A stretch of DNA of 64,000 nt. Source: Parvularcula sp. IMCC14364. GTDB taxonomy: Bacteria > Pseudomonadota > Alphaproteobacteria > Caulobacterales > Parvularculaceae. Shown here piece after piece: positions 1 to 64,000 of the stretch. Numbering within the stretch: the stretch's first letter is position 1; each line of letters begins with the position of its first letter. The notes below the pieces were generated by a model. It saw nothing but the letters and a program-made list of their open reading frames with translations. It did not search any database and had not been told where the DNA came from. A program made the position numbers and the translations under genes. The stretch is taken from assembly GCF_030758415.1 (NCBI RefSeq), contig NZ_CP132334.1, forward strand, positions 2,368,001 through 2,432,000, given 5' to 3'.

Positions 1-2
1 TG

Positions 3-263
3 TACGAAATGCCGATTGAACATTTTCGTGTGGACTATTTTCGTCAGGCCTTTGCTGAGCTGGAGTGGCAGATGGCAAGCGGCCTGCGCGGCAGTGCCGA
101 ACTGATTGAAACAGACGTGGTGCTTGCCATGCGGGCCAGCCGCTCAATCTCCCTGAAATTCAGGAAATCCAGAGGGGCCTTCCGCAAGGCAGGCGCCACA
201 TTCGGCAGTCAGGTGCGCAAGGATGTGATCCGGCTAATGAAATATGCTGCCCTGCCTGTCTAG
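3..263 (+). CDS. 3' end of an unrecognised gene (partial at left edge)
   Basis: The frame is open from the first complete codon of the window, so this is probably the C-terminal end of a longer protein. An in-frame ATG lies at position 9 but too little upstream sequence is visible to judge it. The visible ~87 residues are mixed alpha/beta-like and become basic toward the end (several Lys and Arg between residues 50 and 80), finishing at a TAG. I recognise no domain. It runs toward the convergent gene that ends at 275, leaving only 11 bases between the two stop codons. Confidence 0.5.
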   Translation, partial: YEMPIEHFRVDYFRQAFAELEWQMASGLRGSAELIETDVVLAMRASRSISLKFRKSRGAFRKAGATFGSQVRKDVIRLMKYAALPV

Positions 264-274
264 GCCAAGCCTGT

Positions 275-658
275 CTACCTGACCCAGGTACACAAGCGGC
301 GCTCGCGCGTACAGCTTGCAGCGTTGCGGGTCAGATCCCATTCAGGATTGGTGAGAACAGCCCCGCTGGTACGCGGCACCAGCGCAACAATTTCCTGTCG
401 TCCCGCCCCTGATCCATCGTATAGGGAATAAGTACAGGCGACACGCCCTGCGATTCTGGCATTGTCGTCCAGAGAGACACTGGTAGAAACCCATTCTGCC
501 ACGACATTGACGAAGGCTGCATCACCATTTTCAAACACGTAACTGCCACGGGTCTGTTTCAACTCATCATCCTTCGGGCACATCTCAGCCAGTGCTGGTG
601 TTGCGAGAAGCGCCCCGCTCAGTGAGAATATGAAGCTCAGCAAGATCTGCCTTTTCAT
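275..658 (-). CDS. small exported protein of unknown function
   Basis: A 127-residue protein starting MKRQILLSFIFSLSGALLA, a clear Sec signal peptide with likely cleavage after the ALA near residue 24. The ATG at 658 is preferred over a TTG at 736 because an AGGGA ribosome site lies about 7 bases upstream and the signal peptide then begins correctly. The mature part has four Cys (one near the new N-terminus, one mid-protein, two close to the end), suggesting disulphides in the periplasm. Its stop sits downstream of modC on the same strand, so it may be read through from the molybdate operon, but no molybdenum link is visible. No family is recognised with confidence. Confidence 0.65.
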   Translation of the reverse strand: MKRQILLSFIFSLSGALLATPALAEMCPKDDELKQTRGSYVFENGDAAFVNVVAEWVSTSVSLDDNARIAGRVACTYSLYDGSGAGRQEIVALVPRTSGAVLTNPEWDLTRNAASCTRERRLCTWVR

Positions 659-729
659 GGGATCGTCCCTGTTTCTGACTGTCAGTATAGCAAACCAGCT
701 CGGAAGGTGAAAGTCTGGCTGAAATCTGG

Positions 730-1857
730 TTAACAAGGTGGCTTAGCCGAGCGCATCACCGCGATAGATTTTATCTGGGCAAAAACCGGCTTACCGGGCT
801 CTAGGCCCATCCGGTCACCGGATTTGCGTGTGATACGCCCCACAATATGCTCCCCCTCTCCCCTGTCGTCCAATACCACCAGAACCATAAGGTGCGCCGG
901 GTCCCGTTGACATGTGTCGATACTGACGACGCGGGCTGGCAGGCAGTTCAGTATGGACGTTTCCCGGGCAGGACGGGTGACGAAACTGACATCACTTGCC
1001 TTGATACTCAGCCGACAGGTGTCCCCCTCTGACATATCTTTTCCGGAGACAGTAAGTGTGCCGCCGTCCACACCGACCTGTAAGAGGTGATAACTCTCAT
1101 CAATGCTCTGTACTCGCCCCTTCATTGTTACCGCTGCATCAATCATGTGCAGTAGCGGCAGGGATGGATCAGACTGAATCGCTGACAATGACCCGGCAGC
1201 GACAATCTGTCCTGCTTCCATGAGCACAAGCGTGTCTGCCAGCCGCTCCAGCTCACGCATGTCGTGGCTGACATAAAGCGCCGGAATGGCAAATTGCGAC
1301 GAGAGGCGCTCAAGGCAGGTCATGATTTCTGTACGCGCCGTTGCGTCCAGCGCTGACAGCGGTTCATCAAGAAGGAGCAGGCGCGGCTGGGAGAGCAGCG
1401 CCCGGCCAATCGCCACGCGCTGGCGCTCGCCACCAGAGAGGTCTCCCGGCTGGCGGGCCAGCAACGGCCTCAAGCCGAGAAAGCGGATCACATCGCCCTC
1501 ATCGATCTGCTCTGACACCCCGCGCTGACGCGCGCGCGCCTGACCGAATGTCAAATTCTGCGCGACACTGAGATGTGGAAACAGACTTGCCTCCTGAAAA
1601 ACATAGCCAATCTGTCTTTGATGCGGGTGCCTGAAAATGCGCTGTGCGTCACTCTGCCACACCGTGCCTGCGACAGTGAGACTGCCAGAGACACGCCGCA
1701 GGCCGGCTATGCATTGCAGGAAAGAAGTCTTGCCACAGCCTGAAGGGCCGAAAAGGCCGGTAACGCCAGTCGCCGGGAAACTGAACCTCGCCTCAAGCTG
1801 AAAGGCGTCGAGTGCGCCGGTAAAGTGACCTTCGATTTTTGCATCGCTTTGCGTCAC
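730..1857 (-). CDS. modC: molybdate ABC transporter, ATP-binding protein ModC
   Basis: The 375-residue ATPase that powers molybdate import at the inner face of the membrane. Walker A is GPSGCGKTS (residues 37-45), the ABC signature LSGGERQR starts at 140, and Walker B LLLLDEP with the D-loop SALD follows at 160-171, with the switch His in YVSHD. After residue ~240 comes a C-terminal region ([22 protein letters not shown]...) that fits the TOBE/Mop molybdate-binding domain of ModC. The start overlaps the modB stop (ATGA at 1854-1857), indicating translational coupling. Length is close to the family norm. Confidence 0.95.
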
Positions 1858-2528
1858 GAGCCAATCCGCCCAGCCTTACGGGTCAGGCTCATGGTGCTGA
1901 AAATCACAAGGAAAGAAAAAAGCAGCATACCAATCGTCAGGATATGTGCTTCGCGCCATTGCATGTTTTCCACGTAATCATAGATGGCAACCGATATGAC
2001 CCGCGTCTCCCCCGGGATATTACCACCGATCATCAAAACGACACCAAATTCCCCGATCGTATGGGCAAAGCCAAGCACCGCCCCGGTGATAAACCCCGGC
2101 CAGGCCAGCGGCACCGCTACTGACCAGAACCTGTCCGCCGGACTGGCCCCCAATGTTGCAGCCACGTCCAGAGGCCTGTTGCCAATCGCCTCAAACGCAT
2201 TGCGCAAGGGCTGCACCACAAAGGGCAGGGAATAGATGACTGACCCGATCACCAGTCCTTCAAAAGTAAACGCCATGGAGCGCCCACCGGAAAGCCCGGC
2301 CAGCCAGCCCCCCGGCCCTTGCGGGCCCAGTGCGATCAAGAGGTAAAAGCCGAGTACAGTTGGTGGCAGGACAAGCGGCAGGGCAACAATCGCGGCCACC
2401 ACTTCCTTCCATTTTGCCTGAGAGCGCACCAGCCACCAGGCAACGGGTGTGCTGATGAGAAGCAGAATGACAGTACTCACGAAAGCCAGCATTAACGTCA
2501 GACGGATTGTGGGGAGAATACCTTCCAT
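1854..2528 (-). CDS. modB: molybdate ABC transporter permease ModB
   Basis: A 224-residue integral membrane protein with about five transmembrane helices. It carries the binding-protein-dependent permease (EAA) loop around [21 protein letters not shown], the contact site for the ATPase. [14 protein letters not shown] near residue 50 is typical of ModB. The start codon shares one base with the modA stop (TGATG at 2526-2530) and the stop overlaps modC, so the three genes form a tight operon transcribed leftward. Confidence 0.95.
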
Positions 2529-3298
2529 CAGCCTGCGGTCTTTTGTTCCACAGTCGGCACATCAAAGCCATGACGTGTGATGATCGCACGACCAGTTTCA
2601 CCCTGAAGAAATGTCCAGAAGGCCCTGGCCACCTCACTGTCCCCATGACGGAGCAGCACCGCATCATGGCGCAGCGGCGTATGGAGATGGGCTGGCACCA
2701 GCCAGAATCTGGTTGAACTGCCAGCAGCAAGCTGCGAGCGGGCGACAAAGCCCAGTTCTGCGTTTCCGGTTTGTACAAATTGGAAGGTCTGCGCAATGTT
2801 TGACCCCTGAACGATTTTAGGTTTTATTTGTTCGTAGACGCCAAGTTTTTTCAACACCTCAACAGCAGCGGCACCATAAGGCGCTGTGCTGGCATTGGCG
2901 ATTGCCAGTCGTCTGAACGTATCCTGTGACAGGAGGCCTGCACCGGCACTTGTGTCCCTGTCAGCGCTGTACAATACAAGATGGCCCAAGGCATATGTGA
3001 TCTGACTGTCCGCGCTGGCGAATTGCGCCTGAACGGCTCTGGCGGGCCTTGCCTGATCTGCCGCCATATACAGATCAAAAGGCGCTCCTTGCGATATCTG
3101 GGCGTAAAGCTGCCCCGTGGAACCGAAACTGAAAATCACTTCATGGCCGGTTTCGGCGGTAAAGGCCGTGCCCAGATCACGGGCCGGGCTGGCGAAGCTG
3201 GAAGCAACAGCAACGCGCGCTTCACCCGCCATTGCACCAATAGGCGCAGCGATGACAGCGGCAAGCCAGAACGTAATCCGGACGATCCATTTCTGCAT
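2528..3298 (-). CDS. modA: molybdate-binding periplasmic protein ModA
   Basis: Substrate-binding protein that captures molybdate (or tungstate) in the periplasm for ModBC. I place the start at the ATG at 3298 (256 residues), where an AAGGAGAG ribosome site lies ~8 bases upstream and a signal peptide follows ([19 protein letters not shown], cleavage near AMA/GEA). The mature protein begins [20 protein letters not shown] and includes [11 protein letters not shown] and [12 protein letters not shown], both characteristic of ModA oxyanion binding. A longer frame to 3331 has no ribosome site. First gene of modABC. Confidence 0.93.
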
Positions 3299-3922
3299 GG
3301 GTTGCTCTCCTTGTTGCCGGTGGGCTGGCACTAATGCCCATCAGGTCGCACGGGATCATGGCATATATTGAGTGTAGCAATTACGCAGGCCACGCAAGTC
3401 CGATCCTGTCATCCACGATAGGCATACAGGTCCCGGGTATGTGGTATGAAGCGCCGTTCGGTCCAGCCCGTAAGTGTGTCAGGACAACGCTTCCCTCCTT
3501 TTCAAAAAAACTTATGGGCCCCCTTTGGCGAGGCCTTATTCTTTCGCGCTCTTTGAAATGAAAGGAGGCTGATATGGCACGCACAACAAAACGACAACCT
3601 GCTCAACGGAACCATCGACAGAGGCTGAAACAGCGCTGGGCGGTCCTGTCGCGAAGGCAGGGCGGGAGCGGCGCAGGCTGGCCATTTGCGCAAGAGAGTT
3701 CCAGTGCCAGTGATACATTGGTCGCGTTGCCGGATTGCCAGAGCACACACGAGTGCGTGACTCGCAACCAGATAGCGACTCACTGCATGAAGGCTTGCTA
3801 GCCCCGGCGTGATCTGATTGCGCCTGTTTAGACCGTATTAAGACCGGCAACTTACCCTGTGTCACCGGTATTGAGTACGATCAGCAGAATGCGATCGCCA
3901 CAGTGGGCAGGAGGACACGACG
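3299..3922. other. 624-base spacer between modA and the EAL gene
   Basis: Divergent spacer. It holds the modA leader, a hairpin at about 3517-3535 (GGCCCC paired with GAGGCC, one G-U) flanked on one side by a run of seven A (T7 on the minus strand, after a 6-base gap), a candidate small reading frame at 3574-3801, and the ribosome site AGGAGG for the EAL gene at about 3910. I saw no convincing ModE palindrome and no molybdenum-cofactor riboswitch fold. Confidence 0.4.
3574..3801 (+). CDS. possible small basic protein, 75 aa
   Basis: The only support is translational: an exceptionally good ribosome site (AAAGGAGG) lies six bases before the ATG. The product starts MARTTKRQPAQRNHRQRLKQRW, strongly basic for 30 residues, then turns neutral and Ser/Gln-rich with three Cys in the last 25 residues. 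No family is recognised, and composition does not look clearly coding. It lies alone between modA (divergent) and the EAL gene (121 bases downstream, same strand). It could be a small regulator, a leader peptide, or chance. Confidence 0.3.
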   Translation: MARTTKRQPAQRNHRQRLKQRWAVLSRRQGGSGAGWPFAQESSSASDTLVALPDCQSTHECVTRNQIATHCMKAC

Positions 3923-5932
3923 ATGGGTGCACAGGCAGTCAGGCTGACAAGCATCGATATTGATAATGCCTTGAATAACAATCACTTCGAGGTCATTTTC
4001 CAGCCTATTTTCAGCCTTTCCGACGGCGCGCTGCTGCGTATGGAATCGTTTGTCCGCTGGGTTCATCCAGGGCTTGGCGTATTGCCGCCGGGCGCCTTTA
4101 TCTCCTTTTTTGAAAATCAGGGTCGCATGAACGAGCTGACCCGCTATGTCGTGGAAAGCTCACTTGAACAATACCTGAACTGGCGCGGCACAGATGGCCC
4201 TGGCTTTTCTGTTAATCTGGCTTTTGCAGACTTGCTGGACGATACATTCCCGGCATGGCTTGACGAACTGCTTGAAGAGAGCGGTTTCCCAGCAGAATTG
4301 CTGACCCTGGAATGCCCAACCATTCCCAATAATTATCCGGCCGCTGAAGCAGAGCACCTGTTTGATGGCCTGAAAGCTACCGGCGTGCGTCTCGCAATCG
4401 AAATGCGGGGACGCGCCAATGAGCAACTGCGCGCCCTCAAGCCTTTTCCCTTCGCTGAGATCAAGACAGGCGGTTCTGCGATCCTGCGCTTTGCCCGCAC
4501 GGTACGCGGCGGGCCTGGCCTCACGGCGATTTCTGAACTCCTCGAACTGGCGCAGGAAAATGACGCCATGGCCGTTGCCGTGGGGGTCGAAGATCAAGCA
4601 TCACTGGAAGCGCTGGTCAGCCTGGGCTTCGACGCAGCGCAGGGGAATTATCTTGCCAGTATCGGCAAGGCTGACGGTTTTGATCCGTCGATGATTGCGA
4701 AAGTGCGCAGTGCCTTGTCTCTGGAAAACGCCACAAAGGCGCAACTGAGAAGTCTGGCGGGAGAAGCACAGACCTTGGATGCCGAAGCGCAAGCTGACCC
4801 CGCGTCGATGGGGACAATGAATGAAGCACAGGTCGACAGTGCACAGTCTGATGATGATGCTCAAAGCGGCGCAGAAGACCTCGAAGCCATCGCCGCAGAA
4901 AAAAAACGTAAACTGCGCCTTGCCGCCAAACGCAAGGCAGCAAAAAAAGCCGCGGCCCAGAAAGCTGCTGCCGAACAGGCAGAACAGGAGCTGGCTGAAA
5001 AACAGCATTTGCTGGAAGAAGCCGCAGCGCGCGAACACGCCGAAGAAAATGCCCGCCGACTGCAGGAAAGACTGACGCAAGTTTATGACGAGGAAGATCT
5101 CGCCGCGTCCATCACGCCTGCCCTGAAAAATAAACCGGCCAAAGCAACTGAAGCCCCTGCCAGACCTGTTCAAAACGAAGATGCTGCACCAGAAGCGGGA
5201 TTGCTGCTGGGCGGGTCTCTTGCACAGGCTGCCCTTGGCAGAAGTGCCCCTGCGGCTGCGCCGTCGAGCGTGACCGAGGAGTTGGTGGATGAAGAATTGG
5301 CAGATGACGATGGTATTGATGCGGCCGAAGACGCGCTGATTCTGTCCGACGCAGAAGTGCTGGATAAGGTTGGGGCGGAAACAGAAGAGCCCGCAGAACC
5401 AGCAGAGACAGTCTCAGAAACTTCTCAAGAGGCAGCCGTGCTGGATGCTGACAGAACGGGCCTGAATCTGTCCATGGCAGACAGCGTGCCAGACCCTGCC
5501 TATAAAATAGAAATTACGGACAGAAGTGAAGAAGGCGACAGCACGCCCGATGCCGCAGCGGAGATATCGCCGCGAGACTATCACTTTGTGTTTAGTGCAC
5601 AAACCCGCGCGCCATCAGACGAGGCCGAGCCACTTTCTGAAGCTGATCTGAAATCTGAAGATGAAGTGCTGGACGAGGCTTTCCGGCACACAGTCGAGCT
5701 GGACCCTACGGTTCATCACGAAGACCCCGCAGACGGTCCTTTCAATTTTGACAGCACAGAAAAATATATCGCGGAAAGATTGTTGCGCCCCAAACGCCCC
5801 AAGAGTCGGAATTTTCTGCAGAAAAAATACCGTATAACGCATTTCTGGCCACGCTCATGGCAACGAAAATGGCGTGAACTGAGGGCATCGCGTCATCAGG
5901 ATTGGGATAATCTCTCTACCGGTCTTGATTAA
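3923..5932 (+). CDS. degenerate EAL-domain protein with long charged C-terminal region
   Basis: 669 residues, ATG preceded by AGGAGG. Residues ~10-265 follow the EAL phosphodiesterase fold: FEVIFQPIFSLSDGALLRMES at the start, LGFDAAQGNYLA at the end. The catalytic signature is lost: EAL reads ESF, the DDFG metal site is absent (AIEMRGRAN in its place), and the loop-6 lysine region reads EIKTGGS. It is therefore unlikely to cleave cyclic di-GMP and may bind it or a protein instead. Residues ~320-400 are Lys/Ala/Glu-rich and probably helical coiled coil. Residues ~400-600 are acidic and look disordered. The last ~50 are basic and Trp-rich. No transmembrane segment. Monocistronic by position. 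Confidence 0.75.
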   Translation: MGAQAVRLTSIDIDNALNNNHFEVIFQPIFSLSDGALLRMESFVRWVHPGLGVLPPGAFISFFENQGRMNELTRYVVESSLEQYLNWRGTDGPGFSVNLAFADLLDDTFPAWLDELLEESGFPAELLTLECPTIPNNYPAAEAEHLFDGLKATGVRLAIEMRGRANEQLRALKPFPFAEIKTGGSAILRFARTVRGGPGLTAISELLELAQENDAMAVAVGVEDQASLEALVSLGFDAAQGNYLASIGKADGFDPSMIAKVRSALSLENATKAQLRSLAGEAQTLDAEAQADPASMGTMNEAQVDSAQSDDDAQSGAEDLEAIAAEKKRKLRLAAKRKAAKKAAAQKAAAEQAEQELAEKQHLLEEAAAREHAEENARRLQERLTQVYDEEDLAASITPALKNKPAKATEAPARPVQNEDAAPEAGLLLGGSLAQAALGRSAPAAAPSSVTEELVDEELADDDGIDAAEDALILSDAEVLDKVGAETEEPAEPAETVSETSQEAAVLDADRTGLNLSMADSVPDPAYKIEITDRSEEGDSTPDAAAEISPRDYHFVFSAQTRAPSDEAEPLSEADLKSEDEVLDEAFRHTVELDPTVHHEDPADGPFNFDSTEKYIAERLLRPKRPKSRNFLQKKYRITHFWPRSWQRKWRELRASRHQDWDNLSTGLD

Positions 5933-5957
5933 GATCAACCGTCCAAAATCAATCACG

Positions 5958-5978
5958 GGTACTGTTTTTTTCAGTACC
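5958..5978. repeat. perfect inverted repeat with T7 loop
   Basis: GGTACTG (5958-5964) and CAGTACC (5972-5978) form a 7-bp stem whose loop is seven T. It lies 25 bases after the EAL gene stop. The T run is in the loop, not after the stem, so it is not a standard intrinsic terminator. It could be an mRNA 3'-end stabiliser or a protein-binding palindrome for the next gene. Confidence 0.5.
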
Positions 5979-6048
5979 TGACAAAAAACTGTTGCCTGAA
6001 AGAGCGCATCGCTTCACGATTCGCATAACAGTTCAAAAGTTTACGTAT

Positions 6049-7269
6049 ATGTCCCCTGCTGTGATGCTTTCAATTCTGGCAGCTGTTGTCTGCTTGACAC
6101 TTTTTGCCCTTGTCAGGTCCGGTGCCATGGCAAGCCTGACCCAGCGCCCCGCGTTAGTGCTCGCCATCTCGACACTTGCGGGTATTCTGTACAGATATAC
6201 CGGCCTGCCCATGTCTGACGCCGGTGTCGTCAAACTGATTGCGGAGGCCTGTCTGGCGCTGCTTGTGTTTTCAGCTGCTCTCCATTTCCGCATCAGCCGT
6301 CTGCATCTCAACTCCCCGGCTGCCTTGCGCCTTGCGGTCATTGCCGGTCCCTTTTTCATGGTGATCGTCGCACTGTCCGTGTTTGTCCTTTCCCCTTCCG
6401 TGACGGTCTGGTCAGCCCTCGTCATTGGCGCAGCCCTGATGTTGAACGGCGCCAGTCTTGAGCGCCGTGTCTTCCGGGAATCATCCATCTCCAAACGCAT
6501 CAAGGCAAGTATTACGCTTGAAAGTGCTGCTGCGCTGGTTGTTGGCCTGCCGATTGCTGTGATGATTGAAACTGCAGCGATGACCCCGCATCTCACCAGC
6601 GGCGATATTGTAGAAACAGGAATCTTCCGCACCGCAATCGGATTTGCCATTGGCGGGGCCATTGGCCTTCTGGGCGGACGCGGCTATAAATGGCTGGTGA
6701 ACAGAAAAAGCCCTCTGGCAAAGCCGGGTGTCACGATCACTGCCGGATTACTCGCCTTCTGTCTTGCCTCCCTGCTCGGCGGCAGCGCCATCATTGCTGT
6801 GTGTGCGGCAGGTCTCATGTGGTCAGAAGAATCCAGCCTGAAAAGGTCAGAACGGTTCGTGCTGCATAGCGGTTATGAACAGATCGCCAAGCCGCTGGCA
6901 TTTGTCCTGTTCGGTTTCGTGCTTGGCCCACGCCTGTTACAGGCTGATGCGCTGGTGATCCTGTTTGCGCTGTTTGCCGTCACCTTGCTGCGCATTGTGC
7001 CAAGATTGATTGCCCTGAAATCGCTGAAACTTGCAACCGAAGAAGAGCACTTTCTCGCCTGGTTTGGCGGCGCGCCCGGTGCTGCATCAGCACTCTTCCT
7101 GCTCTGCCTCATTGATAGCCCGGCCCTGGCCGATCAGGAGATCGTCATGACAATCGGCGCAACCTGCGTATGGACCGGCGTTTTCATCACCAGAGCATCC
7201 TCGCGATCACTGGCGAGTTTTTTCATCCAGCGCGCCGCGGCCGCAAGACGCAAGCGCTACTACGCCTGA
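6049..7269 (+). CDS. CPA1-type sodium/proton exchanger-like membrane protein
   Basis: 406 residues with about 12 hydrophobic segments. The late block AWFGGAPGAASALFLLCL corresponds to the GPRGLAS helix of NhaP-type (CPA1) antiporters. The usual TDP and ND acidic motifs in the ion-binding core are not visible: the matching stretch reads GAALMLNGASLERR, then ITLESAAALVV, keeping only a Glu. The protein may transport with a different mechanism or substrate, or be inactive. ATG at 6049 chosen over a TTG at 5992 because the first helix starts right after it; the ribosome site is weak for both. The downstream crotonase gene begins 84 bases later. Confidence 0.7.
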   Translation: MSPAVMLSILAAVVCLTLFALVRSGAMASLTQRPALVLAISTLAGILYRYTGLPMSDAGVVKLIAEACLALLVFSAALHFRISRLHLNSPAALRLAVIAGPFFMVIVALSVFVLSPSVTVWSALVIGAALMLNGASLERRVFRESSISKRIKASITLESAAALVVGLPIAVMIETAAMTPHLTSGDIVETGIFRTAIGFAIGGAIGLLGGRGYKWLVNRKSPLAKPGVTITAGLLAFCLASLLGGSAIIAVCAAGLMWSEESSLKRSERFVLHSGYEQIAKPLAFVLFGFVLGPRLLQADALVILFALFAVTLLRIVPRLIALKSLKLATEEEHFLAWFGGAPGAASALFLLCLIDSPALADQEIVMTIGATCVWTGVFITRASSRSLASFFIQRAAAARRKRYYA

Positions 7270-7353
7270 TCGCTATTACCTGTTGACTGGCAAGCTATTT
7301 GCTCGAGTGTAGCCGAAACGGTAATCTGAAAAGCCGGAAGCGAGAGACAGGGC

Positions 7354-8139
7354 ATGGATAACGATACGGTCAGGATTGATATTACAGATAACAGAACGGC
7401 CCGCATCACCTTGAACAGGCCGGATGTGTGCAATGCGCTGAATGATGACATGATCAACGCGCTCAGTTCGGCACTGGCAAATATCAACACCTCAAAAGAG
7501 ATCAGGGCCGTCATTTTCACTGGCGCGAATGACTGCTTCTGCGCGGGGCTGGATATCAAATGGATGGAGCGCATGGCGCAGGCCGGTTCGGATGATGTAT
7601 CCCGACGGCTGGCGCACCTCCTGTTACAGATCAAGGACTTGCGCGTGCCAACTGTGGCAATGATTGACGGGCCCTGCGTTGGGGGCGGCGTCGCGCTTGC
7701 GGTTGCCTGCGATATTTCTGTTGCCAGCGAAGAAGCCTATTTCGCCCTGCCCGCTGTGCATCTCGGTGCCATCCCCTCGATTGTTGCCCCTTTCATCATT
7801 GACGGGATCGGCGCGCATCTGGCGCGGCGCTATCTGCTGACCGGGGAGCGCTTCACGCCGGAGAGAGCCAAGGATATTCACCTGATCCACGCCGTGTGTA
7901 TGCGCGCGCAACTGGAAGCAACGGTTGGCGGGTTTGTTGAACAACTGCTGAAAGGCGGGCCGGCTGCGATAGAGGCCAGCAAGGAACTCATCAGCTATTG
8001 CGAGGACAAGCCACTGAACAAGAAACTGGTGGAAGATGCCGCCCGGCGCGGCGCCAAACATCGCAAGAGCACTGAAGCGCGCGAGGGCCTTGCGGCCTTC
8101 CTCGCCAAACGGTTACCCGGATGGGCAGGGGATGAGTAG
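7354..8139 (+). CDS. enoyl-CoA hydratase/isomerase (crotonase) family protein
   Basis: 261 residues, cytosolic crotonase fold. The oxyanion-hole segments are present: NDCFCAGLDIKWM (residues ~62-74) and IDGPCVGGGVALAVACD (~104-120). The stretch FALPAVHLGAIPSIVAPFI followed by ARRYLLTGERF resembles methylglutaconyl-CoA hydratase-like proteins (leucine breakdown). Both Glu positions used by classical hydratases are replaced: GGGVAL instead of GGGCEL, and LPAV instead of the usual Glu-Val. It may be an isomerase, dehalogenase-like or hydrolase variant rather than a hydratase, so I give no symbol. No other beta-oxidation genes are adjacent. Confidence 0.85.
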   Translation: MDNDTVRIDITDNRTARITLNRPDVCNALNDDMINALSSALANINTSKEIRAVIFTGANDCFCAGLDIKWMERMAQAGSDDVSRRLAHLLLQIKDLRVPTVAMIDGPCVGGGVALAVACDISVASEEAYFALPAVHLGAIPSIVAPFIIDGIGAHLARRYLLTGERFTPERAKDIHLIHAVCMRAQLEATVGGFVEQLLKGGPAAIEASKELISYCEDKPLNKKLVEDAARRGAKHRKSTEAREGLAAFLAKRLPGWAGDE

Positions 8140-8151
8140 CCGGCAGGCCTG

Positions 8152-9069
8152 TCAGGTCTTGTCCCGGTCGTCCGCTCTTGCGGCTGGCAAGTCCTGCAAT
8201 GCCAGCGCCAAAGCCCGGTCCATGCGTGACATGGTCTCCTGCAGCTGAACGATTTCACCATGCACTTCCTGCAATTCCTCGCGCAGTTCCGCATTCTCGC
8301 GCACCAGCACGTGCTCCAGGTCTTCTGAGTCTTCCTCAACCACGCGCACAACAATCGCGACAAAAAGGTTGAGCATAGTGAAGGTGGCAATCAGCACAAA
8401 GATGACGAAGAATATCCACGACGACGGATGCGTCTCAGCCACCGCGCTGGCCACATCCGGCCAGCCTTCCAGCGTCATCACCTGGAACAGCGTGTACATG
8501 GCGGTGAAAACATCTGCAAAGAGGTCGGGGTGATCCGGACCGTACAGGTTCGCGGAAATAACGGCGAACACATACAGGATCAGCACCAGCACCACGCCGA
8601 CCGAAAAAATACCGGGTATTGAATCGAGCAGCGCACTGACCACGACACGCATACGCGGCATGACGGTGACCAGATGCAAAACCCGCAGAACGCGAAAGGC
8701 GCGGAAGGCCGAAAAGGCGTTTGGCAAGGCCAGTACGGATAGCGAAATGATGATGAAATCAAAGACATTCCAGCCATTGCGGAAAAACTGCCGCCGATAG
8801 GCATAAATGCGCATCAGCAGCTCAATGACAAAAATAGCCAGAAAAATAAGGTCGGCCCGATACAGAAGGAGCGCATACTCAGCCCGGATTTCCGTAAAGG
8901 TCTCCATCCCCAGCGTGACCGCGTTAGCTACAATCAAGAGCAGGATGGAATTCTGAAACAATCTGCTTTCCAGAAAAGTGCGCAGCTTCGCTGTGTGTGC
9001 AGGCAGTTCCTGCCCTGCTGACAGAGCCAGTTCCGCCTGAGCCGCGTCCGAATGGTGATCGCGCGTCAT
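8152..9069 (-). CDS. bacterial voltage-gated cation channel (NaChBac type)
   Basis: 305 residues forming one six-helix subunit of a tetrameric inner-membrane channel. S1-S3 run from ~30 to ~105. S4 has Arg every third residue (FRAFRVLRVLH). The pore loop holds the selectivity filter TLEGWPD. A C-terminal coiled coil (~255-295) probably holds the tetramer together. In sodium channels of this family the filter normally reads TLESW; Gly at position 4 and Asp at 7 point to calcium permeability. ATG at 9069 has GGAGA 8 bases upstream and is preferred to the TTG at 9081. It converges on the crotonase gene with a 12-base gap. Confidence 0.92.
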   Translation of the reverse strand: MTRDHHSDAAQAELALSAGQELPAHTAKLRTFLESRLFQNSILLLIVANAVTLGMETFTEIRAEYALLLYRADLIFLAIFVIELLMRIYAYRRQFFRNGWNVFDFIIISLSVLALPNAFSAFRAFRVLRVLHLVTVMPRMRVVVSALLDSIPGIFSVGVVLVLILYVFAVISANLYGPDHPDLFADVFTAMYTLFQVMTLEGWPDVASAVAETHPSSWIFFVIFVLIATFTMLNLFVAIVVRVVEEDSEDLEHVLVRENAELREELQEVHGEIVQLQETMSRMDRALALALQDLPAARADDRDKT

Positions 9070-9178
9070 GTCTGTCTCCAAAATTACCGGATCATCAGTG
9101 ACTGATGGCCAGTTCTGGCCGCCAAAGCAGAAAATAAGGCCACCAGACCTCCCATTTCATACCAGACGTTAACCATCT

Positions 9179-9187
9179 CAGCCAAAA
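9179..9187 (+). promoter_or_regulatory. candidate CtrA half-site before the coiled-coil gene
   Basis: TTAACCATC, 106 bases before the ATG at 9293. TTAACCAT is a known half-site for the alphaproteobacterial cell-cycle regulator CtrA. Only a half-site is present, so this is a suggestion that fits a polarity or division role for the gene. Confidence 0.3.
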
Positions 9188-9292
9188 AGACTGTTATATC
9201 TGGCACATAAGGTAAATCGCGGCTAAGGCGCCAGCCTGTTCTGGTGAATAAGCCGAGATGTGTTGAACCGCAAGCGGCGTGGGCCCTAATCT

Positions 9293-12200
9293 ATGAGCGT
9301 CAATGACGAGACTGACTTCCCGGCAGCCGAGGATGACAGCAATGTGCATAGTCTTCGCACCCCCGTGGAAGGAACAGAAAAGAACCCCGAGCACACTGTG
9401 GGCAATTTCACCAGACCATCAGAACGCTGGAACCGTCGAGCGCAACTGGTACAGTTCGGTTTTCGCGTCGCAGCCTTTGCGTTTCTTGGCTGTTTCCTGT
9501 TTGGCTGGCCGCTGGGCACGAGCCTTGCGGAATACAACCAGACCGGCCTGTTCCGCTTCCGTCTTGGCTTCACCATGCCGGTTTTCTTTTATATGGTCAC
9601 GATCCCGATACTGATTTACGTGATCGGACATATTTTGTCGCTTGGCTTGCGCATGGCAGGGAAAGCTGAAGATCTGGAATTCTCAGCCGTGAGCCTGTTG
9701 AAACCGGATGTCAGCGCCGCACAGAATATCAGGATCGTTGGCACCGCCGTTCGTGGACAGATCGACTCCCTGAATGTGCATCTGGATGAAGCCCTTGGCA
9801 AACTTGCTTCTGTCGAGAGCATGATCCGGCAACAGATCAAGGCAATCGACAGCGCTGCGGAAGCGATGCAAAGCGCGTCACATGACAACACAGACAAGGT
9901 TGCCAGTGAGCGCCAGCAACTGATGCAACTGACGGAGAAGTTGAACCTCGAGGCGGAGAAATTTGCCGAAGCGATTGCCGAAAAGGCGCGCCTTGGCCTT
10001 GAGTCCTCTGAGACTGCCAATTCCCGCATCGCCGGGGCCGAAATTGATCTCGAAAACAGACTGACCAGACTGGAAGATACGGCCGCCAAAGCCCTGACAG
10101 CTTTTGAAAGCCTCGCAGACACTATGCAGGAACAGGAAAGTGCTGTCAGCCGCAGCACCGCCCGCCTCGACAGCCTGGCGTCAGCCGCTGACGGCAAGAC
10201 CAGTTATCTGCGGCACCTGTTACAGGAAAATGCCGAGAACATACTTGAAGCCCAGAAACGGCTGGAGGCAGACGGCCAACGGCTGGAGCAGTTGATCCAG
10301 GACCAGAAAGACCGCGCAGAGCGTCTGGCTGAAACCGTGGCCGCGCAGGCCGAACACAACCCGGAGCTGGAAAAAGCCTTTGAGAGCCTCTCCATGGTGG
10401 AGCAAATGATCCGCCAGCAGGTGGAAACAATCAACACTGCCGCCAGCACGATCCAGACAGCCTCCAGCGAAAGCGCCAGCCGCATTGAGACTGAACGCGA
10501 TCAGATGATTCAGATGACCGAACAGCTTAATCAGGAAGCGGAGCGCTTTGCTGAGTCGATTTCCCGAAACGCACATTCCGGCCTTGAAACACGCCTTGGG
10601 GATCTGGAAACGGTTGCGCAGAATGCGCTGAGCGCTTTTGAAAAACTTGCCGGATCCATTGAAGCGCAGGAACAGGCGGTCACGCAAAGCAGTGCCCGTC
10701 TCGAAACACTGACAACACAAACCAGTGAAAAGGCCGGCCATCTCGCAGCAATGCTTGGTGAGAATGTAACAGCCATCGCCCAGACTCAGGAAGGCCTGAA
10801 CGCTGAAAACGCGAAACTGGAACAGATGATTACCGACCAGCGCGCGCGGGTTGAACAACTGGCGACCTCCATCAATGAGCAGACCGAAAACAACCCTGCG
10901 CTCTCAGGTGCGATTGACAGCCTCGTCTCCGTCGAAACCATGCTCCGTGAACAGATCACAGCCGTTAGCACAACATCCGGGCTGCTACAGGATGCAACCG
11001 GCAACAACGCAGAACGCCTTGTGCAAGAGCGCGAGCAGCTGATGTCCCTGATGCAGGAGCTGAATGAAGAGGCGGGCCGCTTTGCCGATACCATTTCAGA
11101 AAATGCACGCACTAGCGCCGATATGGCCTCTGACGATTCGCGCTTTGCAGAGGCGCAGGCAAAGCTTACAACACGCATCGAAACGCTTGAGGCGATCTCT
11201 TCGAGAGCTCTGGGTGCCTTTGATAACCTGACCACAGCACTGGCCGAGAAAGAAGGCATCATCAGCGAGAGCGCACAGAGGCTGGACACCATCTCTTCCC
11301 GGGCCGGAGAGCAGACAGATATGATCCGTCAGATGCTTGATGATAACACTCAGGTCATGACCTCGGTGCAGGAACGCCTGCAAGCCGAAGGACAACGCCT
11401 TGAAGCCATCATCGTCAGCCAGCAGGAGCGGGCTGATACATTGCTGACCGCCCTCTCGGAAAAAACAGGCACAGGTCTGTTTTCTACCGACGCACTGGAA
11501 AAACTGGACACGGTTGAGCAGATGATCCGGCAACAGATCACGGCGATGGAACATGCAGCAACATCCGTGCAGACAAGTTCTGGCGAAGCCGCAACCCGGA
11601 TTGCTGAAGAGCGGTCACAGCTAATCTCCCTGACAGAAAGCCTCAACAAGGAAGCGGACAGGCTGGTTCAGGCCATCACAGAACAGTCCGGGCTTGACCG
11701 GACTGATTCTGATATCTCGTTGGAGGCCTTTGGCAAGGCGGAGCAGGCTATTCAGTCGCGGCTGGAGACCCTCGAACAGAAAGCAGAACAAACCCTGAGT
11801 GCTTTTTCTACAGTGTCTGAGCAACTTTCCTCACAGGAGAATGCGGTATCCACCAGCGCCGAGCGGATTGGCAAAGTGAAAACAGACACAGCGCAACAAT
11901 CAGCTGAAATGGCCAAACTGATCGAAGCCAATACGTCTGTCCTGTCAGAGGCTCAGTCAAGATTGGCAGCAGAGAGTCAGAAACTTGAAGACATGATTCA
12001 GGACCAGCGAGAGCGTGCAGAGCGCCTAGCATCAGCCATTGCAGAGCAGACAGCACGCATGAGCGAACTGGAACAGACGCAGGACAGCCGGGCAAGACCG
12101 ATGCGCCGCCATGACGACCAGCCTGCCCGCAAGCCTTTGTCCATCAGCAGTATTCTCGCATTGGGGGATGATACAGGCAAGACTGCCGATGCGCCGATGC

Positions 12201-12736
12201 TCCTGAAAGAAGATGCCGCAGCTGCTGCCCGCGACAGTGCAGAAGTGCGCCGCACACGTCAGGAGAAGTCATGGCGTGACATTCTGGCAGCCGCTGACGT
12301 AACAGATGACCCCCTCACACTTGAGCGCACTGCTGTTAAAAATACCGGCACAGATAAAAGCACCAACCCGGCCGGGAATTCGGATGCTATCGGGCTTGTC
12401 CGCAAAATGCAGTATTTCATGCGCGATATTGAGCGTCAGCTTTACGGCGAGCCACAGCCTGCAATTATCTCCCGCTTCGAAGGTGGCGAGCGCAATATCT
12501 TTGCCCATATTATCTTGCGGCGTGACGAAGAGGCCGTGAAGGATCGTATTCGTCTTGAAACATCCCGTCGTCCGGCATTTCGTCAGGACGTATATCAGTT
12601 TCTGGAAACATTCGACCAGTTGCTTGAACCAGCAACTGGTGAACAGGATGGTGACACGCTGATTGACGATTATCTCGGCTCACCCATCGGGCAGGTTTAT
12701 CTGATCGTTGGTAATGCGATGGATTATTTTTCCTGA
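9293..12736 (+). CDS. giant two-TM coiled-coil repeat protein, TipN-like
   Basis: 1147 residues. Residues ~52-76 and ~93-118 are transmembrane helices; the rest should lie on one side of the membrane, probably cytoplasm. From ~165 to ~950 it is predicted helical and built of four diverged tandem repeats. Each starts with a block like SVESMIRQQIKAI followed by ERQQLMQLTEKLNLEAEKFA and closes with ERAERLAE-type heptads; the Met of the MIRQQ block falls at residues 177, 372, 550 and 744. Residues ~1030-1147 form a separate globular-looking domain (from IGLVRKMQYFMRDIERQLYG). The layout resembles Caulobacter TipN, the new-pole marker. That assignment rests on architecture, not clear sequence identity. 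A CtrA-like half-site lies upstream. Confidence 0.7.
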   Translation: MSVNDETDFPAAEDDSNVHSLRTPVEGTEKNPEHTVGNFTRPSERWNRRAQLVQFGFRVAAFAFLGCFLFGWPLGTSLAEYNQTGLFRFRLGFTMPVFFYMVTIPILIYVIGHILSLGLRMAGKAEDLEFSAVSLLKPDVSAAQNIRIVGTAVRGQIDSLNVHLDEALGKLASVESMIRQQIKAIDSAAEAMQSASHDNTDKVASERQQLMQLTEKLNLEAEKFAEAIAEKARLGLESSETANSRIAGAEIDLENRLTRLEDTAAKALTAFESLADTMQEQESAVSRSTARLDSLASAADGKTSYLRHLLQENAENILEAQKRLEADGQRLEQLIQDQKDRAERLAETVAAQAEHNPELEKAFESLSMVEQMIRQQVETINTAASTIQTASSESASRIETERDQMIQMTEQLNQEAERFAESISRNAHSGLETRLGDLETVAQNALSAFEKLAGSIEAQEQAVTQSSARLETLTTQTSEKAGHLAAMLGENVTAIAQTQEGLNAENAKLEQMITDQRARVEQLATSINEQTENNPALSGAIDSLVSVETMLREQITAVSTTSGLLQDATGNNAERLVQEREQLMSLMQELNEEAGRFADTISENARTSADMASDDSRFAEAQAKLTTRIETLEAISSRALGAFDNLTTALAEKEGIISESAQRLDTISSRAGEQTDMIRQMLDDNTQVMTSVQERLQAEGQRLEAIIVSQQERADTLLTALSEKTGTGLFSTDALEKLDTVEQMIRQQITAMEHAATSVQTSSGEAATRIAEERSQLISLTESLNKEADRLVQAITEQSGLDRTDSDISLEAFGKAEQAIQSRLETLEQKAEQTLSAFSTVSEQLSSQENAVSTSAERIGKVKTDTAQQSAEMAKLIEANTSVLSEAQSRLAAESQKLEDMIQDQRERAERLASAIAEQTARMSELEQTQDSRARPMRRHDDQPARKPLSISSILALGDDTGKTADAPMLLKEDAAAAARDSAEVRRTRQEKSWRDILAAADVTDDPLTLERTAVKNTGTDKSTNPAGNSDAIGLVRKMQYFMRDIERQLYGEPQPAIISRFEGGERNIFAHIILRRDEEAVKDRIRLETSRRPAFRQDVYQFLETFDQLLEPATGEQDGDTLIDDYLGSPIGQVYLIVGNAMDYFS

Positions 12737-12786
12737 GCCTTCACCGGCGGCACCATAAATTATAGCTAAGTAGCCTGAGGCCTGGA

Positions 12787-13446
12787 TCAGCTTTCTACAT
12801 CCGCCGCCTGCATGTTTTGCTCTATTTCCGATATTGCCCAGACAACAGTCTCATTGCCGACCCGGTTGACGGCGCTATTCAACGCCTCAACGGCGGACGG
12901 TAAAGCGCTGCCGTTAACCGGCTCATTAACCTCGAACAGACGTGACGCAATGCTGTTATTGCGCCGGTCAGACAGGCGGGCAAAATAAGCCACACGCGCA
13001 ATGTTCTGCCCGTCCTGCATTTCCACATGGAAACTGCGTATATCCGTATCGAGAATAAAATCTCCAATCGGTAAGGTCACCCTGTCGCCCACCGCCTGAA
13101 TGCGACCGTTATTTTCGAAACTCCGGACAAGAAATATGCGAAACAGGTTCGGGGCGCGGTCAGACCATTCTGCGTTCGCGAAATACTCATATCGCAACGG
13201 CTCAGGGGATCGGGCAATCCTGGACGTTTCAAACGCAGCCTCTGCCACAGGATCGGCAATAACAAGGCGTGCCGCCAGCTGCGTTTGCGCAGCAACAGTG
13301 CCGGGCACGGGCGACAGCGTGTAGCGTGGTGGTGTCTCGCCATTGCCCACAAGAAGCGACTGACACCCTGCGACAGCCATCATTGAAACGGCTGCAAGCG
13401 CAAACCTGCGCAATCTTCGCGTCGTTCTGTTCATCGGCACTTTCAT
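12787..13446 (-). CDS. ABC-transport auxiliary lipoprotein of the Mla-type operon
   Basis: 219 residues. A twin-Arg-rich N-terminus leads to the lipobox VAGC at ~residues 25-28, so the mature protein is lipid-anchored in the periplasm. The body (RYTLSPVP..., RYEYFANAEWSDRAPNLFRIFLVRSFE) fits the ABC-type transport auxiliary component family (PqiC/YmbA-like), which often accompanies MCE permeases. Start at 13446 has a strong GAGGAGG site. Last gene of the four-gene lipid transport operon, 10 bases after mlaD. Confidence 0.82.
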   Translation of the reverse strand: MKVPMNRTTRRLRRFALAAVSMMAVAGCQSLLVGNGETPPRYTLSPVPGTVAAQTQLAARLVIADPVAEAAFETSRIARSPEPLRYEYFANAEWSDRAPNLFRIFLVRSFENNGRIQAVGDRVTLPIGDFILDTDIRSFHVEMQDGQNIARVAYFARLSDRRNNSIASRLFEVNEPVNGSALPSAVEALNSAVNRVGNETVVWAISEIEQNMQAADVES

Positions 13447-13456
13447 TCAGGCCTCC

Positions 13457-14392
13457 TCAGTTCGCAGCTTCGGGGCGTGTATCACCGAAGAAAAATCTGG
13501 TCGGGTCACGCTCGACTTCACGGAGCATTCCGTCAAGTGTCCTGATAAGGCGACGGGAATCTGCCATGATACCGGTTGCCTCACCCAACCCCTGCTGGGC
13601 GAAAGCCTCTATCGCTTCGCGATTTTCATCAAGCAGGCCGTTAAGCTGGGTCATCAACAGTTGAGCATCCGCAACGGCGATATCAAACTCGATAATGGCT
13701 TGTGGCACATCACGGTTGAACACTTGCTCCATAGAGATGATCACCGTCTCGAGACTGTCAGATGTTTCGCTGAGACTTTCCGCAAAGACAGCAAAATCTT
13801 CCGCTGCACTGGCAGCATTATCGAACAGTTTGCCGATTTCTTCTTCGCGGCTGGCAAGACTGTCCGTGATGGTTTCCACATCTTCAAGAATTCTCGCAAG
13901 GGTGTCTGTATTCTTCTGGTCCAGAACGCGCTGCGCCCCGGCGATGATGTTTGTACCGCCATCAATAATATCAGCAATCGCAGAGGGCTTGGCCACAATG
14001 CGCGGAATGCGCTGTCGCGAAACATCACGCAGCAGCAGACTTTCAGGCTTCCCGCCTGTGAACTGAATGATGGCTAGGCCCGTCACCCCAACCAGCTCAA
14101 TCTCCGCCTGCGTATCAACCTTGATCGGTGCATCGCGCGTCACCCTGACACGGGCGACAACCTGTTCAGGATTGTTGGGGGCCAGTTTGAGGCTGCGGAT
14201 TTCACCGATCTTGATGCCGTTGAAGCGCACATCGCTGCCTTCTGACAGGCCGGACACACGCTCGTTGAAGACAACATCATACTCGATCGTGTCATTTTCC
14301 GCAGGTGCCAGGAAGTAGAAAAAGCCAATCCCGATAACCACTGCTGCCAACACGAATGTGCCCAGAAGCCGATAATTTGCTGATGTTTCCAT
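13457..14392 (-). CDS. mlaD: MlaD-family MCE protein (lipid transport)
   Basis: 311 residues. One N-terminal membrane anchor (~9-28) is followed by a single MCE domain, ~38-115, with VSGLSEGSDVRFNGIKIGEI typical of the family. The rest is helical and Gln/Glu-rich. MCE proteins form hexameric rings that hold lipid between the inner and outer membranes. The protein is longer than E. coli MlaD (~180), as is common in alphaproteobacteria with a C-terminal helical extension. The gene follows the ATPase by 23 bases on the same strand. Confidence 0.88.
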   Translation of the reverse strand: METSANYRLLGTFVLAAVVIGIGFFYFLAPAENDTIEYDVVFNERVSGLSEGSDVRFNGIKIGEIRSLKLAPNNPEQVVARVRVTRDAPIKVDTQAEIELVGVTGLAIIQFTGGKPESLLLRDVSRQRIPRIVAKPSAIADIIDGGTNIIAGAQRVLDQKNTDTLARILEDVETITDSLASREEEIGKLFDNAASAAEDFAVFAESLSETSDSLETVIISMEQVFNRDVPQAIIEFDIAVADAQLLMTQLNGLLDENREAIEAFAQQGLGEATGIMADSRRLIRTLDGMLREVERDPTRFFFGDTRPEAAN

Positions 14393-14415
14393 TATTCTAC
14401 TCTCTTCACTCAGGC

Positions 14416-15225
14416 TTAGCCTGTTGCTTCTTCACTTGCTTGCACGGTTGATACCATGGCTGCCCTGCCCCGCGGGCCGGAGAAATATTCCCTGATCCAT
14501 GGATGTGGATCCTGCCGCACCTCTTCAATCGGCCCGATTGCCGATACTTTCCGGTCAGCCAGAACAGCCACGCGATCAGTAATCCGGTTCAGGCTGTCGA
14601 GATCATGGGTCACCATGAACACGGTAAGACCCAGTGTATCCTGCAGACTGAGGATCAGTTCATCAAATTTTGCCGCGCCAATCGGGTCAAGTCCTGCGGT
14701 TGGCTCATCCAGAAAAACGATTTCCGGGTCCATCGCCAAAGCGCGGGCAAGACCTGCCCGTTTGCGCATCCCCCCCGATAATTCTGACGGGTATTTTATC
14801 GCTGCGTCCAGTGGCAGGCCAGACATGGTTATTTTCATCGCTGCGATTTCACTGGCCAGCGCATCAGATATATCAAGATGCTCACGCAACGGGGCCATGA
14901 TGTTCTGCGCAACCGTCATGGCAGAAAACAAGGCGCCATCCTGAAACAGCACGCCCAGTCGTCGATCAAGCTGCCGCTGCTCCGTTTCATTCAGGGAAAG
15001 GGCATTCTGGCCAAACATCCTGATATTGCCTGAGCGGGGTTTTATCAGACTGATGATGGTTTTCAAAAGGACCGACTTGCCTGTGCCTGAGCCTCCGACA
15101 ACACCAATCACCTCGCCCCGACGGACGGCAAGATTCAGATGGTCATGAATAGTGATCTCGCCAAAACCGGTGACAAGGTCTTCAATTTCTATGACATGCT
15201 CATGACTGCTCGTTTCCTGTGTCAT
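14416..15225 (-). CDS. mlaF: Mla-type lipid ABC transporter ATP-binding protein
   Basis: 269 residues. Walker A GGSGTGKSVLLK, signature LSGGMRKRAGLARAL, Walker B EIVFLDEPTAGLDP and switch region MVTHDLD are all present. ATG at 15225 overlaps the permease stop (ATGA), which fixes the start; the frame continues upstream to 15345 but without a ribosome site. It supplies energy to MlaE for moving phospholipid between membranes. GMRKR is the usual MlaF variant of the ABC signature. Confidence 0.92.
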   Translation of the reverse strand: MTQETSSHEHVIEIEDLVTGFGEITIHDHLNLAVRRGEVIGVVGGSGTGKSVLLKTIISLIKPRSGNIRMFGQNALSLNETEQRQLDRRLGVLFQDGALFSAMTVAQNIMAPLREHLDISDALASEIAAMKITMSGLPLDAAIKYPSELSGGMRKRAGLARALAMDPEIVFLDEPTAGLDPIGAAKFDELILSLQDTLGLTVFMVTHDLDSLNRITDRVAVLADRKVSAIGPIEEVRQDPHPWIREYFSGPRGRAAMVSTVQASEEATG

Positions 15226-16370
15226 ACGCCAAGCTCCAGGAAAAGAATCGCAAACAGGGCATCGAGAAAAATGACCACAAAGAGCGATTGCACAACAGAC
15301 ATGGTTGTGCGCCGCCCCAGATCTTCCGCGCTGCCTTCCACACACATGCCCTGATAGCAGCCGATGATGGAGATAAAGAACGCAAAGAACGGTGCCTTGA
15401 TCAGGCCAACAAAGAAATTCTGTAACAGGATTACGTCCTGCATGCGTGCGAAAAACAGGTTCAGCGAGATTTCTGCCGCAGAAAGAGCGACCAGCGCGCC
15501 GCCAATCAGCCCCAGCATGGCGGCAATCAGCGCAAGTGCCGGCATCATGATGACCATTGCAAGGGTACGCGGAATAACAAGCGCTTCCATGGGGTCGATC
15601 CCCATGGCCTTCATGGCGTCAATTTCTTCACGCAATTTCATTGACCCGAGTGCCGCCGTAAAAGCACTGCCGGAACGCCCGGCAATCAGGATCGCTGTCA
15701 ACAGCACACCGAACTCGCGCAGGACAGTAATACCGATCATTTCGACGGTGAGGATTTCCGCCCCGAACTGGGACAGAATACGAATGCCCATAAACGCGAC
15801 CACCGCCCCGATCAGGAAGGACATCAGGCCGACAATCATCGTGGCGTTCAGACCTGACTCTTCCATATGATGAACAGTCGCTGCCAGACGCAATCGGCTT
15901 GGCCGCCGGATAATGCGGCCAATACCGCTGACGACCTGCCAGACAAAATTCAGAATATCCCTGGTGTCTTTCACGACTGAAGCAACGCCGCGGCCAAGCC
16001 GCTCCACGAGCATCAGGAAGGGGTTTCCGGTATCCACTTCAATCTCGCAGGGCAACAGATGATTGCAGGCTTCTGCCAGCAGGGGCGCGTGTCGGTCATT
16101 GATGTTGCTGAACCCGTATAACGGCTGCTCGGCAATTTCTTCGCGCATGGAGCAGGCCCGCATGGTGCGTTGCAACGCCATGGCGCCAGCTGTGTCGAGA
16201 TGTTCAAGCCCGGACAGATTGATTTCCAGTTTCTGCCCCATGGCCCCGTCAGCAAACGCGCGCAGTTTGCTGTCAATCTGGCTCAACCCCGCTTCGAGCG
16301 TCCAAGCACCAGACACAGCGAGATGCCAGACATCGTTTTCTTCGGTCGCTGTAAAGGCTGCTTCGGCCAT
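15222..16370 (-). CDS. mlaE: MlaE-family permease with fused N-terminal STAS domain
   Basis: 382 residues. Residues ~1-110 form a STAS domain (LEINLSGLEHLDTAGAMAL), the fold of the separate E. coli MlaB. Residues ~120-382 are the MlaE permease with five or six helices and the family stretch FGVLLTAILIAGRSGSAFTA. The fusion places the MlaB-like regulator on the permease itself. ATG at 16370 has AGGAA upstream; an in-frame TTG at 16385 is less likely. First gene of the operon mlaE-mlaF-mlaD-lipoprotein, transcribed leftward, divergent from the CHASE2 gene. Confidence 0.9.
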   Translation of the reverse strand: MAEAAFTATEENDVWHLAVSGAWTLEAGLSQIDSKLRAFADGAMGQKLEINLSGLEHLDTAGAMALQRTMRACSMREEIAEQPLYGFSNINDRHAPLLAEACNHLLPCEIEVDTGNPFLMLVERLGRGVASVVKDTRDILNFVWQVVSGIGRIIRRPSRLRLAATVHHMEESGLNATMIVGLMSFLIGAVVAFMGIRILSQFGAEILTVEMIGITVLREFGVLLTAILIAGRSGSAFTAALGSMKLREEIDAMKAMGIDPMEALVIPRTLAMVIMMPALALIAAMLGLIGGALVALSAAEISLNLFFARMQDVILLQNFFVGLIKAPFFAFFISIIGCYQGMCVEGSAEDLGRRTTMSVVQSLFVVIFLDALFAILFLELGV

Positions 16371-16569
16371 GCTGTTCCTGTCCAAACGGCGCTGATTGCT
16401 CCGCGCACCCGGTTCATGTTTATGCTTTTATGCCACGAGAACCTGAACCAGCCCTAAATACATGGTAATTAAAAGCTTAACAGGTGCGTTTTGTGGCATG
16501 ATTTTTTCAGCTATCGCACAATGTGACGCATAGTATGCTGTATTATGAGAACGAAAGTGGGACATCCCT

Positions 16570-18882
16570 GTGTTTGAAAAGAGACTTGCGAGCGAAAACA
16601 ACTGGCTGACAATCCTGCCAATCGCCATCATTCTGCTGGTGGCAAGCCTTGCCCTGACAACAGCTTTCCAACCGGGCAGTCAGCCCCGGGAGGCAATTTT
16701 CAGCCTGTTCATGCGACTGGATGCACGTGAGAGCAGCCCGGCGCAGAGTGATCGCTTCGTCATCGTTGATATCGACAAGGACAGTCTGGAACGCATTGGC
16801 CCCTGGCCATGGCCGCGCACGGAACTGGCGCAACTGGTCAATATTGCCAGAGAGTCCGGTGCCGATAATGTGGTCCTCACAGTGCCGGTCGAAGGGCCGG
16901 ACCCGCTCTCGCCGGAAATTGTGGGCCGCTACTGGTTCAATTCCAGTACAGCAGATAACCGGGCCCTGATGTCTGAAATAGCGCGCCTGCCAAGCCACGA
17001 TGTGGCGCTCGGCGAGGCTCTGGCGCAACTGCCTTCTGCCATCGCTGTGGCAGAAAATCCTGCCGCGCTGATGCGCGGCACACAAGGGTGGATGCGCACC
17101 TCTTTTGAAGGGGCAGAATGGATCACCCTGCAGCAAAGCGGACCAGCCCAGAACGGTCAGTCTCTGCCCGTCAGCCTGCCGAATGGCAGCATTTCGCAGA
17201 ATATAGAAGCGGCCTCACAGGTGAGCGTCAGCGCCCTGCCTGTGGACCCGGATGGTGTGTTCCGTCGCGCCAGACTGATCTGGCACGCCTATGGCGCGCC
17301 TGTCCCGGCCACGTCGCTCAGTGCCCTGATGGCAGGCGAAAGTGAAATTCTGGCCACAGCGCATGATAGCCTGATCCATAATGCCGGTCACCCTCTGGCC
17401 AGTATCACGGTCAATGGCAACGAGATCATGCTCGACCGCCAGAGTGCAACCAGACTGTATTTTCCACAAAATATATCCGTGCCCACCGTTCCTGCGTGGC
17501 GCGTCATTGCCGGTAATAACAGCTGGCGTCAGTCCCTTGATGGTAAAACTGTTTTTATCGGGGAAAGCGTCTCCGGCAATGCCACGGTGCCGACACCGCG
17601 TGGAGACCTGACACGCGCACAGATACATGTATTGCTGGCAGACCAGCTCGCTGACGGGGCAAGCCTGACGCGCCCTGGCTGGTCGGGCTTTCTGGAGGCC
17701 GGTCTTGCCCTTTTGCTCGGCGTTGCGGCCGTTATCTGTCTGCTGTTCTATTCAGGTGTGATTGGGGCAGCCTTTACTGCAGTGGCAGGCATCACGCTCA
17801 TGATCGCCACCTGGCTCGTTTTCTCCGGCAACGGAACATTGATCGACCCGGCACCAGCGATCCTTGCCATGGTTGGCGCACAGCTTGGTTATGGCCTGAG
17901 CAGCCTTGGCGCGTCCGTGCTGCGCGATGACAAGGTACGCGGCGCCTTTCATGGTGCCCTGCCGGCGACGACCATGGCCAAACTGCAAAAGCAGAAAGGC
18001 CGAAGCCTGTTGGACGGTGTGCGCCGACAGGTAACCGTGCTATCGGCCTCAATCCGCCTCCCGGATGATATGATCGCCGACTTTGTCGATAAGCCGGATG
18101 AGTACATACAGTTTCGTGCCAAGACGAATGACAAGCTGCGCCAGACAATTCTCAAACTTGGCGGCACAGTCGATTATGGTGAGGATGGCCGCCTGCTGGG
18201 CTATTGGAATGTGCCTGAGCTTGCCCCCAATCATATCGAGCGCGCCTGCAGCTGTGCCTTGCAGATGATCGAAGACATGAACGCACTGGCGCGTGATCTG
18301 CAGAGTTCGCAAGCCTCTTTCCCGCTGGCACGCATTGCTGACGAAGATAAAGGCTCGGCCTTTGAACAGGGTCACCTTGAGATCGGGATCTCCAGCGATG
18401 TCTGCTTCTCAGGACCTGTCGGCCGTGGTGCCCGCAACAGATATGCGGTTATCGGGCCATCTGTCACGCTGGCTGGCACCTTGCGGGAGCGCTCCCGGCT
18501 GTACGGACCGGCAATCGTCTGTGATGAGACTGTCTTTACTGCCCTGCGACATCATTTCGCTTTCCTCGACCTTGATACATTGCGGATCAATGACAACCCT
18601 CAACCAAGGCAGATTTACGGCCTTGTGGGAAACCCCTTCCTTAAAGCCAGCAAGACTTTCCGGCGCATGGCTGACACACAACGCGGGCTGGTGAATGCCT
18701 GGCGGGATGGCAACATCGCGGAAGGAAAGGCCTTTCTCAATCAACTGGAAGAAGTACCGGGCACACATCAGGCATTTCTGAGTCTCTATGAACAGCGTCT
18801 GCACACAGCAGAACTTGAACAGAAAGATTCTGATGGCAAAGGCAAAGATAAGTGGGATGGCAGCCAGCAAATCTATCTCTGA
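16570..18882 (+). CDS. CHASE2 membrane protein with degenerate cyclase domain
   Basis: 770 residues from a GTG start with weak ribosome site. A membrane anchor (~13-35) is followed by a periplasmic CHASE2 sensor domain (FVIVDIDKDSLERIGPWPWPRTELAQL) to ~360, three transmembrane helices (~370-445) and a class III nucleotide-cyclase-like domain (~475-690). Both metal-binding Asp positions are lost: the segment normally ILFxDIRGF reads VTVLSASIRLP, and FIGDAIMAFWN reads YGEDGRLLGYWN. RNRYAVIGPSVTLAGTLRE matches the late GDAVNLAARLE motif. It most likely senses or binds rather than makes cyclic nucleotide. Compare the intact relative at 62463. Confidence 0.8.
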   Translation: MFEKRLASENNWLTILPIAIILLVASLALTTAFQPGSQPREAIFSLFMRLDARESSPAQSDRFVIVDIDKDSLERIGPWPWPRTELAQLVNIARESGADNVVLTVPVEGPDPLSPEIVGRYWFNSSTADNRALMSEIARLPSHDVALGEALAQLPSAIAVAENPAALMRGTQGWMRTSFEGAEWITLQQSGPAQNGQSLPVSLPNGSISQNIEAASQVSVSALPVDPDGVFRRARLIWHAYGAPVPATSLSALMAGESEILATAHDSLIHNAGHPLASITVNGNEIMLDRQSATRLYFPQNISVPTVPAWRVIAGNNSWRQSLDGKTVFIGESVSGNATVPTPRGDLTRAQIHVLLADQLADGASLTRPGWSGFLEAGLALLLGVAAVICLLFYSGVIGAAFTAVAGITLMIATWLVFSGNGTLIDPAPAILAMVGAQLGYGLSSLGASVLRDDKVRGAFHGALPATTMAKLQKQKGRSLLDGVRRQVTVLSASIRLPDDMIADFVDKPDEYIQFRAKTNDKLRQTILKLGGTVDYGEDGRLLGYWNVPELAPNHIERACSCALQMIEDMNALARDLQSSQASFPLARIADEDKGSAFEQGHLEIGISSDVCFSGPVGRGARNRYAVIGPSVTLAGTLRERSRLYGPAIVCDETVFTALRHHFAFLDLDTLRINDNPQPRQIYGLVGNPFLKASKTFRRMADTQRGLVNAWRDGNIAEGKAFLNQLEEVPGTHQAFLSLYEQRLHTAELEQKDSDGKGKDKWDGSQQIYL

Positions 18883-18917
18883 CTATCTCTTATGTAACTG
18901 GTGCTCAGGCGTAGCCA

Positions 18918-20111
18918 TCAGGCGCGTGCTGTACGGATAATACCACCATCCCACCGGCGGGCCAGTAAAAGGCCGGCAACAAAGCCAACGGCCCCCATGC
19001 CGCCCATCAACAGATAAGCGGGCAATGGCGCATCAGCGTTGAAAACGAAACCTACAAAAATTGCCGCCAGCCCGGTGAGCGCACCAACGCCGAGCGTCGA
19101 GACAAGTGTCATACCGGTATTGGAAAGACCGGAAGGAACAGCTCTGGAGATGAATTCCACAGAACCGAGATAGGTCATGGCAAATGTCAGCGCATGCAGT
19201 AGCTGCAATATAATCAGCAACGGTAATGGGGGTGAAAGGCCCGTCAGGGGCCAGCGAATAACCGCGCCAAGGGCACCAATCGAGATCATGGCAACCGGCC
19301 CCAGCCGACGTATGAAACTGCGCCCTTTATAGAGGACAATAATTTCTGCCAGCACCCCAAGGGTCCATAACAGGCCGATCAGGTCACTGCGATAGCCAAG
19401 TGCGGACCAGTGGAGTTCAGAAAAGTAATAATAGGCCGCATGTGTGCCCTGTGTCAGGCCAACTGCAATCAGCATCAGGATGAACGAACGCGAGCGAAAC
19501 AGGCGCATGGCCTCGGTGATATTGGGCCGCACCGTAGTATGCACCTGATCATTCCCGGACAGCATAACAGTACGTTGGGGCAGTGCGTATGCGACAAGCA
19601 GCGTCAGGGTGGCTGTCATGCCCATCCAGACGACGCTCACATTATCGCCATGTTGGGCAATCAGAAATCCGCCGAGCAGATTTGCGACTATGAAAGCAAA
19701 AGATCCGGCGCCGCGAGACTGCCCGTAATTCACCAGCCCCGCCTTGTCCGCCCGCATCACGGCGGTATCGGAAAGAGGCACAAGACAGCCAAAGGCCCAG
19801 ACGGCAAAGATGGTCAGCACACATATTGACCAGACTGGCTGTGGCAGCATCAACAACAGTGAGCTGATTGCCATAATGGCGGATACAGCCATCAGGGCGG
19901 TGCGCTGATCGGGCTGGTTCTCAGCCCACCACGCTATAACCGGCCCCAGGACAAGCCGCAAAATGAGAGCCCCCCCCATCACCAGACCAATCATGCCAGC
20001 AGTAATACCTTGCGCTTCCAGCCAGCCCGGAAAAAAAGGCAACTGCACACCGAGAAACAGGAACTGTCCGATATAGAGCGCTGTGTAAAGAGTGGCAGGT
20101 GTTCGAAGCAT
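18918..20111 (-). CDS. MFS transporter, HcaT/nucleoside-permease-like
   Basis: 397 residues with about 12 hydrophobic helices. The N-terminal helices (LYIGQFLFLGVQLPFFPGWLEAQG) and the middle segment GTHAAYYYFSELHWSALGY resemble the MFS group containing 3-phenylpropionate permease HcaT. The substrate cannot be read from the sequence. It converges on the CHASE2 gene with a 35-base gap and is preceded by a 106-base spacer. Confidence 0.85.
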   Translation of the reverse strand: MLRTPATLYTALYIGQFLFLGVQLPFFPGWLEAQGITAGMIGLVMGGALILRLVLGPVIAWWAENQPDQRTALMAVSAIMAISSLLLMLPQPVWSICVLTIFAVWAFGCLVPLSDTAVMRADKAGLVNYGQSRGAGSFAFIVANLLGGFLIAQHGDNVSVVWMGMTATLTLLVAYALPQRTVMLSGNDQVHTTVRPNITEAMRLFRSRSFILMLIAVGLTQGTHAAYYYFSELHWSALGYRSDLIGLLWTLGVLAEIIVLYKGRSFIRRLGPVAMISIGALGAVIRWPLTGLSPPLPLLIILQLLHALTFAMTYLGSVEFISRAVPSGLSNTGMTLVSTLGVGALTGLAAIFVGFVFNADAPLPAYLLMGGMGAVGFVAGLLLARRWDGGIIRTARA

Positions 20112-20217
20112 GGGATGGTGTCAGCTTTTGCCTGACCCCTAACCCAGTTATGATATGAAAGATAGAGACTGACGCCGCCCGCGTGTTGGTTTTGACCGGG
20201 CGATGGACTTCACACCG

Positions 20218-20895
20218 TCAGCGATCTGTCTGTTGATCCGCATACTGGGCGGTCGCAGCAGAAGAAACGCGATCTGCGACAATATCTGCCGATGTACCGA
20301 TATCCTGAATGGTTTGCGTAAAAGCCTTTTTCAGCTCCTGCTCAAAATCCCTGTCAATATCGAAGCCCTTCTTGCGCAGGAGCCGCAATGTCCCGACATA
20401 CATATCCCGGGACTCACGCACATCAGCAATCGCGCTCTCCAGCACGGAAATGTCGCCCGAACTCGGGTTCATGGCATAGGCGGCCTGACGACCGGACTCA
20501 GAGACCATTCTTGCATGTCGCAACGTGGCATTCGCATCCTGCATTAAAACAGCCTGCGGGCTCCGCTCAGCCGCCAGCATCGCGGCATATGCTTCAAGAG
20601 CCGCATCACGGCTGACCCCATCATTTTTCTGCTCTCCGCCGAAAAGCGCTGTCATCATGCGACCAGAAAAATTTTCTTCGGTGATTTCAGGCCAGGGTGT
20701 CCGGTCCAGTTGGCGGGTCGCGGATACCAGAGCTGCGCGCTCATGCACGCCTGCAAGAGAAACCGCTTCATCGGTTGCAGCGCCCGGCATGGCAATTTTA
20801 ACTGACGCGCAGCCAGAGAATCCGACTGCTGCTACGCCCATAACAACTATTGTGTAAAAAAGCCTGATAACTTTCCGTCCTGAAACACTACTCAT
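20218..20895 (-). CDS. lipoprotein of unknown function
   Basis: 225 residues from the ATG at 20895. The signal peptide (LFYTIVVMGVAAVGFSGC) ends in a lipobox with Cys near residue 29, predicting a lipid-anchored envelope protein. The mature part is mainly helical and Ala/Glu-rich (EAYAAMLAAERSPQAVLMQDAN). No family recognised. Divergent from proline iminopeptidase. A longer frame reaches back to 20934 and overlaps the other gene's leader, but the lipoprotein signal favours the inner start. Confidence 0.65.
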   Translation of the reverse strand: MSSVSGRKVIRLFYTIVVMGVAAVGFSGCASVKIAMPGAATDEAVSLAGVHERAALVSATRQLDRTPWPEITEENFSGRMMTALFGGEQKNDGVSRDAALEAYAAMLAAERSPQAVLMQDANATLRHARMVSESGRQAAYAMNPSSGDISVLESAIADVRESRDMYVGTLRLLRKKGFDIDRDFEQELKKAFTQTIQDIGTSADIVADRVSSAATAQYADQQTDR

Positions 20896-21033
20896 TGACC
20901 CAACCACACCCGTACTGTGAACAAATTTTCTCATCTCTCAGGCTGTAAAGGCTGCCGACCGGAGACAAGATGCTTGTTCTTTTATTTGCCCTTGCTAAAC
21001 ACTAACACTCATTCAATCTCAGCGACAATCTCT

Positions 21034-21987
21034 ATGAGCAAGAAATATGGCCTTTTTCCGGCGATTGAGCCGCATCACACCGGCAGGCTGAAGGTCTCGA
21101 CACTGCATGAGATTTACTACGAGGTGTCCGGCGCCCCCGATGGACAACCTGTTGTTGTCTGCCATGGTGGGCCCGGTGGTGGCACCTCCCCCTCCATGCG
21201 GCGTTATTTTGATCCCCAGAAATACCGGATCATTCTGTTTGACCAACGCGGCTGCGGGCGCTCAACGCCCCATGCAGAACTGCGGGAAAACACAACCTGG
21301 CAACTGATCGAGGATATGGAGCAGTTACGCAGCCATCTCGATATTGAGAAATGGCTGGTTTTTGGAGGCTCCTGGGGATCAACCCTCTCGCTGGCCTATG
21401 CGCAGTCATTTCCTGCGCGGGTTACTGGTCTTGTCCTGCGCGGTATTTTTACACTGCGACAGGACGAAATTGACTGGTTCTATCAAGAGGGTGCCAGTTG
21501 GATTTTCCCAGAAGCGTGGGAAAAATTTATTGCTCCAATACCAGCGAATGAACGCGACGACTTGCTGGGCGCCTATGCGAAGCGTCTGACCAGCGAAAAC
21601 CGGCGCGAGCAGCTGGAAGCCGCAAAAGCGTGGAGCGTGTGGGAAGGCTCAACCGTGTCCCTTCACCCTTCCATGGAGCGGATGAAAAGTTTTGCCACAG
21701 ACCATTTCGCGCTGGCCTTCGCGCGCATTGAAAACCATTATTTCATCAACAAGGGCTTCTTTGAGGAAGACGACCATATTCTCAAAAATGCTGACAAGCT
21801 CAAGGGTATTCCGGGCATTATCATTCAGGGGCGCTATGACGTTGTGACCCCCATGCGCACAGCCTGGATGCTGCACAAGGCCTGGCCCGAGTCAGAACTG
21901 GTCACCATCCCTGATGCAGGACATGCAGCAAGCGAGCCGGGCATCATATCCGGCCTGATCGCAGCTACAGAGAAGTTCAAAAAATAA
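21034..21987 (+). CDS. pip: proline iminopeptidase
   Basis: 317 residues, the typical length of this cytosolic alpha/beta hydrolase (peptidase family S33) that removes N-terminal proline from peptides. HGGPGGG forms the oxyanion loop (residues 44-50), GGSWGS carries the nucleophile Ser113, and Asp269 (QGRYDVV) and His297 (PDAGH) complete the triad. The ATG at 21034 is chosen because MSKKYGLFPAIEPH is the normal N-terminus; the open frame starts upstream at 20917. Stop at 21987 runs directly into the terminator shared with the convergent NSS gene. Confidence 0.93.
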   Translation: MSKKYGLFPAIEPHHTGRLKVSTLHEIYYEVSGAPDGQPVVVCHGGPGGGTSPSMRRYFDPQKYRIILFDQRGCGRSTPHAELRENTTWQLIEDMEQLRSHLDIEKWLVFGGSWGSTLSLAYAQSFPARVTGLVLRGIFTLRQDEIDWFYQEGASWIFPEAWEKFIAPIPANERDDLLGAYAKRLTSENRREQLEAAKAWSVWEGSTVSLHPSMERMKSFATDHFALAFARIENHYFINKGFFEEDDHILKNADKLKGIPGIIIQGRYDVVTPMRTAWMLHKAWPESELVTIPDAGHAASEPGIISGLIAATEKFKK

Positions 21988-22012
21988 AAAACGGGGAGCC
22001 GAAACTCCCCGT
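21978..22012 (-). terminator. intrinsic terminator of the NSS transporter gene
   Basis: On the minus strand ACGGGGAG and CTCCCCGT form a perfect 8-bp stem (21991-22012, 6-base loop) followed by TTTTTTATTTTTTG. It ends transcripts from the gene at 22040-23524. It overlaps the last codons of pip and may also act weakly on that transcript. Confidence 0.88.
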
Positions 22013-22039
22013 TCATATCCCGTATAAGACTTTTTGCTC

Positions 22040-23524
22040 TTACAATATGCCAAGGCTCGTCAGCACGATCAGGAAGATCGCTGCCGGGCACACAAAACGG
22101 ATCAGGAAGTACCAGGCGCGATATCTGGATTCTGTCTTGAATCCGAGTTCCTCACGCGAGGCTGTTTTGGAAACGACCCAGCCTGCAAAAATAGCCGTCA
22201 GCAAGGCAACTATCGGCAACAGGAATTGTGAAGTCAGCACATCTACAAAATCAAAGAATGTCTTGCCAGCAAATGGTCCGAAATCAACCGGTACCCAGCT
22301 ATTGAAGAAGTTGGCCTGTCCCGTTGGTACCTGCGACAGAATGTGCATCACACCAAGTGCAAACAGGATACCGCCAAGACCTATTGAGGCCAGAAGACGC
22401 CGTTTCATCTTGGCTTCCGGTGCAAGATCAGCTCCCCCGTCACGCCAGGCTACAGCAGGCTCCAAGAGGGAAATTGACGATGTAAGGGCCGCAAACAGCG
22501 CCATCAGGAAGAACACCGCGCCAAAAACGGCCCCGAACGGCATCTGCTGGAAGGCAAGTGGCAAAGTGCCAAACATCAGGCCGGGACCACCGCCAGGCTC
22601 AAGCCCGAACTGGAAAACGATCGGGAAGATCGCAAGGCCGGCAATCAGGGCAACGATTGTATCTGCCGAACAGACGATGGCTGCTGAGCCAGGCACATCG
22701 GCATCCTTGCTCATGTACATGCCGTAGGTAATCATCAGCGCAGAGCCAAGGCCGATGGAGAAGAACGCTTGCCCCAGAGCATTACTTAGGATCGATCGGT
22801 CCGCTATCCCCGCGGCCAGCGCGGCGAAGTCAGGCTTGAACAGATAATTTACCGCTGCAGTACCATCTCCCTGTACCAGAGCAACGACCACCAGGATCAA
22901 CAGCATGACAAAGAATGCAGGCATCAGGATTGTGACAGCTTTCTCAATCCCACCGCTAATACCACGCGAGACAATCCCGATCGTAAGGAGAACAAAAATA
23001 CCTTGGTAGATGATTGCTTCACCCGGCCTGGCAAGTAAGGCACCAAGACGTCCGCTGATCTCTTCTGGTGTACTGCTTTCAAAAGCGCCGGCAGAAATTG
23101 CACCCAAACCATTGCTGGCAATGTTGCTGAATAAATCACCCAGTATAGCGATGACATAATAAAGAACCCATCCGGCGATCATGCAGTAGAAGGAAAGAAT
23201 GAGGAAAGAGGCGAGAATGCCAAGCCCTGCAAAGGTGCCCCACAGAGCCGGATGCCCTTCTGTTCTGGCCAGTCTGGTCACAGCTGAGATGGCAGAACCA
23301 CCACCCCGGCGACCAATCATCAACTCGGCACACAGCACCGGAAGACCGATCAGCACAATACAGAGAATATAAATCAGCACGAAAGCACCGCCACCACTCT
23401 CACCCGCAACGTAAGGGAAGCGCCATAAATTACCGAGGCCCACTGCTGATCCGATTGCCGCCAGAATGAAGGCTGCACGAGAAGACCAGTTTTCCTGTCC
23501 TGATGCTTTGCTGACACCCGCCAT
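22040..23524 (-). CDS. neurotransmitter:sodium symporter (NSS) family transporter
   Basis: 494 residues with 11-12 helices. Helix 1 has the signature AIGSAVGLGNLWRFPYVAGE, which lines the sodium and substrate sites in LeuT-type symporters, followed by GGGAFVLIYI. Bacterial members import amino acids with sodium; the substrate here is not deducible. ATG at 23524 has GAAGGGAA upstream; the 49 residues before it in the open frame are basic and unlike the family. A strong terminator follows. Confidence 0.92.
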   Translation of the reverse strand: MAGVSKASGQENWSSRAAFILAAIGSAVGLGNLWRFPYVAGESGGGAFVLIYILCIVLIGLPVLCAELMIGRRGGGSAISAVTRLARTEGHPALWGTFAGLGILASFLILSFYCMIAGWVLYYVIAILGDLFSNIASNGLGAISAGAFESSTPEEISGRLGALLARPGEAIIYQGIFVLLTIGIVSRGISGGIEKAVTILMPAFFVMLLILVVVALVQGDGTAAVNYLFKPDFAALAAGIADRSILSNALGQAFFSIGLGSALMITYGMYMSKDADVPGSAAIVCSADTIVALIAGLAIFPIVFQFGLEPGGGPGLMFGTLPLAFQQMPFGAVFGAVFFLMALFAALTSSISLLEPAVAWRDGGADLAPEAKMKRRLLASIGLGGILFALGVMHILSQVPTGQANFFNSWVPVDFGPFAGKTFFDFVDVLTSQFLLPIVALLTAIFAGWVVSKTASREELGFKTESRYRAWYFLIRFVCPAAIFLIVLTSLGIL

Positions 23525-23680
23525 AGTTGTTCCCTTCCAGATTTTACGCTTACAGTTCAGTGATTTAAGCAAATTTTCAGGATTCTTAGCAAATTTGCAC
23601 AGGAATAGACAGTGGCTTTTCCGTCTATCTGCTAACGGCTTTTTAAGGCGTTCGGGCTTATTGTACGGCAACAGTCAGGT

Positions 23681-24055
23681 ATGAGTATGATGCAAAGCGC
23701 GCAAACAACCGTTATTGATACAGAGCAACTGCAAACACTTGCGGCCGCTGCAGGGGTTGATGCCGCCAATGCGATCCTTGATGCTTTCTGGAGTTCCTGT
23801 GAAGATCTGCTCGTTCTGTTGAGAGACAGCTTCCGGGATCAAAACTTCGATGAAATGTCAAAAGCTGCTCACGCGTTGAAAGGCTCAGCAATGAACCTTG
23901 GCGCCGTTCAGCTCGCTGAACGGGCAAAGACGATTGAAAGCGGGGCGCGTGAGCGTAATCTCGAAACCGTGCAGCAAGCGTTTCTAAAGCTTGCTGGCGA
24001 TATCTCTCAGTCGCGCGGGGCCTTTCAGGATCTCATGCAATCCATCGCTGCCTGA
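23681..24055 (+). CDS. single-domain histidine phosphotransfer (Hpt) protein
   Basis: 124 residues, all helical. The Hpt signature AAHALKGSAMNLGA places the phosphorylated His at residue 64, with the Gly and Leu positions expected for four-helix Hpt proteins. It should relay phosphate between receivers in a multi-step phosphorelay. No kinase is adjacent. The nearest candidate partners in the window are the kinase/receiver cluster at 31.7-35.5 kb. The ATG has only a weak ribosome site (CAGG). A hairpin with a T run overlaps its stop codon. Confidence 0.88.
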   Translation: MSMMQSAQTTVIDTEQLQTLAAAAGVDAANAILDAFWSSCEDLLVLLRDSFRDQNFDEMSKAAHALKGSAMNLGAVQLAERAKTIESGARERNLETVQQAFLKLAGDISQSRGAFQDLMQSIAA

Positions 24056-24079
24056 CAGTTTTGCTGTCATAATTTTTTT
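24053..24079 (+). terminator. intrinsic terminator after the Hpt gene
   Basis: TGACAG (24053-24058, including the stop codon) pairs with CTGTCA (24064-24069), followed by TAATTTTTTT. A second short stem (CAGCA/TGCTG) lies 15 bases on, toward the convergent rodA gene. Confidence 0.75.
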
Positions 24080-24115
24080 CGGCAGCAATTTTGCTGAAAA
24101 GTGCACTCGGCCCCT

Positions 24116-25279
24116 TTAATCGATACTGCCATAATATGACGTACTGGTCCGCAGCGTATCCTGATCGCGGCAAACCCACGTACTCATGACCAGACCGAAC
24201 CCTGCCATGATGGCAATCATCACATTGCCCCCGTGAGAGACAAGCGGCAGCGGCACGCCGACAACCGGGGCAAGCCCCATAACCATGCCGATATTCACCA
24301 ACACATAGAGGATGAGGTTAAGACCAATCCCCATACTCATCAGACGGCCGAAATGAGATTTCGCCTTCATGGCGATGTTGGTCGCCATGATGAACAGCGC
24401 CAGATATAGCGCCAGCAGGCCGAAGGCACCGACAAGGCCAAACTCTTCCCCGAAGATCGTGAAGATGAAGTCCGTCTGCATCTCTGGCAGAAACTCAAGC
24501 TGGCTTTGCGTACCGCCCATGAAGCCTTTGCCCGAGACACCGCCTGATCCAATCGCAATCTTGGACTGCGCCAGATGGTAGCCTGAGCCGAGGGGATCAC
24601 TCTCCGGGTCAAGAAAAGCGGTAATCCTGTTGATCTGATATGCCTTCAGAAGGTCGAAGCGGATGGCGCCGATGACTCCCACTACAGCCAGAATGGCGCC
24701 AAGCGTCGTCATGCGCCAGCTGAGACCTGCCAGCAGGATCACCGCAAGACCAATCGCGCCAATCAGAAGCGCTGTGCCCAGATCCGGTTGCAGGAATACA
24801 AGCCCGACAGGCGCGCCAATCATCATCAGCGGTACGAACAGGTAAAGCGGGTTGGAAACCTTCTTGAATTCGAGTCCGTGATAATAGCGGGCCAGCGCCA
24901 TAATCAGCGCAATCTTCATATACTCGGATGGCTGTAACTGGAACCCGCCAAGGTCAATCCAGCGACGCGCGCCCATATTGATTTCCCCGATAAACGGCAC
25001 AAGCACGAGCAAGGCCAGCATGGAGAAATAGGCCGGGTACGCCAGTGACAGCCAGACCCGCAACGGTGTCAGGCCGATACCGATCATCAGCACCAGCGCA
25101 AAAAGATAGCGCAGGGTATGCTGTCGCGCCCACGGGTCCCAGGCGCCCTCCGCCACAGAATAAAGCGTTGCGACACCAATCGCGGCAATAAGCGTCAGCA
25201 GAACAACAAGCCACCAGTTGAGAGAAGCAAGCCTTGCGCGCACCCCGTGCCGGCGGTCCATCATGATCAGTGTGCTCAC
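24116..25279 (-). CDS. rodA: rod-shape peptidoglycan glycosyltransferase RodA
   Basis: 387 residues, SEDS family, about ten membrane helices. Characteristic stretches are GARRWIDLGGFQLQPSEYMKIALI, FLQPDLGTALL and the C-terminal PLPLVSHGGNVMIAIMAGFGL. It polymerises glycan strands for cell elongation together with PBP2, whose gene directly precedes and overlaps it by four bases (25276-25279). Last gene of the mreBCD-mrdA-rodA operon. Confidence 0.96.
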   Translation of the reverse strand: MSTLIMMDRRHGVRARLASLNWWLVVLLTLIAAIGVATLYSVAEGAWDPWARQHTLRYLFALVLMIGIGLTPLRVWLSLAYPAYFSMLALLVLVPFIGEINMGARRWIDLGGFQLQPSEYMKIALIMALARYYHGLEFKKVSNPLYLFVPLMMIGAPVGLVFLQPDLGTALLIGAIGLAVILLAGLSWRMTTLGAILAVVGVIGAIRFDLLKAYQINRITAFLDPESDPLGSGYHLAQSKIAIGSGGVSGKGFMGGTQSQLEFLPEMQTDFIFTIFGEEFGLVGAFGLLALYLALFIMATNIAMKAKSHFGRLMSMGIGLNLILYVLVNIGMVMGLAPVVGVPLPLVSHGGNVMIAIMAGFGLVMSTWVCRDQDTLRTSTSYYGSID

Positions 25280-27264
25280 GGCATACCTCCACTGACGGAC
25301 TGCTGCGCAGCTCTTTGCAAGTCGGACAGCTTAACCGGTTTGTCGCGCGACGGATCATAGGCGCGTTGCATGGCCGGATCCTTTTGCAGCACAGCGCGCA
25401 TGATATCACGAGCCTTCGGCCCGGCCGTACGCGAGCCGCCCATACCGTGCTCCACTACAACCGAGCAGGCATAGCGCGGATTTTCGTAAGGCGCATAGCT
25501 GACAAAAAGAGCATGATCGCGCATTTCGCGCGGCAGATCTTCGTTACGGATACGCTTGCCCGTTACCGGGTCGCGTTGCAGGCTGACGACCTGGCTGGTG
25601 CCGGTCTTGCCCGCCATACGCCATTCCGGATTTTCCAGTCGTGAGCGCGATGCCGTACCCCACTGATTGACCACGGCATCCATGCCATCACGAATAATCT
25701 GCATATGTTCATCATTGATCGTCAGGGACATACACGGCGGTGGCGGCACAACACCGCGCTCGTCCACCCTGACGATCCGCGGAGAGACATCCTTGCCGCT
25801 GGCAATACGTGCCGTCATCACCGCCAGTTGCAACGGTGTGGAAGCGACATAGCCCTGGCCTATGGCGGCGGATAATGTGTCACCGGGAAACCAGGTCTGC
25901 TGTTCCGGCGTGGAGCGGAAATATCGCTGCTTCCACTCCCGGCTGGGCACAATACCTTTTTGCTGGGTACCAAGACCAAGGTCATAGGTTTGGCCAAGGC
26001 CGAGGCGTTTTGAAACATCCGCAATCAGATCAATATCCAGCTGCTGGGCAAGATTCCAGTAATATGTGTCACATGAATGCTTGATCGATCCGCGCATATC
26101 CATGGTGCCATGCCCGCCCGGCTTCCAGCATTCAAAGAAGCGATTACCGAACCAGATCTTGCCGGAGCAGTTGACCCTGTATGAGGGCTTGATGCCCGCT
26201 TCCTGTGCTGCGATCGCGGTGACCAGCTTGAAAGTCGATCCCGGTGGATACACACCATTAAGTGTCTTGTTCAGAAGCGGGTTGTAGGGACTGTCATTCA
26301 ACGCGCGCCAGCGTGATGAGGTGACCCCCACATTGAATTCATTCGGATCAAACGCAGGTACAGAGGCCATGACCAGGATGTCACCGGTTTCAATGTCCAT
26401 GACCACGGCACTGGCGCTGACCGGCTCAGGCTCCTGACCATCTTCAGGCTCGATAATAGGCTCGGCCAGCACACGCATGGCCTCAATCTGCAATTCACTG
26501 TCAATCGTCAAGCCGAGCGGCTGCCCCTGCACGGGCCTGTCACCGTCATTAGGATATTCTTCAATGACGCGGCCATGGGCGTTGACCTGCACGGTCAGCG
26601 ATCCTGCGCTGCCCCGCAGTTTCTCATCATGCTTGCGCTCGAGACCGGCACGACCAAGGCGGAAACCCGGCTGCCGATAGAGCAGTCTGGTCGCTTCGTT
26701 TTCTTCCTGTTGCAGATCATTTTCACTGGGTGCGCCAACATACCCGACCACAAATGCCATGGCTTCATTCCAGGGATAATTGCGCGTGTTCCCAACCTCA
26801 GACCGCAGCCCTGGGAAATTCGGCAACTCGAAATTGACTTTCGTAAATTCATCCCAGGTCAGATTGCTGGCCACCTCAATGGGCGTAAAGGCGCGCCCGC
26901 GCCGGGCCTCACGCACCGCTTTCTGCTTCTGGCTGTCAGAGATCGTGATGATCCGTCCCAGATGCTCCAGCGCATCTGAGATGCTGCCCGCTTCCTCCGG
27001 AATCAACAGCACGCGGAAATTTTGCCGGTTGGTTGCCAGCGGCACGCCAAAGCGATCATAGATTTCACCGCGCATGGGCACGATCACCCGCTGGTTGAAG
27101 CGATTATCGTCGGCAAGTCCGCGATATTGCTGATAGTCACGTACCTGAAGCTGATAGAGCCGCCCGCCCAGACCAGCGAACAGCAGCACAGACCCCGCGG
27201 TGAACAGGGTTGCGCGGCGCGAGAAAATCATGTGCCGCTGGGTATCAAAGGGTTCTACGCGCAT
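25276..27264 (-). CDS. mrdA: penicillin-binding protein 2 (elongation transpeptidase)
   Basis: 662 residues. A membrane anchor (~16-34), a pedestal domain with RGEIYDRFGVPLATNRQNF (~65-84), and a transpeptidase domain with the active Ser343 in PPGSTFK, the second motif Ser397 in HSCDTYYWN, and the KTG motif in MAGKTGTSQ. It cross-links peptidoglycan during elongation with RodA and MreBCD. Length is slightly above the usual ~630. One base separates it from mreD. Confidence 0.96.
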   Translation of the reverse strand: MRVEPFDTQRHMIFSRRATLFTAGSVLLFAGLGGRLYQLQVRDYQQYRGLADDNRFNQRVIVPMRGEIYDRFGVPLATNRQNFRVLLIPEEAGSISDALEHLGRIITISDSQKQKAVREARRGRAFTPIEVASNLTWDEFTKVNFELPNFPGLRSEVGNTRNYPWNEAMAFVVGYVGAPSENDLQQEENEATRLLYRQPGFRLGRAGLERKHDEKLRGSAGSLTVQVNAHGRVIEEYPNDGDRPVQGQPLGLTIDSELQIEAMRVLAEPIIEPEDGQEPEPVSASAVVMDIETGDILVMASVPAFDPNEFNVGVTSSRWRALNDSPYNPLLNKTLNGVYPPGSTFKLVTAIAAQEAGIKPSYRVNCSGKIWFGNRFFECWKPGGHGTMDMRGSIKHSCDTYYWNLAQQLDIDLIADVSKRLGLGQTYDLGLGTQQKGIVPSREWKQRYFRSTPEQQTWFPGDTLSAAIGQGYVASTPLQLAVMTARIASGKDVSPRIVRVDERGVVPPPPCMSLTINDEHMQIIRDGMDAVVNQWGTASRSRLENPEWRMAGKTGTSQVVSLQRDPVTGKRIRNEDLPREMRDHALFVSYAPYENPRYACSVVVEHGMGGSRTAGPKARDIMRAVLQKDPAMQRAYDPSRDKPVKLSDLQRAAQQSVSGGMP

Positions 27265-27265
27265 A

Positions 27266-27778
27266 CTATTGTTCTATTATAACCCGTTCGTGCAGGCTGG
27301 AAAAGGCTATCGCCATGACAGGGTAAAAAGCGAATGTCACCAGCACCTGCCAGATGACCGGCCAGACAGGCATCCATGAACTGGCAAAAATACTCATGGC
27401 CAGCCAGATAATGCTGCCAGCCATCAACGCCGCCACAAGGAATCCAAGCCAGACCACATGCTGCTCGCGCCCCAAAAAGTAACTGCGCTGGGTAATCATC
27501 GCATATTGTGTCAACAGATAGGCGATCGCCCACATACCCATGGGCCCACCCAGAAGAAGGTCCTGCAACAGACCAATCAGGAAAGTGGAAACGGACGGCA
27601 TGTATTCTGCCGCATATAGCGACCAGAAAAAAATCACGATCAGCGGGAAGACAGGCGTCGGCACGGTTCCTTCAAACAGACGCAAGGGCAAAGACAAAAG
27701 CAAGACACCCACAAAGCCCAGCAGGGTTGGCGTCAAAGCGCGCAGGATACCTGCAAATCCCTGTTCGGGCTGGATCAT
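27266..27778 (-). CDS. mreD: rod-shape determining protein MreD
   Basis: 170 residues, five or six membrane helices, with LIGLLQDLLLGGPMGMWAIAYLLTQY matching the conserved MreD core. Inner-membrane partner of MreC in the elongasome. Its start overlaps the mreC stop by four bases and its stop is one base from mrdA, so coupled translation is likely. Confidence 0.93.
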   Translation of the reverse strand: MIQPEQGFAGILRALTPTLLGFVGVLLLSLPLRLFEGTVPTPVFPLIVIFFWSLYAAEYMPSVSTFLIGLLQDLLLGGPMGMWAIAYLLTQYAMITQRSYFLGREQHVVWLGFLVAALMAGSIIWLAMSIFASSWMPVWPVIWQVLVTFAFYPVMAIAFSSLHERVIIEQ

Positions 27779-28689
27779 TGGGGTGCTGCCCCGTCCGGCG
27801 CTGGTTCAGAAACATCGTCGTCGAGAACATTGCCGACTTCCTCGTCAACAAACTCGTAGTCGAGGACGCGCACGGCGTTAGTTCTGCTATATTTGGCAAA
27901 CAATCTGACCGTGATCTCTTCATCGCCCATATTGCCGATACTGCCGACCGGAATCCCGCGCGGCAGCTTACCGCCCGTGCCGGACGTGACGATGCGCATA
28001 CCCGCGCCAATCTCGTCCGCGTCTCGTGTTTCAAGAAACAGAAGAACAGGTTCGTCAGGGAAGCGCCCGGCAAGAATGGCCTCAATGCCAGCTTCCTCGA
28101 CAAAGACCGGAATCCGGCTGGAGAAATCCGTCAGCATCAAGACGCGGGAGGCAGAGCGGCCAGAGGTCACGACATGGCCGACCATGCCTGCCGTATCAAT
28201 CACCGCATCCCCCTGCTCGACATTCTGGTTGCGCCCGGCATTGATAATCAAGGCCCGCCGATAGGGCCCACCAGCTTCGCCAACCACACGGGCATCAATC
28301 GGCTCTGCCGGTGTTTCCATGCGCATCTCCAGCAGCTGCTCGTAATGGGCGACCTGCTGGCGCAAAGTGACGGCCTCATTCATCCAGACACGCAATTCTG
28401 CATTCTCTTCCCGGAGACGCTTGTTCTGCTCAAGATAATTGAAATAGTCCGTAATATCCCCAAACCGGTTATCCACCCACCTTATCGGGGCATTGAAGAG
28501 GCTGAGGACCGGTTCTGCGGCATCCAGCAATGTTTCCCGGGCTTTTTCAAAAACAGATGCCTGCGCACCGTACAAGGAGAAGGAAAACATCATGAAGGAA
28601 ACGGCCAGCAGAAAAATGATGCTGAGCCGGCGGTTGCTTTTCCGCCCAAGCCCTTCGCGGCTTTGAGAACCGAGTTCCTGCATCATCAA
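27775..28689 (-). CDS. mreC: rod-shape determining protein MreC
   Basis: 304 residues. Short basic N-terminus, membrane anchor (~22-42), a coiled coil (~75-105, LEQNKRLREENAELRVWM) and the two-barrel periplasmic domain with GDAVIDTAGMVGHVV and the late motif ALIINAGRNQNVEQG. Links MreB filaments to periplasmic cell-wall enzymes. Follows mreB after 42 bases. Confidence 0.95.
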   Translation of the reverse strand: MMMQELGSQSREGLGRKSNRRLSIIFLLAVSFMMFSFSLYGAQASVFEKARETLLDAAEPVLSLFNAPIRWVDNRFGDITDYFNYLEQNKRLREENAELRVWMNEAVTLRQQVAHYEQLLEMRMETPAEPIDARVVGEAGGPYRRALIINAGRNQNVEQGDAVIDTAGMVGHVVTSGRSASRVLMLTDFSSRIPVFVEEAGIEAILAGRFPDEPVLLFLETRDADEIGAGMRIVTSGTGGKLPRGIPVGSIGNMGDEEITVRLFAKYSRTNAVRVLDYEFVDEEVGNVLDDDVSEPAPDGAAPQ

Positions 28690-28731
28690 ACTCCGATACC
28701 CTGAAAGGTGCGCAACTTCTCAGCTACCTTG

Positions 28732-29781
<1,050 letters not shown>

Positions 29782-29898
29782 CTATCTGAGCATATTGGTC
29801 ATAGCATATCCCAACACGCATATGAGTAAGTAGATTACAGTTGTTTGCCTTATACAGGGTTAATTATTTTCAACCACCGTCAGGCTGCGAGGCCAGAT

Positions 29899-30633
29899 TT
29901 ACTGCCCGGCGTCGCGGAGCCGAAGGCGCATGAAAAGCCACCGCACGAACAACAGGAAAACCAGCCAGCCAACAATGATAGCCGCCAGAATAAACAGATG
30001 TTCCGGGTCCCGGTTAGTGAAGAATTTGAGTATCTCATCGACCTGACCGCCAAGCGCGGCAATGAAAATGATTTTCGGGATAATACCAAGGCCTGTTCCA
30101 AGCCAGAATTTAAGGATGGAAATACGTGCAGCCCCGGCCATCGCGTTGACAACTATAAATGGAGCAGAGGGTATCCAGCGGATCATCATCGTGGACAGAA
30201 TGCCGTGATGCTGGATCGTGCCGATCATGCGGGTTGCCCGCCCGGCAGAAAGACGGCTGACAAAGCGGCCGCCGAAGATATTACCCATCATGAATGTCAG
30301 CGTGCCGGAACACATTGTGGCAATCCAGGCATTGATCGCGCCATCGCGCGGGCCAAAGACAGCTACAGCGCCAGCAATCAGCAGCGTCTGCGGAAAGCCA
30401 GTCATCGCCAGCAGGCAGAAAACAGAAATCACGCCCAAAAGCGCGAATGGCGACTCCGAGATGCCGACCATCAATTCCTGTACGCGCCCCTGATCGAGCT
30501 GCAGAAGCTCGCCGCCAAAGACAAGCATAAGCAGGACAAACGCCAATAAAGCCACTGAAACAAGCAGCGACACCCACGCTCTGGCATCCATGTTATTTAG
30601 AAACCGGCCAATCAGCTGAAAAAGAGTTACCAT
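29899..30633 (-). CDS. TVP38/TMEM64 (DedA-like, VTT domain) membrane protein
   Basis: 244 residues with about six membrane segments. The core FGPRDGAINAWIATMCSGTLTFMMGN and MMIRWIPSAPFIVVNAMAGAARI fits the VTT domain, shared with DedA proteins implicated in lipid scrambling and membrane homeostasis. Same strand as mreB but separated from it by 129 bases. Confidence 0.85.
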   Translation of the reverse strand: MVTLFQLIGRFLNNMDARAWVSLLVSVALLAFVLLMLVFGGELLQLDQGRVQELMVGISESPFALLGVISVFCLLAMTGFPQTLLIAGAVAVFGPRDGAINAWIATMCSGTLTFMMGNIFGGRFVSRLSAGRATRMIGTIQHHGILSTMMIRWIPSAPFIVVNAMAGAARISILKFWLGTGLGIIPKIIFIAALGGQVDEILKFFTNRDPEHLFILAAIIVGWLVFLLFVRWLFMRLRLRDAGQ

Positions 30634-30795
30634 CCGGTTGCGCCCTGCCCTGTGTACACGACAAGCATCCGACGCAGGATGCTGTCTTACCTGAAGGCGC
30701 GTCCTAGCAGAAAGTTATAGTGTAACGCAATGCAGGAGTTATCCTATGATAATTTTTTTGCGTTCCGGCGGCGTTGATCCGCCTCGCCTGCCCGC

Positions 30796-31542
30796 TCAAT
30801 AGGTGAACAGAACCGAGGCTTTGAGCAGCGTATCCGTATCCTCGCGGCCAACCGGCGGATCAGTTTCGTAATCAACCTGGTAGGAAAGCTTGGAGGAAAG
30901 TGCATTTGTCAACTGCGTCACCAGCCCGACAGTAGTTGTCACGGTTGTGTTGGACTGCGTGTAGGTCGAGGCCAGATCATGGGTCAGGTCCACGCCCTCC
31001 CGGATGGTCATATCGAAGTCACTCGAAGCATAAAGTGCGAATTCTGACTCCTCTTCGTCAAAACCGGCCGGGACAGGTGGTGCCGGTGTTTCAATCGTGG
31101 AGAGCCGGTAGCCGGGGCCCCCTTCCACTTTCCAGACCTTGCCTTCCTGCTCAATCAGGAACCTGCCAAGTCCCGCCCCGAGAAACAGTCTGTTATCAAA
31201 CCCTGAAAACTGATCTTCCTCGTACTGGGCCCGCCCGTAAGCGTATGTCCGGTCATCGAGGTCAAAATCGACCTGATAGGCAACGAGCCAGTTATTTTGC
31301 GTTTCCAGAGATTCTGACTCAGCAAAATTTGCTGCGGAGGTGATCGTGTTCAGGAACCGACCGACCTTGCGCTTGGCCACCAGCCCTAAGCCGAGATTTG
31401 TTGTTTCCGAATTACCTGTCGCGTTCGCTGCCGAGAACTCAACAGACCCTTCCCACTCACTGCCAGTTTCCTGTGCGCAGACCGCGGGAACCGCAGACAG
31501 CCAAACTATGGTTAGCGAAGTACCTAGAATGGTTTTCATCAT
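30796..31542 (-). CDS. DUF481-family outer-membrane beta-barrel protein
   Basis: 248 residues. Signal peptide (residues 1-23, cleavage at VCAQ), then alternating amphipathic strands (WEGSVEFSAANATGNSETTNLGLGL, YGRAQYEEDQFSGFDNRLFLGAGLG) ending in ...LKASVLFTY, with the C-terminal aromatic residue typical of outer-membrane proteins. This matches the YdiY/DUF481 family (salt-stress-associated, exact function unknown). Stands alone, divergent from the histidine kinase. Confidence 0.85.
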   Translation of the reverse strand: MMKTILGTSLTIVWLSAVPAVCAQETGSEWEGSVEFSAANATGNSETTNLGLGLVAKRKVGRFLNTITSAANFAESESLETQNNWLVAYQVDFDLDDRTYAYGRAQYEEDQFSGFDNRLFLGAGLGRFLIEQEGKVWKVEGGPGYRLSTIETPAPPVPAGFDEEESEFALYASSDFDMTIREGVDLTHDLASTYTQSNTTVTTTVGLVTQLTNALSSKLSYQVDYETDPPVGREDTDTLLKASVLFTY

Positions 31543-31676
31543 TTTAATCCTGCCGAAAATTTTTTTTCTTAAAACATGATTCTAACGCGAGAGTTTCCCT
31601 TAATAGTTGTGGCGGCGGCCGAACATCACCTATAGTCGAGATCGTATTGTCCAATTTTGCCCAAAGACGACATGCC

Positions 31677-34013
31677 ATGGACGGATCAACAACCGCTTTT
31701 TTTTCTGCCGGAGCAGAAAACTCAGGCATTGATACCCTGAATCCCGCGGCGGTGCTGGAAAGCCTGCCCTGCGAGGCACTGGTGGTTGATGCTAACAGCG
31801 GGGATGTGTTGTTCACGAATGCACAGGCACGAACCAATCTGGGATACACGGCTGCAGAAGCAGAACAGCTTTCCCTGCGGGCCATCAGCAATGATCTGTT
31901 TGAGGCACTCTCTGCCTGCAAAATCGCCCCTGATGCCGGACAGGCAGCAGCCATGCCAGAAATGGACGCGGACTATCACCGCAAGGATGGCTCTGTTTAT
32001 AGCGCAGAGGTCCGTCTGCATATCGAATCTTCCGGGAACAAGACGCTGCTTGTCTGTTTCGCGTGCGAGAAAGTACGTCCCGGTGAACACACCGAACAGC
32101 TAAGACGGTACGCCCAGTTCAACCAGTCACTCCTCGATTCATCTGAAGCCGGGATCCTGAGCCTCACGCCCGTCCGGAATGAGCAAGGCGATGTCGTTGA
32201 TTACAGATTTGTCGCCGCAAATGAAGCCAATGCCCTTTTAACCGGGCGCACACCTGAGCAGTTACTCGGCAAAACATTGCTGGAAGAATTTCCAGGCAAT
32301 GAAGCCGAGGGGCTTTATGACATCTATCATCAAGTCGCGACGACGGGCCGGGCTGCGGAATTTGAAGTCCATTACAATCAGGACGACGTCAAGGACTGGT
32401 TCCGCATCAAGGCGGTGCAGACCGGTGAAGACGGCGTCACGATAAACTTCTCCCAAATCACACCCGCAAAGCGCTACGAGCTTGCCCTGAAGGAACTGCA
32501 CCTTCTTTCTCTTGATACAGACCTTGATCTTGATATGTTCGCACAGGGCATTCTTGAGATTGGGCGGAAAATTTTTGATTGCCCGTTTGGCATCTATGCC
32601 CGCAATGACGGCGAAACCTATGAGCTTGTTGAGACAATCGGCAATCTGCCCGTAAGCTCAGGAGACACGCTACCGTTGAGCGAAACAGTTTGCGCCGCGG
32701 TGGTGAGAGAAAAGGCACCGGTGGCGCTGCATGATTTGAAATCAGTACACGAGAAGTTTTCACGTGCCGGGTTCGGTTGCTATATCGGCGCGCCCCTGAT
32801 GACTGAGACGCGGGTCAACGGAACGCTCTGTTTTCTGGGGCCTGAAGCAAAAAACAGCCCCTTTTCTGACAGTGATCTGGATAATGCTAGCATGATGGCA
32901 GATATATTGTCTGCACGGATCAAACTCATCGAATCAAAAAATGCGCTGCGCAACAATCGGGACGAGTTGCAGATTCTGTTCAACAACATGCCCGCACGCA
33001 TCTGGTACAAGGATGACAGAAATACGATCCTGCACGCTAACACATCTGCTGCAAAGTCAATGGGTTTTGAAGACCCGGAAGACCTGGAAAATGCTGATAC
33101 CTACAAACTTTTCCCGGAAATGGCTGCAAAGTATCATGAAGATGATCTCGCCGTCATCAACAGCAACATGCCTCTGCGCAATATTGTGGAATCCTACACG
33201 CCCTTACATGGCGATCAGGGCTGGGTCAGCACCGATAAAATTCCGCTCGAGGTTCCCTCCGGCGAAAAGAGGCTGCTTGTTGTTGCCAGTGACATAACAA
33301 CCCTGAAACAACGCGAAGAACAGTTGGAAAAACTCAACAAGAACCTGCAGGAATTTGCTTTTGTCGCTGCCCACGACCTGCAGGCACCATTGCGGCAAAC
33401 CGCCATGTTCTCGCAATTACTACATGACGAAATCGCTGATTCAGCTGTATCCGAAGACGCGCTTGAGACTTTGAAAAATCTCGAAACGTCCGTACAGAAC
33501 ATGCGCTCCATGGTGAAAAACCTGTATCACCTGTTCAGTCTCGACACACAACAGATCAAACTTCTCCCTGTGGATATTGCCTCAGTTGTCAAAAGAGCCA
33601 GTGCATCACTGGAAGAGGTGCTGGACGATAGCCAGGCCGAAATTTTATTTGACGCATTACCAACTGTGCTGGGGGCAGAAGACCTGCTCGCACAGCTGTT
33701 CCAGAACCTGTTCGCCAATGCCGTGAAATATGCCGGCGCTGACCGCCCTGTGATCAAGATCAGTTCCCTGCAGAACCCTGTCAAACTTGTGCATGAAATC
33801 CGTATACAGGATAATGGCGTTGGTATTCCGCAAGAGTTTCATGAAAAGGTTTTCGAACCTTTCAAACGCCTGCATCACAAAGAAGAAGTTGAGGGTTCAG
33901 GCATTGGACTGGCGCTTTGTCGCAGGATTGCAAATCTGCACAAAGGCGCATTGCGCATAGACCCGAAATATCAGGACGGATGCTGTTTCGTTCTTGAAGT
34001 ACCCTATTATTGA
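31677..34013 (+). CDS. cytosolic PAS/PAS/GAF/PAS sensor histidine kinase
   Basis: 778 residues, no membrane helix. PAS-like domains at ~20-125 and ~130-265, a GAF domain ~275-420 (FDCPFGIYARNDGETYELVET), another PAS ~430-535 (NNMPARIWYKDDRNTILHANT), then DHp with His566 in AAHDLQAPLRQ. The ATPase part has N-box NLFANAVKYA, G1 DNGVGIP and G2 GSGIGLALCRRI, all intact. The kinase core resembles those of bacteriophytochromes. ATG at 31677 has a poor ribosome site (AAAGACGA); a TTG at 31647 is the alternative. The receiver gene 11 bases downstream is its likely partner. Confidence 0.9.
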   Translation: MDGSTTAFFSAGAENSGIDTLNPAAVLESLPCEALVVDANSGDVLFTNAQARTNLGYTAAEAEQLSLRAISNDLFEALSACKIAPDAGQAAAMPEMDADYHRKDGSVYSAEVRLHIESSGNKTLLVCFACEKVRPGEHTEQLRRYAQFNQSLLDSSEAGILSLTPVRNEQGDVVDYRFVAANEANALLTGRTPEQLLGKTLLEEFPGNEAEGLYDIYHQVATTGRAAEFEVHYNQDDVKDWFRIKAVQTGEDGVTINFSQITPAKRYELALKELHLLSLDTDLDLDMFAQGILEIGRKIFDCPFGIYARNDGETYELVETIGNLPVSSGDTLPLSETVCAAVVREKAPVALHDLKSVHEKFSRAGFGCYIGAPLMTETRVNGTLCFLGPEAKNSPFSDSDLDNASMMADILSARIKLIESKNALRNNRDELQILFNNMPARIWYKDDRNTILHANTSAAKSMGFEDPEDLENADTYKLFPEMAAKYHEDDLAVINSNMPLRNIVESYTPLHGDQGWVSTDKIPLEVPSGEKRLLVVASDITTLKQREEQLEKLNKNLQEFAFVAAHDLQAPLRQTAMFSQLLHDEIADSAVSEDALETLKNLETSVQNMRSMVKNLYHLFSLDTQQIKLLPVDIASVVKRASASLEEVLDDSQAEILFDALPTVLGAEDLLAQLFQNLFANAVKYAGADRPVIKISSLQNPVKLVHEIRIQDNGVGIPQEFHEKVFEPFKRLHHKEEVEGSGIGLALCRRIANLHKGALRIDPKYQDGCCFVLEVPYY

Positions 34014-34024
34014 AGGACGCAGAT

Positions 34025-34435
34025 ATGCCCAGAAGAATTCTGCTCGTGGAAGATGACCCGATTGATTTGCGTTTTGTCCAGAAATACCTGGAAGCCGATG
34101 CGGACAATGATGACTTGATCATAGACACTGCCCGTAATGGGCAGGAAGCGCTCGACGTGTTGAAAGAGAACCATTCCCATTGCTTCATTATCCTTGATCT
34201 GAATATGCCCGGTATGGATGGTCGGCAGTTACTGACGGCGCTCAAGTCTGATGAAGAATTGAAGAAAATTCCTGCGATTGTCCTTTCAACATCTGACAGT
34301 CAGACAGATATTGAGGAGTGCTATGCCAGACATGCAAATGCCTATTTGGTCAAGCCTGACAGCCCGGGCGGTTACAAGCAAACAGTCCTGAGGCTGAAAG
34401 AATTCTGGCTGGATGAAGTCAGGCTGACGGGTTAG
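34025..34435 (+). CDS. CheY-like single-domain response regulator (Rcp1-like)
   Basis: 136 residues consisting of one receiver domain. The acidic pair (ILLVEDDPIDLRFVQKYL), phosphorylated Asp58 in IILDLNMPGMDG, the Thr/Ser switch in IVLSTSDS and Lys in YLVKPDS are all present. The sequence type matches the Rcp1 regulators paired with phytochrome-like kinases. ATG at 34025 with GAAGGA ahead; the open frame begins with TTG at 34010, overlapping the kinase stop. Confidence 0.92.
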   Translation: MPRRILLVEDDPIDLRFVQKYLEADADNDDLIIDTARNGQEALDVLKENHSHCFIILDLNMPGMDGRQLLTALKSDEELKKIPAIVLSTSDSQTDIEECYARHANAYLVKPDSPGGYKQTVLRLKEFWLDEVRLTG

Positions 34436-34451
34436 GCACCCGGTAAGTTCC

Positions 34452-35465
34452 TCACAGAATAACCGTCACCATCTGATCGGTACCAGATGTCGTGATCTGC
34501 ACGTTTTCCGGCTTGAGGCCAAGAATGGCAGCCCCCAGGCGCAATGAAGAGTGTGATTCCTGCCCGATTGAGCCTGCCGGTGTGGCATCACTGAAAAAGA
34601 TGGAAGCATCCGGCAAAATCTGTCTGTCAAAATAAAGCATCAGCTTGACGCCTTCGCCATGGCAGGCCGCGAAAAAGAGCAACTGGCTGTCGGCAGGACA
34701 GGCCCGCAACGCGCCCTCCACAAAATGTTGAAATCCGAGTCTGGCCAGCGTCTCATCGCCCGCCTGAGCGTACCAGGTATTATCGCATTCCATTGAAAAA
34801 CGGATTTTCTTGTTACGCGCAATATCGCGCGCTCTGCTCTGCATACGCCGCAAAATAGTGTGGAGCGCAATTTCAGCAGTACCTGACAGATCACTGGTGA
34901 GGTAGGCACGGATGGCTTCGCTTGTCTCCAGTAATTCCTGAACAAAATCAGCGGTCCGGTTGTGGCCGTTGTCTTTCATGATCTCATGCAGAACTGACAG
35001 CCCGTCAGTCAGATAGTTCAGTGAAACTGCCGGTGCTTTACCCGGTTCTGGTGTCTCAGTTCCCTTTGCGGCAGCAGTTTCAACAGGCTGAGGTGTCGCC
35101 TGATGGCGTGCACTGATATTGTAGAAAATCTGCTTTAGCACAGCCGGCGAAATGTCTTCCTTGTCAATAACTGCATCAGCGCCAACGCGCGTCGCATGCA
35201 ATCGCAATTCACCGGCATTTCCCCCGGTAATAAAGACAATAGGTGCATCTGTATATTGCCGCACTCTGGCAATATCATCTTCAATGGACACAGATTCAGG
35301 TCGCAGGACATCCAGCAGGATGCAGTCTGCAGGCCGCGCCGCCAGCGTCTCGGAGAGGTCTTCAAGAGACTTGCTGACGGTTACATCAAGGGTGTCGTTG
35401 GTTTTTGCGGCACGCTTCAGCACACTCGCGTCAAGTTCGTCATCTTCAATATAATGAATATGCAT
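34452..35465 (-). CDS. receiver domain fused to a kinase-like domain without catalytic motifs
   Basis: 337 residues. Residues 1-120 are a complete receiver: acidic cluster Glu7-Asp8-Asp9, phospho-acceptor Asp52, Thr80, Lys102. After a Pro/Ala-rich linker, ~150-337 have the layout of a histidine-kinase dimerisation helix pair and ATPase fold (LGFQHFVEGALRACP where the N-box should be; SSLRLGAAILGL where the G2 region should be), but Asn and the Gly-rich motifs are missing. This is the arrangement of ChpT-like phosphotransferases and pseudokinases. It converges with the kinase/receiver pair, 16 bases between stops, and may regulate them. Confidence 0.72.
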   Translation of the reverse strand: MHIHYIEDDELDASVLKRAAKTNDTLDVTVSKSLEDLSETLAARPADCILLDVLRPESVSIEDDIARVRQYTDAPIVFITGGNAGELRLHATRVGADAVIDKEDISPAVLKQIFYNISARHQATPQPVETAAAKGTETPEPGKAPAVSLNYLTDGLSVLHEIMKDNGHNRTADFVQELLETSEAIRAYLTSDLSGTAEIALHTILRRMQSRARDIARNKKIRFSMECDNTWYAQAGDETLARLGFQHFVEGALRACPADSQLLFFAACHGEGVKLMLYFDRQILPDASIFFSDATPAGSIGQESHSSLRLGAAILGLKPENVQITTSGTDQMVTVIL

Positions 35466-35571
35466 GGCACACCCTTGTCCTGAAAATTGTGGACAGAGAA
35501 TAAGATCTTATGGTTAAAGCAAGAATAATCAAAATGGCAGACTGTTAAATTCTTCTAGCCGGCAACAAGTC

Positions 35572-35808
35572 TCAGACTGTTTCAAGTGATGGTTCAACTT
35601 CCACCACATTTTCGATAATAACTTCTTCGTAACTGACCTTGAGCCCTTCGATCAGGCCGGCAATGCCGTGACGATGTTCGGGGTCCATCTCGACACATGC
35701 CCGGATAAGCCGCATCATGGCGTCGTCCTGCATACCGCACAGCAGCGCGAGCACGGTCGGGTCATCGTTGATTTCATTTACAAGTGACTGAATGACGTCA
35801 GGCTTCAT
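35572..35808 (-). CDS. small acidic protein of unknown function
   Basis: 78 residues, Glu/Asp-rich, probably two or three helices, no signal or membrane segment. Starts MKPDVIQSLVNEINDDPTVL; AGGGA lies ahead of the ATG. Same strand as the receiver-pseudokinase gene 106 bases downstream, so it may share its transcript. No family recognised. Confidence 0.5.
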   Translation of the reverse strand: MKPDVIQSLVNEINDDPTVLALLCGMQDDAMMRLIRACVEMDPEHRHGIAGLIEGLKVSYEEVIIENVVEVEPSLETV

Positions 35809-35991
35809 ATTGCTTATCCCTGTCCTAAACTCCCCACCATATCATCCGTGACGTGTCTTTATTTTCAATTAAAGTCGGCCGGATTCCTGCTCTTGACCGG
35901 GTTTTGCGCACCTGATTGTGACTGTGCATGCGGCCTGTTTGCGATTAGGTTCCCATGCAGATACACCTGTCCCATAAGGAAGCATTCGAAC

Positions 35992-36390
35992 ATGTCCCTG
36001 AAATCCATAATTGCCGCCGTCAGCAGCCTGTTCCTTGTCGCCCTGTCATCACAGGCGCGTGCAGCAGACGCCACCGCCATGGTCTACTGGGCGGAGTGGT
36101 GTTCTGCCTGCAAAATTCTCGACCCTGTGCTGGAAGAAGCGGTGAACACGTATGACAATGGAGAAATTGATATTGTCCGTCTGGACTACACCAACATGAC
36201 TTATGAAAGCCTGCTGGTGGAAGCACAGAAAGCCGAAGCGCTGGGGGTTGCCGACAAGGTCGCGCTGAATGATGTCAAAACCGGCTATGCGGTGATTGTG
36301 GTCGATGGTGAATTCCGGGGGCGGGTCGGCGCAGGCATGTCCGTCGCCCTGATGCACCAGGCTTTTGATGCGGCCCTGCAACTTGATTGA
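35992..36390 (+). CDS. exported thioredoxin-fold protein
   Basis: 132 residues. Signal peptide of ~24 residues (cleavage at ARAADA), then a thioredoxin fold with the redox pair in WAEWCSACK (CxxC), placing it in the periplasm. ATG at 35992 chosen for the signal peptide, with AAGGA about 11 bases upstream. Its last codons overlap the start of the sulfurtransferase gene, so the two are probably coupled and may cooperate in sulphur or disulphide chemistry. Confidence 0.85.
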   Translation: MSLKSIIAAVSSLFLVALSSQARAADATAMVYWAEWCSACKILDPVLEEAVNTYDNGEIDIVRLDYTNMTYESLLVEAQKAEALGVADKVALNDVKTGYAVIVVDGEFRGRVGAGMSVALMHQAFDAALQLD

Positions 36391-37237
36391 ACAAGACCTG
36401 CCGGACCGGCCTGATTATCTGATTGAATCAGACGCACTTTTTGCAGCGTTGGGCAAACCTGATCTGAAAATCATTGATGCCTCCTGGCACCTTGACCCGG
36501 ACAGGGTTGCCAAAACGGAATACGAGGCGCAGCATATTCCGGGCGCTGTATTTTTTGATATAGACGGCATCGCAGACCAGCAAAGTCCCCTGCCTCATAT
36601 GCTGCCTTCGCCGGACTATTTTGATGCAGCAGCGCGTGACCTGGGTCTTTCAGGCACCGACCGGGTGGTTGTCTATGACAGTACCGGGATCTTTTCTGCT
36701 CCGCGCGTGTGGTGGACACTTCGCATCATGGGTGTACAGAATGTGCAGATACTCAATGGCGGCCTACCGGCCTGGATTGACCATGGATATCCGCTTGAAA
36801 GCGGGCCGGTACATATTGAGCCAGGAGATTTTTCAACTTTCTTCGAGGCAGGCAAGGTCATTGGACTGACAGAGTTGAAAAAAATCGTTGCCGATGAATC
36901 TGCCATGATCCTCGATGCGCGCCCTGCTGATAGGTTTGCTGGCCGCGCGCCAGAACCACGGCCTGGCCTGAAAAGCGGACATATAAGCGGTTCACACAAC
37001 CTGCCCGCAAGCTGTCTGATCGAAAACGGCCACATGAAAACTGTGGAGGAAATTCGCAGCCATCTGAGCCAAGCTGGTATCACGGCGAACACAGATGTTA
37101 TTGTCAGCTGTGGGTCAGGGATCACGGCTGCCATTCTGGCGCTGGGCCTTGCCCTTGCCGGGCATGAGAGAACCTGCCTTTATGACGGGTCCTGGGCCGA
37201 ATGGGGCCAGTTGCCCGATGCATTCATCTGCCGATAA
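36368..37237 (+). CDS. sseA: two-domain sulfurtransferase (3-mercaptopyruvate sulfurtransferase type)
   Basis: 289 residues with two rhodanese domains: an inactive N-terminal one (IDASWHLDP ... HIPGAVFFDIDGI) and a catalytic C-terminal one whose active loop is SCGSGIT, the mercaptopyruvate-type CGSGxT rather than thiosulfate-type CRKGVT. Transfers sulphur from 3-mercaptopyruvate to thiol or cyanide acceptors in the cytosol. Start is uncertain: ATG at 36368 or TTG at 36383, both inside the end of the thioredoxin gene. Its last 14 bases overlap the convergent doxX gene. Confidence 0.88.
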   Translation: MRPCNLIEQDLPDRPDYLIESDALFAALGKPDLKIIDASWHLDPDRVAKTEYEAQHIPGAVFFDIDGIADQQSPLPHMLPSPDYFDAAARDLGLSGTDRVVVYDSTGIFSAPRVWWTLRIMGVQNVQILNGGLPAWIDHGYPLESGPVHIEPGDFSTFFEAGKVIGLTELKKIVADESAMILDARPADRFAGRAPEPRPGLKSGHISGSHNLPASCLIENGHMKTVEEIRSHLSQAGITANTDVIVSCGSGITAAILALGLALAGHERTCLYDGSWAEWGQLPDAFICR

Positions 37238-37622
37238 GAGGCAAGCCAGTGCGGTTCAAAAACAGATTGGCGAGTGACAGGGCAAACACAGTTACCGCTG
37301 TCATAAACAGACCAATGCTCTCCTCACCCCCGGCAGAAGCTGGCGTGTGGATGCCGAGCCATGGTGTCAGGTGAAAGAAGATCGCTCCCGCGACGAGCGC
37401 TGTGCCAAGCACTGCACCATAACTGCGCGTGCGCGGTAAAATCAGCATCAGCCCCGCAGTCACTTCCAAAAGGCCAGTCAGAACGCGTACACCCGGCTCA
37501 AAAAGGCTGATGCCGGAGCGCTCTGCGATACGCTCAAAAATGAAATTCTCAGCCCCGAATTTCTGCACCCCGAAAAAAATCAGTGCCGCAGCCAGCAATA
37601 CTGCGAGAATATGTCTCACCAT
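37224..37622 (-). CDS. DoxX-family membrane protein
   Basis: 132 residues with four hydrophobic helices; RVLTGLLEVTAGLMLILPRTR fits the DoxX core. ATG at 37622 has AAGGGA upstream. Members are small inner-membrane proteins, some tied to thiosulfate/quinone or redox chemistry, which would suit the neighbouring sulfurtransferase, though the genes are convergent and overlap by 14 bases. Confidence 0.8.
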   Translation of the reverse strand: MVRHILAVLLAAALIFFGVQKFGAENFIFERIAERSGISLFEPGVRVLTGLLEVTAGLMLILPRTRSYGAVLGTALVAGAIFFHLTPWLGIHTPASAGGEESIGLFMTAVTVFALSLANLFLNRTGLPLIGR

Positions 37623-37730
37623 AATTTCGTTCCCTTGAATACATATCAACCGGAGACGCAAATTTTGGTGATTATACCAATCACATCAGTTCACACAAAT
37701 GTGGGCAGGCAGCGCCTGCAAAGCGTCTCA

Positions 37731-38507
37731 TCAGCGTGCTGTCATGCCGCCATCTGCCATGAATTCAGCGCCAGTAATGAACTTCGCTTCATCAGACGCC
37801 AGATAAATCGCCATATAGCCGATATCCGATGGCTCCCCGATGCGCTTCATGGGAATTTGACGGGCCAGCTTGGCCTCGCCCTCTTCCTGTGATCCCGTTC
37901 TCAATGTCATCGGCTCGATAATCGCCGTTCGCGTGAAGACCGGGTGAATGGAGTTACAGGTAATCTGGTATCCGGCCTTGGCGCAGTGAAGGCCAATGGA
38001 TTTGGAAATCATCCGCACACCGGCTTTCGCAACATTGTAGGAAAGGAAATTTCCGTCAGCGCGCACGCCCGCAATAGAGGAAATATTGATGATCGAGCCC
38101 GGCTGGTTATCCTTCAGGTATGGCATCGCCAGTTGTGTGCCGACGAAAATCGCATCGAGATCAATGTCCATGACCTTGCGATACATTTCCCATGTTTCAG
38201 TTTCGATATTTGCCCAGGCCCCGCCAATACCGGCGTTATTGACCAGCACGGATATTCCCCCCATCGCATCGGCTGCACCGGCAAGGGAGGTTTCCCAGTC
38301 TTCTTTCGAGGTCACGTCATGGGTAAAGGCGAAAGCCTTGCCCGGATGCGCCTGGTTGATCTCTTCTGCTGTCTTGCGGACTTCGTCTGCCTGCACATCC
38401 GTGATGGCGACCGCTGCGCCCTCGGCTGCAAACATTTCAGCAAAACAGCGCCCCAAACCTTGGGCGCCGCCCGTGATAAAAGCCTTTTTTCCGTCCAGAC
38501 GTCCCAT
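37731..38507 (-). CDS. short-chain dehydrogenase/reductase
   Basis: 258 residues, classical SDR. Cofactor loop TGGAQGLG at 13-20, Asp in AITDVQAD after strand 2 (favouring NAD over NADP), NNAG at ~91, catalytic Ser-Tyr-Lys in ISSIAG and YNVAK. The late NSIHP and FMADGGMTAR are typical. Substrate unknown; the sequence resembles cyclopentanol or hydroxysteroid dehydrogenases. Followed on the same strand by doxX after 108 bases. Confidence 0.9.
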   Translation of the reverse strand: MGRLDGKKAFITGGAQGLGRCFAEMFAAEGAAVAITDVQADEVRKTAEEINQAHPGKAFAFTHDVTSKEDWETSLAGAADAMGGISVLVNNAGIGGAWANIETETWEMYRKVMDIDLDAIFVGTQLAMPYLKDNQPGSIINISSIAGVRADGNFLSYNVAKAGVRMISKSIGLHCAKAGYQITCNSIHPVFTRTAIIEPMTLRTGSQEEGEAKLARQIPMKRIGEPSDIGYMAIYLASDEAKFITGAEFMADGGMTAR

Positions 38508-38534
38508 GACTGCCCCTTTTTCTGTAAGGGGCGA

Positions 38535-38858
38535 TCAAGCCCCGTCGCGGATTTGCTGTTTTGCCACGGGCATCAGCTCATCCATCTTGCTTCTGATTTC
38601 CTTATCTGAAACAGGTTTCGGAGCCTGATCAAGGTCGGCGCGCAGTTTGCGGAAAACATCTTCATCACCCGCCTCTTCAAGATCAGCAATGACGACTGAT
38701 TTGGCATATTCGGCGGCTTCATCGCCGGATTTGCCCAGAAGTTCCGCTGCCCAGAGCCCAACCAGTTTGTTGCGCCTTGCATCGACCTTGAATTGAAGCT
38801 CAGCGCTGTGGGCAAATTCTTTCTCAAAGCGGTCCTGACGATCATCAAACGAGTTCAT
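38535..38858 (-). CDS. DUF1476 protein, F1-ATPase zeta inhibitor family
   Basis: 107 residues, all helical ([33 protein letters not shown]). This family was shown in Paracoccus to be the zeta subunit that blocks rotation of F1-ATPase in alphaproteobacteria. ATG at 38858 has AAGGAGA ahead. Divergent from purC, with 173 bases between the two starts. Confidence 0.88.
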
Positions 38859-39031
38859 GGTATCTCCTTCCGGGGGTAAAGTTTCTTTCTTACATATGGT
38901 GTTCACCTGCGCCATACAAAGCAGAAATCCGCGCCGGGTGTACAAAAAGACTCCCTTTGCAGAGCCTGCCGGACATGCTAGCGAAGCTTTCCGGCAAGCA
39001 GGCCGATTCCCTTTATCTCAAGGAACACCGC

Positions 39032-39838
39032 ATGGCGCGTCGCAAGCAGATTTACGAAGGCAAGGCCAAGATTCTCTATGAAGGGCCTGAGCCCGGTACC
39101 GTCATCCAGTATTTCAAGGACGATGCCACAGCCTTCAACAACCAGAAACATGCTGTGCTTGAAGGCAAGGGCGTGCTCAACAACCGCATTTCCGAGTTTG
39201 TCATGCTCGGTCTGGAGCGGATTTGCATCCCGACGCATTTCATCAAACGCCTGAACATGCGCGAGCAGCTGATTTATCATGTGGAGATTATTCCGCTCGA
39301 AGTCGTGATCCGCAACGTCGCGGCTGGCTCAATCTGCAAAAGGCTCGGCTTCAAGGAAGGCGAGCCTTTCGCCCGGCCTGTGGTTGAGTTCTACTACAAA
39401 AAAGACGAACTGGGCGATCCGCTTGTCTCCGAAGACCAGATCAATGCATTTGGCTGGGCCAATCCGCAGGAAATAGACGACATGATGGCCTATACCCTGC
39501 GCATCAATGACTATCTGTGCGGCATGTTTGCAGGTGTTGGTATTCAGCTCATTGACTTCAAGGTCGAGTTTGGTCGCCAGTATGATGGTGATCTCATGCG
39601 GATCATTCTGGCAGACGAGATTTCACCGGATAGCTGCCGCCTGTGGGATATTGAAACCGGAGAGATTCTGGACAAGGACCGCTTCCGCAAGGATCTTGGC
39701 GGCTTGACCGATGCGTATACAGAAGTTGCCAAACGCTTGGGCATATTGCGCAAAAATGAAGAAATATCCGATACCGAAGAAATATCCGATACCAAAGGCC
39801 CTGTGCTGGTCAGCAACAATGACGACAAGAAGGACTGA
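39032..39838 (+). CDS. purC: SAICAR synthetase PurC
   Basis: 268 residues. Joins aspartate to CAIR in purine synthesis. [20 protein letters not shown] (start), [17 protein letters not shown] and [14 protein letters not shown] are family hallmarks. ATG at 39032 has AAGGAA ahead. The C-terminal tail adds ~20 residues containing a tandem six-residue repeat (EEISDT twice) encoded by an 18-base direct repeat at about 39759-39794. First gene of purC-purS-purQ-purL, spacings of 3 bases. Confidence 0.96.
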
Positions 39839-39841
39839 GCG

Positions 39842-40084
39842 ATGAAAGCGCGTGTTCATATAACCCTGCGGCCCTCGATACTTGATCCGCAAGGGAACGC
39901 TATTGAAGGGGCCCTCGCCGGTCTCGGGTTCGAGGGTGTTTCAGGAGTTCGGCAGGGCAAGGTGATTGAACTGGAACTAACCGACACAGATGAGACAAGC
40001 GCCCGCAGCAAGGTCGAAGATATGTGCAAGAAGCTGCTCGCCAACCCGGTCATGGAAAATTACGAGATTGAGCTGGTTGGGTAA
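39842..40084 (+). CDS. purS: FGAM synthase subunit PurS
   Basis: 80 residues, MKARVHITLRPSILDPQGNAI being the canonical PurS start. Small dimeric subunit that bridges PurQ and PurL in the three-part phosphoribosylformylglycinamidine synthase. Three bases from both purC and purQ. Confidence 0.95.
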   Translation: MKARVHITLRPSILDPQGNAIEGALAGLGFEGVSGVRQGKVIELELTDTDETSARSKVEDMCKKLLANPVMENYEIELVG

Positions 40085-40087
40085 GCC

Positions 40088-40750
40088 ATGAAATCCTGCG
40101 TCATTGTTTTTCCTGCTTCAAACTGCGACCGGGATGCCGCTGTCGCGCTTGACCAGGCGACCGGTCAGAAGCCAGATATGGTCTGGCATGGTGAAACCAG
40201 TCTGCCGGACACAGATTTTATTCTGCTGCCCGGTGGCTTCTCCTATGGTGATTATCTGCGTTCCGGCGCCATGGCCGGGCGTTCCCCCATCATGCAGGAC
40301 GTGGTGAAAAAAGCAGAAGCTGGCGTGCCTGTTCTGGGCATCTGCAATGGCTTTCAGGTCCTCACGGAAACCGGCCTGTTGCCCGGTGCCCTGATGCGCA
40401 ATGCGGGGCTTGAGTTTGTCTGCGGAATGCAGACCTTGCAGGTGAGCAACAGCGACAGTCAGTTCACGAAAGGTTTGGCGGAAAAGCCCTATGTAGATTT
40501 TCCGGTTGCCCATCATGATGGTAATTACACAGCTGATGAGGAAACGCTAAACCGCCTTGAGGGCGACAACCGCGTTGCCTTTCGGTATGTGACGAACCCC
40601 AATGGCAGCAGCCGGAACATCGCCGGCATCCTCAACGAAAAAGGCAATGTTCTCGGCCTGATGCCGCACCCGGAGCGCGTGATTTCACCCCTGCTGGGCG
40701 GTGAAGACGGCACAGCTTTTTTCAATTCCGCAATTCAAGCATTTGGATGA
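40088..40750 (+). CDS. purQ: FGAM synthase glutaminase subunit PurQ
   Basis: 220 residues, class I glutamine amidotransferase. Nucleophile Cys86 in [10 protein letters not shown], with His194 and Glu196 in PHPER. Releases ammonia from glutamine for PurL. Overall length is normal (~220). Confidence 0.96.
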
Positions 40751-40756
40751 TCTGTG

Positions 40757-43498
40757 ATGACCACAATCACCCCTGACGTAATCAACGACCATGGCCTCAC
40801 GCCGGAAGAATATGACCGTATCAAAGGGCATATGGGCCGGGAGCCTAATTTGCTGGAACTTGGCATTTTCTCTGTGATGTGGTCGGAACACTGCTCCTAC
40901 AAGTCATCTCGCCGGCATCTGGCAAAGCTGCCGACGAAAGCAGAACATGTGATCTGTGGGCCCGGTGAAAATGCCGGGGTGATCGACATTGGCGATGGGC
41001 CGGACGGCGTGAAACTCGCTGCCATTTTCAAAATGGAAAGCCACAACCACCCGTCGTTTATCGAACCTTATCAGGGCGCAGCGACTGGCGTGGGTGGCAT
41101 CATGCGCGATGTCTTCACGATGGGCGCGCGCCCAGTGGCCAACATGAATGCGTTGCGTTTTGGTGCCATCGACCACCCGAAGACGCGGCACCTGCTGTCT
41201 GGTGTAGTGGCCGGGATTGGCGGTTATGGCAACTGCATGGGCGTGCCAACAGTTGGTGGAGAGACGAATTTCGATGCCGGTTATAATGGCAACATCCTCG
41301 TCAACGCCATGTGTGTGGGACTGGCCGAACAGCACAGGATTTTCTATTCTGCTGCACGCGGTGCCGGGAACCCGGTTGTCTATGTCGGGGCCAAGACGGG
41401 CCGTGACGGCATTCACGGCGCGACCATGGCCTCTGCCGAGTTTGACGATGCATCGGAAGAAAAGCGCCCGACCGTTCAGGTTGGTGATCCGTTTACCGAG
41501 AAACTGCTGCTGGAAGCATGCCTTGAGCTGATGGCAGAAGATGCCATCATCGCCATTCAGGATATGGGTGCCGCCGGGCTCACTTCTTCTTCTGTGGAAA
41601 TGGCCGCGAAAGGCGGCGGCGGTTTTGACATGGACCTCGACAAAGTACCCCAACGCGAAACTGGCATGACGGCGTATGAAATGATGCTGTCAGAAAGTCA
41701 GGAACGCATGCTGATGGTCATCAAGCCAGAGGCAGAAGCAAAAGCCCGGGCAATATTCGAGAAATGGGATCTCGACTTTGCCGTGATCGGCGAGACAACT
41801 GACACGGGTCGATTGGTGATCCGGCATCTGGGCGACATCCAGGCAGACATGCCTGTGCCGCCCCTGGCCGATGATGCCCCGAATTATGATCGTCCTTATA
41901 CTAAGGCAGAGAAACCGACACCGCTGGCGGATCCGCGTGTTACCATACGCGAAGCACTGATCACGCTCAGTGCCGACAAGCCCGTTGAGGAAATGGGCGC
42001 GCTGGCCGAAGCCCTGATCGAGGAAAAGCTGAGCGAGATTACCGCTGTCGAAGCCGCCGGCTGGTCAGCGGCTCCCGGCAAGGCAGAGCTTTACGTCCGG
42101 CTGCACCCGGAAGCTGATGCAGCGGCGGTCGCAGGCCTGACGCAGGCGGCCGATAATCTGGCCGAGACGGGGATGATAGTCGGCGCTGCATCTGAGCTCA
42201 ATGCGCAAGAGGTTTCACTGGCGGACCAGCCCGGTGGCGACACTCTGCTCATGGCATTGGCCAATCTTCTGGGTACACCGGACCTTTGCGCCCGGTCGTG
42301 GATATGGTCGCAATATGACCACACCGTCATGGGCGACACTGTCGTGCCGCCGGGCGGTAATGCCGCCGTGGTGCGCGTGCATGACACAACTAAAGCGTTG
42401 GTAATCTCTACCGATGTCACGCCGCGCTATTGCAAGGCTGACCCACATGAAGGTGGCAAACAGGCAGTTGCCGAAACCTGGCGCAACCTTTGCGCGGCAG
42501 GTGCCAAGCCCCTGGCCATCACCAACTGCCTGAATTTCGGCAACCCTGAGCGCCCGGAAATCATGGCCCAGTTTGTCGGTTGCATCGAAGGCATGGCAGA
42601 AGCCTGTGAAGCCCTCGCTTATCCAGTGATCTCCGGCAATGTCTCGCTCTATAACGAAACCAACGGTCAGGCGATCCCGCCGACACCCGCCATCGGCGGC
42701 GTCGGACTGATTGAACATGTTCAGCACACAGCCCGCAATGATACGGCCACAGCCGGTGACACATTGTTGGCGCTGGGCATCACGCGTGGCTGGCTTGGCC
42801 AGTCAGTCTATATGCGTGATCTGTTCGATTCCATTGAGGGAGCACCGCCACCGGTTGACCTGAAAGCAGAACGTGAGACCGGTGAGTTCATCCGCAGGAT
42901 CATTCAGGATGGCTTGCCCACGGCCGTGACAGATGTGGCCGATGGTGGACTGCTGGTTGCAGCGGCTGAAATGGCCATGGGCGCCGGCCTTGGCCTGATG
43001 CTGACAACGCCGGTAAAGGAGCGCCGGGCCGCTTACTGGTTTGGCGAAGATCAGGGACGCTACCTTGTCGCTGTCTCTACTGATGCGGCCGACAGCCTGA
43101 TCCTGAAAGCTTCCATGGCCGGTATTCAGGCCACCAAACTGGGAATGTTCGGTGGTGAAGATATTATTCTGGACGAGGAAGATATGATCGGCCTGATTGA
43201 TCTTGTCGATATTCATCAGGGTACACTGCCCGCGCTCATGACCCCGCAGAAGGAGACAGCCACCATGCCCATGGCACAAGAAGACATCAAATCCATGATC
43301 CTTGAAGCCCTGCCCGATGCTGAGGTCGAGATTGAAGACCTTGCCGGAGACGGCGATCATTATAAAGCACGGATCATCTCTGCGGCGTTCAACGGCAAGT
43401 CCCGCGTGGCGCAGCACCAACTGGTGTACAAGGCCCTGAAAGGCAAGATGGGCGGCGAGTTACACGCCCTCGCACTTGAGACCGTGGCAAAAGAATAA
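40757..43498 (+). CDS. purL: FGAM synthase PurL with linker insertion and in-frame C-terminal BolA domain
   Basis: 913 residues against ~740 for small-type PurL. Residues 1-~390 are the first PurM-like half ([40 protein letters not shown]). Residues ~391-493 (from about [11 protein letters not shown] to AQEVSLADQ) have no counterpart in the PurL linker as I know it and look like a small alpha/beta domain. Residues ~494-830 are the second half ([37 protein letters not shown]). Without a stop, the frame runs into a full BolA-like domain from residue ~837. Elsewhere in alphaproteobacteria bolA is a separate gene after purL. ATG at 40757; GTG at 40754 is adjacent. Confidence 0.9.
43265..43498 (+). 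CDS. BolA-family domain, possibly also translated from its own start
   Basis: The last 77 codons of the purL frame encode a complete BolA protein ([20 protein letters not shown], then [20 protein letters not shown] with the conserved His). BolA proteins bind glutaredoxins and iron-sulphur clusters. AAGGAG at 43250-43255 sits 9 bases before the ATG at 43265, so an independent product is possible alongside, or instead of, the fusion. No monothiol glutaredoxin gene follows; pdxH converges 3 bases after the stop. Confidence 0.7.
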
Positions 43499-43501
43499 CG
43501 A

Positions 43502-44179
43502 TCAGGGATACAGCCAGGATCGCTGCCAACCTTCCGGTGACGACGTGAAGAGCAGCCGGTCATGCAGGCGGAAAGGACGGTTGACCCAGAACTCTATTGT
43601 CTGGGGGCGCACAACCCAGCCGATCCAGTTTTCAGGACGTGGCACGGGCCTGTCCTCATAGATTTCCTCATAATCGGTGACGCGCTGGCGGAGAATTTCC
43701 CGGTCTTCCAGAGGGCGCGACTGAAAAGAGGCCCAGGCGCCGATCTGTGAGCCCCGCGCGCGCTCCGCAAAGTAGTTATCGCATTCGCTGTTGCTGAGCG
43801 CTTCAACCTGGCCACGCACACGCACCTGCCGCCGGATGGATTTCCAGTGGAGACACAATGCTGCCTGCGGGTTGGCGCTCAACTCTTCCCCTTTCGCGCT
43901 TTCGCTGTTGGAATAAAATGAAAAGCCGCTCCTGCTCACATCCTTGAGCAGCACCACGCGCACATCCGGCAGGCCGCCCGCATCTGCTGTGGCCAGAGAC
44001 ATGGCGTTCGGGTCGTTCACTTCGTGCTTTCGCGCGAGTTGAAACCAGTTGATGAACAGATCAACAGGATCATCCGACGTGAACACCTCACCCTGGTCTT
44101 CTGCGACGTTGAAAGCCTCTTTGCCAGCCTTGTATTCTTTGGCTGTAGGCGTTTTGGGGATCAGACCTTCATCTGCCAT
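43502..44179 (-). CDS. pdxH: pyridoxamine 5'-phosphate oxidase
   Basis: 225 residues, FMN-dependent enzyme of vitamin B6 salvage and synthesis. VRVVLLKDVSRSGFSFYSNSES, RQVRVRGQVEAL and the C-terminal RLHDRLLFT...WQRSWLYP are diagnostic; ARGSQIGAWAS is the phosphate-binding stretch. ATG at 44179 has GGAGG eight bases ahead; the open frame to 44368 overlaps aroC and is not coding. Confidence 0.95.
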   Translation of the reverse strand: MADEGLIPKTPTAKEYKAGKEAFNVAEDQGEVFTSDDPVDLFINWFQLARKHEVNDPNAMSLATADAGGLPDVRVVLLKDVSRSGFSFYSNSESAKGEELSANPQAALCLHWKSIRRQVRVRGQVEALSNSECDNYFAERARGSQIGAWASFQSRPLEDREILRQRVTDYEEIYEDRPVPRPENWIGWVVRPQTIEFWVNRPFRLHDRLLFTSSPEGWQRSWLYP

Positions 44180-44239
44180 TGGAAATGCCTCCGGAACATG
44201 TCTAGTAGTATGAGCAAGTGATTGATATGACACAAACTT

Positions 44240-45340
44240 ATGTCTGATAATACGTTTGGCAAGATGTTTCGCGTGACAACCTGGGGGGAATCCCACGGGC
44301 CGGCGATCGGCTGTGTGGTGGATGGCTGCCCGCCGGGACTCACCCTGACGCCGGAAATGATCCAGCAACGGCTGGATGAACGCCGCCCCGGCACCTCAAA
44401 ATTCGTGACACAACGTCGCGAGCCGGATGCCGTCAAAATCCTGTCCGGCGTCTTTGAAGATGATCGCAGCGATGGGCCGCGCACCACTGGCACACCGATC
44501 TGCCTGATGATCGAGAATGTGGACCAGCGCTCGAAAGACTACTCGGATATTCGCGACAAATATCGCCCGGGCCATGCGGATTACACCTACGAAGCAAAAT
44601 ACGGCCTGCGCGATTATCGCGGCGGCGGACGCTCCTCCGCCCGTGAGACCGCTTCGCGCGTGGCCGCCGGGGCTGTCGCCGCACAGGTGCTGACCACGCT
44701 TTATGGCGGGGCGGTGAAAATTCACGCCGGCATGGTGCAGATGGGCCCGCATGGTATAGACCGTGAACGGATTGACTGGAACAGCGTCAACGATAACCCT
44801 CTCTGGTGCCCGGACCCCGTGGCAGCAAAACAGTGGGAAGGTATTCTCGACAAGGCCCGCAAGGATGGCTCCTCCCTCGGCGCAATAATTGAAGTGGTCG
44901 CGCAGGGCGTACCCGCCGGGCTTGGGGCGCCGGTCTATGGCAAAGTCGATACCGACCTTGCGGCCGCGCTGATGTCCATCAATGCCGTCAAGGGAGTGGA
45001 GATCGGTGCCGGCATGGCAACCGCTGCACTGACCGGTGAGGGCAACGCCGATGAAATGCGCGCCGGGCATGACGGACCACGCTTCCTGTCCAACAATGCC
45101 GGCGGCGTGCTGGGCGGCATCAGTACAGGACAGGACATCGTGGCGCGATTTGCGGTGAAGCCGACTTCTTCCATTTTGACACCGCGCAAGACTGTCACCA
45201 AATCAGGCGAAGAGACAGAAATTGTCACAAAAGGCAGGCATGACCCTTGTGTCGGTATTCGCGCCGTGCCGGTGGCTGTCGCCATGACAGCCTGTGTGCT
45301 GGCCGATCATGCCCTGCGTCACCGGGCACAATGTGGATGA
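44240..45340 (+). CDS. aroC: chorismate synthase
   Basis: 366 residues. Last step of the shikimate pathway, EPSP to chorismate, using reduced [23 protein letters not shown] (start), [20 protein letters not shown] and [19 protein letters not shown] match the three classic signatures. Divergent from pdxH, with 60 bases between starts. Confidence 0.96.
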
Positions 45341-45404
45341 TACGCCTTTGGCGTAATGCAGGGAACGTACTTCTGGCATAGGGAACTAACGCGCCTCTGG
45401 CGCG
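45341..45404. repeat. short hairpin repeats between aroC and mscS
   Basis: TACGCC-TTT-GGCGTA (45341-45355) and CGCGCC-TCT-GGCGCG (45390-45404) are two perfect 6-bp stems with 3-base loops. Between them lies a decayed version (TACTTCTGGCATA), and GGGAAC occurs twice (45361 and 45381), suggesting a small degenerate tandem unit. No T run follows, so not a standard terminator. Confidence 0.5.
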
Positions 45405-45444
45405 ATCTGACCGAATGTGAACTGGAATAAAGAGGAGAATTGAG

Positions 45445-46299
45445 ATGCAGGAAAATACAGGCGATGCGGCCAATATGAGCTCTGAAAATGTACAGGTGCT
45501 GATGAATACACTGGCGGAGAAAGCGGCTGAATGGGGTATGAGTGCGGTCAGTGCGCTCATTATCCTGATTATTGGCCTGTTTGTGGCCGGGCGTATAAAG
45601 AGCGCCATCAGGAAAGTCATGACACGCACCGGCAAGCTCGATGCGATGCTGATCGGGTTTATTTCCAGTCTGGTTTACTATGCCGCTCTTGCGCTCGTAC
45701 TGGTTATGGTGCTGGGCAGCTTCGGTGTGCAGACAACCAGCCTTGCCGCCGTCATTGGTGCGGCGGGCCTTGCCATCGGCCTCGCCCTGCAGGGTACGCT
45801 GGGCCATGTTGCGTCTGGCGTGATGCTGCTCGCGTTCCGGCCATTCAAAATCGGTGATTATGTGGAAGCCGGAGGAGAAGCCGGGACGATCAAGGACATC
45901 ACAATCTTCACGACTGAAATGGCAACCGTAGACAACAAGAAGATCATTATCCCGAACGGTAAAATCTGGGATGATACGATCACCAACTATTCAGCGAATA
46001 CCGACCGTCGCCTCGATATGGTCTTTGGCATTTCGTATGATGATGACATCGGCAAGGCGCGTGACATCATCCTGCAGATCATCAAGGATGACGAGCGCGT
46101 GCAGGACACGCCTGCCCCGCTCGTTGAGGTCAACAGCCTTGGTGACTTCTCGGTCGATTTCACCGTGCGCATGTGGCTGAAAGGCTCTGACTATTTCGCG
46201 GTGAAATGGGACATGAACCGGAAAATCAAGGAAGCATTTGACGCGCAGGGCGTGAATATCCCCTTCCCGACGACGATCGAGATCCAGAAACAGGGCTGA
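45445..46299 (+). CDS. MscS-type small-conductance mechanosensitive channel
   Basis: 284 residues, the size of E. coli MscS (286). Three helices; the pore helix AVIGAAGLAIGLALQGTLGHVASGVML carries the Ala/Gly packing pattern, followed by FKIGDYVEAGGEAGTIKDI of the beta domain and IPNGKIWDDTITNYS. Releases solutes on hypo-osmotic shock. Strong ribosome site AGAGGAGA before the ATG at 45445. Confidence 0.93.
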   Translation: MQENTGDAANMSSENVQVLMNTLAEKAAEWGMSAVSALIILIIGLFVAGRIKSAIRKVMTRTGKLDAMLIGFISSLVYYAALALVLVMVLGSFGVQTTSLAAVIGAAGLAIGLALQGTLGHVASGVMLLAFRPFKIGDYVEAGGEAGTIKDITIFTTEMATVDNKKIIIPNGKIWDDTITNYSANTDRRLDMVFGISYDDDIGKARDIILQIIKDDERVQDTPAPLVEVNSLGDFSVDFTVRMWLKGSDYFAVKWDMNRKIKEAFDAQGVNIPFPTTIEIQKQG

Positions 46300-46340
46300 C
46301 GAACTGTCTCTGCTGAGCAGGCGTGCCTTGTTTTCACCCA

Positions 46341-46369
46341 TTGCAGGCCTGCCGCAGAATGCCTAATAT
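46341..46369 (+). promoter_or_regulatory. candidate sigma-70 promoter of a leaderless gene
   Basis: TTGCAG (46341-46346), 17-base spacer, TAATAT (46364-46369). The expected transcription start, 6-8 bases further, coincides with the ATG at 46376, and no ribosome site precedes that ATG, so the mRNA may be leaderless. Confidence 0.4.
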
Positions 46370-46375
46370 AGTTAT

Positions 46376-46684
46376 ATGGTAGATGATAATTCCTTTCACG
46401 ATAATGGCCCGGCAACCCGTGGGACGGGTAGCTTCGGTGCTAGGTTGCGCACTGTTTCCGTGCTGCTTGTGGCAAGTTTTCTGGTCGGTGCCGTCCTGAC
46501 CCTGGCAGGCATTTCCCCGATTGAACTTTGGGAAAGCCTCGCCAGAGGCATTTACGAACTGGCAGAGCGTTTCCTCGACACCGGCTGGAGCACTGTGCGC
46601 ACGGCGCTGATTTATATTGCTGTCGGCGCGGTCATTGTTGTGCCCGTCTGGGCTGTGGTAAAATTATTCAGCCTACGGAAATAA
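46376..46684 (+). CDS. small two-helix membrane protein (DUF6460-like)
   Basis: 102 residues. Two transmembrane helices (~26-46 and ~77-97) joined by a polar loop (SLARGIYELAERFLDTGWSTV). ISPIELWESL and VVVPVWAVVKLFSL resemble the small alphaproteobacterial family DUF6460, function unknown. No Shine-Dalgarno is visible. Confidence 0.6.
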   Translation: MVDDNSFHDNGPATRGTGSFGARLRTVSVLLVASFLVGAVLTLAGISPIELWESLARGIYELAERFLDTGWSTVRTALIYIAVGAVIVVPVWAVVKLFSLRK

Positions 46685-46779
46685 ATTTCCACGCCTGAGT
46701 GCTTTTTGACCTTTCTGCGTGACGGGATTTTGATCACCCGGAATAGCCAATGCATGACTTGCGGCCTTCAAGGCCCGGA

Positions 46780-50816
<4,037 letters not shown>

Positions 50817-51003
50817 CGTTCCTTTTCCCATTCACTGCGGGGATGACGGCATCCCAAGCAGGATTCGGATATAGAACATATAGAGAACAATCAGTTTTCC
50901 CGCAACAGTTTTATGAGAACGGATCAGGCAGCCTGTGTAAGTTTACTTGCCGCTATGCCAAAAGCGCAGCGAAGAAAGACTGAAATGTCAGTATTGGAAT
51001 TGC

Positions 51004-51840
51004 TCAGCCGTCGACCTGGGCGGTGCGTTGTTCCTGGGCGGCCTCGAACACGTCCTCGAGATTGCGGCTGCGGAACAGGCGATATGTATCTTCATACCAT
51101 TCCCCACCCGGATAATTGTACCCCAGGATTGCCGCATGGCGCTGCGCCTCTGGCAGGACACCCAGTTCCAGATAGGCTTCGACCAGACGGTGCAACGCTT
51201 CTTCCGTGTGACTGGTGGTCTGGAAATTATCGACCACATTATTGAAACGGTTGATCGCGGCGACATGCTGGTTGCGGCGCAGGTAGAAGCGCCCCACTTC
51301 CATTTCCTTGCCGGCCAGATGGTCGTAGGTCATGTCCAGCTTCAGGCGGGCATCGCGCGCATATTCCGTGTCCGGATAACGTCGCATGACATCGTTCAGG
51401 GCTTCCAGCGCATTTCGGGTAATGTCCTGATCACGCTCCACATCGCGGATGCGCTCGTAATGGCACATGGCGCGCAGGTAATATGCATACGGTGCATCCT
51501 TGTTGCCCGGGTGAATAGACAGGAAGCGCTCAATGTCGGCCAGCGCGTCTTCATACTGTGTCTGCTCATATTTTACGAAAGCTGACATGAGCATGGCGCG
51601 GCGGGCCCATGAAGAATATGGATGCTGGCGCTCGACCTCGTCGAAGAACAGGATCGCCTCGTCGAAACGACGGCGCTCCATGTTGTCCACAGCTTCCTGA
51701 TACAGTGCCTCGACCGGGCGCTCTACATACGCGAATTTATCCCGGGCGTCCGTGTCGTTACCGGAGCAGGCAGCAAGACCAAGAGCCAGTGCGCAGGCGG
51801 CGGCAAGGGCTTTGACAGAGACAGTGGTTGCAATACGCAT
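51004..51840 (-). CDS. bamD: outer-membrane assembly lipoprotein BamD
   Basis: 278 residues. Signal peptide with lipobox LAAC at ~21-24, then TPR repeats (VEALYQEAVDNMERRRFDEAILFFDEVERQHPYSSWARRA). Part of the BAM complex that inserts beta-barrels. AGGAG precedes the ATG at 51840. It lies in the conserved lpxC-bamD-recN-ligA order. Confidence 0.94.
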   Translation of the reverse strand: MRIATTVSVKALAAACALALGLAACSGNDTDARDKFAYVERPVEALYQEAVDNMERRRFDEAILFFDEVERQHPYSSWARRAMLMSAFVKYEQTQYEDALADIERFLSIHPGNKDAPYAYYLRAMCHYERIRDVERDQDITRNALEALNDVMRRYPDTEYARDARLKLDMTYDHLAGKEMEVGRFYLRRNQHVAAINRFNNVVDNFQTTSHTEEALHRLVEAYLELGVLPEAQRHAAILGYNYPGGEWYEDTYRLFRSRNLEDVFEAAQEQRTAQVDG

Positions 51841-51972
51841 ATTCGATGGCTCCTAAACTTATGCCAGTAACACTTTTCCAGAATGTCTTATTGGCAAACC
51901 GCAGGCGGGTCAAACCTCCAGAGGGCGGGTTGCGGGTCAAAATGGCTTAAAAATCAGAAACGTGGGCGCGGA

Positions 51973-52911
51973 TCAGGCCTGCGCACGGACGCTTTCAGCA
52001 TCGGCATTGCTGACGCTGACCAGCTCGACCTTGTCCGGATTGTCGAGAATGGCTCTGGCAAGGCGCGTGTTCATGTCATGGCCCGGCTTGAAGGCGGTGA
52101 CGCGGCCCTGCAACGGCATACCAAGCAGGTAGAGGTCGCCCAGCAAGTCCAATGCCTTGTGGGACGCGAATTCGTTGCTGAGGCGCAGGCCGCCTTCATT
52201 CTCGATCTGGCCGTTATTGACAACGATGGCATTATCATAGGAGCCACCCAGCGCCAGACCGCGCGCGCGCATGGCCTCCACGTCGCTCAGGTAACAGAAG
52301 GTGCGCGCCGGGGCGACATTGGCCTGAAACTCTGCCGGTGTGACGGTCATTGAGGCACGCTGCTTGCCAATGGCCGGGTCGATATAATCGACCAGCACAT
52401 CGATATTGAAACCTGGGACTTCATCTTCATCCAGCGGCAGCGCATAGGCCCAGCGGTCCCCGTCCTGGACACTGATTTTTTCCTTGATGCGCAAGGCAAA
52501 TTTCGGGCTGTTCAGCTGGCGCAGGCCCGCGCGCTCGATGAGCTTGAGGAAGGGCTCGGCACTTCCGTCCATGATCGGCAGCTCGGCATTGTCCACTTCG
52601 ACAATGACATTATCAACGCCATAGCCTGCGAAGGCTGCCATCAGATGCTCGACAGTGGAAATCTCGATACCATGGTCATTCACCAGCGACGTCCCAAGCT
52701 GGGTACCAGCCACATTTGCCGGTGAGGCCTTGATGGAAACCTGATGCAGGGAAGCGGCTTGCGCATCCAGGCTATTGCAGGTCAGAAGATCGATGCGGCG
52801 GAAGATGATGCCGGTGCCAGCGGGTGCCGGATGCAGTTGCATATTCACCTGCTCACCACAATGCAGCCCTGTCCCCGCACAAGAGACAGATGTTCTGACA
52901 GTGGTTTGCAT
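51973..52911 (-). CDS. lpxC: UDP-3-O-acyl-N-acetylglucosamine deacetylase LpxC
   Basis: 312 residues. Zinc ligands lie in STVEHLMAAF and FASHKALDLLGDL; GTGLHCGEQVNM and IMDGSAEPF are family motifs. First committed step of lipid A synthesis, so an LPS-bearing outer membrane is expected. I choose ATG 52911 (MQTTVRTSVSCAGTG fits the family start) over GTG at 52947. A CtrA-like site lies upstream. Confidence 0.95.
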   Translation of the reverse strand: MQTTVRTSVSCAGTGLHCGEQVNMQLHPAPAGTGIIFRRIDLLTCNSLDAQAASLHQVSIKASPANVAGTQLGTSLVNDHGIEISTVEHLMAAFAGYGVDNVIVEVDNAELPIMDGSAEPFLKLIERAGLRQLNSPKFALRIKEKISVQDGDRWAYALPLDEDEVPGFNIDVLVDYIDPAIGKQRASMTVTPAEFQANVAPARTFCYLSDVEAMRARGLALGGSYDNAIVVNNGQIENEGGLRLSNEFASHKALDLLGDLYLLGMPLQGRVTAFKPGHDMNTRLARAILDNPDKVELVSVSNADAESVRAQA

Positions 52912-53084
52912 GAGAAAAGATGAATGTGTGTCTAACTGATCGAACACTGGAATTACGCCCTACACTACAGCCTGACCATACTTAAGATTGGCCGGATTAA
53001 AATTGCCCCCACCGGACAATGTGAATATGCGCAAGGGCGCGCGCATTCAAATAAAGGTATGTTACATAATACTACAGACAGCGG

Positions 53085-53099
53085 TTAACCATCTGTTAT
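53085..53099. promoter_or_regulatory. candidate CtrA box upstream of lpxC
   Basis: TTAACCATCTGTTAT: TTAA, seven bases, then TTAT, one mismatch from the CtrA consensus TTAA-N7-TTAA. Lies ~175 bases upstream of the lpxC start, in the ftsZ-lpxC spacer. Confidence 0.4.
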
Positions 53100-53119
53100 T
53101 ACAGGTTAATTTCTGTAAC

Positions 53120-53150
53120 ATCCGGCGCCCGGTCAAGGGGCGCGCCGGAT
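53120..53150 (-). terminator. strong hairpin just after ftsZ, no T run
   Basis: ATCCGGCGC (53120-53128) and GCGCCGGAT (53142-53150) form a perfect 9-bp stem with a 13-base loop, starting 18 bases after the ftsZ stop. The absence of a T run argues for an mRNA-end hairpin, attenuator or Rho-dependent site rather than a classical terminator. Confidence 0.45.
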
Positions 53151-53168
53151 CCTGAATTGGGGGACTCT

Positions 53169-54758
53169 CTAGCGGCCGTTCTTGCGTCGCAGGAAGGCCG
53201 GAATTTCGAGATCCGGATCACGCTCTTCGCGGAACAGGTCATCTGCTTCCGACTTGCGGCGCGGTTGCTGTTTGCGCGCTGGGGGCGTGGCGGGCTGGTC
53301 CACGCCGAAAGTCTCTTTCAACAGATTGACGGCCGAGTTGAGTGGCGAGCGGTTTGACTTCTGCTCCTCACGGAACGGATTGCGCAATCCTTTGTTGCCC
53401 GCTTCTGTCGCCGGGCGCAGGGTACCGGTGTCTGCTTCATCGGCATCTTCTGTCAGCAATTTGCGGATACGCTCATGCACATCGCCGACCGGGTTTGTCG
53501 CCTCTTCTGTGGCGGCAAGGCTGGCGGCGGCAGGCACGTGCCCGGTTTCAGTGGCCCTTGCCTGACCCACATTTGATGCAGGTGCCGCTGGTTCTTCCGT
53601 GAACAGTTCATGTGTGGCCGGAATGGTCACATCGCCGTCATCAGAAACCGAGAGATCAGACATGGGCAAGTCCGGCACGTCCACTGTTGTGGCCGGGGCA
53701 ATCGCGCCCAGCCATGGGCGGGCTTCTTGCTGGACAGGCGGTGCAACAGGCGCTGTGCCCTGCGCAGTCTGGTTCGACACGACCAGCCTCTGCTCTGCGT
53801 CAATGCCGGTGGCAACCACGGACACGCGCATCTTGCCTTCCAGTTCACTGGAGAAGGTAGAACCGACAATAATGTTCGCATCGGGATCAACTTCCGAGCG
53901 AATACGGTTGGCGGCCTCATCGACCTCAAACAGTTTCATGTCCATGCCGCCGGTGATGTTGATGAGAACACCGCGCGCGCCTTTCATGGAAACTTCATCC
54001 AGCAGCGGATTGGAGATCGCCGCTTCTGCCGCCTCCGAGGCACGCTTGTCGCCTTCTGCCTCGCCAGTGCCCATCATCGCCTTGCCCATTTCGGACATGA
54101 CAGAGCGCACATCGGCAAAGTCAAGATTGATCAGGCCAGGAACGATCATCAGGTCGGTAATGCCGCGCACACCGGAATGCAGCACTTCATCGGCCATGGC
54201 AAAAGCATCGGCGAAGGTTGTGTTGTCATCGGCAATGCGGAACAGGTTCTGGTTCGGGATAATCAGCAGCGTATCGACATATTTCTGCAACTCCAGAATG
54301 CCTGCATCAGCAATGCGCATCCGCCGCGCGCCTTCAAAATGGAATGGCTTGGTGACGACACCCACGGTGAGAATATTCCGCTCACGCGCTGCCTTGGCGA
54401 TGACGGGCGCCGCACCGGTGCCCGTGCCACCGCCCATGCCGGCGGTAATGAACAGCATGTTGGAGCCGGAAATGAGGTCCATGACTTCCGCCAGGCTCTC
54501 CTCTGCGGCGGCCTGGCCGACTTCCGGCTGGGACCCTGCGCCGAGGCCTTGCGTCAAGGCGGTGCCAAGCTGGATCTTGTGATCCGCCAGCGCCAGACCA
54601 ACCGCCTGCGCGTCCGTGTTGGCCACGACGAATTCCACGCCTTCCAGCTGGCTCTCAATCATGTTGTTGACCGCATTGCCACCAGCGCCACCGACGCCAA
54701 TCACAGAAATGCGGGGTTTCAGTTCAGTCACGGTTGGCACACTCAGGTTCAGGGGCAT
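53169..54758 (-). CDS. ftsZ: cell division protein FtsZ
   Basis: 529 residues. GTP-binding motif GGGTGTG (109-115), T7 loop region [23 protein letters not shown] near the start. A long variable linker (~325-510) rich in Ala/Pro/Glu is typical for alphaproteobacteria, ending in the conserved peptide [14 protein letters not shown] that binds FtsA/ZipA-type partners. GGAG lies about 8 bases ahead of the ATG. ftsA and ftsQ, normally directly upstream, are absent; the divergent neighbour is an IS-split fimbrial gene. Confidence 0.97.
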
Positions 54759-55000
54759 GGGGTCACTCCGGGAAAACAGGACAGCAGGGCGGCGAAAGGA
54801 TTATGGTTAAAGAATCAGTCATGTCCGTTACCAAATGGTTAACGAGACGTTACCGGATGGCGTATTTCTTACATACGGAAAATTTGTCCGGGGCATTGCT
54901 GTTGACGCAAAATCATTAACCTTTGTTAATATTGGTAAAGTTTCTGGTCTATTTGACTCACACAATTATCGTGTCGTTTTTCGGTATCGTAGGAAGTTCA
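54759..55000. promoter_or_regulatory. divergent control region between ftsZ and the fimbrial operon
   Basis: 242 bases, A/T-rich. GANTC sites (CcrM methylation motif) lie at 54812-54816 and 54955-54959. TTAA-N6-TTAA (54916-54929, one base short of the CtrA spacing) and several GTTAAC/TTAACC elements are present. A cell-cycle-controlled ftsZ promoter is plausible. AGGAAG before 55001 is the pilin ribosome site. Confidence 0.5.
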
Positions 55001-55028
55001 ATGAAAAAACTTGTCCTGATCTCACTAG

Positions 55029-55860
55029 GGTCTGTACCCAATTTAACTGATTGATTTGTTTGTGCAAAGCGTGATTCAGGGATTTCCGAAAGGGAGTCTT
55101 AAATGGCGCGGTTTGATTTGTCGGATGAAGAATGGGCGGTGATTGAACCGTTGTTGCCAAAGGTTAGCCGCGGCCCGAAGCGCAAAGATGATCGTACGAT
55201 CCTGAACGGCATCTTTTACATTTTGCGCACAGGCGCGCCATGGCGGGACTTGCCGGAACGATATGGACCGTACACGACTGCTTACAATCGGTATAACAGG
55301 TGGGGCGAGCGCGGCGTCTGGAAGGGCATATTCGATGCGCTCGCTGAAGAATGTGAGGACAGTCTGATCTTCATAGACGCCTCGATTGTCAAAGCTCACC
55401 GCGCAGCGAGTGGCTCAAAAAGGGGGAACTGGCGGAAGATATTGGACGCTCACGGGGCGGTCGCACAAGCAAAGTTCACGTGGCCGTAGATGAAAATGGC
55501 AGGCCATTGCGCATTGAGGTCACTGGCGGCCATGTTCATGACAGCCAGGTGATGAATGTCTTCCTCGACTGGGAGATGCCGCCTCTGGCGATGGTCCTGG
55601 ACAAAGCCTATGGCAGTGCGAAGATCAGGCGCGATATCGCCGATGAAGGTGCGTTGGCGGTTATTCCCGCCAAGTCCAATGCGCGCAATCCGGTCCCGCA
55701 TGACACCAGCCTTTACGCCATGCGTAATATTGTCGAGCGGTTCTTCTGCAAAATGAAAGACATGAGACGGCTGGCTACACGGTTCGAGAAATCTCGAAGG
55801 AACTTCATCAACATGATATATCTCTTCGCAGCAAAATGCTGGATCAATTGAGTCCACACC
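55029..55860 (+). mobile_element. IS5-family insertion sequence, first copy (832 bp)
   Basis: Terminal inverted repeats GGTCTGTACCCAATT (left) and GGTGTGGACTCAATT (right, read inward) match at 12 of 15 positions. Flanked by CTAG at 55025-55028 and 55861-55864, the target duplication of the IS427 group. Contains one transposase gene in two overlapping frames. It abuts the second element, sharing the middle CTAG. Confidence 0.9.
55103..55851 (+). CDS. IS5-family transposase, two frames joined by -1 frameshift
   Basis: First frame 55103-55489 starts MARFDLSDEEWAVIEPLLP and carries the first catalytic Asp in FIDASIVKAHR. A slippery run of five A and five G at 55417-55426 allows a -1 shift into the second frame, which continues KGELAEDIGRSRGGRTSKVH, with the second Asp in LDKAYGS and the Glu in NIVERFFCKMKD, ending 55851. 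All DDE residues are present, so the enzyme looks functional. GGGAG lies before the ATG. Confidence 0.88.
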
Positions 55861-55864
55861 CTAG

Positions 55865-56704
55865 GCTCAGGACTCATTGATTGATCCAGAAGATTATCGT
55901 AGCTGCGATGCAGATGCTTGAGAAGTATGTGTGAGCACAGCGGTCATAGCGGGTGGCGACGCGCCGCCAGTCTTTCAGTCTTCCGAACATGATCTCGACT
56001 TTGTGGCGTTGTTTATAGAGAGTTTCGCAAAACTCCGCTGGATGACGCCGTCCTTTTCGCGGTGGGATGCAGGGCTGAATGTTTTTAGCGGTGAGAGCAC
56101 TGCGAAACTCATCGCTATCGTAACCCTTGTCGCCGATCAGGGTTTTCGCGCCCTCCGGCAGTGCCGGATAGATCAGCTTTGCGCCGATATGATCGCTTGT
56201 CTGTCCAGCCGTCAGGCACATGATCAGCGGGCGTCCCATGTTATCGACAACGGCGTGAAGTTTTGAGTTCAAGCCGCCTTTTGTGCGTCCAATGTGCCTG
56301 GGAAAAGCCCCTTTTTTAAAAGGCTGGACGCGGTGCGATGGGCTTTCAAATGCGTGGCGTCAATCATCAGCGTTTCGGAAACGTCCCCTTGCGCAGACAG
56401 GTTCGAAAAGATGCGATCAAAAACGCCCAAGCGGCTCCAGCGGATAAAGCGATTGTATAAAGTCTTGTGCGGACCATATTCCTTCGGCGCATCACGCCAG
56501 CGCAAACCGTTGCGGATCACGAAGATGATCCCGGACAATACACGCCTGTCGTCAACGCGCGGAACACCATGGGATAAAGGAAAATACGGCTCAATCCGTG
56601 ACAACTGCTCTTTCGATAACCAAATCAAATCGCTCATTGCAAAGCCTCCTTTGCAATCTTGAATCACCGTTCGTATCAGATCACAAGATTAATAGGTCCT
56701 GAGC
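55865..56704 (-). mobile_element. IS5-family insertion sequence, second element (840 bp)
   Basis: Ends GCTCAGGACTCATTGATT (left) and GCTCAGGACCTATTAATC (right, read inward) form inverted repeats; CTAG flanks at 55861-55864 and 56705-56708. The transposase differs in sequence from that of the first element and lies on the opposite strand, so this is a separate insertion, not a duplication. Confidence 0.9.
55874..56637 (-). CDS. IS5-family transposase, two frames joined by -1 frameshift
   Basis: First frame from ATG 56637 (MSDLIWLSKEQLSRIEPYFP, AAGGAGG ahead) ends at 56269; the second frame ends at 55874. The heptamer A-AAA-AAG at 56311-56317 (minus strand) is a canonical -1 slippery site; shifting there joins LMIDATHLKAHR to HIGRTKGGLNSKLHAVVD. 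DDE residues: Asp in LMIDATH, Asp in LIGDKGYDSDEF, Glu in HKVEIMFGRLKD. Appears complete. Confidence 0.88.
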
Positions 56705-57416
56705 CTAGCTAGCTGGTTGACAGCGCTGTCAGCCAGCTATGCAGACAATACAATTAGTTTGAATCTGACAGGCACTGTCGATGTGAAATGTGGTGTCTTC
56801 AGTCTTATCAATAATTCTGACAGCAGCGCTGGGAATTTCAGCTTCGGCACTCTCTCAGATGTTGTAACCGGAAATACGAGAAGTGCCGTTTTGTCTGGGA
56901 ATGCAACAACAGACGTAGGCGGAGGGATCATTCTTGATGTCAACGATGGCACCAGCCTCGCATTAACATATGCCTGCAATGAACCGTCAGGCTTCTCACG
57001 CGTCATTAGCTCCGCCAATAATGGGAAACTGCAAAGGCTGGGTGGGCCGTTGACGGAAGAAAATCAAATTCGATACACAGTTACACACACCGGAACAGAA
57101 GGCATTGAATTTTCATCGAGGGAACTGACGGCCCCTATTGAAACAGAGCTAACTGGAAATTTTTTGGTTGGCGTACCGGGCAACATCTCTTTCGCAGCTG
57201 ATGGCGTACTCATTGAGCAAGGTGAAGTTCTGGGATCAATAAGCCAGACCAGCGTATTTGCAGGTGTTTATACAGACACCGTAACAATATCCATTACATC
57301 AAATTCTTCACCGTAATAACATCCATGATGAAAATGGCGGCACTACATACACCATAATAGACTTATGTAAAAAAACCCTTACTTCAGGAATAATTATAAA
57401 TGCATCAATTCAAAAA

Positions 57417-58121
57417 GTGGATTATATTTCCTCAATACTTTCTGTTATTTTCTTTATTTTCAACTTAAGTGCTATTGCATATGAAGTCACTCCAATGCGG
57501 GTGACATTAAGCTCATCATCTGGTGAAAGCGCTGGGGTCATCCGTGTTCGCAATACAAGACCCACCGACCTGCCCGTAGAAATTCTGGTTGAAAAGAGAC
57601 TGATTGCCGAGGATGGTACACAGACATTTGTGCCCGCCGACGATGATTTTATCGTTTTTCCACCCCAGGCATTGATCGCACCGCAAAGTACACAATCAAT
57701 CCGGGTTCAGTATATCGGCGAGCCAAGCATGGCGGAAACCATTGCCTATGTGATGAAAGTTGCCGAGGTCCCAGTTGTTCAGGAAGATGCAACCGGGATA
57801 ACTGTTGCTTACAATTTCGGGGTGGCACTTTATATTCGTGCTGATAACCCGAACGCTACTCTCACCTTATCCAGCATTGAAAAGACTGATGATAACAAAC
57901 TGGATTTCGCCATCAGGAATAGCGGCAACGATTATGGCACCACTGTTGGCAAGACTGTAGTGGTCGAAACAGCCCACGGGCGCAAGCAGATTGATCTGAC
58001 GGGCAAGGGTGTCGGCAATCCGTTGATTCCACCAAACTCAGTCAGAACTTTCAGCCTGGATATTGGGGAATTAGACCAGGACATCAATCTTGAGGGGGAG
58101 TTGACGGCGAGCATCAGGTAA
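57417..58121 (+). CDS. periplasmic fimbrial chaperone (PapD-like)
   Basis: 234 residues. Two immunoglobulin-like domains: YEVTPMRVTLSSSSGESAGVIRVRNT begins the first; AYVMKVAEVPV and FGVALYIRA are chaperone-type strands. It should cap pilin subunits and hand them to the usher. The start is doubtful: GTG at 57417 gives the weak signal VDYISSILSVIFFIFNLSAIA with no ribosome site, whereas an ATG at 57400 preceded by AGGAA starts a better signal (MHQFKKWIIFPQYFLLFSLF) in another frame. A one-base deletion in the T-rich stretch 57420-57465 may have broken the gene. Confidence 0.75.
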   Translation: MDYISSILSVIFFIFNLSAIAYEVTPMRVTLSSSSGESAGVIRVRNTRPTDLPVEILVEKRLIAEDGTQTFVPADDDFIVFPPQALIAPQSTQSIRVQYIGEPSMAETIAYVMKVAEVPVVQEDATGITVAYNFGVALYIRADNPNATLTLSSIEKTDDNKLDFAIRNSGNDYGTTVGKTVVVETAHGRKQIDLTGKGVGNPLIPPNSVRTFSLDIGELDQDINLEGELTASIR

Positions 58122-58151
58122 TATTTCGCCGCTAGTTTTTAGTTCAGTATC

Positions 58152-61043
58152 ATGAGTAACCTTTTTCGAAGAGGCTTACCGCTGCTATTTTTGCTGGCGG
58201 CCACAGCCCTGTTGATATTTTTTCTGACACGCCCTGGACCGGATGCTCCAGTAGAAGAACCTGATGAAACAGAACAGGAAGAAGTCACAGACGCTGATAT
58301 CGCCGGTGGTGCAGACGGCACGCGCGCAGATGAAACCGATACAAACCTTTCTGACGCAAGTGCAGGTCTTGATAACGAAGCGGACACTGACAGCATCGCA
58401 GAAGATGCTGCCCCTGCCGAGACTGATGAAACACAGACTGTTACGACAGATGAGGATGGGGCCAACACGGAAATTGACACAGCAGGTGATGTGAGCACTG
58501 AAACGGAGGTACCGGATAGAACCGTGCCAGACAGAGCCGTGCCTGAGAGAACATTACCCGAAAGCATACGCCCCCTGGTGCCGGCCATTCCGCCTGTTTC
58601 TCGCGAAGAACGCGAAGCGGCCGAAAGAGCTGCACAGGAAGCCGCCCGCGCAGAAGCCGAGAGACAGGCACAGGCTGACCTGGCCGCTGCTGCGGCGGAA
58701 GAGCCCACCGTGACCATGACATTGCCGGTTCTGATTGAGGGCCGCAGGGCACCGGGCGTGATGGCGCAGGCCACCGTGAAAGAACTGAAAGCCGTGTCGC
58801 CGAGCGGCTTGTCCAACAGTCTTGGTGACGCCATTAATGACGAAATGCGCCAAAGCCTTGAGGCGATGGGCGACGAGATGGTCTCCATCGAGCGGATTGA
58901 GCAGATGACCGGGCTCGATCTCTATCTCGACCCGGCCACCCTGTCCGTGGCGGCGCAGTTGCCCGATGGCTTGCAGAAGAACCAGCAATTTGCCGGGGCT
59001 GATCGCTTCCGTGATCCTAATGTGCCCCTGGTGCCTGCTGCCAATTTTGCCTTCGGGCTTTCTACCGTTTTTTCCGCCAATGATACGCTGGATGACCAGT
59101 TTGACCCGCTATACGGGCTGGAATTGAACGGCTTTACCAATTTCGGCGGTATTGACGGCATCAATGTCGATTTCAGTGGCAGCTATATCTATGATCCAAA
59201 CACTGAGGAAAGTGACTTTCGGCGCGGGCGGATCATTGCCTTCAAGGATGATATTGAACGCGCCATCCGCTATTCCTTTGGCGATCTGCTTTCTGCGCCG
59301 CTGCAGCTGGCCGGAGATTTTGACTTTCTCGGTTTTTCCGTAGAGCGCAATTTCTCGCAGCTGCAACCACGGCGCAATGTCCGCTCTCTTGGCCGCTCCT
59401 CGCTGACGATTGAGCGCCCGTCCATTATCGAGGTTTATTCAAACGGCATCCTGGTCAACACATTCAGCGCAGACCCTGGTGTTGTGACCCTGAACGATAT
59501 TCCCCTTACCGAGATTACCAATAATGTGGTTGTCGTTGTGGAAGATTCATTTGGTCGCCGCGAAGTGGACAATTTCTCCGTTGCCACGGACATCAACCTG
59601 CTGGAGCCAGGCCTGAACCAGTTTTCGATTTCTGGCGGTGTACGGCGTGATGACGCAGACCTGTCTGATATTGCCTACACGGAAGACCCTGTTGTTACCG
59701 GTACTTACATGCAGGGGATCACCAACAACCTGACGCTTGGAGCAAATGCCACCTATTCAGAGGAAATTTCCCAACTGGGCGCTTCGCTCGTGACGGCAGC
59801 CCTGAATGGCATTATATTGCTCGATTCCTCCTTCAGTTTCAGCGACGAATTTGGCACGGGCTATGCCGGCAGCATTGATTATCGCGCCGGACCATTTAAC
59901 CGGTTTCTGGAAAATGATTTCCTGTCGGTACAGTTCGACTATTTCTCCGAGGATTACACGACACTTTCCAGTTTCGATTTTGTGTCAGATACAGAGTTCA
60001 ACACCAACGCCTCGTATAATTTTGATGCATTTCTGGACACGAATATCTCTCTGGGTACATCCTATTCGCAAAGCCGCACCGCCGATGACCCTGATGTATC
60101 CCTTTCACTTGGTGTGAACCGTCGTTTCGGGCGACTGAATTTCAACACTATTTTCAGGTACACAGACCTCTCAACCGGGCGGGAAGATTTTGGCGCTTTT
60201 TTCAATATCTCCCGAACATTCGGTAACAGGCTGTTCGCCAACGCCAATTATGACACGCTCTCGGAAACGAGCCGCGCCGAGTTCAGCCGTCGCCCGAGCC
60301 TGCAGGTGCCTGATTATGACTATCGCCTGAGCGTGCAGGATACGCCGAATGATACAAACATCTTCGGTAATTTCGGGTACCAGACCAACCGGTTCGAGAC
60401 TGACATCAGCCTGACCCAGAACCTGCCAGATGCCAGCGGACAGCCGGAACGAACGAATGCCCGATTCCGTGCTCAGTCCGGCATTGCCTATGCGGATGGC
60501 AAATTCGGCTTTGGCCGGGACCCCTCGCGTGGCTTCTATCTTGTCGACAAGCATGGCTCCCTCTCCAATGCACAGGTGGTGCTCAATGACGGCAATGCCG
60601 GCCCGCCCCTTGGACAGGCGGACATATTCGGCCCTGCCGTTATCCAGCCAGGGGGCGCCTACCGCATTGATAACCTGACGGTTGGCGTGAAGAATGCACC
60701 GCCCGGCTACAATATCGGTGACGGTCGATACTACATCCAGCCAGGTGCCCGGACCGGCACCCGCATCACCGTTGGCTCAGCAGCATTCCGCACAGTTGTT
60801 GCCAGACGGAGTTATCTGGATGAACCCCTTGCCCTTGCCTATGGCAGCCTGCGCCGTGAAGGTTCTGACGAACGCACCCCATTTTTCACCAACAGGACCG
60901 GCCGCGCTGCCTTCAATGAACTGCAGCCCGGCACTTATGTTGGTACGGTTGCTGGCAAAAACCTGCAATTTACGTTTACAGTGGGCCGGGAAGATCCTGC
61001 CTATGTTGATCTTGGAGAAATAACCGTGAGGCCCGGCGCATGA
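58152..61043 (+). CDS. outer-membrane fimbrial usher with acidic N-terminal extension
   Basis: 963 residues. Residues 9-26 are a hydrophobic segment that could be a signal or an anchor. About 30-125 is highly acidic (Asp/Glu/Thr) and disordered, followed by VPDRTVPDRAVPERTLPE and an Ala/Glu-rich helix (~150-190). The usher proper starts near 205 (LPVLIEGRRAPG) with a long beta-barrel, a plug-type segment around SLTIERPSIIEVYSNGILV, and a C-terminal domain ending YVDLGEITVRPGA. Exports and assembles the pilus. The extension is unlike ordinary ushers, which begin directly after a cleaved signal. Confidence 0.85.
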   Translation: MSNLFRRGLPLLFLLAATALLIFFLTRPGPDAPVEEPDETEQEEVTDADIAGGADGTRADETDTNLSDASAGLDNEADTDSIAEDAAPAETDETQTVTTDEDGANTEIDTAGDVSTETEVPDRTVPDRAVPERTLPESIRPLVPAIPPVSREEREAAERAAQEAARAEAERQAQADLAAAAAEEPTVTMTLPVLIEGRRAPGVMAQATVKELKAVSPSGLSNSLGDAINDEMRQSLEAMGDEMVSIERIEQMTGLDLYLDPATLSVAAQLPDGLQKNQQFAGADRFRDPNVPLVPAANFAFGLSTVFSANDTLDDQFDPLYGLELNGFTNFGGIDGINVDFSGSYIYDPNTEESDFRRGRIIAFKDDIERAIRYSFGDLLSAPLQLAGDFDFLGFSVERNFSQLQPRRNVRSLGRSSLTIERPSIIEVYSNGILVNTFSADPGVVTLNDIPLTEITNNVVVVVEDSFGRREVDNFSVATDINLLEPGLNQFSISGGVRRDDADLSDIAYTEDPVVTGTYMQGITNNLTLGANATYSEEISQLGASLVTAALNGIILLDSSFSFSDEFGTGYAGSIDYRAGPFNRFLENDFLSVQFDYFSEDYTTLSSFDFVSDTEFNTNASYNFDAFLDTNISLGTSYSQSRTADDPDVSLSLGVNRRFGRLNFNTIFRYTDLSTGREDFGAFFNISRTFGNRLFANANYDTLSETSRAEFSRRPSLQVPDYDYRLSVQDTPNDTNIFGNFGYQTNRFETDISLTQNLPDASGQPERTNARFRAQSGIAYADGKFGFGRDPSRGFYLVDKHGSLSNAQVVLNDGNAGPPLGQADIFGPAVIQPGGAYRIDNLTVGVKNAPPGYNIGDGRYYIQPGARTGTRITVGSAAFRTVVARRSYLDEPLALAYGSLRREGSDERTPFFTNRTGRAAFNELQPGTYVGTVAGKNLQFTFTVGREDPAYVDLGEITVRPGA

Positions 61044-61831
61044 AGTATCTCGCATCTCTTGCCATCATGACAGCGGGACTGCTGCTGTCACCATCTGCTC
61101 TGGCCTGCACCAATCTCGTCCTCGATATCACCCAGACAGAGGGCAGCAATTACACGCAATCGGACGATATTCCGCTGGTGATTTCGCTCTCTATCGAGAA
61201 AACCTCATCTAATGAAGATGATACCTGTCTGACACAGCCCATTTTCCTCGATGCCATCAATAACGGGCCGCTGGATCTGACGGATGGCGGCAATGCGATC
61301 ACGACCGATATTATTCAGTCCACTGACCTGATGCCTGTGGGCACCCAGCGGGCACGACTGAGTGATTTTGCGCTGGCCAGGCTGTTCCTTGGCGAGACCC
61401 TGACGGTTGAGGCGTCATCTGGCACAACCATTGTCAGCACGTTCAATCTGCTGAGCACTGTTGAGCCAGGATTGCGCTTTGAAGGAGAGGCCGGTGACGG
61501 ACAGCTTGAGCTCGACCTTGGCACACTCGAAGCTGGCACATCCGGCGAAAGCAGCTTCATGTTCAGGTCAAATACAGACCTGACCGTCACTGCGATGTCT
61601 GATAATGAGGGTAACCTCGTACATGAAAGAGGCAGTAGTTTTGGGGAAATTCCGTATAACGCCTTTTTATCCGGTATACCCATTGATCCACAGGGCGGCG
61701 ATGAGGTCACCCTCAATGTCAATACAGCCGTGATCAACAGCGAAACGGTGAGAATTGAAATCCCCCCCTTCCCTGAAACATTTGCAGGACAGTATAATGA
61801 TGTCCTGACACTGACTTTCGTGCCCTTTTAG
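61040..61831 (+). CDS. fimbrial tip/adhesin-like subunit
   Basis: 263 residues, overlapping the usher stop by four bases (ATGA). Signal peptide to ALA (~22), then a Cys-bearing N-terminal domain (CTNLVLDITQTEGSN) and a C-terminal pilin-like domain whose end FAGQYNDVLTLTFVPF matches spore-coat-U pilins. The two-domain size and last position suggest the tip subunit of the chaperone-usher fimbria. Confidence 0.75.
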   Translation: MKYLASLAIMTAGLLLSPSALACTNLVLDITQTEGSNYTQSDDIPLVISLSIEKTSSNEDDTCLTQPIFLDAINNGPLDLTDGGNAITTDIIQSTDLMPVGTQRARLSDFALARLFLGETLTVEASSGTTIVSTFNLLSTVEPGLRFEGEAGDGQLELDLGTLEAGTSGESSFMFRSNTDLTVTAMSDNEGNLVHERGSSFGEIPYNAFLSGIPIDPQGGDEVTLNVNTAVINSETVRIEIPPFPETFAGQYNDVLTLTFVPF

Positions 61832-61849
61832 AGCCCTGTCAGCGGCAAA

Positions 61850-62242
61850 TCAGAAATAGATGATTTCTATTGATACCGGCTCTGTTGGCGGTAGCGCTTC
61901 TTCAAGCTGAAAGGAAAAGTCCTGCTGGCCAGGGCGATACAGCCTGACGGCAACCTCATTCATACCTGGCTGAACATCTGTTACGGCATTGGTGCTCTGC
62001 GCCGCGACAACCTGTAACTGATCTGACGGGCTGGACAGCATGAAGCGGAAATATTCCGTATTGCAGGCCGTGCGCACATTGATTGTCGGTCTGTCCTGCA
62101 ATTCAGTTCTGACCTGCTCTGTGACCTTGCAGCTGGGTGCGATTGTCATCGACAGTTCAATGGTCACCTGATCGCCAGCCTGCGCTGCGGCAACCATGCC
62201 CCACAACGCAACACAGACCATGCTCAAACAGATTTTACGCAT
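61850..62242 (-). CDS. small exported pilin-like protein
   Basis: 130 residues. Signal peptide (MRKICLSMVCVALWGMVAAA, cleavage at AQAG), then a beta-rich domain with a likely disulphide (IAPSCKV and RTACNTEYF). The start of the mature part looks like a fimbrial subunit, but it lacks the C-terminal strand pattern of the other subunits and lies on the opposite strand, converging with the tip gene 18 bases away. Function unknown. Confidence 0.6.
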   Translation of the reverse strand: MRKICLSMVCVALWGMVAAAQAGDQVTIELSMTIAPSCKVTEQVRTELQDRPTINVRTACNTEYFRFMLSSPSDQLQVVAAQSTNAVTDVQPGMNEVAVRLYRPGQQDFSFQLEEALPPTEPVSIEIIYF

Positions 62243-62319
62243 ACTGTACCCACCAGAAACTGGGGGCAGAATACGGCGATCAGTTTAAGGAAGAGCAAAT
62301 TTTTAAGAAGATTTTCATT

Positions 62320-62358
62320 AAGGTTATCAGACAGTTAAGGATAATGACTGGTAACCTT
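62320..62358. repeat. 11-bp inverted repeat after the cyclase gene
   Basis: AAGGTTATCAG (62320-62330) and CTGGTAACCTT (62348-62358) pair with one G-U, 17-base loop, in the 220-base spacer between 62242 and 62463. Possible transcript-end hairpin or operator; no T run follows on the minus strand. Confidence 0.4.
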
Positions 62359-62462
62359 CCGGATGACAGAGGCAACCATCCACATCGGGCTTAACGTCTG
62401 CAAGACACCTGATTGCCTGAGGCAGCCCAGAAAACCTGAAACAGTACCCTAACCGGGCAAGC

Positions 62463-64000
62463 CTATTTCGATGTTGCCTGGTAGACGCCATCCCAGTCTT
62501 CGCCTGGCGGGTTCTGGCGATATTCATCGATGCGGGTTTGCATGACATCATAATAGCCGTCCACGAACCATGTTGCGGCCAGTGGTCTTGCTTCTGCCGC
62601 AATGCCCTCAGCTTCATCCCAGTCCTGCGAACGATACGCAGCAAGATAAGCGGTCTGGAGTTGCTGCCAGTCCTTATAGGTCTGGGTCTGCGCCTCTTTC
62701 TCGTCGCCCACCAGCGTATAAATCGTTTCTGGTGCCTGGCGGCCGACCACGCGCAGCTGATCCACCTCGACGCGGGCAAAGTCAGGTGCCCCTTCAGCCG
62801 TCGCGCTGCCGATGATGATGTGCAGTTTGTATTGCTTGGTCAGGCCTTCCACGCGGGATGACAGGTTCACCGCATCGCCCAGCACCGAATAGGCAAAGCG
62901 CTGTGTCGAGCCCATATTGCCGACGCTACAGGGGCCGGAATTGAGGCCGATCCCGATATTCGTCTCCACCGGGAGCGGTGCATTTTCAGGGTCATTATGG
63001 AATTGCTTGTTCATTTCCCGCAATGTGTGGATCATTTGCAGCGAACCACGACAGGCGTTGCGGGCATGGTCCGGGTCATCCAGCGGCGCATTCCAGAAAC
63101 TCATGATCGCATCGCCGATATATTTGTCGATTGTCGATTTTGAATCCATCAGAATTTCGGTCATGGGTGTCAGGAAATTGTTGAGGAACAAAATCAGTTC
63201 CTGTGGTGACAGTTGCTCGGAGATTTTCGAGAAGCTCCGTATGTCGCAGAACAGGATGGTAATGTCCTTCTCAACCCCACCAAGCTGCAGAAGGGACGGG
63301 TCTTCAGCGATCTGGTCAACCATGTCGGGCGACAGGTAATGGTCAAACGCGCCGCGAATCTCGGCTTTCTCAGATTCGGTCAGATAGAAGCTGGAGATAA
63401 TCGTCACCATGGAGATGAAAACCAGTGCTGCTGCCGCAAAGGTCGGATCAAACAGGATCTGGCTTTCCGTGTACTGCAACCAGGAGAACAAGAAGAGCGC
63501 GATCAGGGAGATAACCGTGATCAGGCCCCCGCGCACCGCACCAAGGAATGAAAGCATGAATGCCAGGATTGTCCCGCCGACGAGGATGATAATACCAACA
63601 ACGCTCTGGCCCCAATAGGGATTGACCAGAAACTGTTCTGTAAGCATCTGTTCAATCATCTGGGCGTGAATCAGCACCCCGGGATACGACCCGTTCATGG
63701 GTGTGGAACGCAAATCGAGCAGGCCGGGTGCCGATGGTCCGATCAAAATAATGTGTCCGGCTAATTGCTCCTGCAATTCCTGCATACTATAGGCGCCTGG
63801 CGTACCTGTCCCGGCCTTGATCACTTTCCAGGCCGGAATGCGGCGCTCTGGGCGTTCCTCGGAATAATGCACCAGAAACTCACCCTGGCTATTCGTCGGA
63901 ATCTGGAAGTCACCAATTTCCGAAACGATACGAACGGTAGAAACAAAAGCAGGGCCTTCACTACCACTACCAAACTCCCCGCTGCCTGAAGAACTTTTAA
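62463..64000 (-). CDS. CHASE2-domain adenylate/guanylate cyclase (5' end outside window)
   Basis: At least 512 residues; the frame is open to the right edge. The visible N-terminal part is the end of a periplasmic CHASE2 domain (AGHIILIGPSAPGLLDLRSTP), then three membrane helices, then a class III cyclase domain with both metal Asp (ILFCDIRSFSKISE and YIGDAIMSFWNAP) and the late VLGDAVNLSSRVE. All catalytic residues look intact, unlike the CHASE2 protein at 16570. A ~65-residue helical C-terminal tail follows. An inner GTG at 63872 is not the true start because CHASE2 sequence continues upstream of it. Confidence 0.92.
   Translation of the reverse strand, partial: KSSSGSGEFGSGSEGPAFVSTVRIVSEIGDFQIPTNSQGEFLVHYSEERPERRIPAWKVIKAGTGTPGAYSMQELQEQLAGHIILIGPSAPGLLDLRSTPMNGSYPGVLIHAQMIEQMLTEQFLVNPYWGQSVVGIIILVGGTILAFMLSFLGAVRGGLITVISLIALFLFSWLQYTESQILFDPTFAAAALVFISMVTIISSFYLTESEKAEIRGAFDHYLSPDMVDQIAEDPSLLQLGGVEKDITILFCDIRSFSKISEQLSPQELILFLNNFLTPMTEILMDSKSTIDKYIGDAIMSFWNAPLDDPDHARNACRGSLQMIHTLREMNKQFHNDPENAPLPVETNIGIGLNSGPCSVGNMGSTQRFAYSVLGDAVNLSSRVEGLTKQYKLHIIIGSATAEGAPDFARVEVDQLRVVGRQAPETIYTLVGDEKEAQTQTYKDWQQLQTAYLAAYRSQDWDEAEGIAAEARPLAATWFVDGYYDVMQTRIDEYRQNPPGEDWDGVYQATSK

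Follow-up and report, generated by a model that had tools for sequence, protein, structure and literature searches.

A putative receiver-gated pseudokinase encoded beside a PAS/GAF kinase and an Rcp1-like regulator in Parvularcula sp. IMCC14364

Organization of the locus

The window analysed here is a stretch of 64,000 nucleotides from the genome of Parvularcula sp. IMCC14364 (contig NZ_CP132334.1, positions 2,368,001 to 2,432,000); all coordinates below refer to this window. An earlier note, made from the sequence alone, had described a signalling module composed of a kinase, a single-domain regulator and a third protein in which a receiver is fused to a kinase-like fold. All three genes are real open reading frames, with the coordinates and spacing given in that note. 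The third protein, the fusion of a receiver to a dead kinase at 34452-35465 on the minus strand, is referred to by the working name RECX. The features of the locus are as follows:

31677..34013, plus strand: soluble sensor histidine kinase, 778 aa (PAS, PAS, GAF, PAS_4, HisKA, HATPase_c)
34025..34435, plus strand: Rcp1-like single-domain response regulator, 136 aa, starting 11 bases past the kinase stop
34452..35465, minus strand: RECX, a receiver with a catalytically dead DHp-CA part (pseudo-histidine kinase), 337 aa, convergent with the regulator
35100..35465, minus strand: RECX receiver domain, residues 1-122 (Glu7, Asp8, Asp52, Thr80, Lys102)
34896..35021, minus strand: RECX two-helix DHp-like hairpin, residues 149-190, helix 1 without a conserved His
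34458..34880, minus strand: RECX CA-like (Bergerat) domain, residues 196-336, with the N, G1 and G2 boxes lost
35572..35808, minus strand: small gene, 78 aa, upstream of RECX and co-directional with it

The regulator starts at the ATG at position 34025, the listed frame opening at a TTG at 34010, and kinase and regulator probably form one operon. The convergent stop codons of the regulator and RECX are separated by 16 bases, a gap reported earlier and confirmed here from the coordinates of the open reading frames. Its length is not conserved, being 57 bases in locus L040 and 53 in L041. Promoter and terminator scans gave predictions at about shuffle level (4 versus 4.0 in shuffles and 7 versus 4.6, sd 2.4, respectively), none of them inside the 16-base gap. 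The small gene upstream of RECX had been overlooked in the earlier note; a Pfam search with its 78-aa product matched no family.

The kinase and the Rcp1-like regulator

The kinase contains three PAS regions, one GAF domain, HisKA and HATPase_c, the HisKA match (23.8 bits) falling just below the Pfam cut-off of 26.9. Its phosphoacceptor, as judged by motif, is His566 within AAHDLQAPLR. No hydrophobic stretch resembling a membrane helix was found in the kinase, the highest 19-residue Kyte-Doolittle mean being 1.21; the Pfam domains and this hydropathy maximum agree with the previous description of a soluble PAS/GAF kinase. In the PDB, the catalytic core is closest to 8f71 and to bacteriophytochromes, while the top-ranked solved relatives of the regulator are 6xvu, 8avv (bacteriophytochrome-regulator fusion), RcpA, RcpB and Rcp1. 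RcpA, RcpB and Rcp1 are response regulators of phytochromes, and their place among the best solved relatives justifies the designation 'Rcp1-like'. Cph1-Rcp1 and bacteriophytochrome-regulator pairs resemble the kinase-regulator pair described here in catalytic core and regulator, but the window kinase has no PHY domain by Pfam and its sensors are PAS and GAF domains.

RECX combines an intact receiver with a degenerate kinase fold

The receiver of RECX scores 30.1 bits against Pfam Response_reg, for which the cut-off is 30.2. Asp8, Asp52 and Lys102 are kept in all 15 RECX homologues and residue 80 is Thr or Ser in every one of them; judging by these residues, the receiver is apparently complete and phosphorylatable.

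Beyond residue 110, none of the 15 homologues matches any of the H-, N-, G1- or G2-box patterns. In 11 linked or comparison kinases the same patterns were matched in 11 (H box), 11 (G1), nine (G2) and six (N) cases, the N-box pattern being a weak test since it is matched in only 6/11 kinases. The alignment of RECX shows the ATP boxes replaced and the lid region short, and wherever the alignment is unambiguous the H-box position lacks a His in every homologue. Histidines do occur within DHp helix 1 (residues 149-165), namely His160 in 4/15 and His154 in 1/15 homologues, neither of them at the H-box position. Without a phosphoacceptor His or ATP boxes, RECX would not be an active kinase of the Rec-HK kind. 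Unusual phosphorylation on one of the partly conserved histidines (His202 in 11/15, His247 in 13/15, or His160) is possible, as far as the alignment goes.

The predicted structure of RECX, a monomer model with a mean pLDDT of 80.7 and a pTM of 0.54, consists of the receiver, DHp-like helices and a CA-like domain, the linker between receiver and DHp having a pLDDT below 50. A DHp hairpin and a CA domain were also present in the model of a RECX member only 23% identical, for which the same alignment was used (five versions, pLDDT 56.4 to 76.0). In a Foldseek search of the PDB, LvrB (8vc9) ranked first (E 1.1e-12), DivL (4q20) next (E 5.6e-10) and RetS (6dk7) tenth (E 2.1e-9). The order REC-DHp-CA is seen in both the model and the Foldseek matches, although the match to LvrB holds per domain, the domains being placed differently (TM-score 0.33, rmsd 26). 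Structural alignment with VIA-align says little on the C-terminal half, because the rows listed cover mainly the receiver; the LvrB row spans the whole model with an rmsd of 18.8. The earlier reading of this half as a kinase-like fold without ATP-binding motifs is borne out by the DHp/CA-like model together with the missing box patterns. Furthermore, divergence of the dead half is as slow as that of the functional kinase core: in comparisons of the window with its two relatives, pN is 0.098-0.108 for the dead domain and 0.109-0.120 for the live core, against 0.425-0.461 for the linker of RECX.

Comparison with known systems

RetS of Pseudomonas, which shares a kinase-like region with RECX, is a sensor in the membrane and has different input domains. 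RetS has been investigated for its interaction with another kinase, GacS; for RECX, pairing with a partner kinase is conjectural.

LvrB of Leptospira is described as the prototype receiver-controlled histidine kinase (Rec-HK, or 'hybrid response regulator'; PMC13269768). LvrB is switched by phosphorylation of its receiver, the switch being a coiled coil that lies between its REC and DHp parts, and it is an active kinase with His161 that phosphorylates LvrC and acts below the kinase LvrA (PMC13269768). Like RECX, LvrB consists of REC-DHp-CA and nothing else, and we count its position below another kinase as a further likeness. LvrB keeps His161 and activity, whereas in the RECX homologues both the His and the ATP boxes are gone, and where the same account places a coiled coil RECX has a linker modelled with low confidence.

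DivL of Caulobacter crescentus, like RECX, has a DHp-CA part without the phosphoacceptor His. According to its description (PMC4211667), this pseudo-histidine kinase reads DivK~P by binding and keeps the other kinase motifs, Tyr replacing His. As described there, it has PAS sensors, no receiver and retained N, G1, F and G2 boxes, whereas in RECX the receiver is the sole input and the N, G1 and G2 patterns are absent.

RECX and phosphotransfer proteins

It had been suggested that the third protein resembles a receiver-ChpT fusion. In hhalign comparisons, the C-terminal profile of RECX fitted kinases far better (score 48.2, probability 89.5; best of 100 shuffles 21.6) than ChpT (21.1, probability 1.8; best of 100 shuffles 19.3). 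The ChpT profile was built from 14 sequences, L133 being left out as it has no ChpT frame; when the kinase comparison was run with one Rec-HK row included and one RECX fewer, the score was 39.3 (shuffles at most 26.3). At E<=1, 13 RECX members matched six Pfam families between them, and HPTransfase (PF10090) was not one of these; the genome encodes a separate ChpT elsewhere. The suggestion of a ChpT fusion is thus disfavoured by a DHp without a conserved His, the lack of a PF10090 match and the weak profile score. Because 21.1 exceeds all 100 shuffles, the dead half of RECX is likely to be distantly related to ChpT via common DHp-CA ancestry.

The dimeric phosphotransferases ChpT, Spo0B and PhyT act through a phosphoacceptor His. 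They are degenerate DHp-CA proteins like RECX and are themselves described as degenerate kinases in PMC5898713; they differ in that RECX has no conserved phosphoacceptor His and only a weak ChpT profile match. The earlier proposal that RECX passes phosphate on does not fit the absence of an H-box His, and a ChpT-like relay role is unlikely; draining of phosphate through the intact receiver is possible.

An orphan Hpt gene had been tentatively assigned to the same relay. The reading frame (23681-24055) is real, with a Pfam Hpt match of 49.9 bits, and it occurs in 53 of 60 family genomes and in all six genus genomes, including the three without the module. The Hpt thus does not track the module, and its membership is not supported; cross-talk between the two is possible.

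Distribution of RECX

A profile search identified RECX in 12 of 398 genomes of the order, including that of Parvularcula sp. IMCC14364. A kinase adjoins RECX in 13 of the 15 loci, L045 and L035 being the exceptions; loci from the same genus do not count as independent cases. When the arrangement was surveyed, as the earlier note had advised, the recurrence of RECX beside kinases held, but spacing varies and, beside other kinases, three layouts other than the convergent one occur. Within the genus, kinase, regulator and RECX are found together in three of six genomes, own included. In the other three, the syntenic place holds none of the three genes, a search for the kinase at E 1e-45, with five candidates scored in each genome, gave no match, and genome-wide matches to RECX do not go beyond the receiver level. 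The three genes therefore behave as one module, present or absent as a block across the six genomes, as had been supposed.

Kinase orthologues (at least 491 bits) are present in six of 200 order genomes, own included, and five of these six carry RECX, which occurs in seven of the same 200. Genome G165 has the kinase orthologue and no RECX. The orthologous HK-RR loci of G110, G165 and G160 hold an extra small receiver-like third gene instead of RECX; receiver models match the G110 and G165 copies and none matches the G160 copy. Receiver-only relatives of RECX were found in L186 (7451-7870) and, more weakly, in G160.

No full-length relative was found outside the order in samples of 385 class genomes, where the profile matched own and G418 only, and 398 phylum genomes, where it matched own only; at most five candidates were scored per genome, so that distant members could escape. 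The G418 match (L039) falls on the receiver of an intact Rec-HK that adjoins a kinase. Viral contigs yielded no RECX relative. A contig scan, limited in coverage by its seeding with two short receiver patterns, gave 98 of 189 stretches encoding a relative. Among the best 80 of these 98, 12 (L040-L051) were accepted as true relatives and 68 were dropped, their matches ending by query residue 143 (by 158 in L077); L051 was matched only in its receiver and counted as full-length on the strength of the profile search. RECX represents a small, little noticed but conserved family. Kinases under receiver control (LvrB) have been described, and so, separately, have pseudo-histidine kinases (DivL, RetS); among the literature matches listed, none dealt with a receiver joined to a dead histidine kinase of the RECX family.

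Proposed role of RECX and alternative explanations

We consider it moderately probable that RECX is a pseudokinase gated by its receiver, related to kinases of the LvrB type but catalytically dead, and that it acts by binding a kinase or regulator rather than by phosphotransfer. This reading draws on features seen in sequence and model: the architecture, the intact receiver, motif loss in 15/15 homologues, the retained fold, slow divergence and repeated linkage to kinases. We infer that the PAS/GAF kinase would phosphorylate two receivers, those of the Rcp1-like regulator and of RECX, and that phosphorylation of Asp52 would change the DHp-CA part. The latter might then pair with the DHp of the kinase, exerting feedback on it, or dock the regulator in its phosphorylated form, in the manner of DivL with DivK~P; the choice of partner is a guess.

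Alternatively, RECX could be a phosphate sink, its receiver competing with the regulator for kinase phosphate and its C-terminal half being structural ballast. The complete receivers, the two receivers beside one kinase, the receiver-like third genes of G110, G165 and G160 and the receiver-only relatives in L186 and G160 all speak for a sink. For that task, however, a receiver alone would suffice, yet at 23% identity the fold of the dead domain is preserved, and the domain diverges no faster than the live kinase core; we regard this explanation as unlikely. It is rather unlikely, too, that RECX is an unrelated regulator lying convergent with the pair by chance, as its opposite strand, the variable spacing, the two loci without an adjacent kinase and the RECX-free kinase orthologue of G165 might suggest; kinase adjacency in 13/15 loci and four layouts, and presence or absence as a block in the genus, argue against coincidence.

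Two further explanations appear highly improbable. A phosphotransferase like ChpT, Spo0B or PhyT, moving phosphate from receiver to receiver through the C-terminal half, would share the broad fold class, the degenerate kinase ancestry described in PMC5898713 and the slight excess of the ChpT profile score over shuffles, but it is contradicted by the scattered histidines of DHp helix 1, the far better kinase profile, the missing HPTransfase match and the separate ChpT. Similarly, the CA fold retained in the model would be consistent with a cryptic kinase that still binds ATP or phosphorylates unconventionally, but the N, G1 and G2 patterns are missing in all 15 homologues, and in the alignment other residues stand in place of the boxes and the lid region is short.

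Several observations weigh against the pseudokinase reading: RECX lies on the strand opposite to the kinase, making co-expression conjectural, two loci are without an adjacent kinase, LvrB is matched only per domain, and some histidines are partly conserved.

With its receiver always intact and its kinase always dead, the RECX family would amount to a naturally occurring separation-of-function variant of LvrB, revealing what receiver phosphorylation does through the kinase fold once catalysis is gone. The compact set of kinase, regulator and pseudokinase would provide a test of kinase-pairing feedback in relatives of Caulobacter. More tentatively, RECX may be the founding member of a class of pseudokinases switched by phosphorylation: once the partner kinase has phosphorylated its receiver, its dead DHp-CA part would act as a brake by forming mixed dimers with that kinase or by caging the phosphorylated regulator. 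Such a brake, if true, would be a built-in, reversible two-component feedback needing neither transcription nor phosphotransfer. A further partner might be the product of the 78-aa gene, which is 67-68% identical in the two relatives carrying the module.

Gain and loss of the signalling module

The module in the window consists of a kinase, a regulator and, on the opposite strand, RECX (a receiver fused to a catalytically dead DHp-CA half); a previously unreported ORF lies upstream of RECX.

31677-34013, + strand: sensor kinase with domains PAS, PAS, GAF, PAS, HisKA and HATPase_c
34025-34435, + strand: Rcp1-like regulator
34452-35465, - strand: RECX (337 aa)
35572-35808, - strand: 78-aa ORF

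The kinase carries the motifs HDLQAPL, NLFANAVK, DNGVGI and GSGIGL, and no membrane-like stretch was present in its sequence. The regulator, whose best solved relatives are phytochrome regulators, starts with an ATG at 34025, 11 bases after the kinase stop codon; its own stop codon is 16 bases from that of RECX, the corresponding gap being 57 bases at locus L040 and 53 at L041 in related genomes.

The three genes are gained or lost as a unit within the genus. They occupy the syntenic place in three of the six genus genomes, including that of the window, and in G074 the flanking genes are retained and all three are absent, as is a nearby gene which we take to be DUF481-like. None of the three adjoins the mreB region in G064 or G159, and searches of G074, G064 and G159 returned neither a match to the window kinase at an E-value of 1e-45 nor a RECX match beyond the receiver. 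The 78-aa gene, 67–68% identical in the two relatives carrying the module, is present in four of 60 family genomes (own included), the fourth copy, in G074, being unlinked and weaker; its product has no Pfam match. The Hpt at 23681 had been proposed in the earlier note as a possible member of the same relay, an assignment not supported here: its occurrence does not follow that of the module.

Among 200 genomes of the order, kinase orthologues (at least 491 bits) are found in six (own, G114, G164, G165, G110 and G160) and RECX in seven (own, G114, G164, G160, G110, G157 and G028, the last counted as full length by profile search). Five of the six genomes with the kinase orthologue thus also encode RECX, at a separate locus in G110 and G160; members of the same genus are not independent observations in these counts. 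In G157 and G028 the kinase adjoining RECX is of the other type. The orthologous kinase-regulator pairs of three genomes have a small receiver-like gene as the third gene:

L154 6983-7390: G110
L155 7082-7492: G165
L156 7035-7481: G160

Receiver models match those of G110 and G165; none matches that of G160 at 1e-6.

Sequence and predicted fold of RECX

Asp8, Asp52, Arg55, Pro56 and Lys102 are unvarying in all 15 distinct RECX homologues; residue 7 is Glu in 14 and Asp in one, and residue 80 is Thr in 14 and Ser in one. Past residue 110, none of the 15 matches the H, N, G1 or G2 box patterns (our own, built on the consensus motifs), which are matched by 11, 6, 11 and 9, respectively, of 11 comparison kinases. 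In a joint alignment of 14 RECX proteins (L185 left out), the H-box position is occupied by one of four residues, Glu, Ala, Met and Asp, wherever the alignment is clear; a three-residue insert renders it ambiguous in the three Aquisalinus proteins, with no His in the ambiguous stretch. The second N-box Asn is replaced by Gly in 13/15 proteins and by Ala in two. Outside the H-box position, histidine is found at residue 160 in 4 of the 15 proteins, at 177 in 8, at 202 in 11 and at 247 in 13. Pfam matched the receiver in all 13 members scanned, and HisKA, HATPase or HPTransfase in none.

To which family the C-terminal half belongs was assessed with hhalign, using 15 RECX halves, 11 kinase cores and 14 ChpT sequences, with 100 column shuffles each. 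RECX scored 48.2 against kinases (probability 89.5; shuffles up to 21.6) versus 21.1 against ChpT (probability 1.8; shuffles up to 19.3), and kinases against ChpT scored 54.9 (probability 93.6; shuffles up to 23.0). By these scores the half, likened to ChpT in the earlier note, is a degenerate kinase core with only distant ChpT kinship.

The AlphaFold model of RECX (mean pLDDT 80.7, pTM 0.54) comprises the receiver, a low-confidence linker (123–145), DHp-like helices (149–165 and 169–190) and a CA-like alpha/beta domain (196–336). A near-identical element order was predicted for the L051 member (23% identity; pLDDT 76.0, best of five), modelled from the same alignment. In Foldseek searches against the PDB, LvrB, the prototype receiver-controlled histidine kinase (Rec-HK), ranked first (six chains, E 1.1e-12), the low TM-score of 0.33 being due to differently placed domains; DivL followed (E 5.6e-10), then RetS and ordinary kinases.

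Distribution and linkage to kinases

Of 398 genomes in the order, 12 carry RECX, the window's own among them; one of the 12, G770, matched at positions 3–236. The carriers span five of 59 genera and three families, those named being Aquisalinus MAGs, Ponticaulis koreensis and relatives, and Hyphomonadaceae MAGs. No full-length RECX was found outside the order in searches that scored up to five candidates in each genome. One Aquisalinus MAG has a second, 38% identical copy (L045 8492-9535), adjoined by a presumably LemA-like gene. A 139-aa receiver-only relative (L186 7451-7870, + strand) occurs in G615 of the Ponticaulis group, where we read the neighbouring genes as hybrid kinase, receiver and Hpt-like.

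In 13 of 15 loci RECX has a histidine kinase either directly beside it or at a distance of one to two genes, which we judge to exceed chance; none adjoins RECX at L045 or L035. Four layouts were distinguished.

(i) window, L040, L041: RECX convergent with the kinase-regulator pair
(ii) L042 (8948-13883), with equivalents in L043, L044, L046-L049: RECX divergent from a sensor-less kinase of 241-272 aa
(iii) L050, L051: CheB-CheR-PAS kinase, regulator, 182-185 aa gene and RECX, co-directional
(iv) L185: RECX convergent with kinase, regulator and intact Rec-HK (10401-11489, - strand, between the pair and RECX), and downstream of another kinase and a single receiver

In all seven loci of layout (ii), RECX is followed on its other side by genes for FliJ (named by Pfam), FliI and CtrA (both by NCBIfam above cut-off), hinting at motility or cell-cycle control. 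The L185 cluster thus holds live and dead Rec-HK versions together. The 182-185 aa gene of layout (iii) (L050 3989-4606; L051 9256-9804, equal to L037 7981-8529) encodes a C-terminal CxxC motif and matches no Pfam family above cut-off.

Possible function of RECX

In LvrB, phosphorylation of the receiver is reported to bring about a coiled coil and to release the CA domains (PMC13269768); the catalytically dead kinase core of DivL reads phosphorylated DivK (PMC4211667). RECX resembles LvrB in its input, a receiver, and its output would most simply be like that of DivL, a dead kinase core reading a phosphorylated partner. The most economical reading is that RECX is a phosphorylation-switched binding protein, which would receive phosphate from the adjacent kinase and grip either that kinase or the regulator.

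The main rival is a phosphate sink, in which RECX would drain phosphate. Comparison of the window with L040/L041 gives a pN of 0.056–0.067 for the receiver, 0.425–0.461 for the linker and 0.098–0.108 for the dead domain, versus 0.109–0.120 for the live kinase core; values are given without ratios because synonymous proportions (0.61–0.82) are near saturation. Selection thus maintains the dead domain. Passage of phosphate onward through RECX, also raised in the earlier note, is unlikely.
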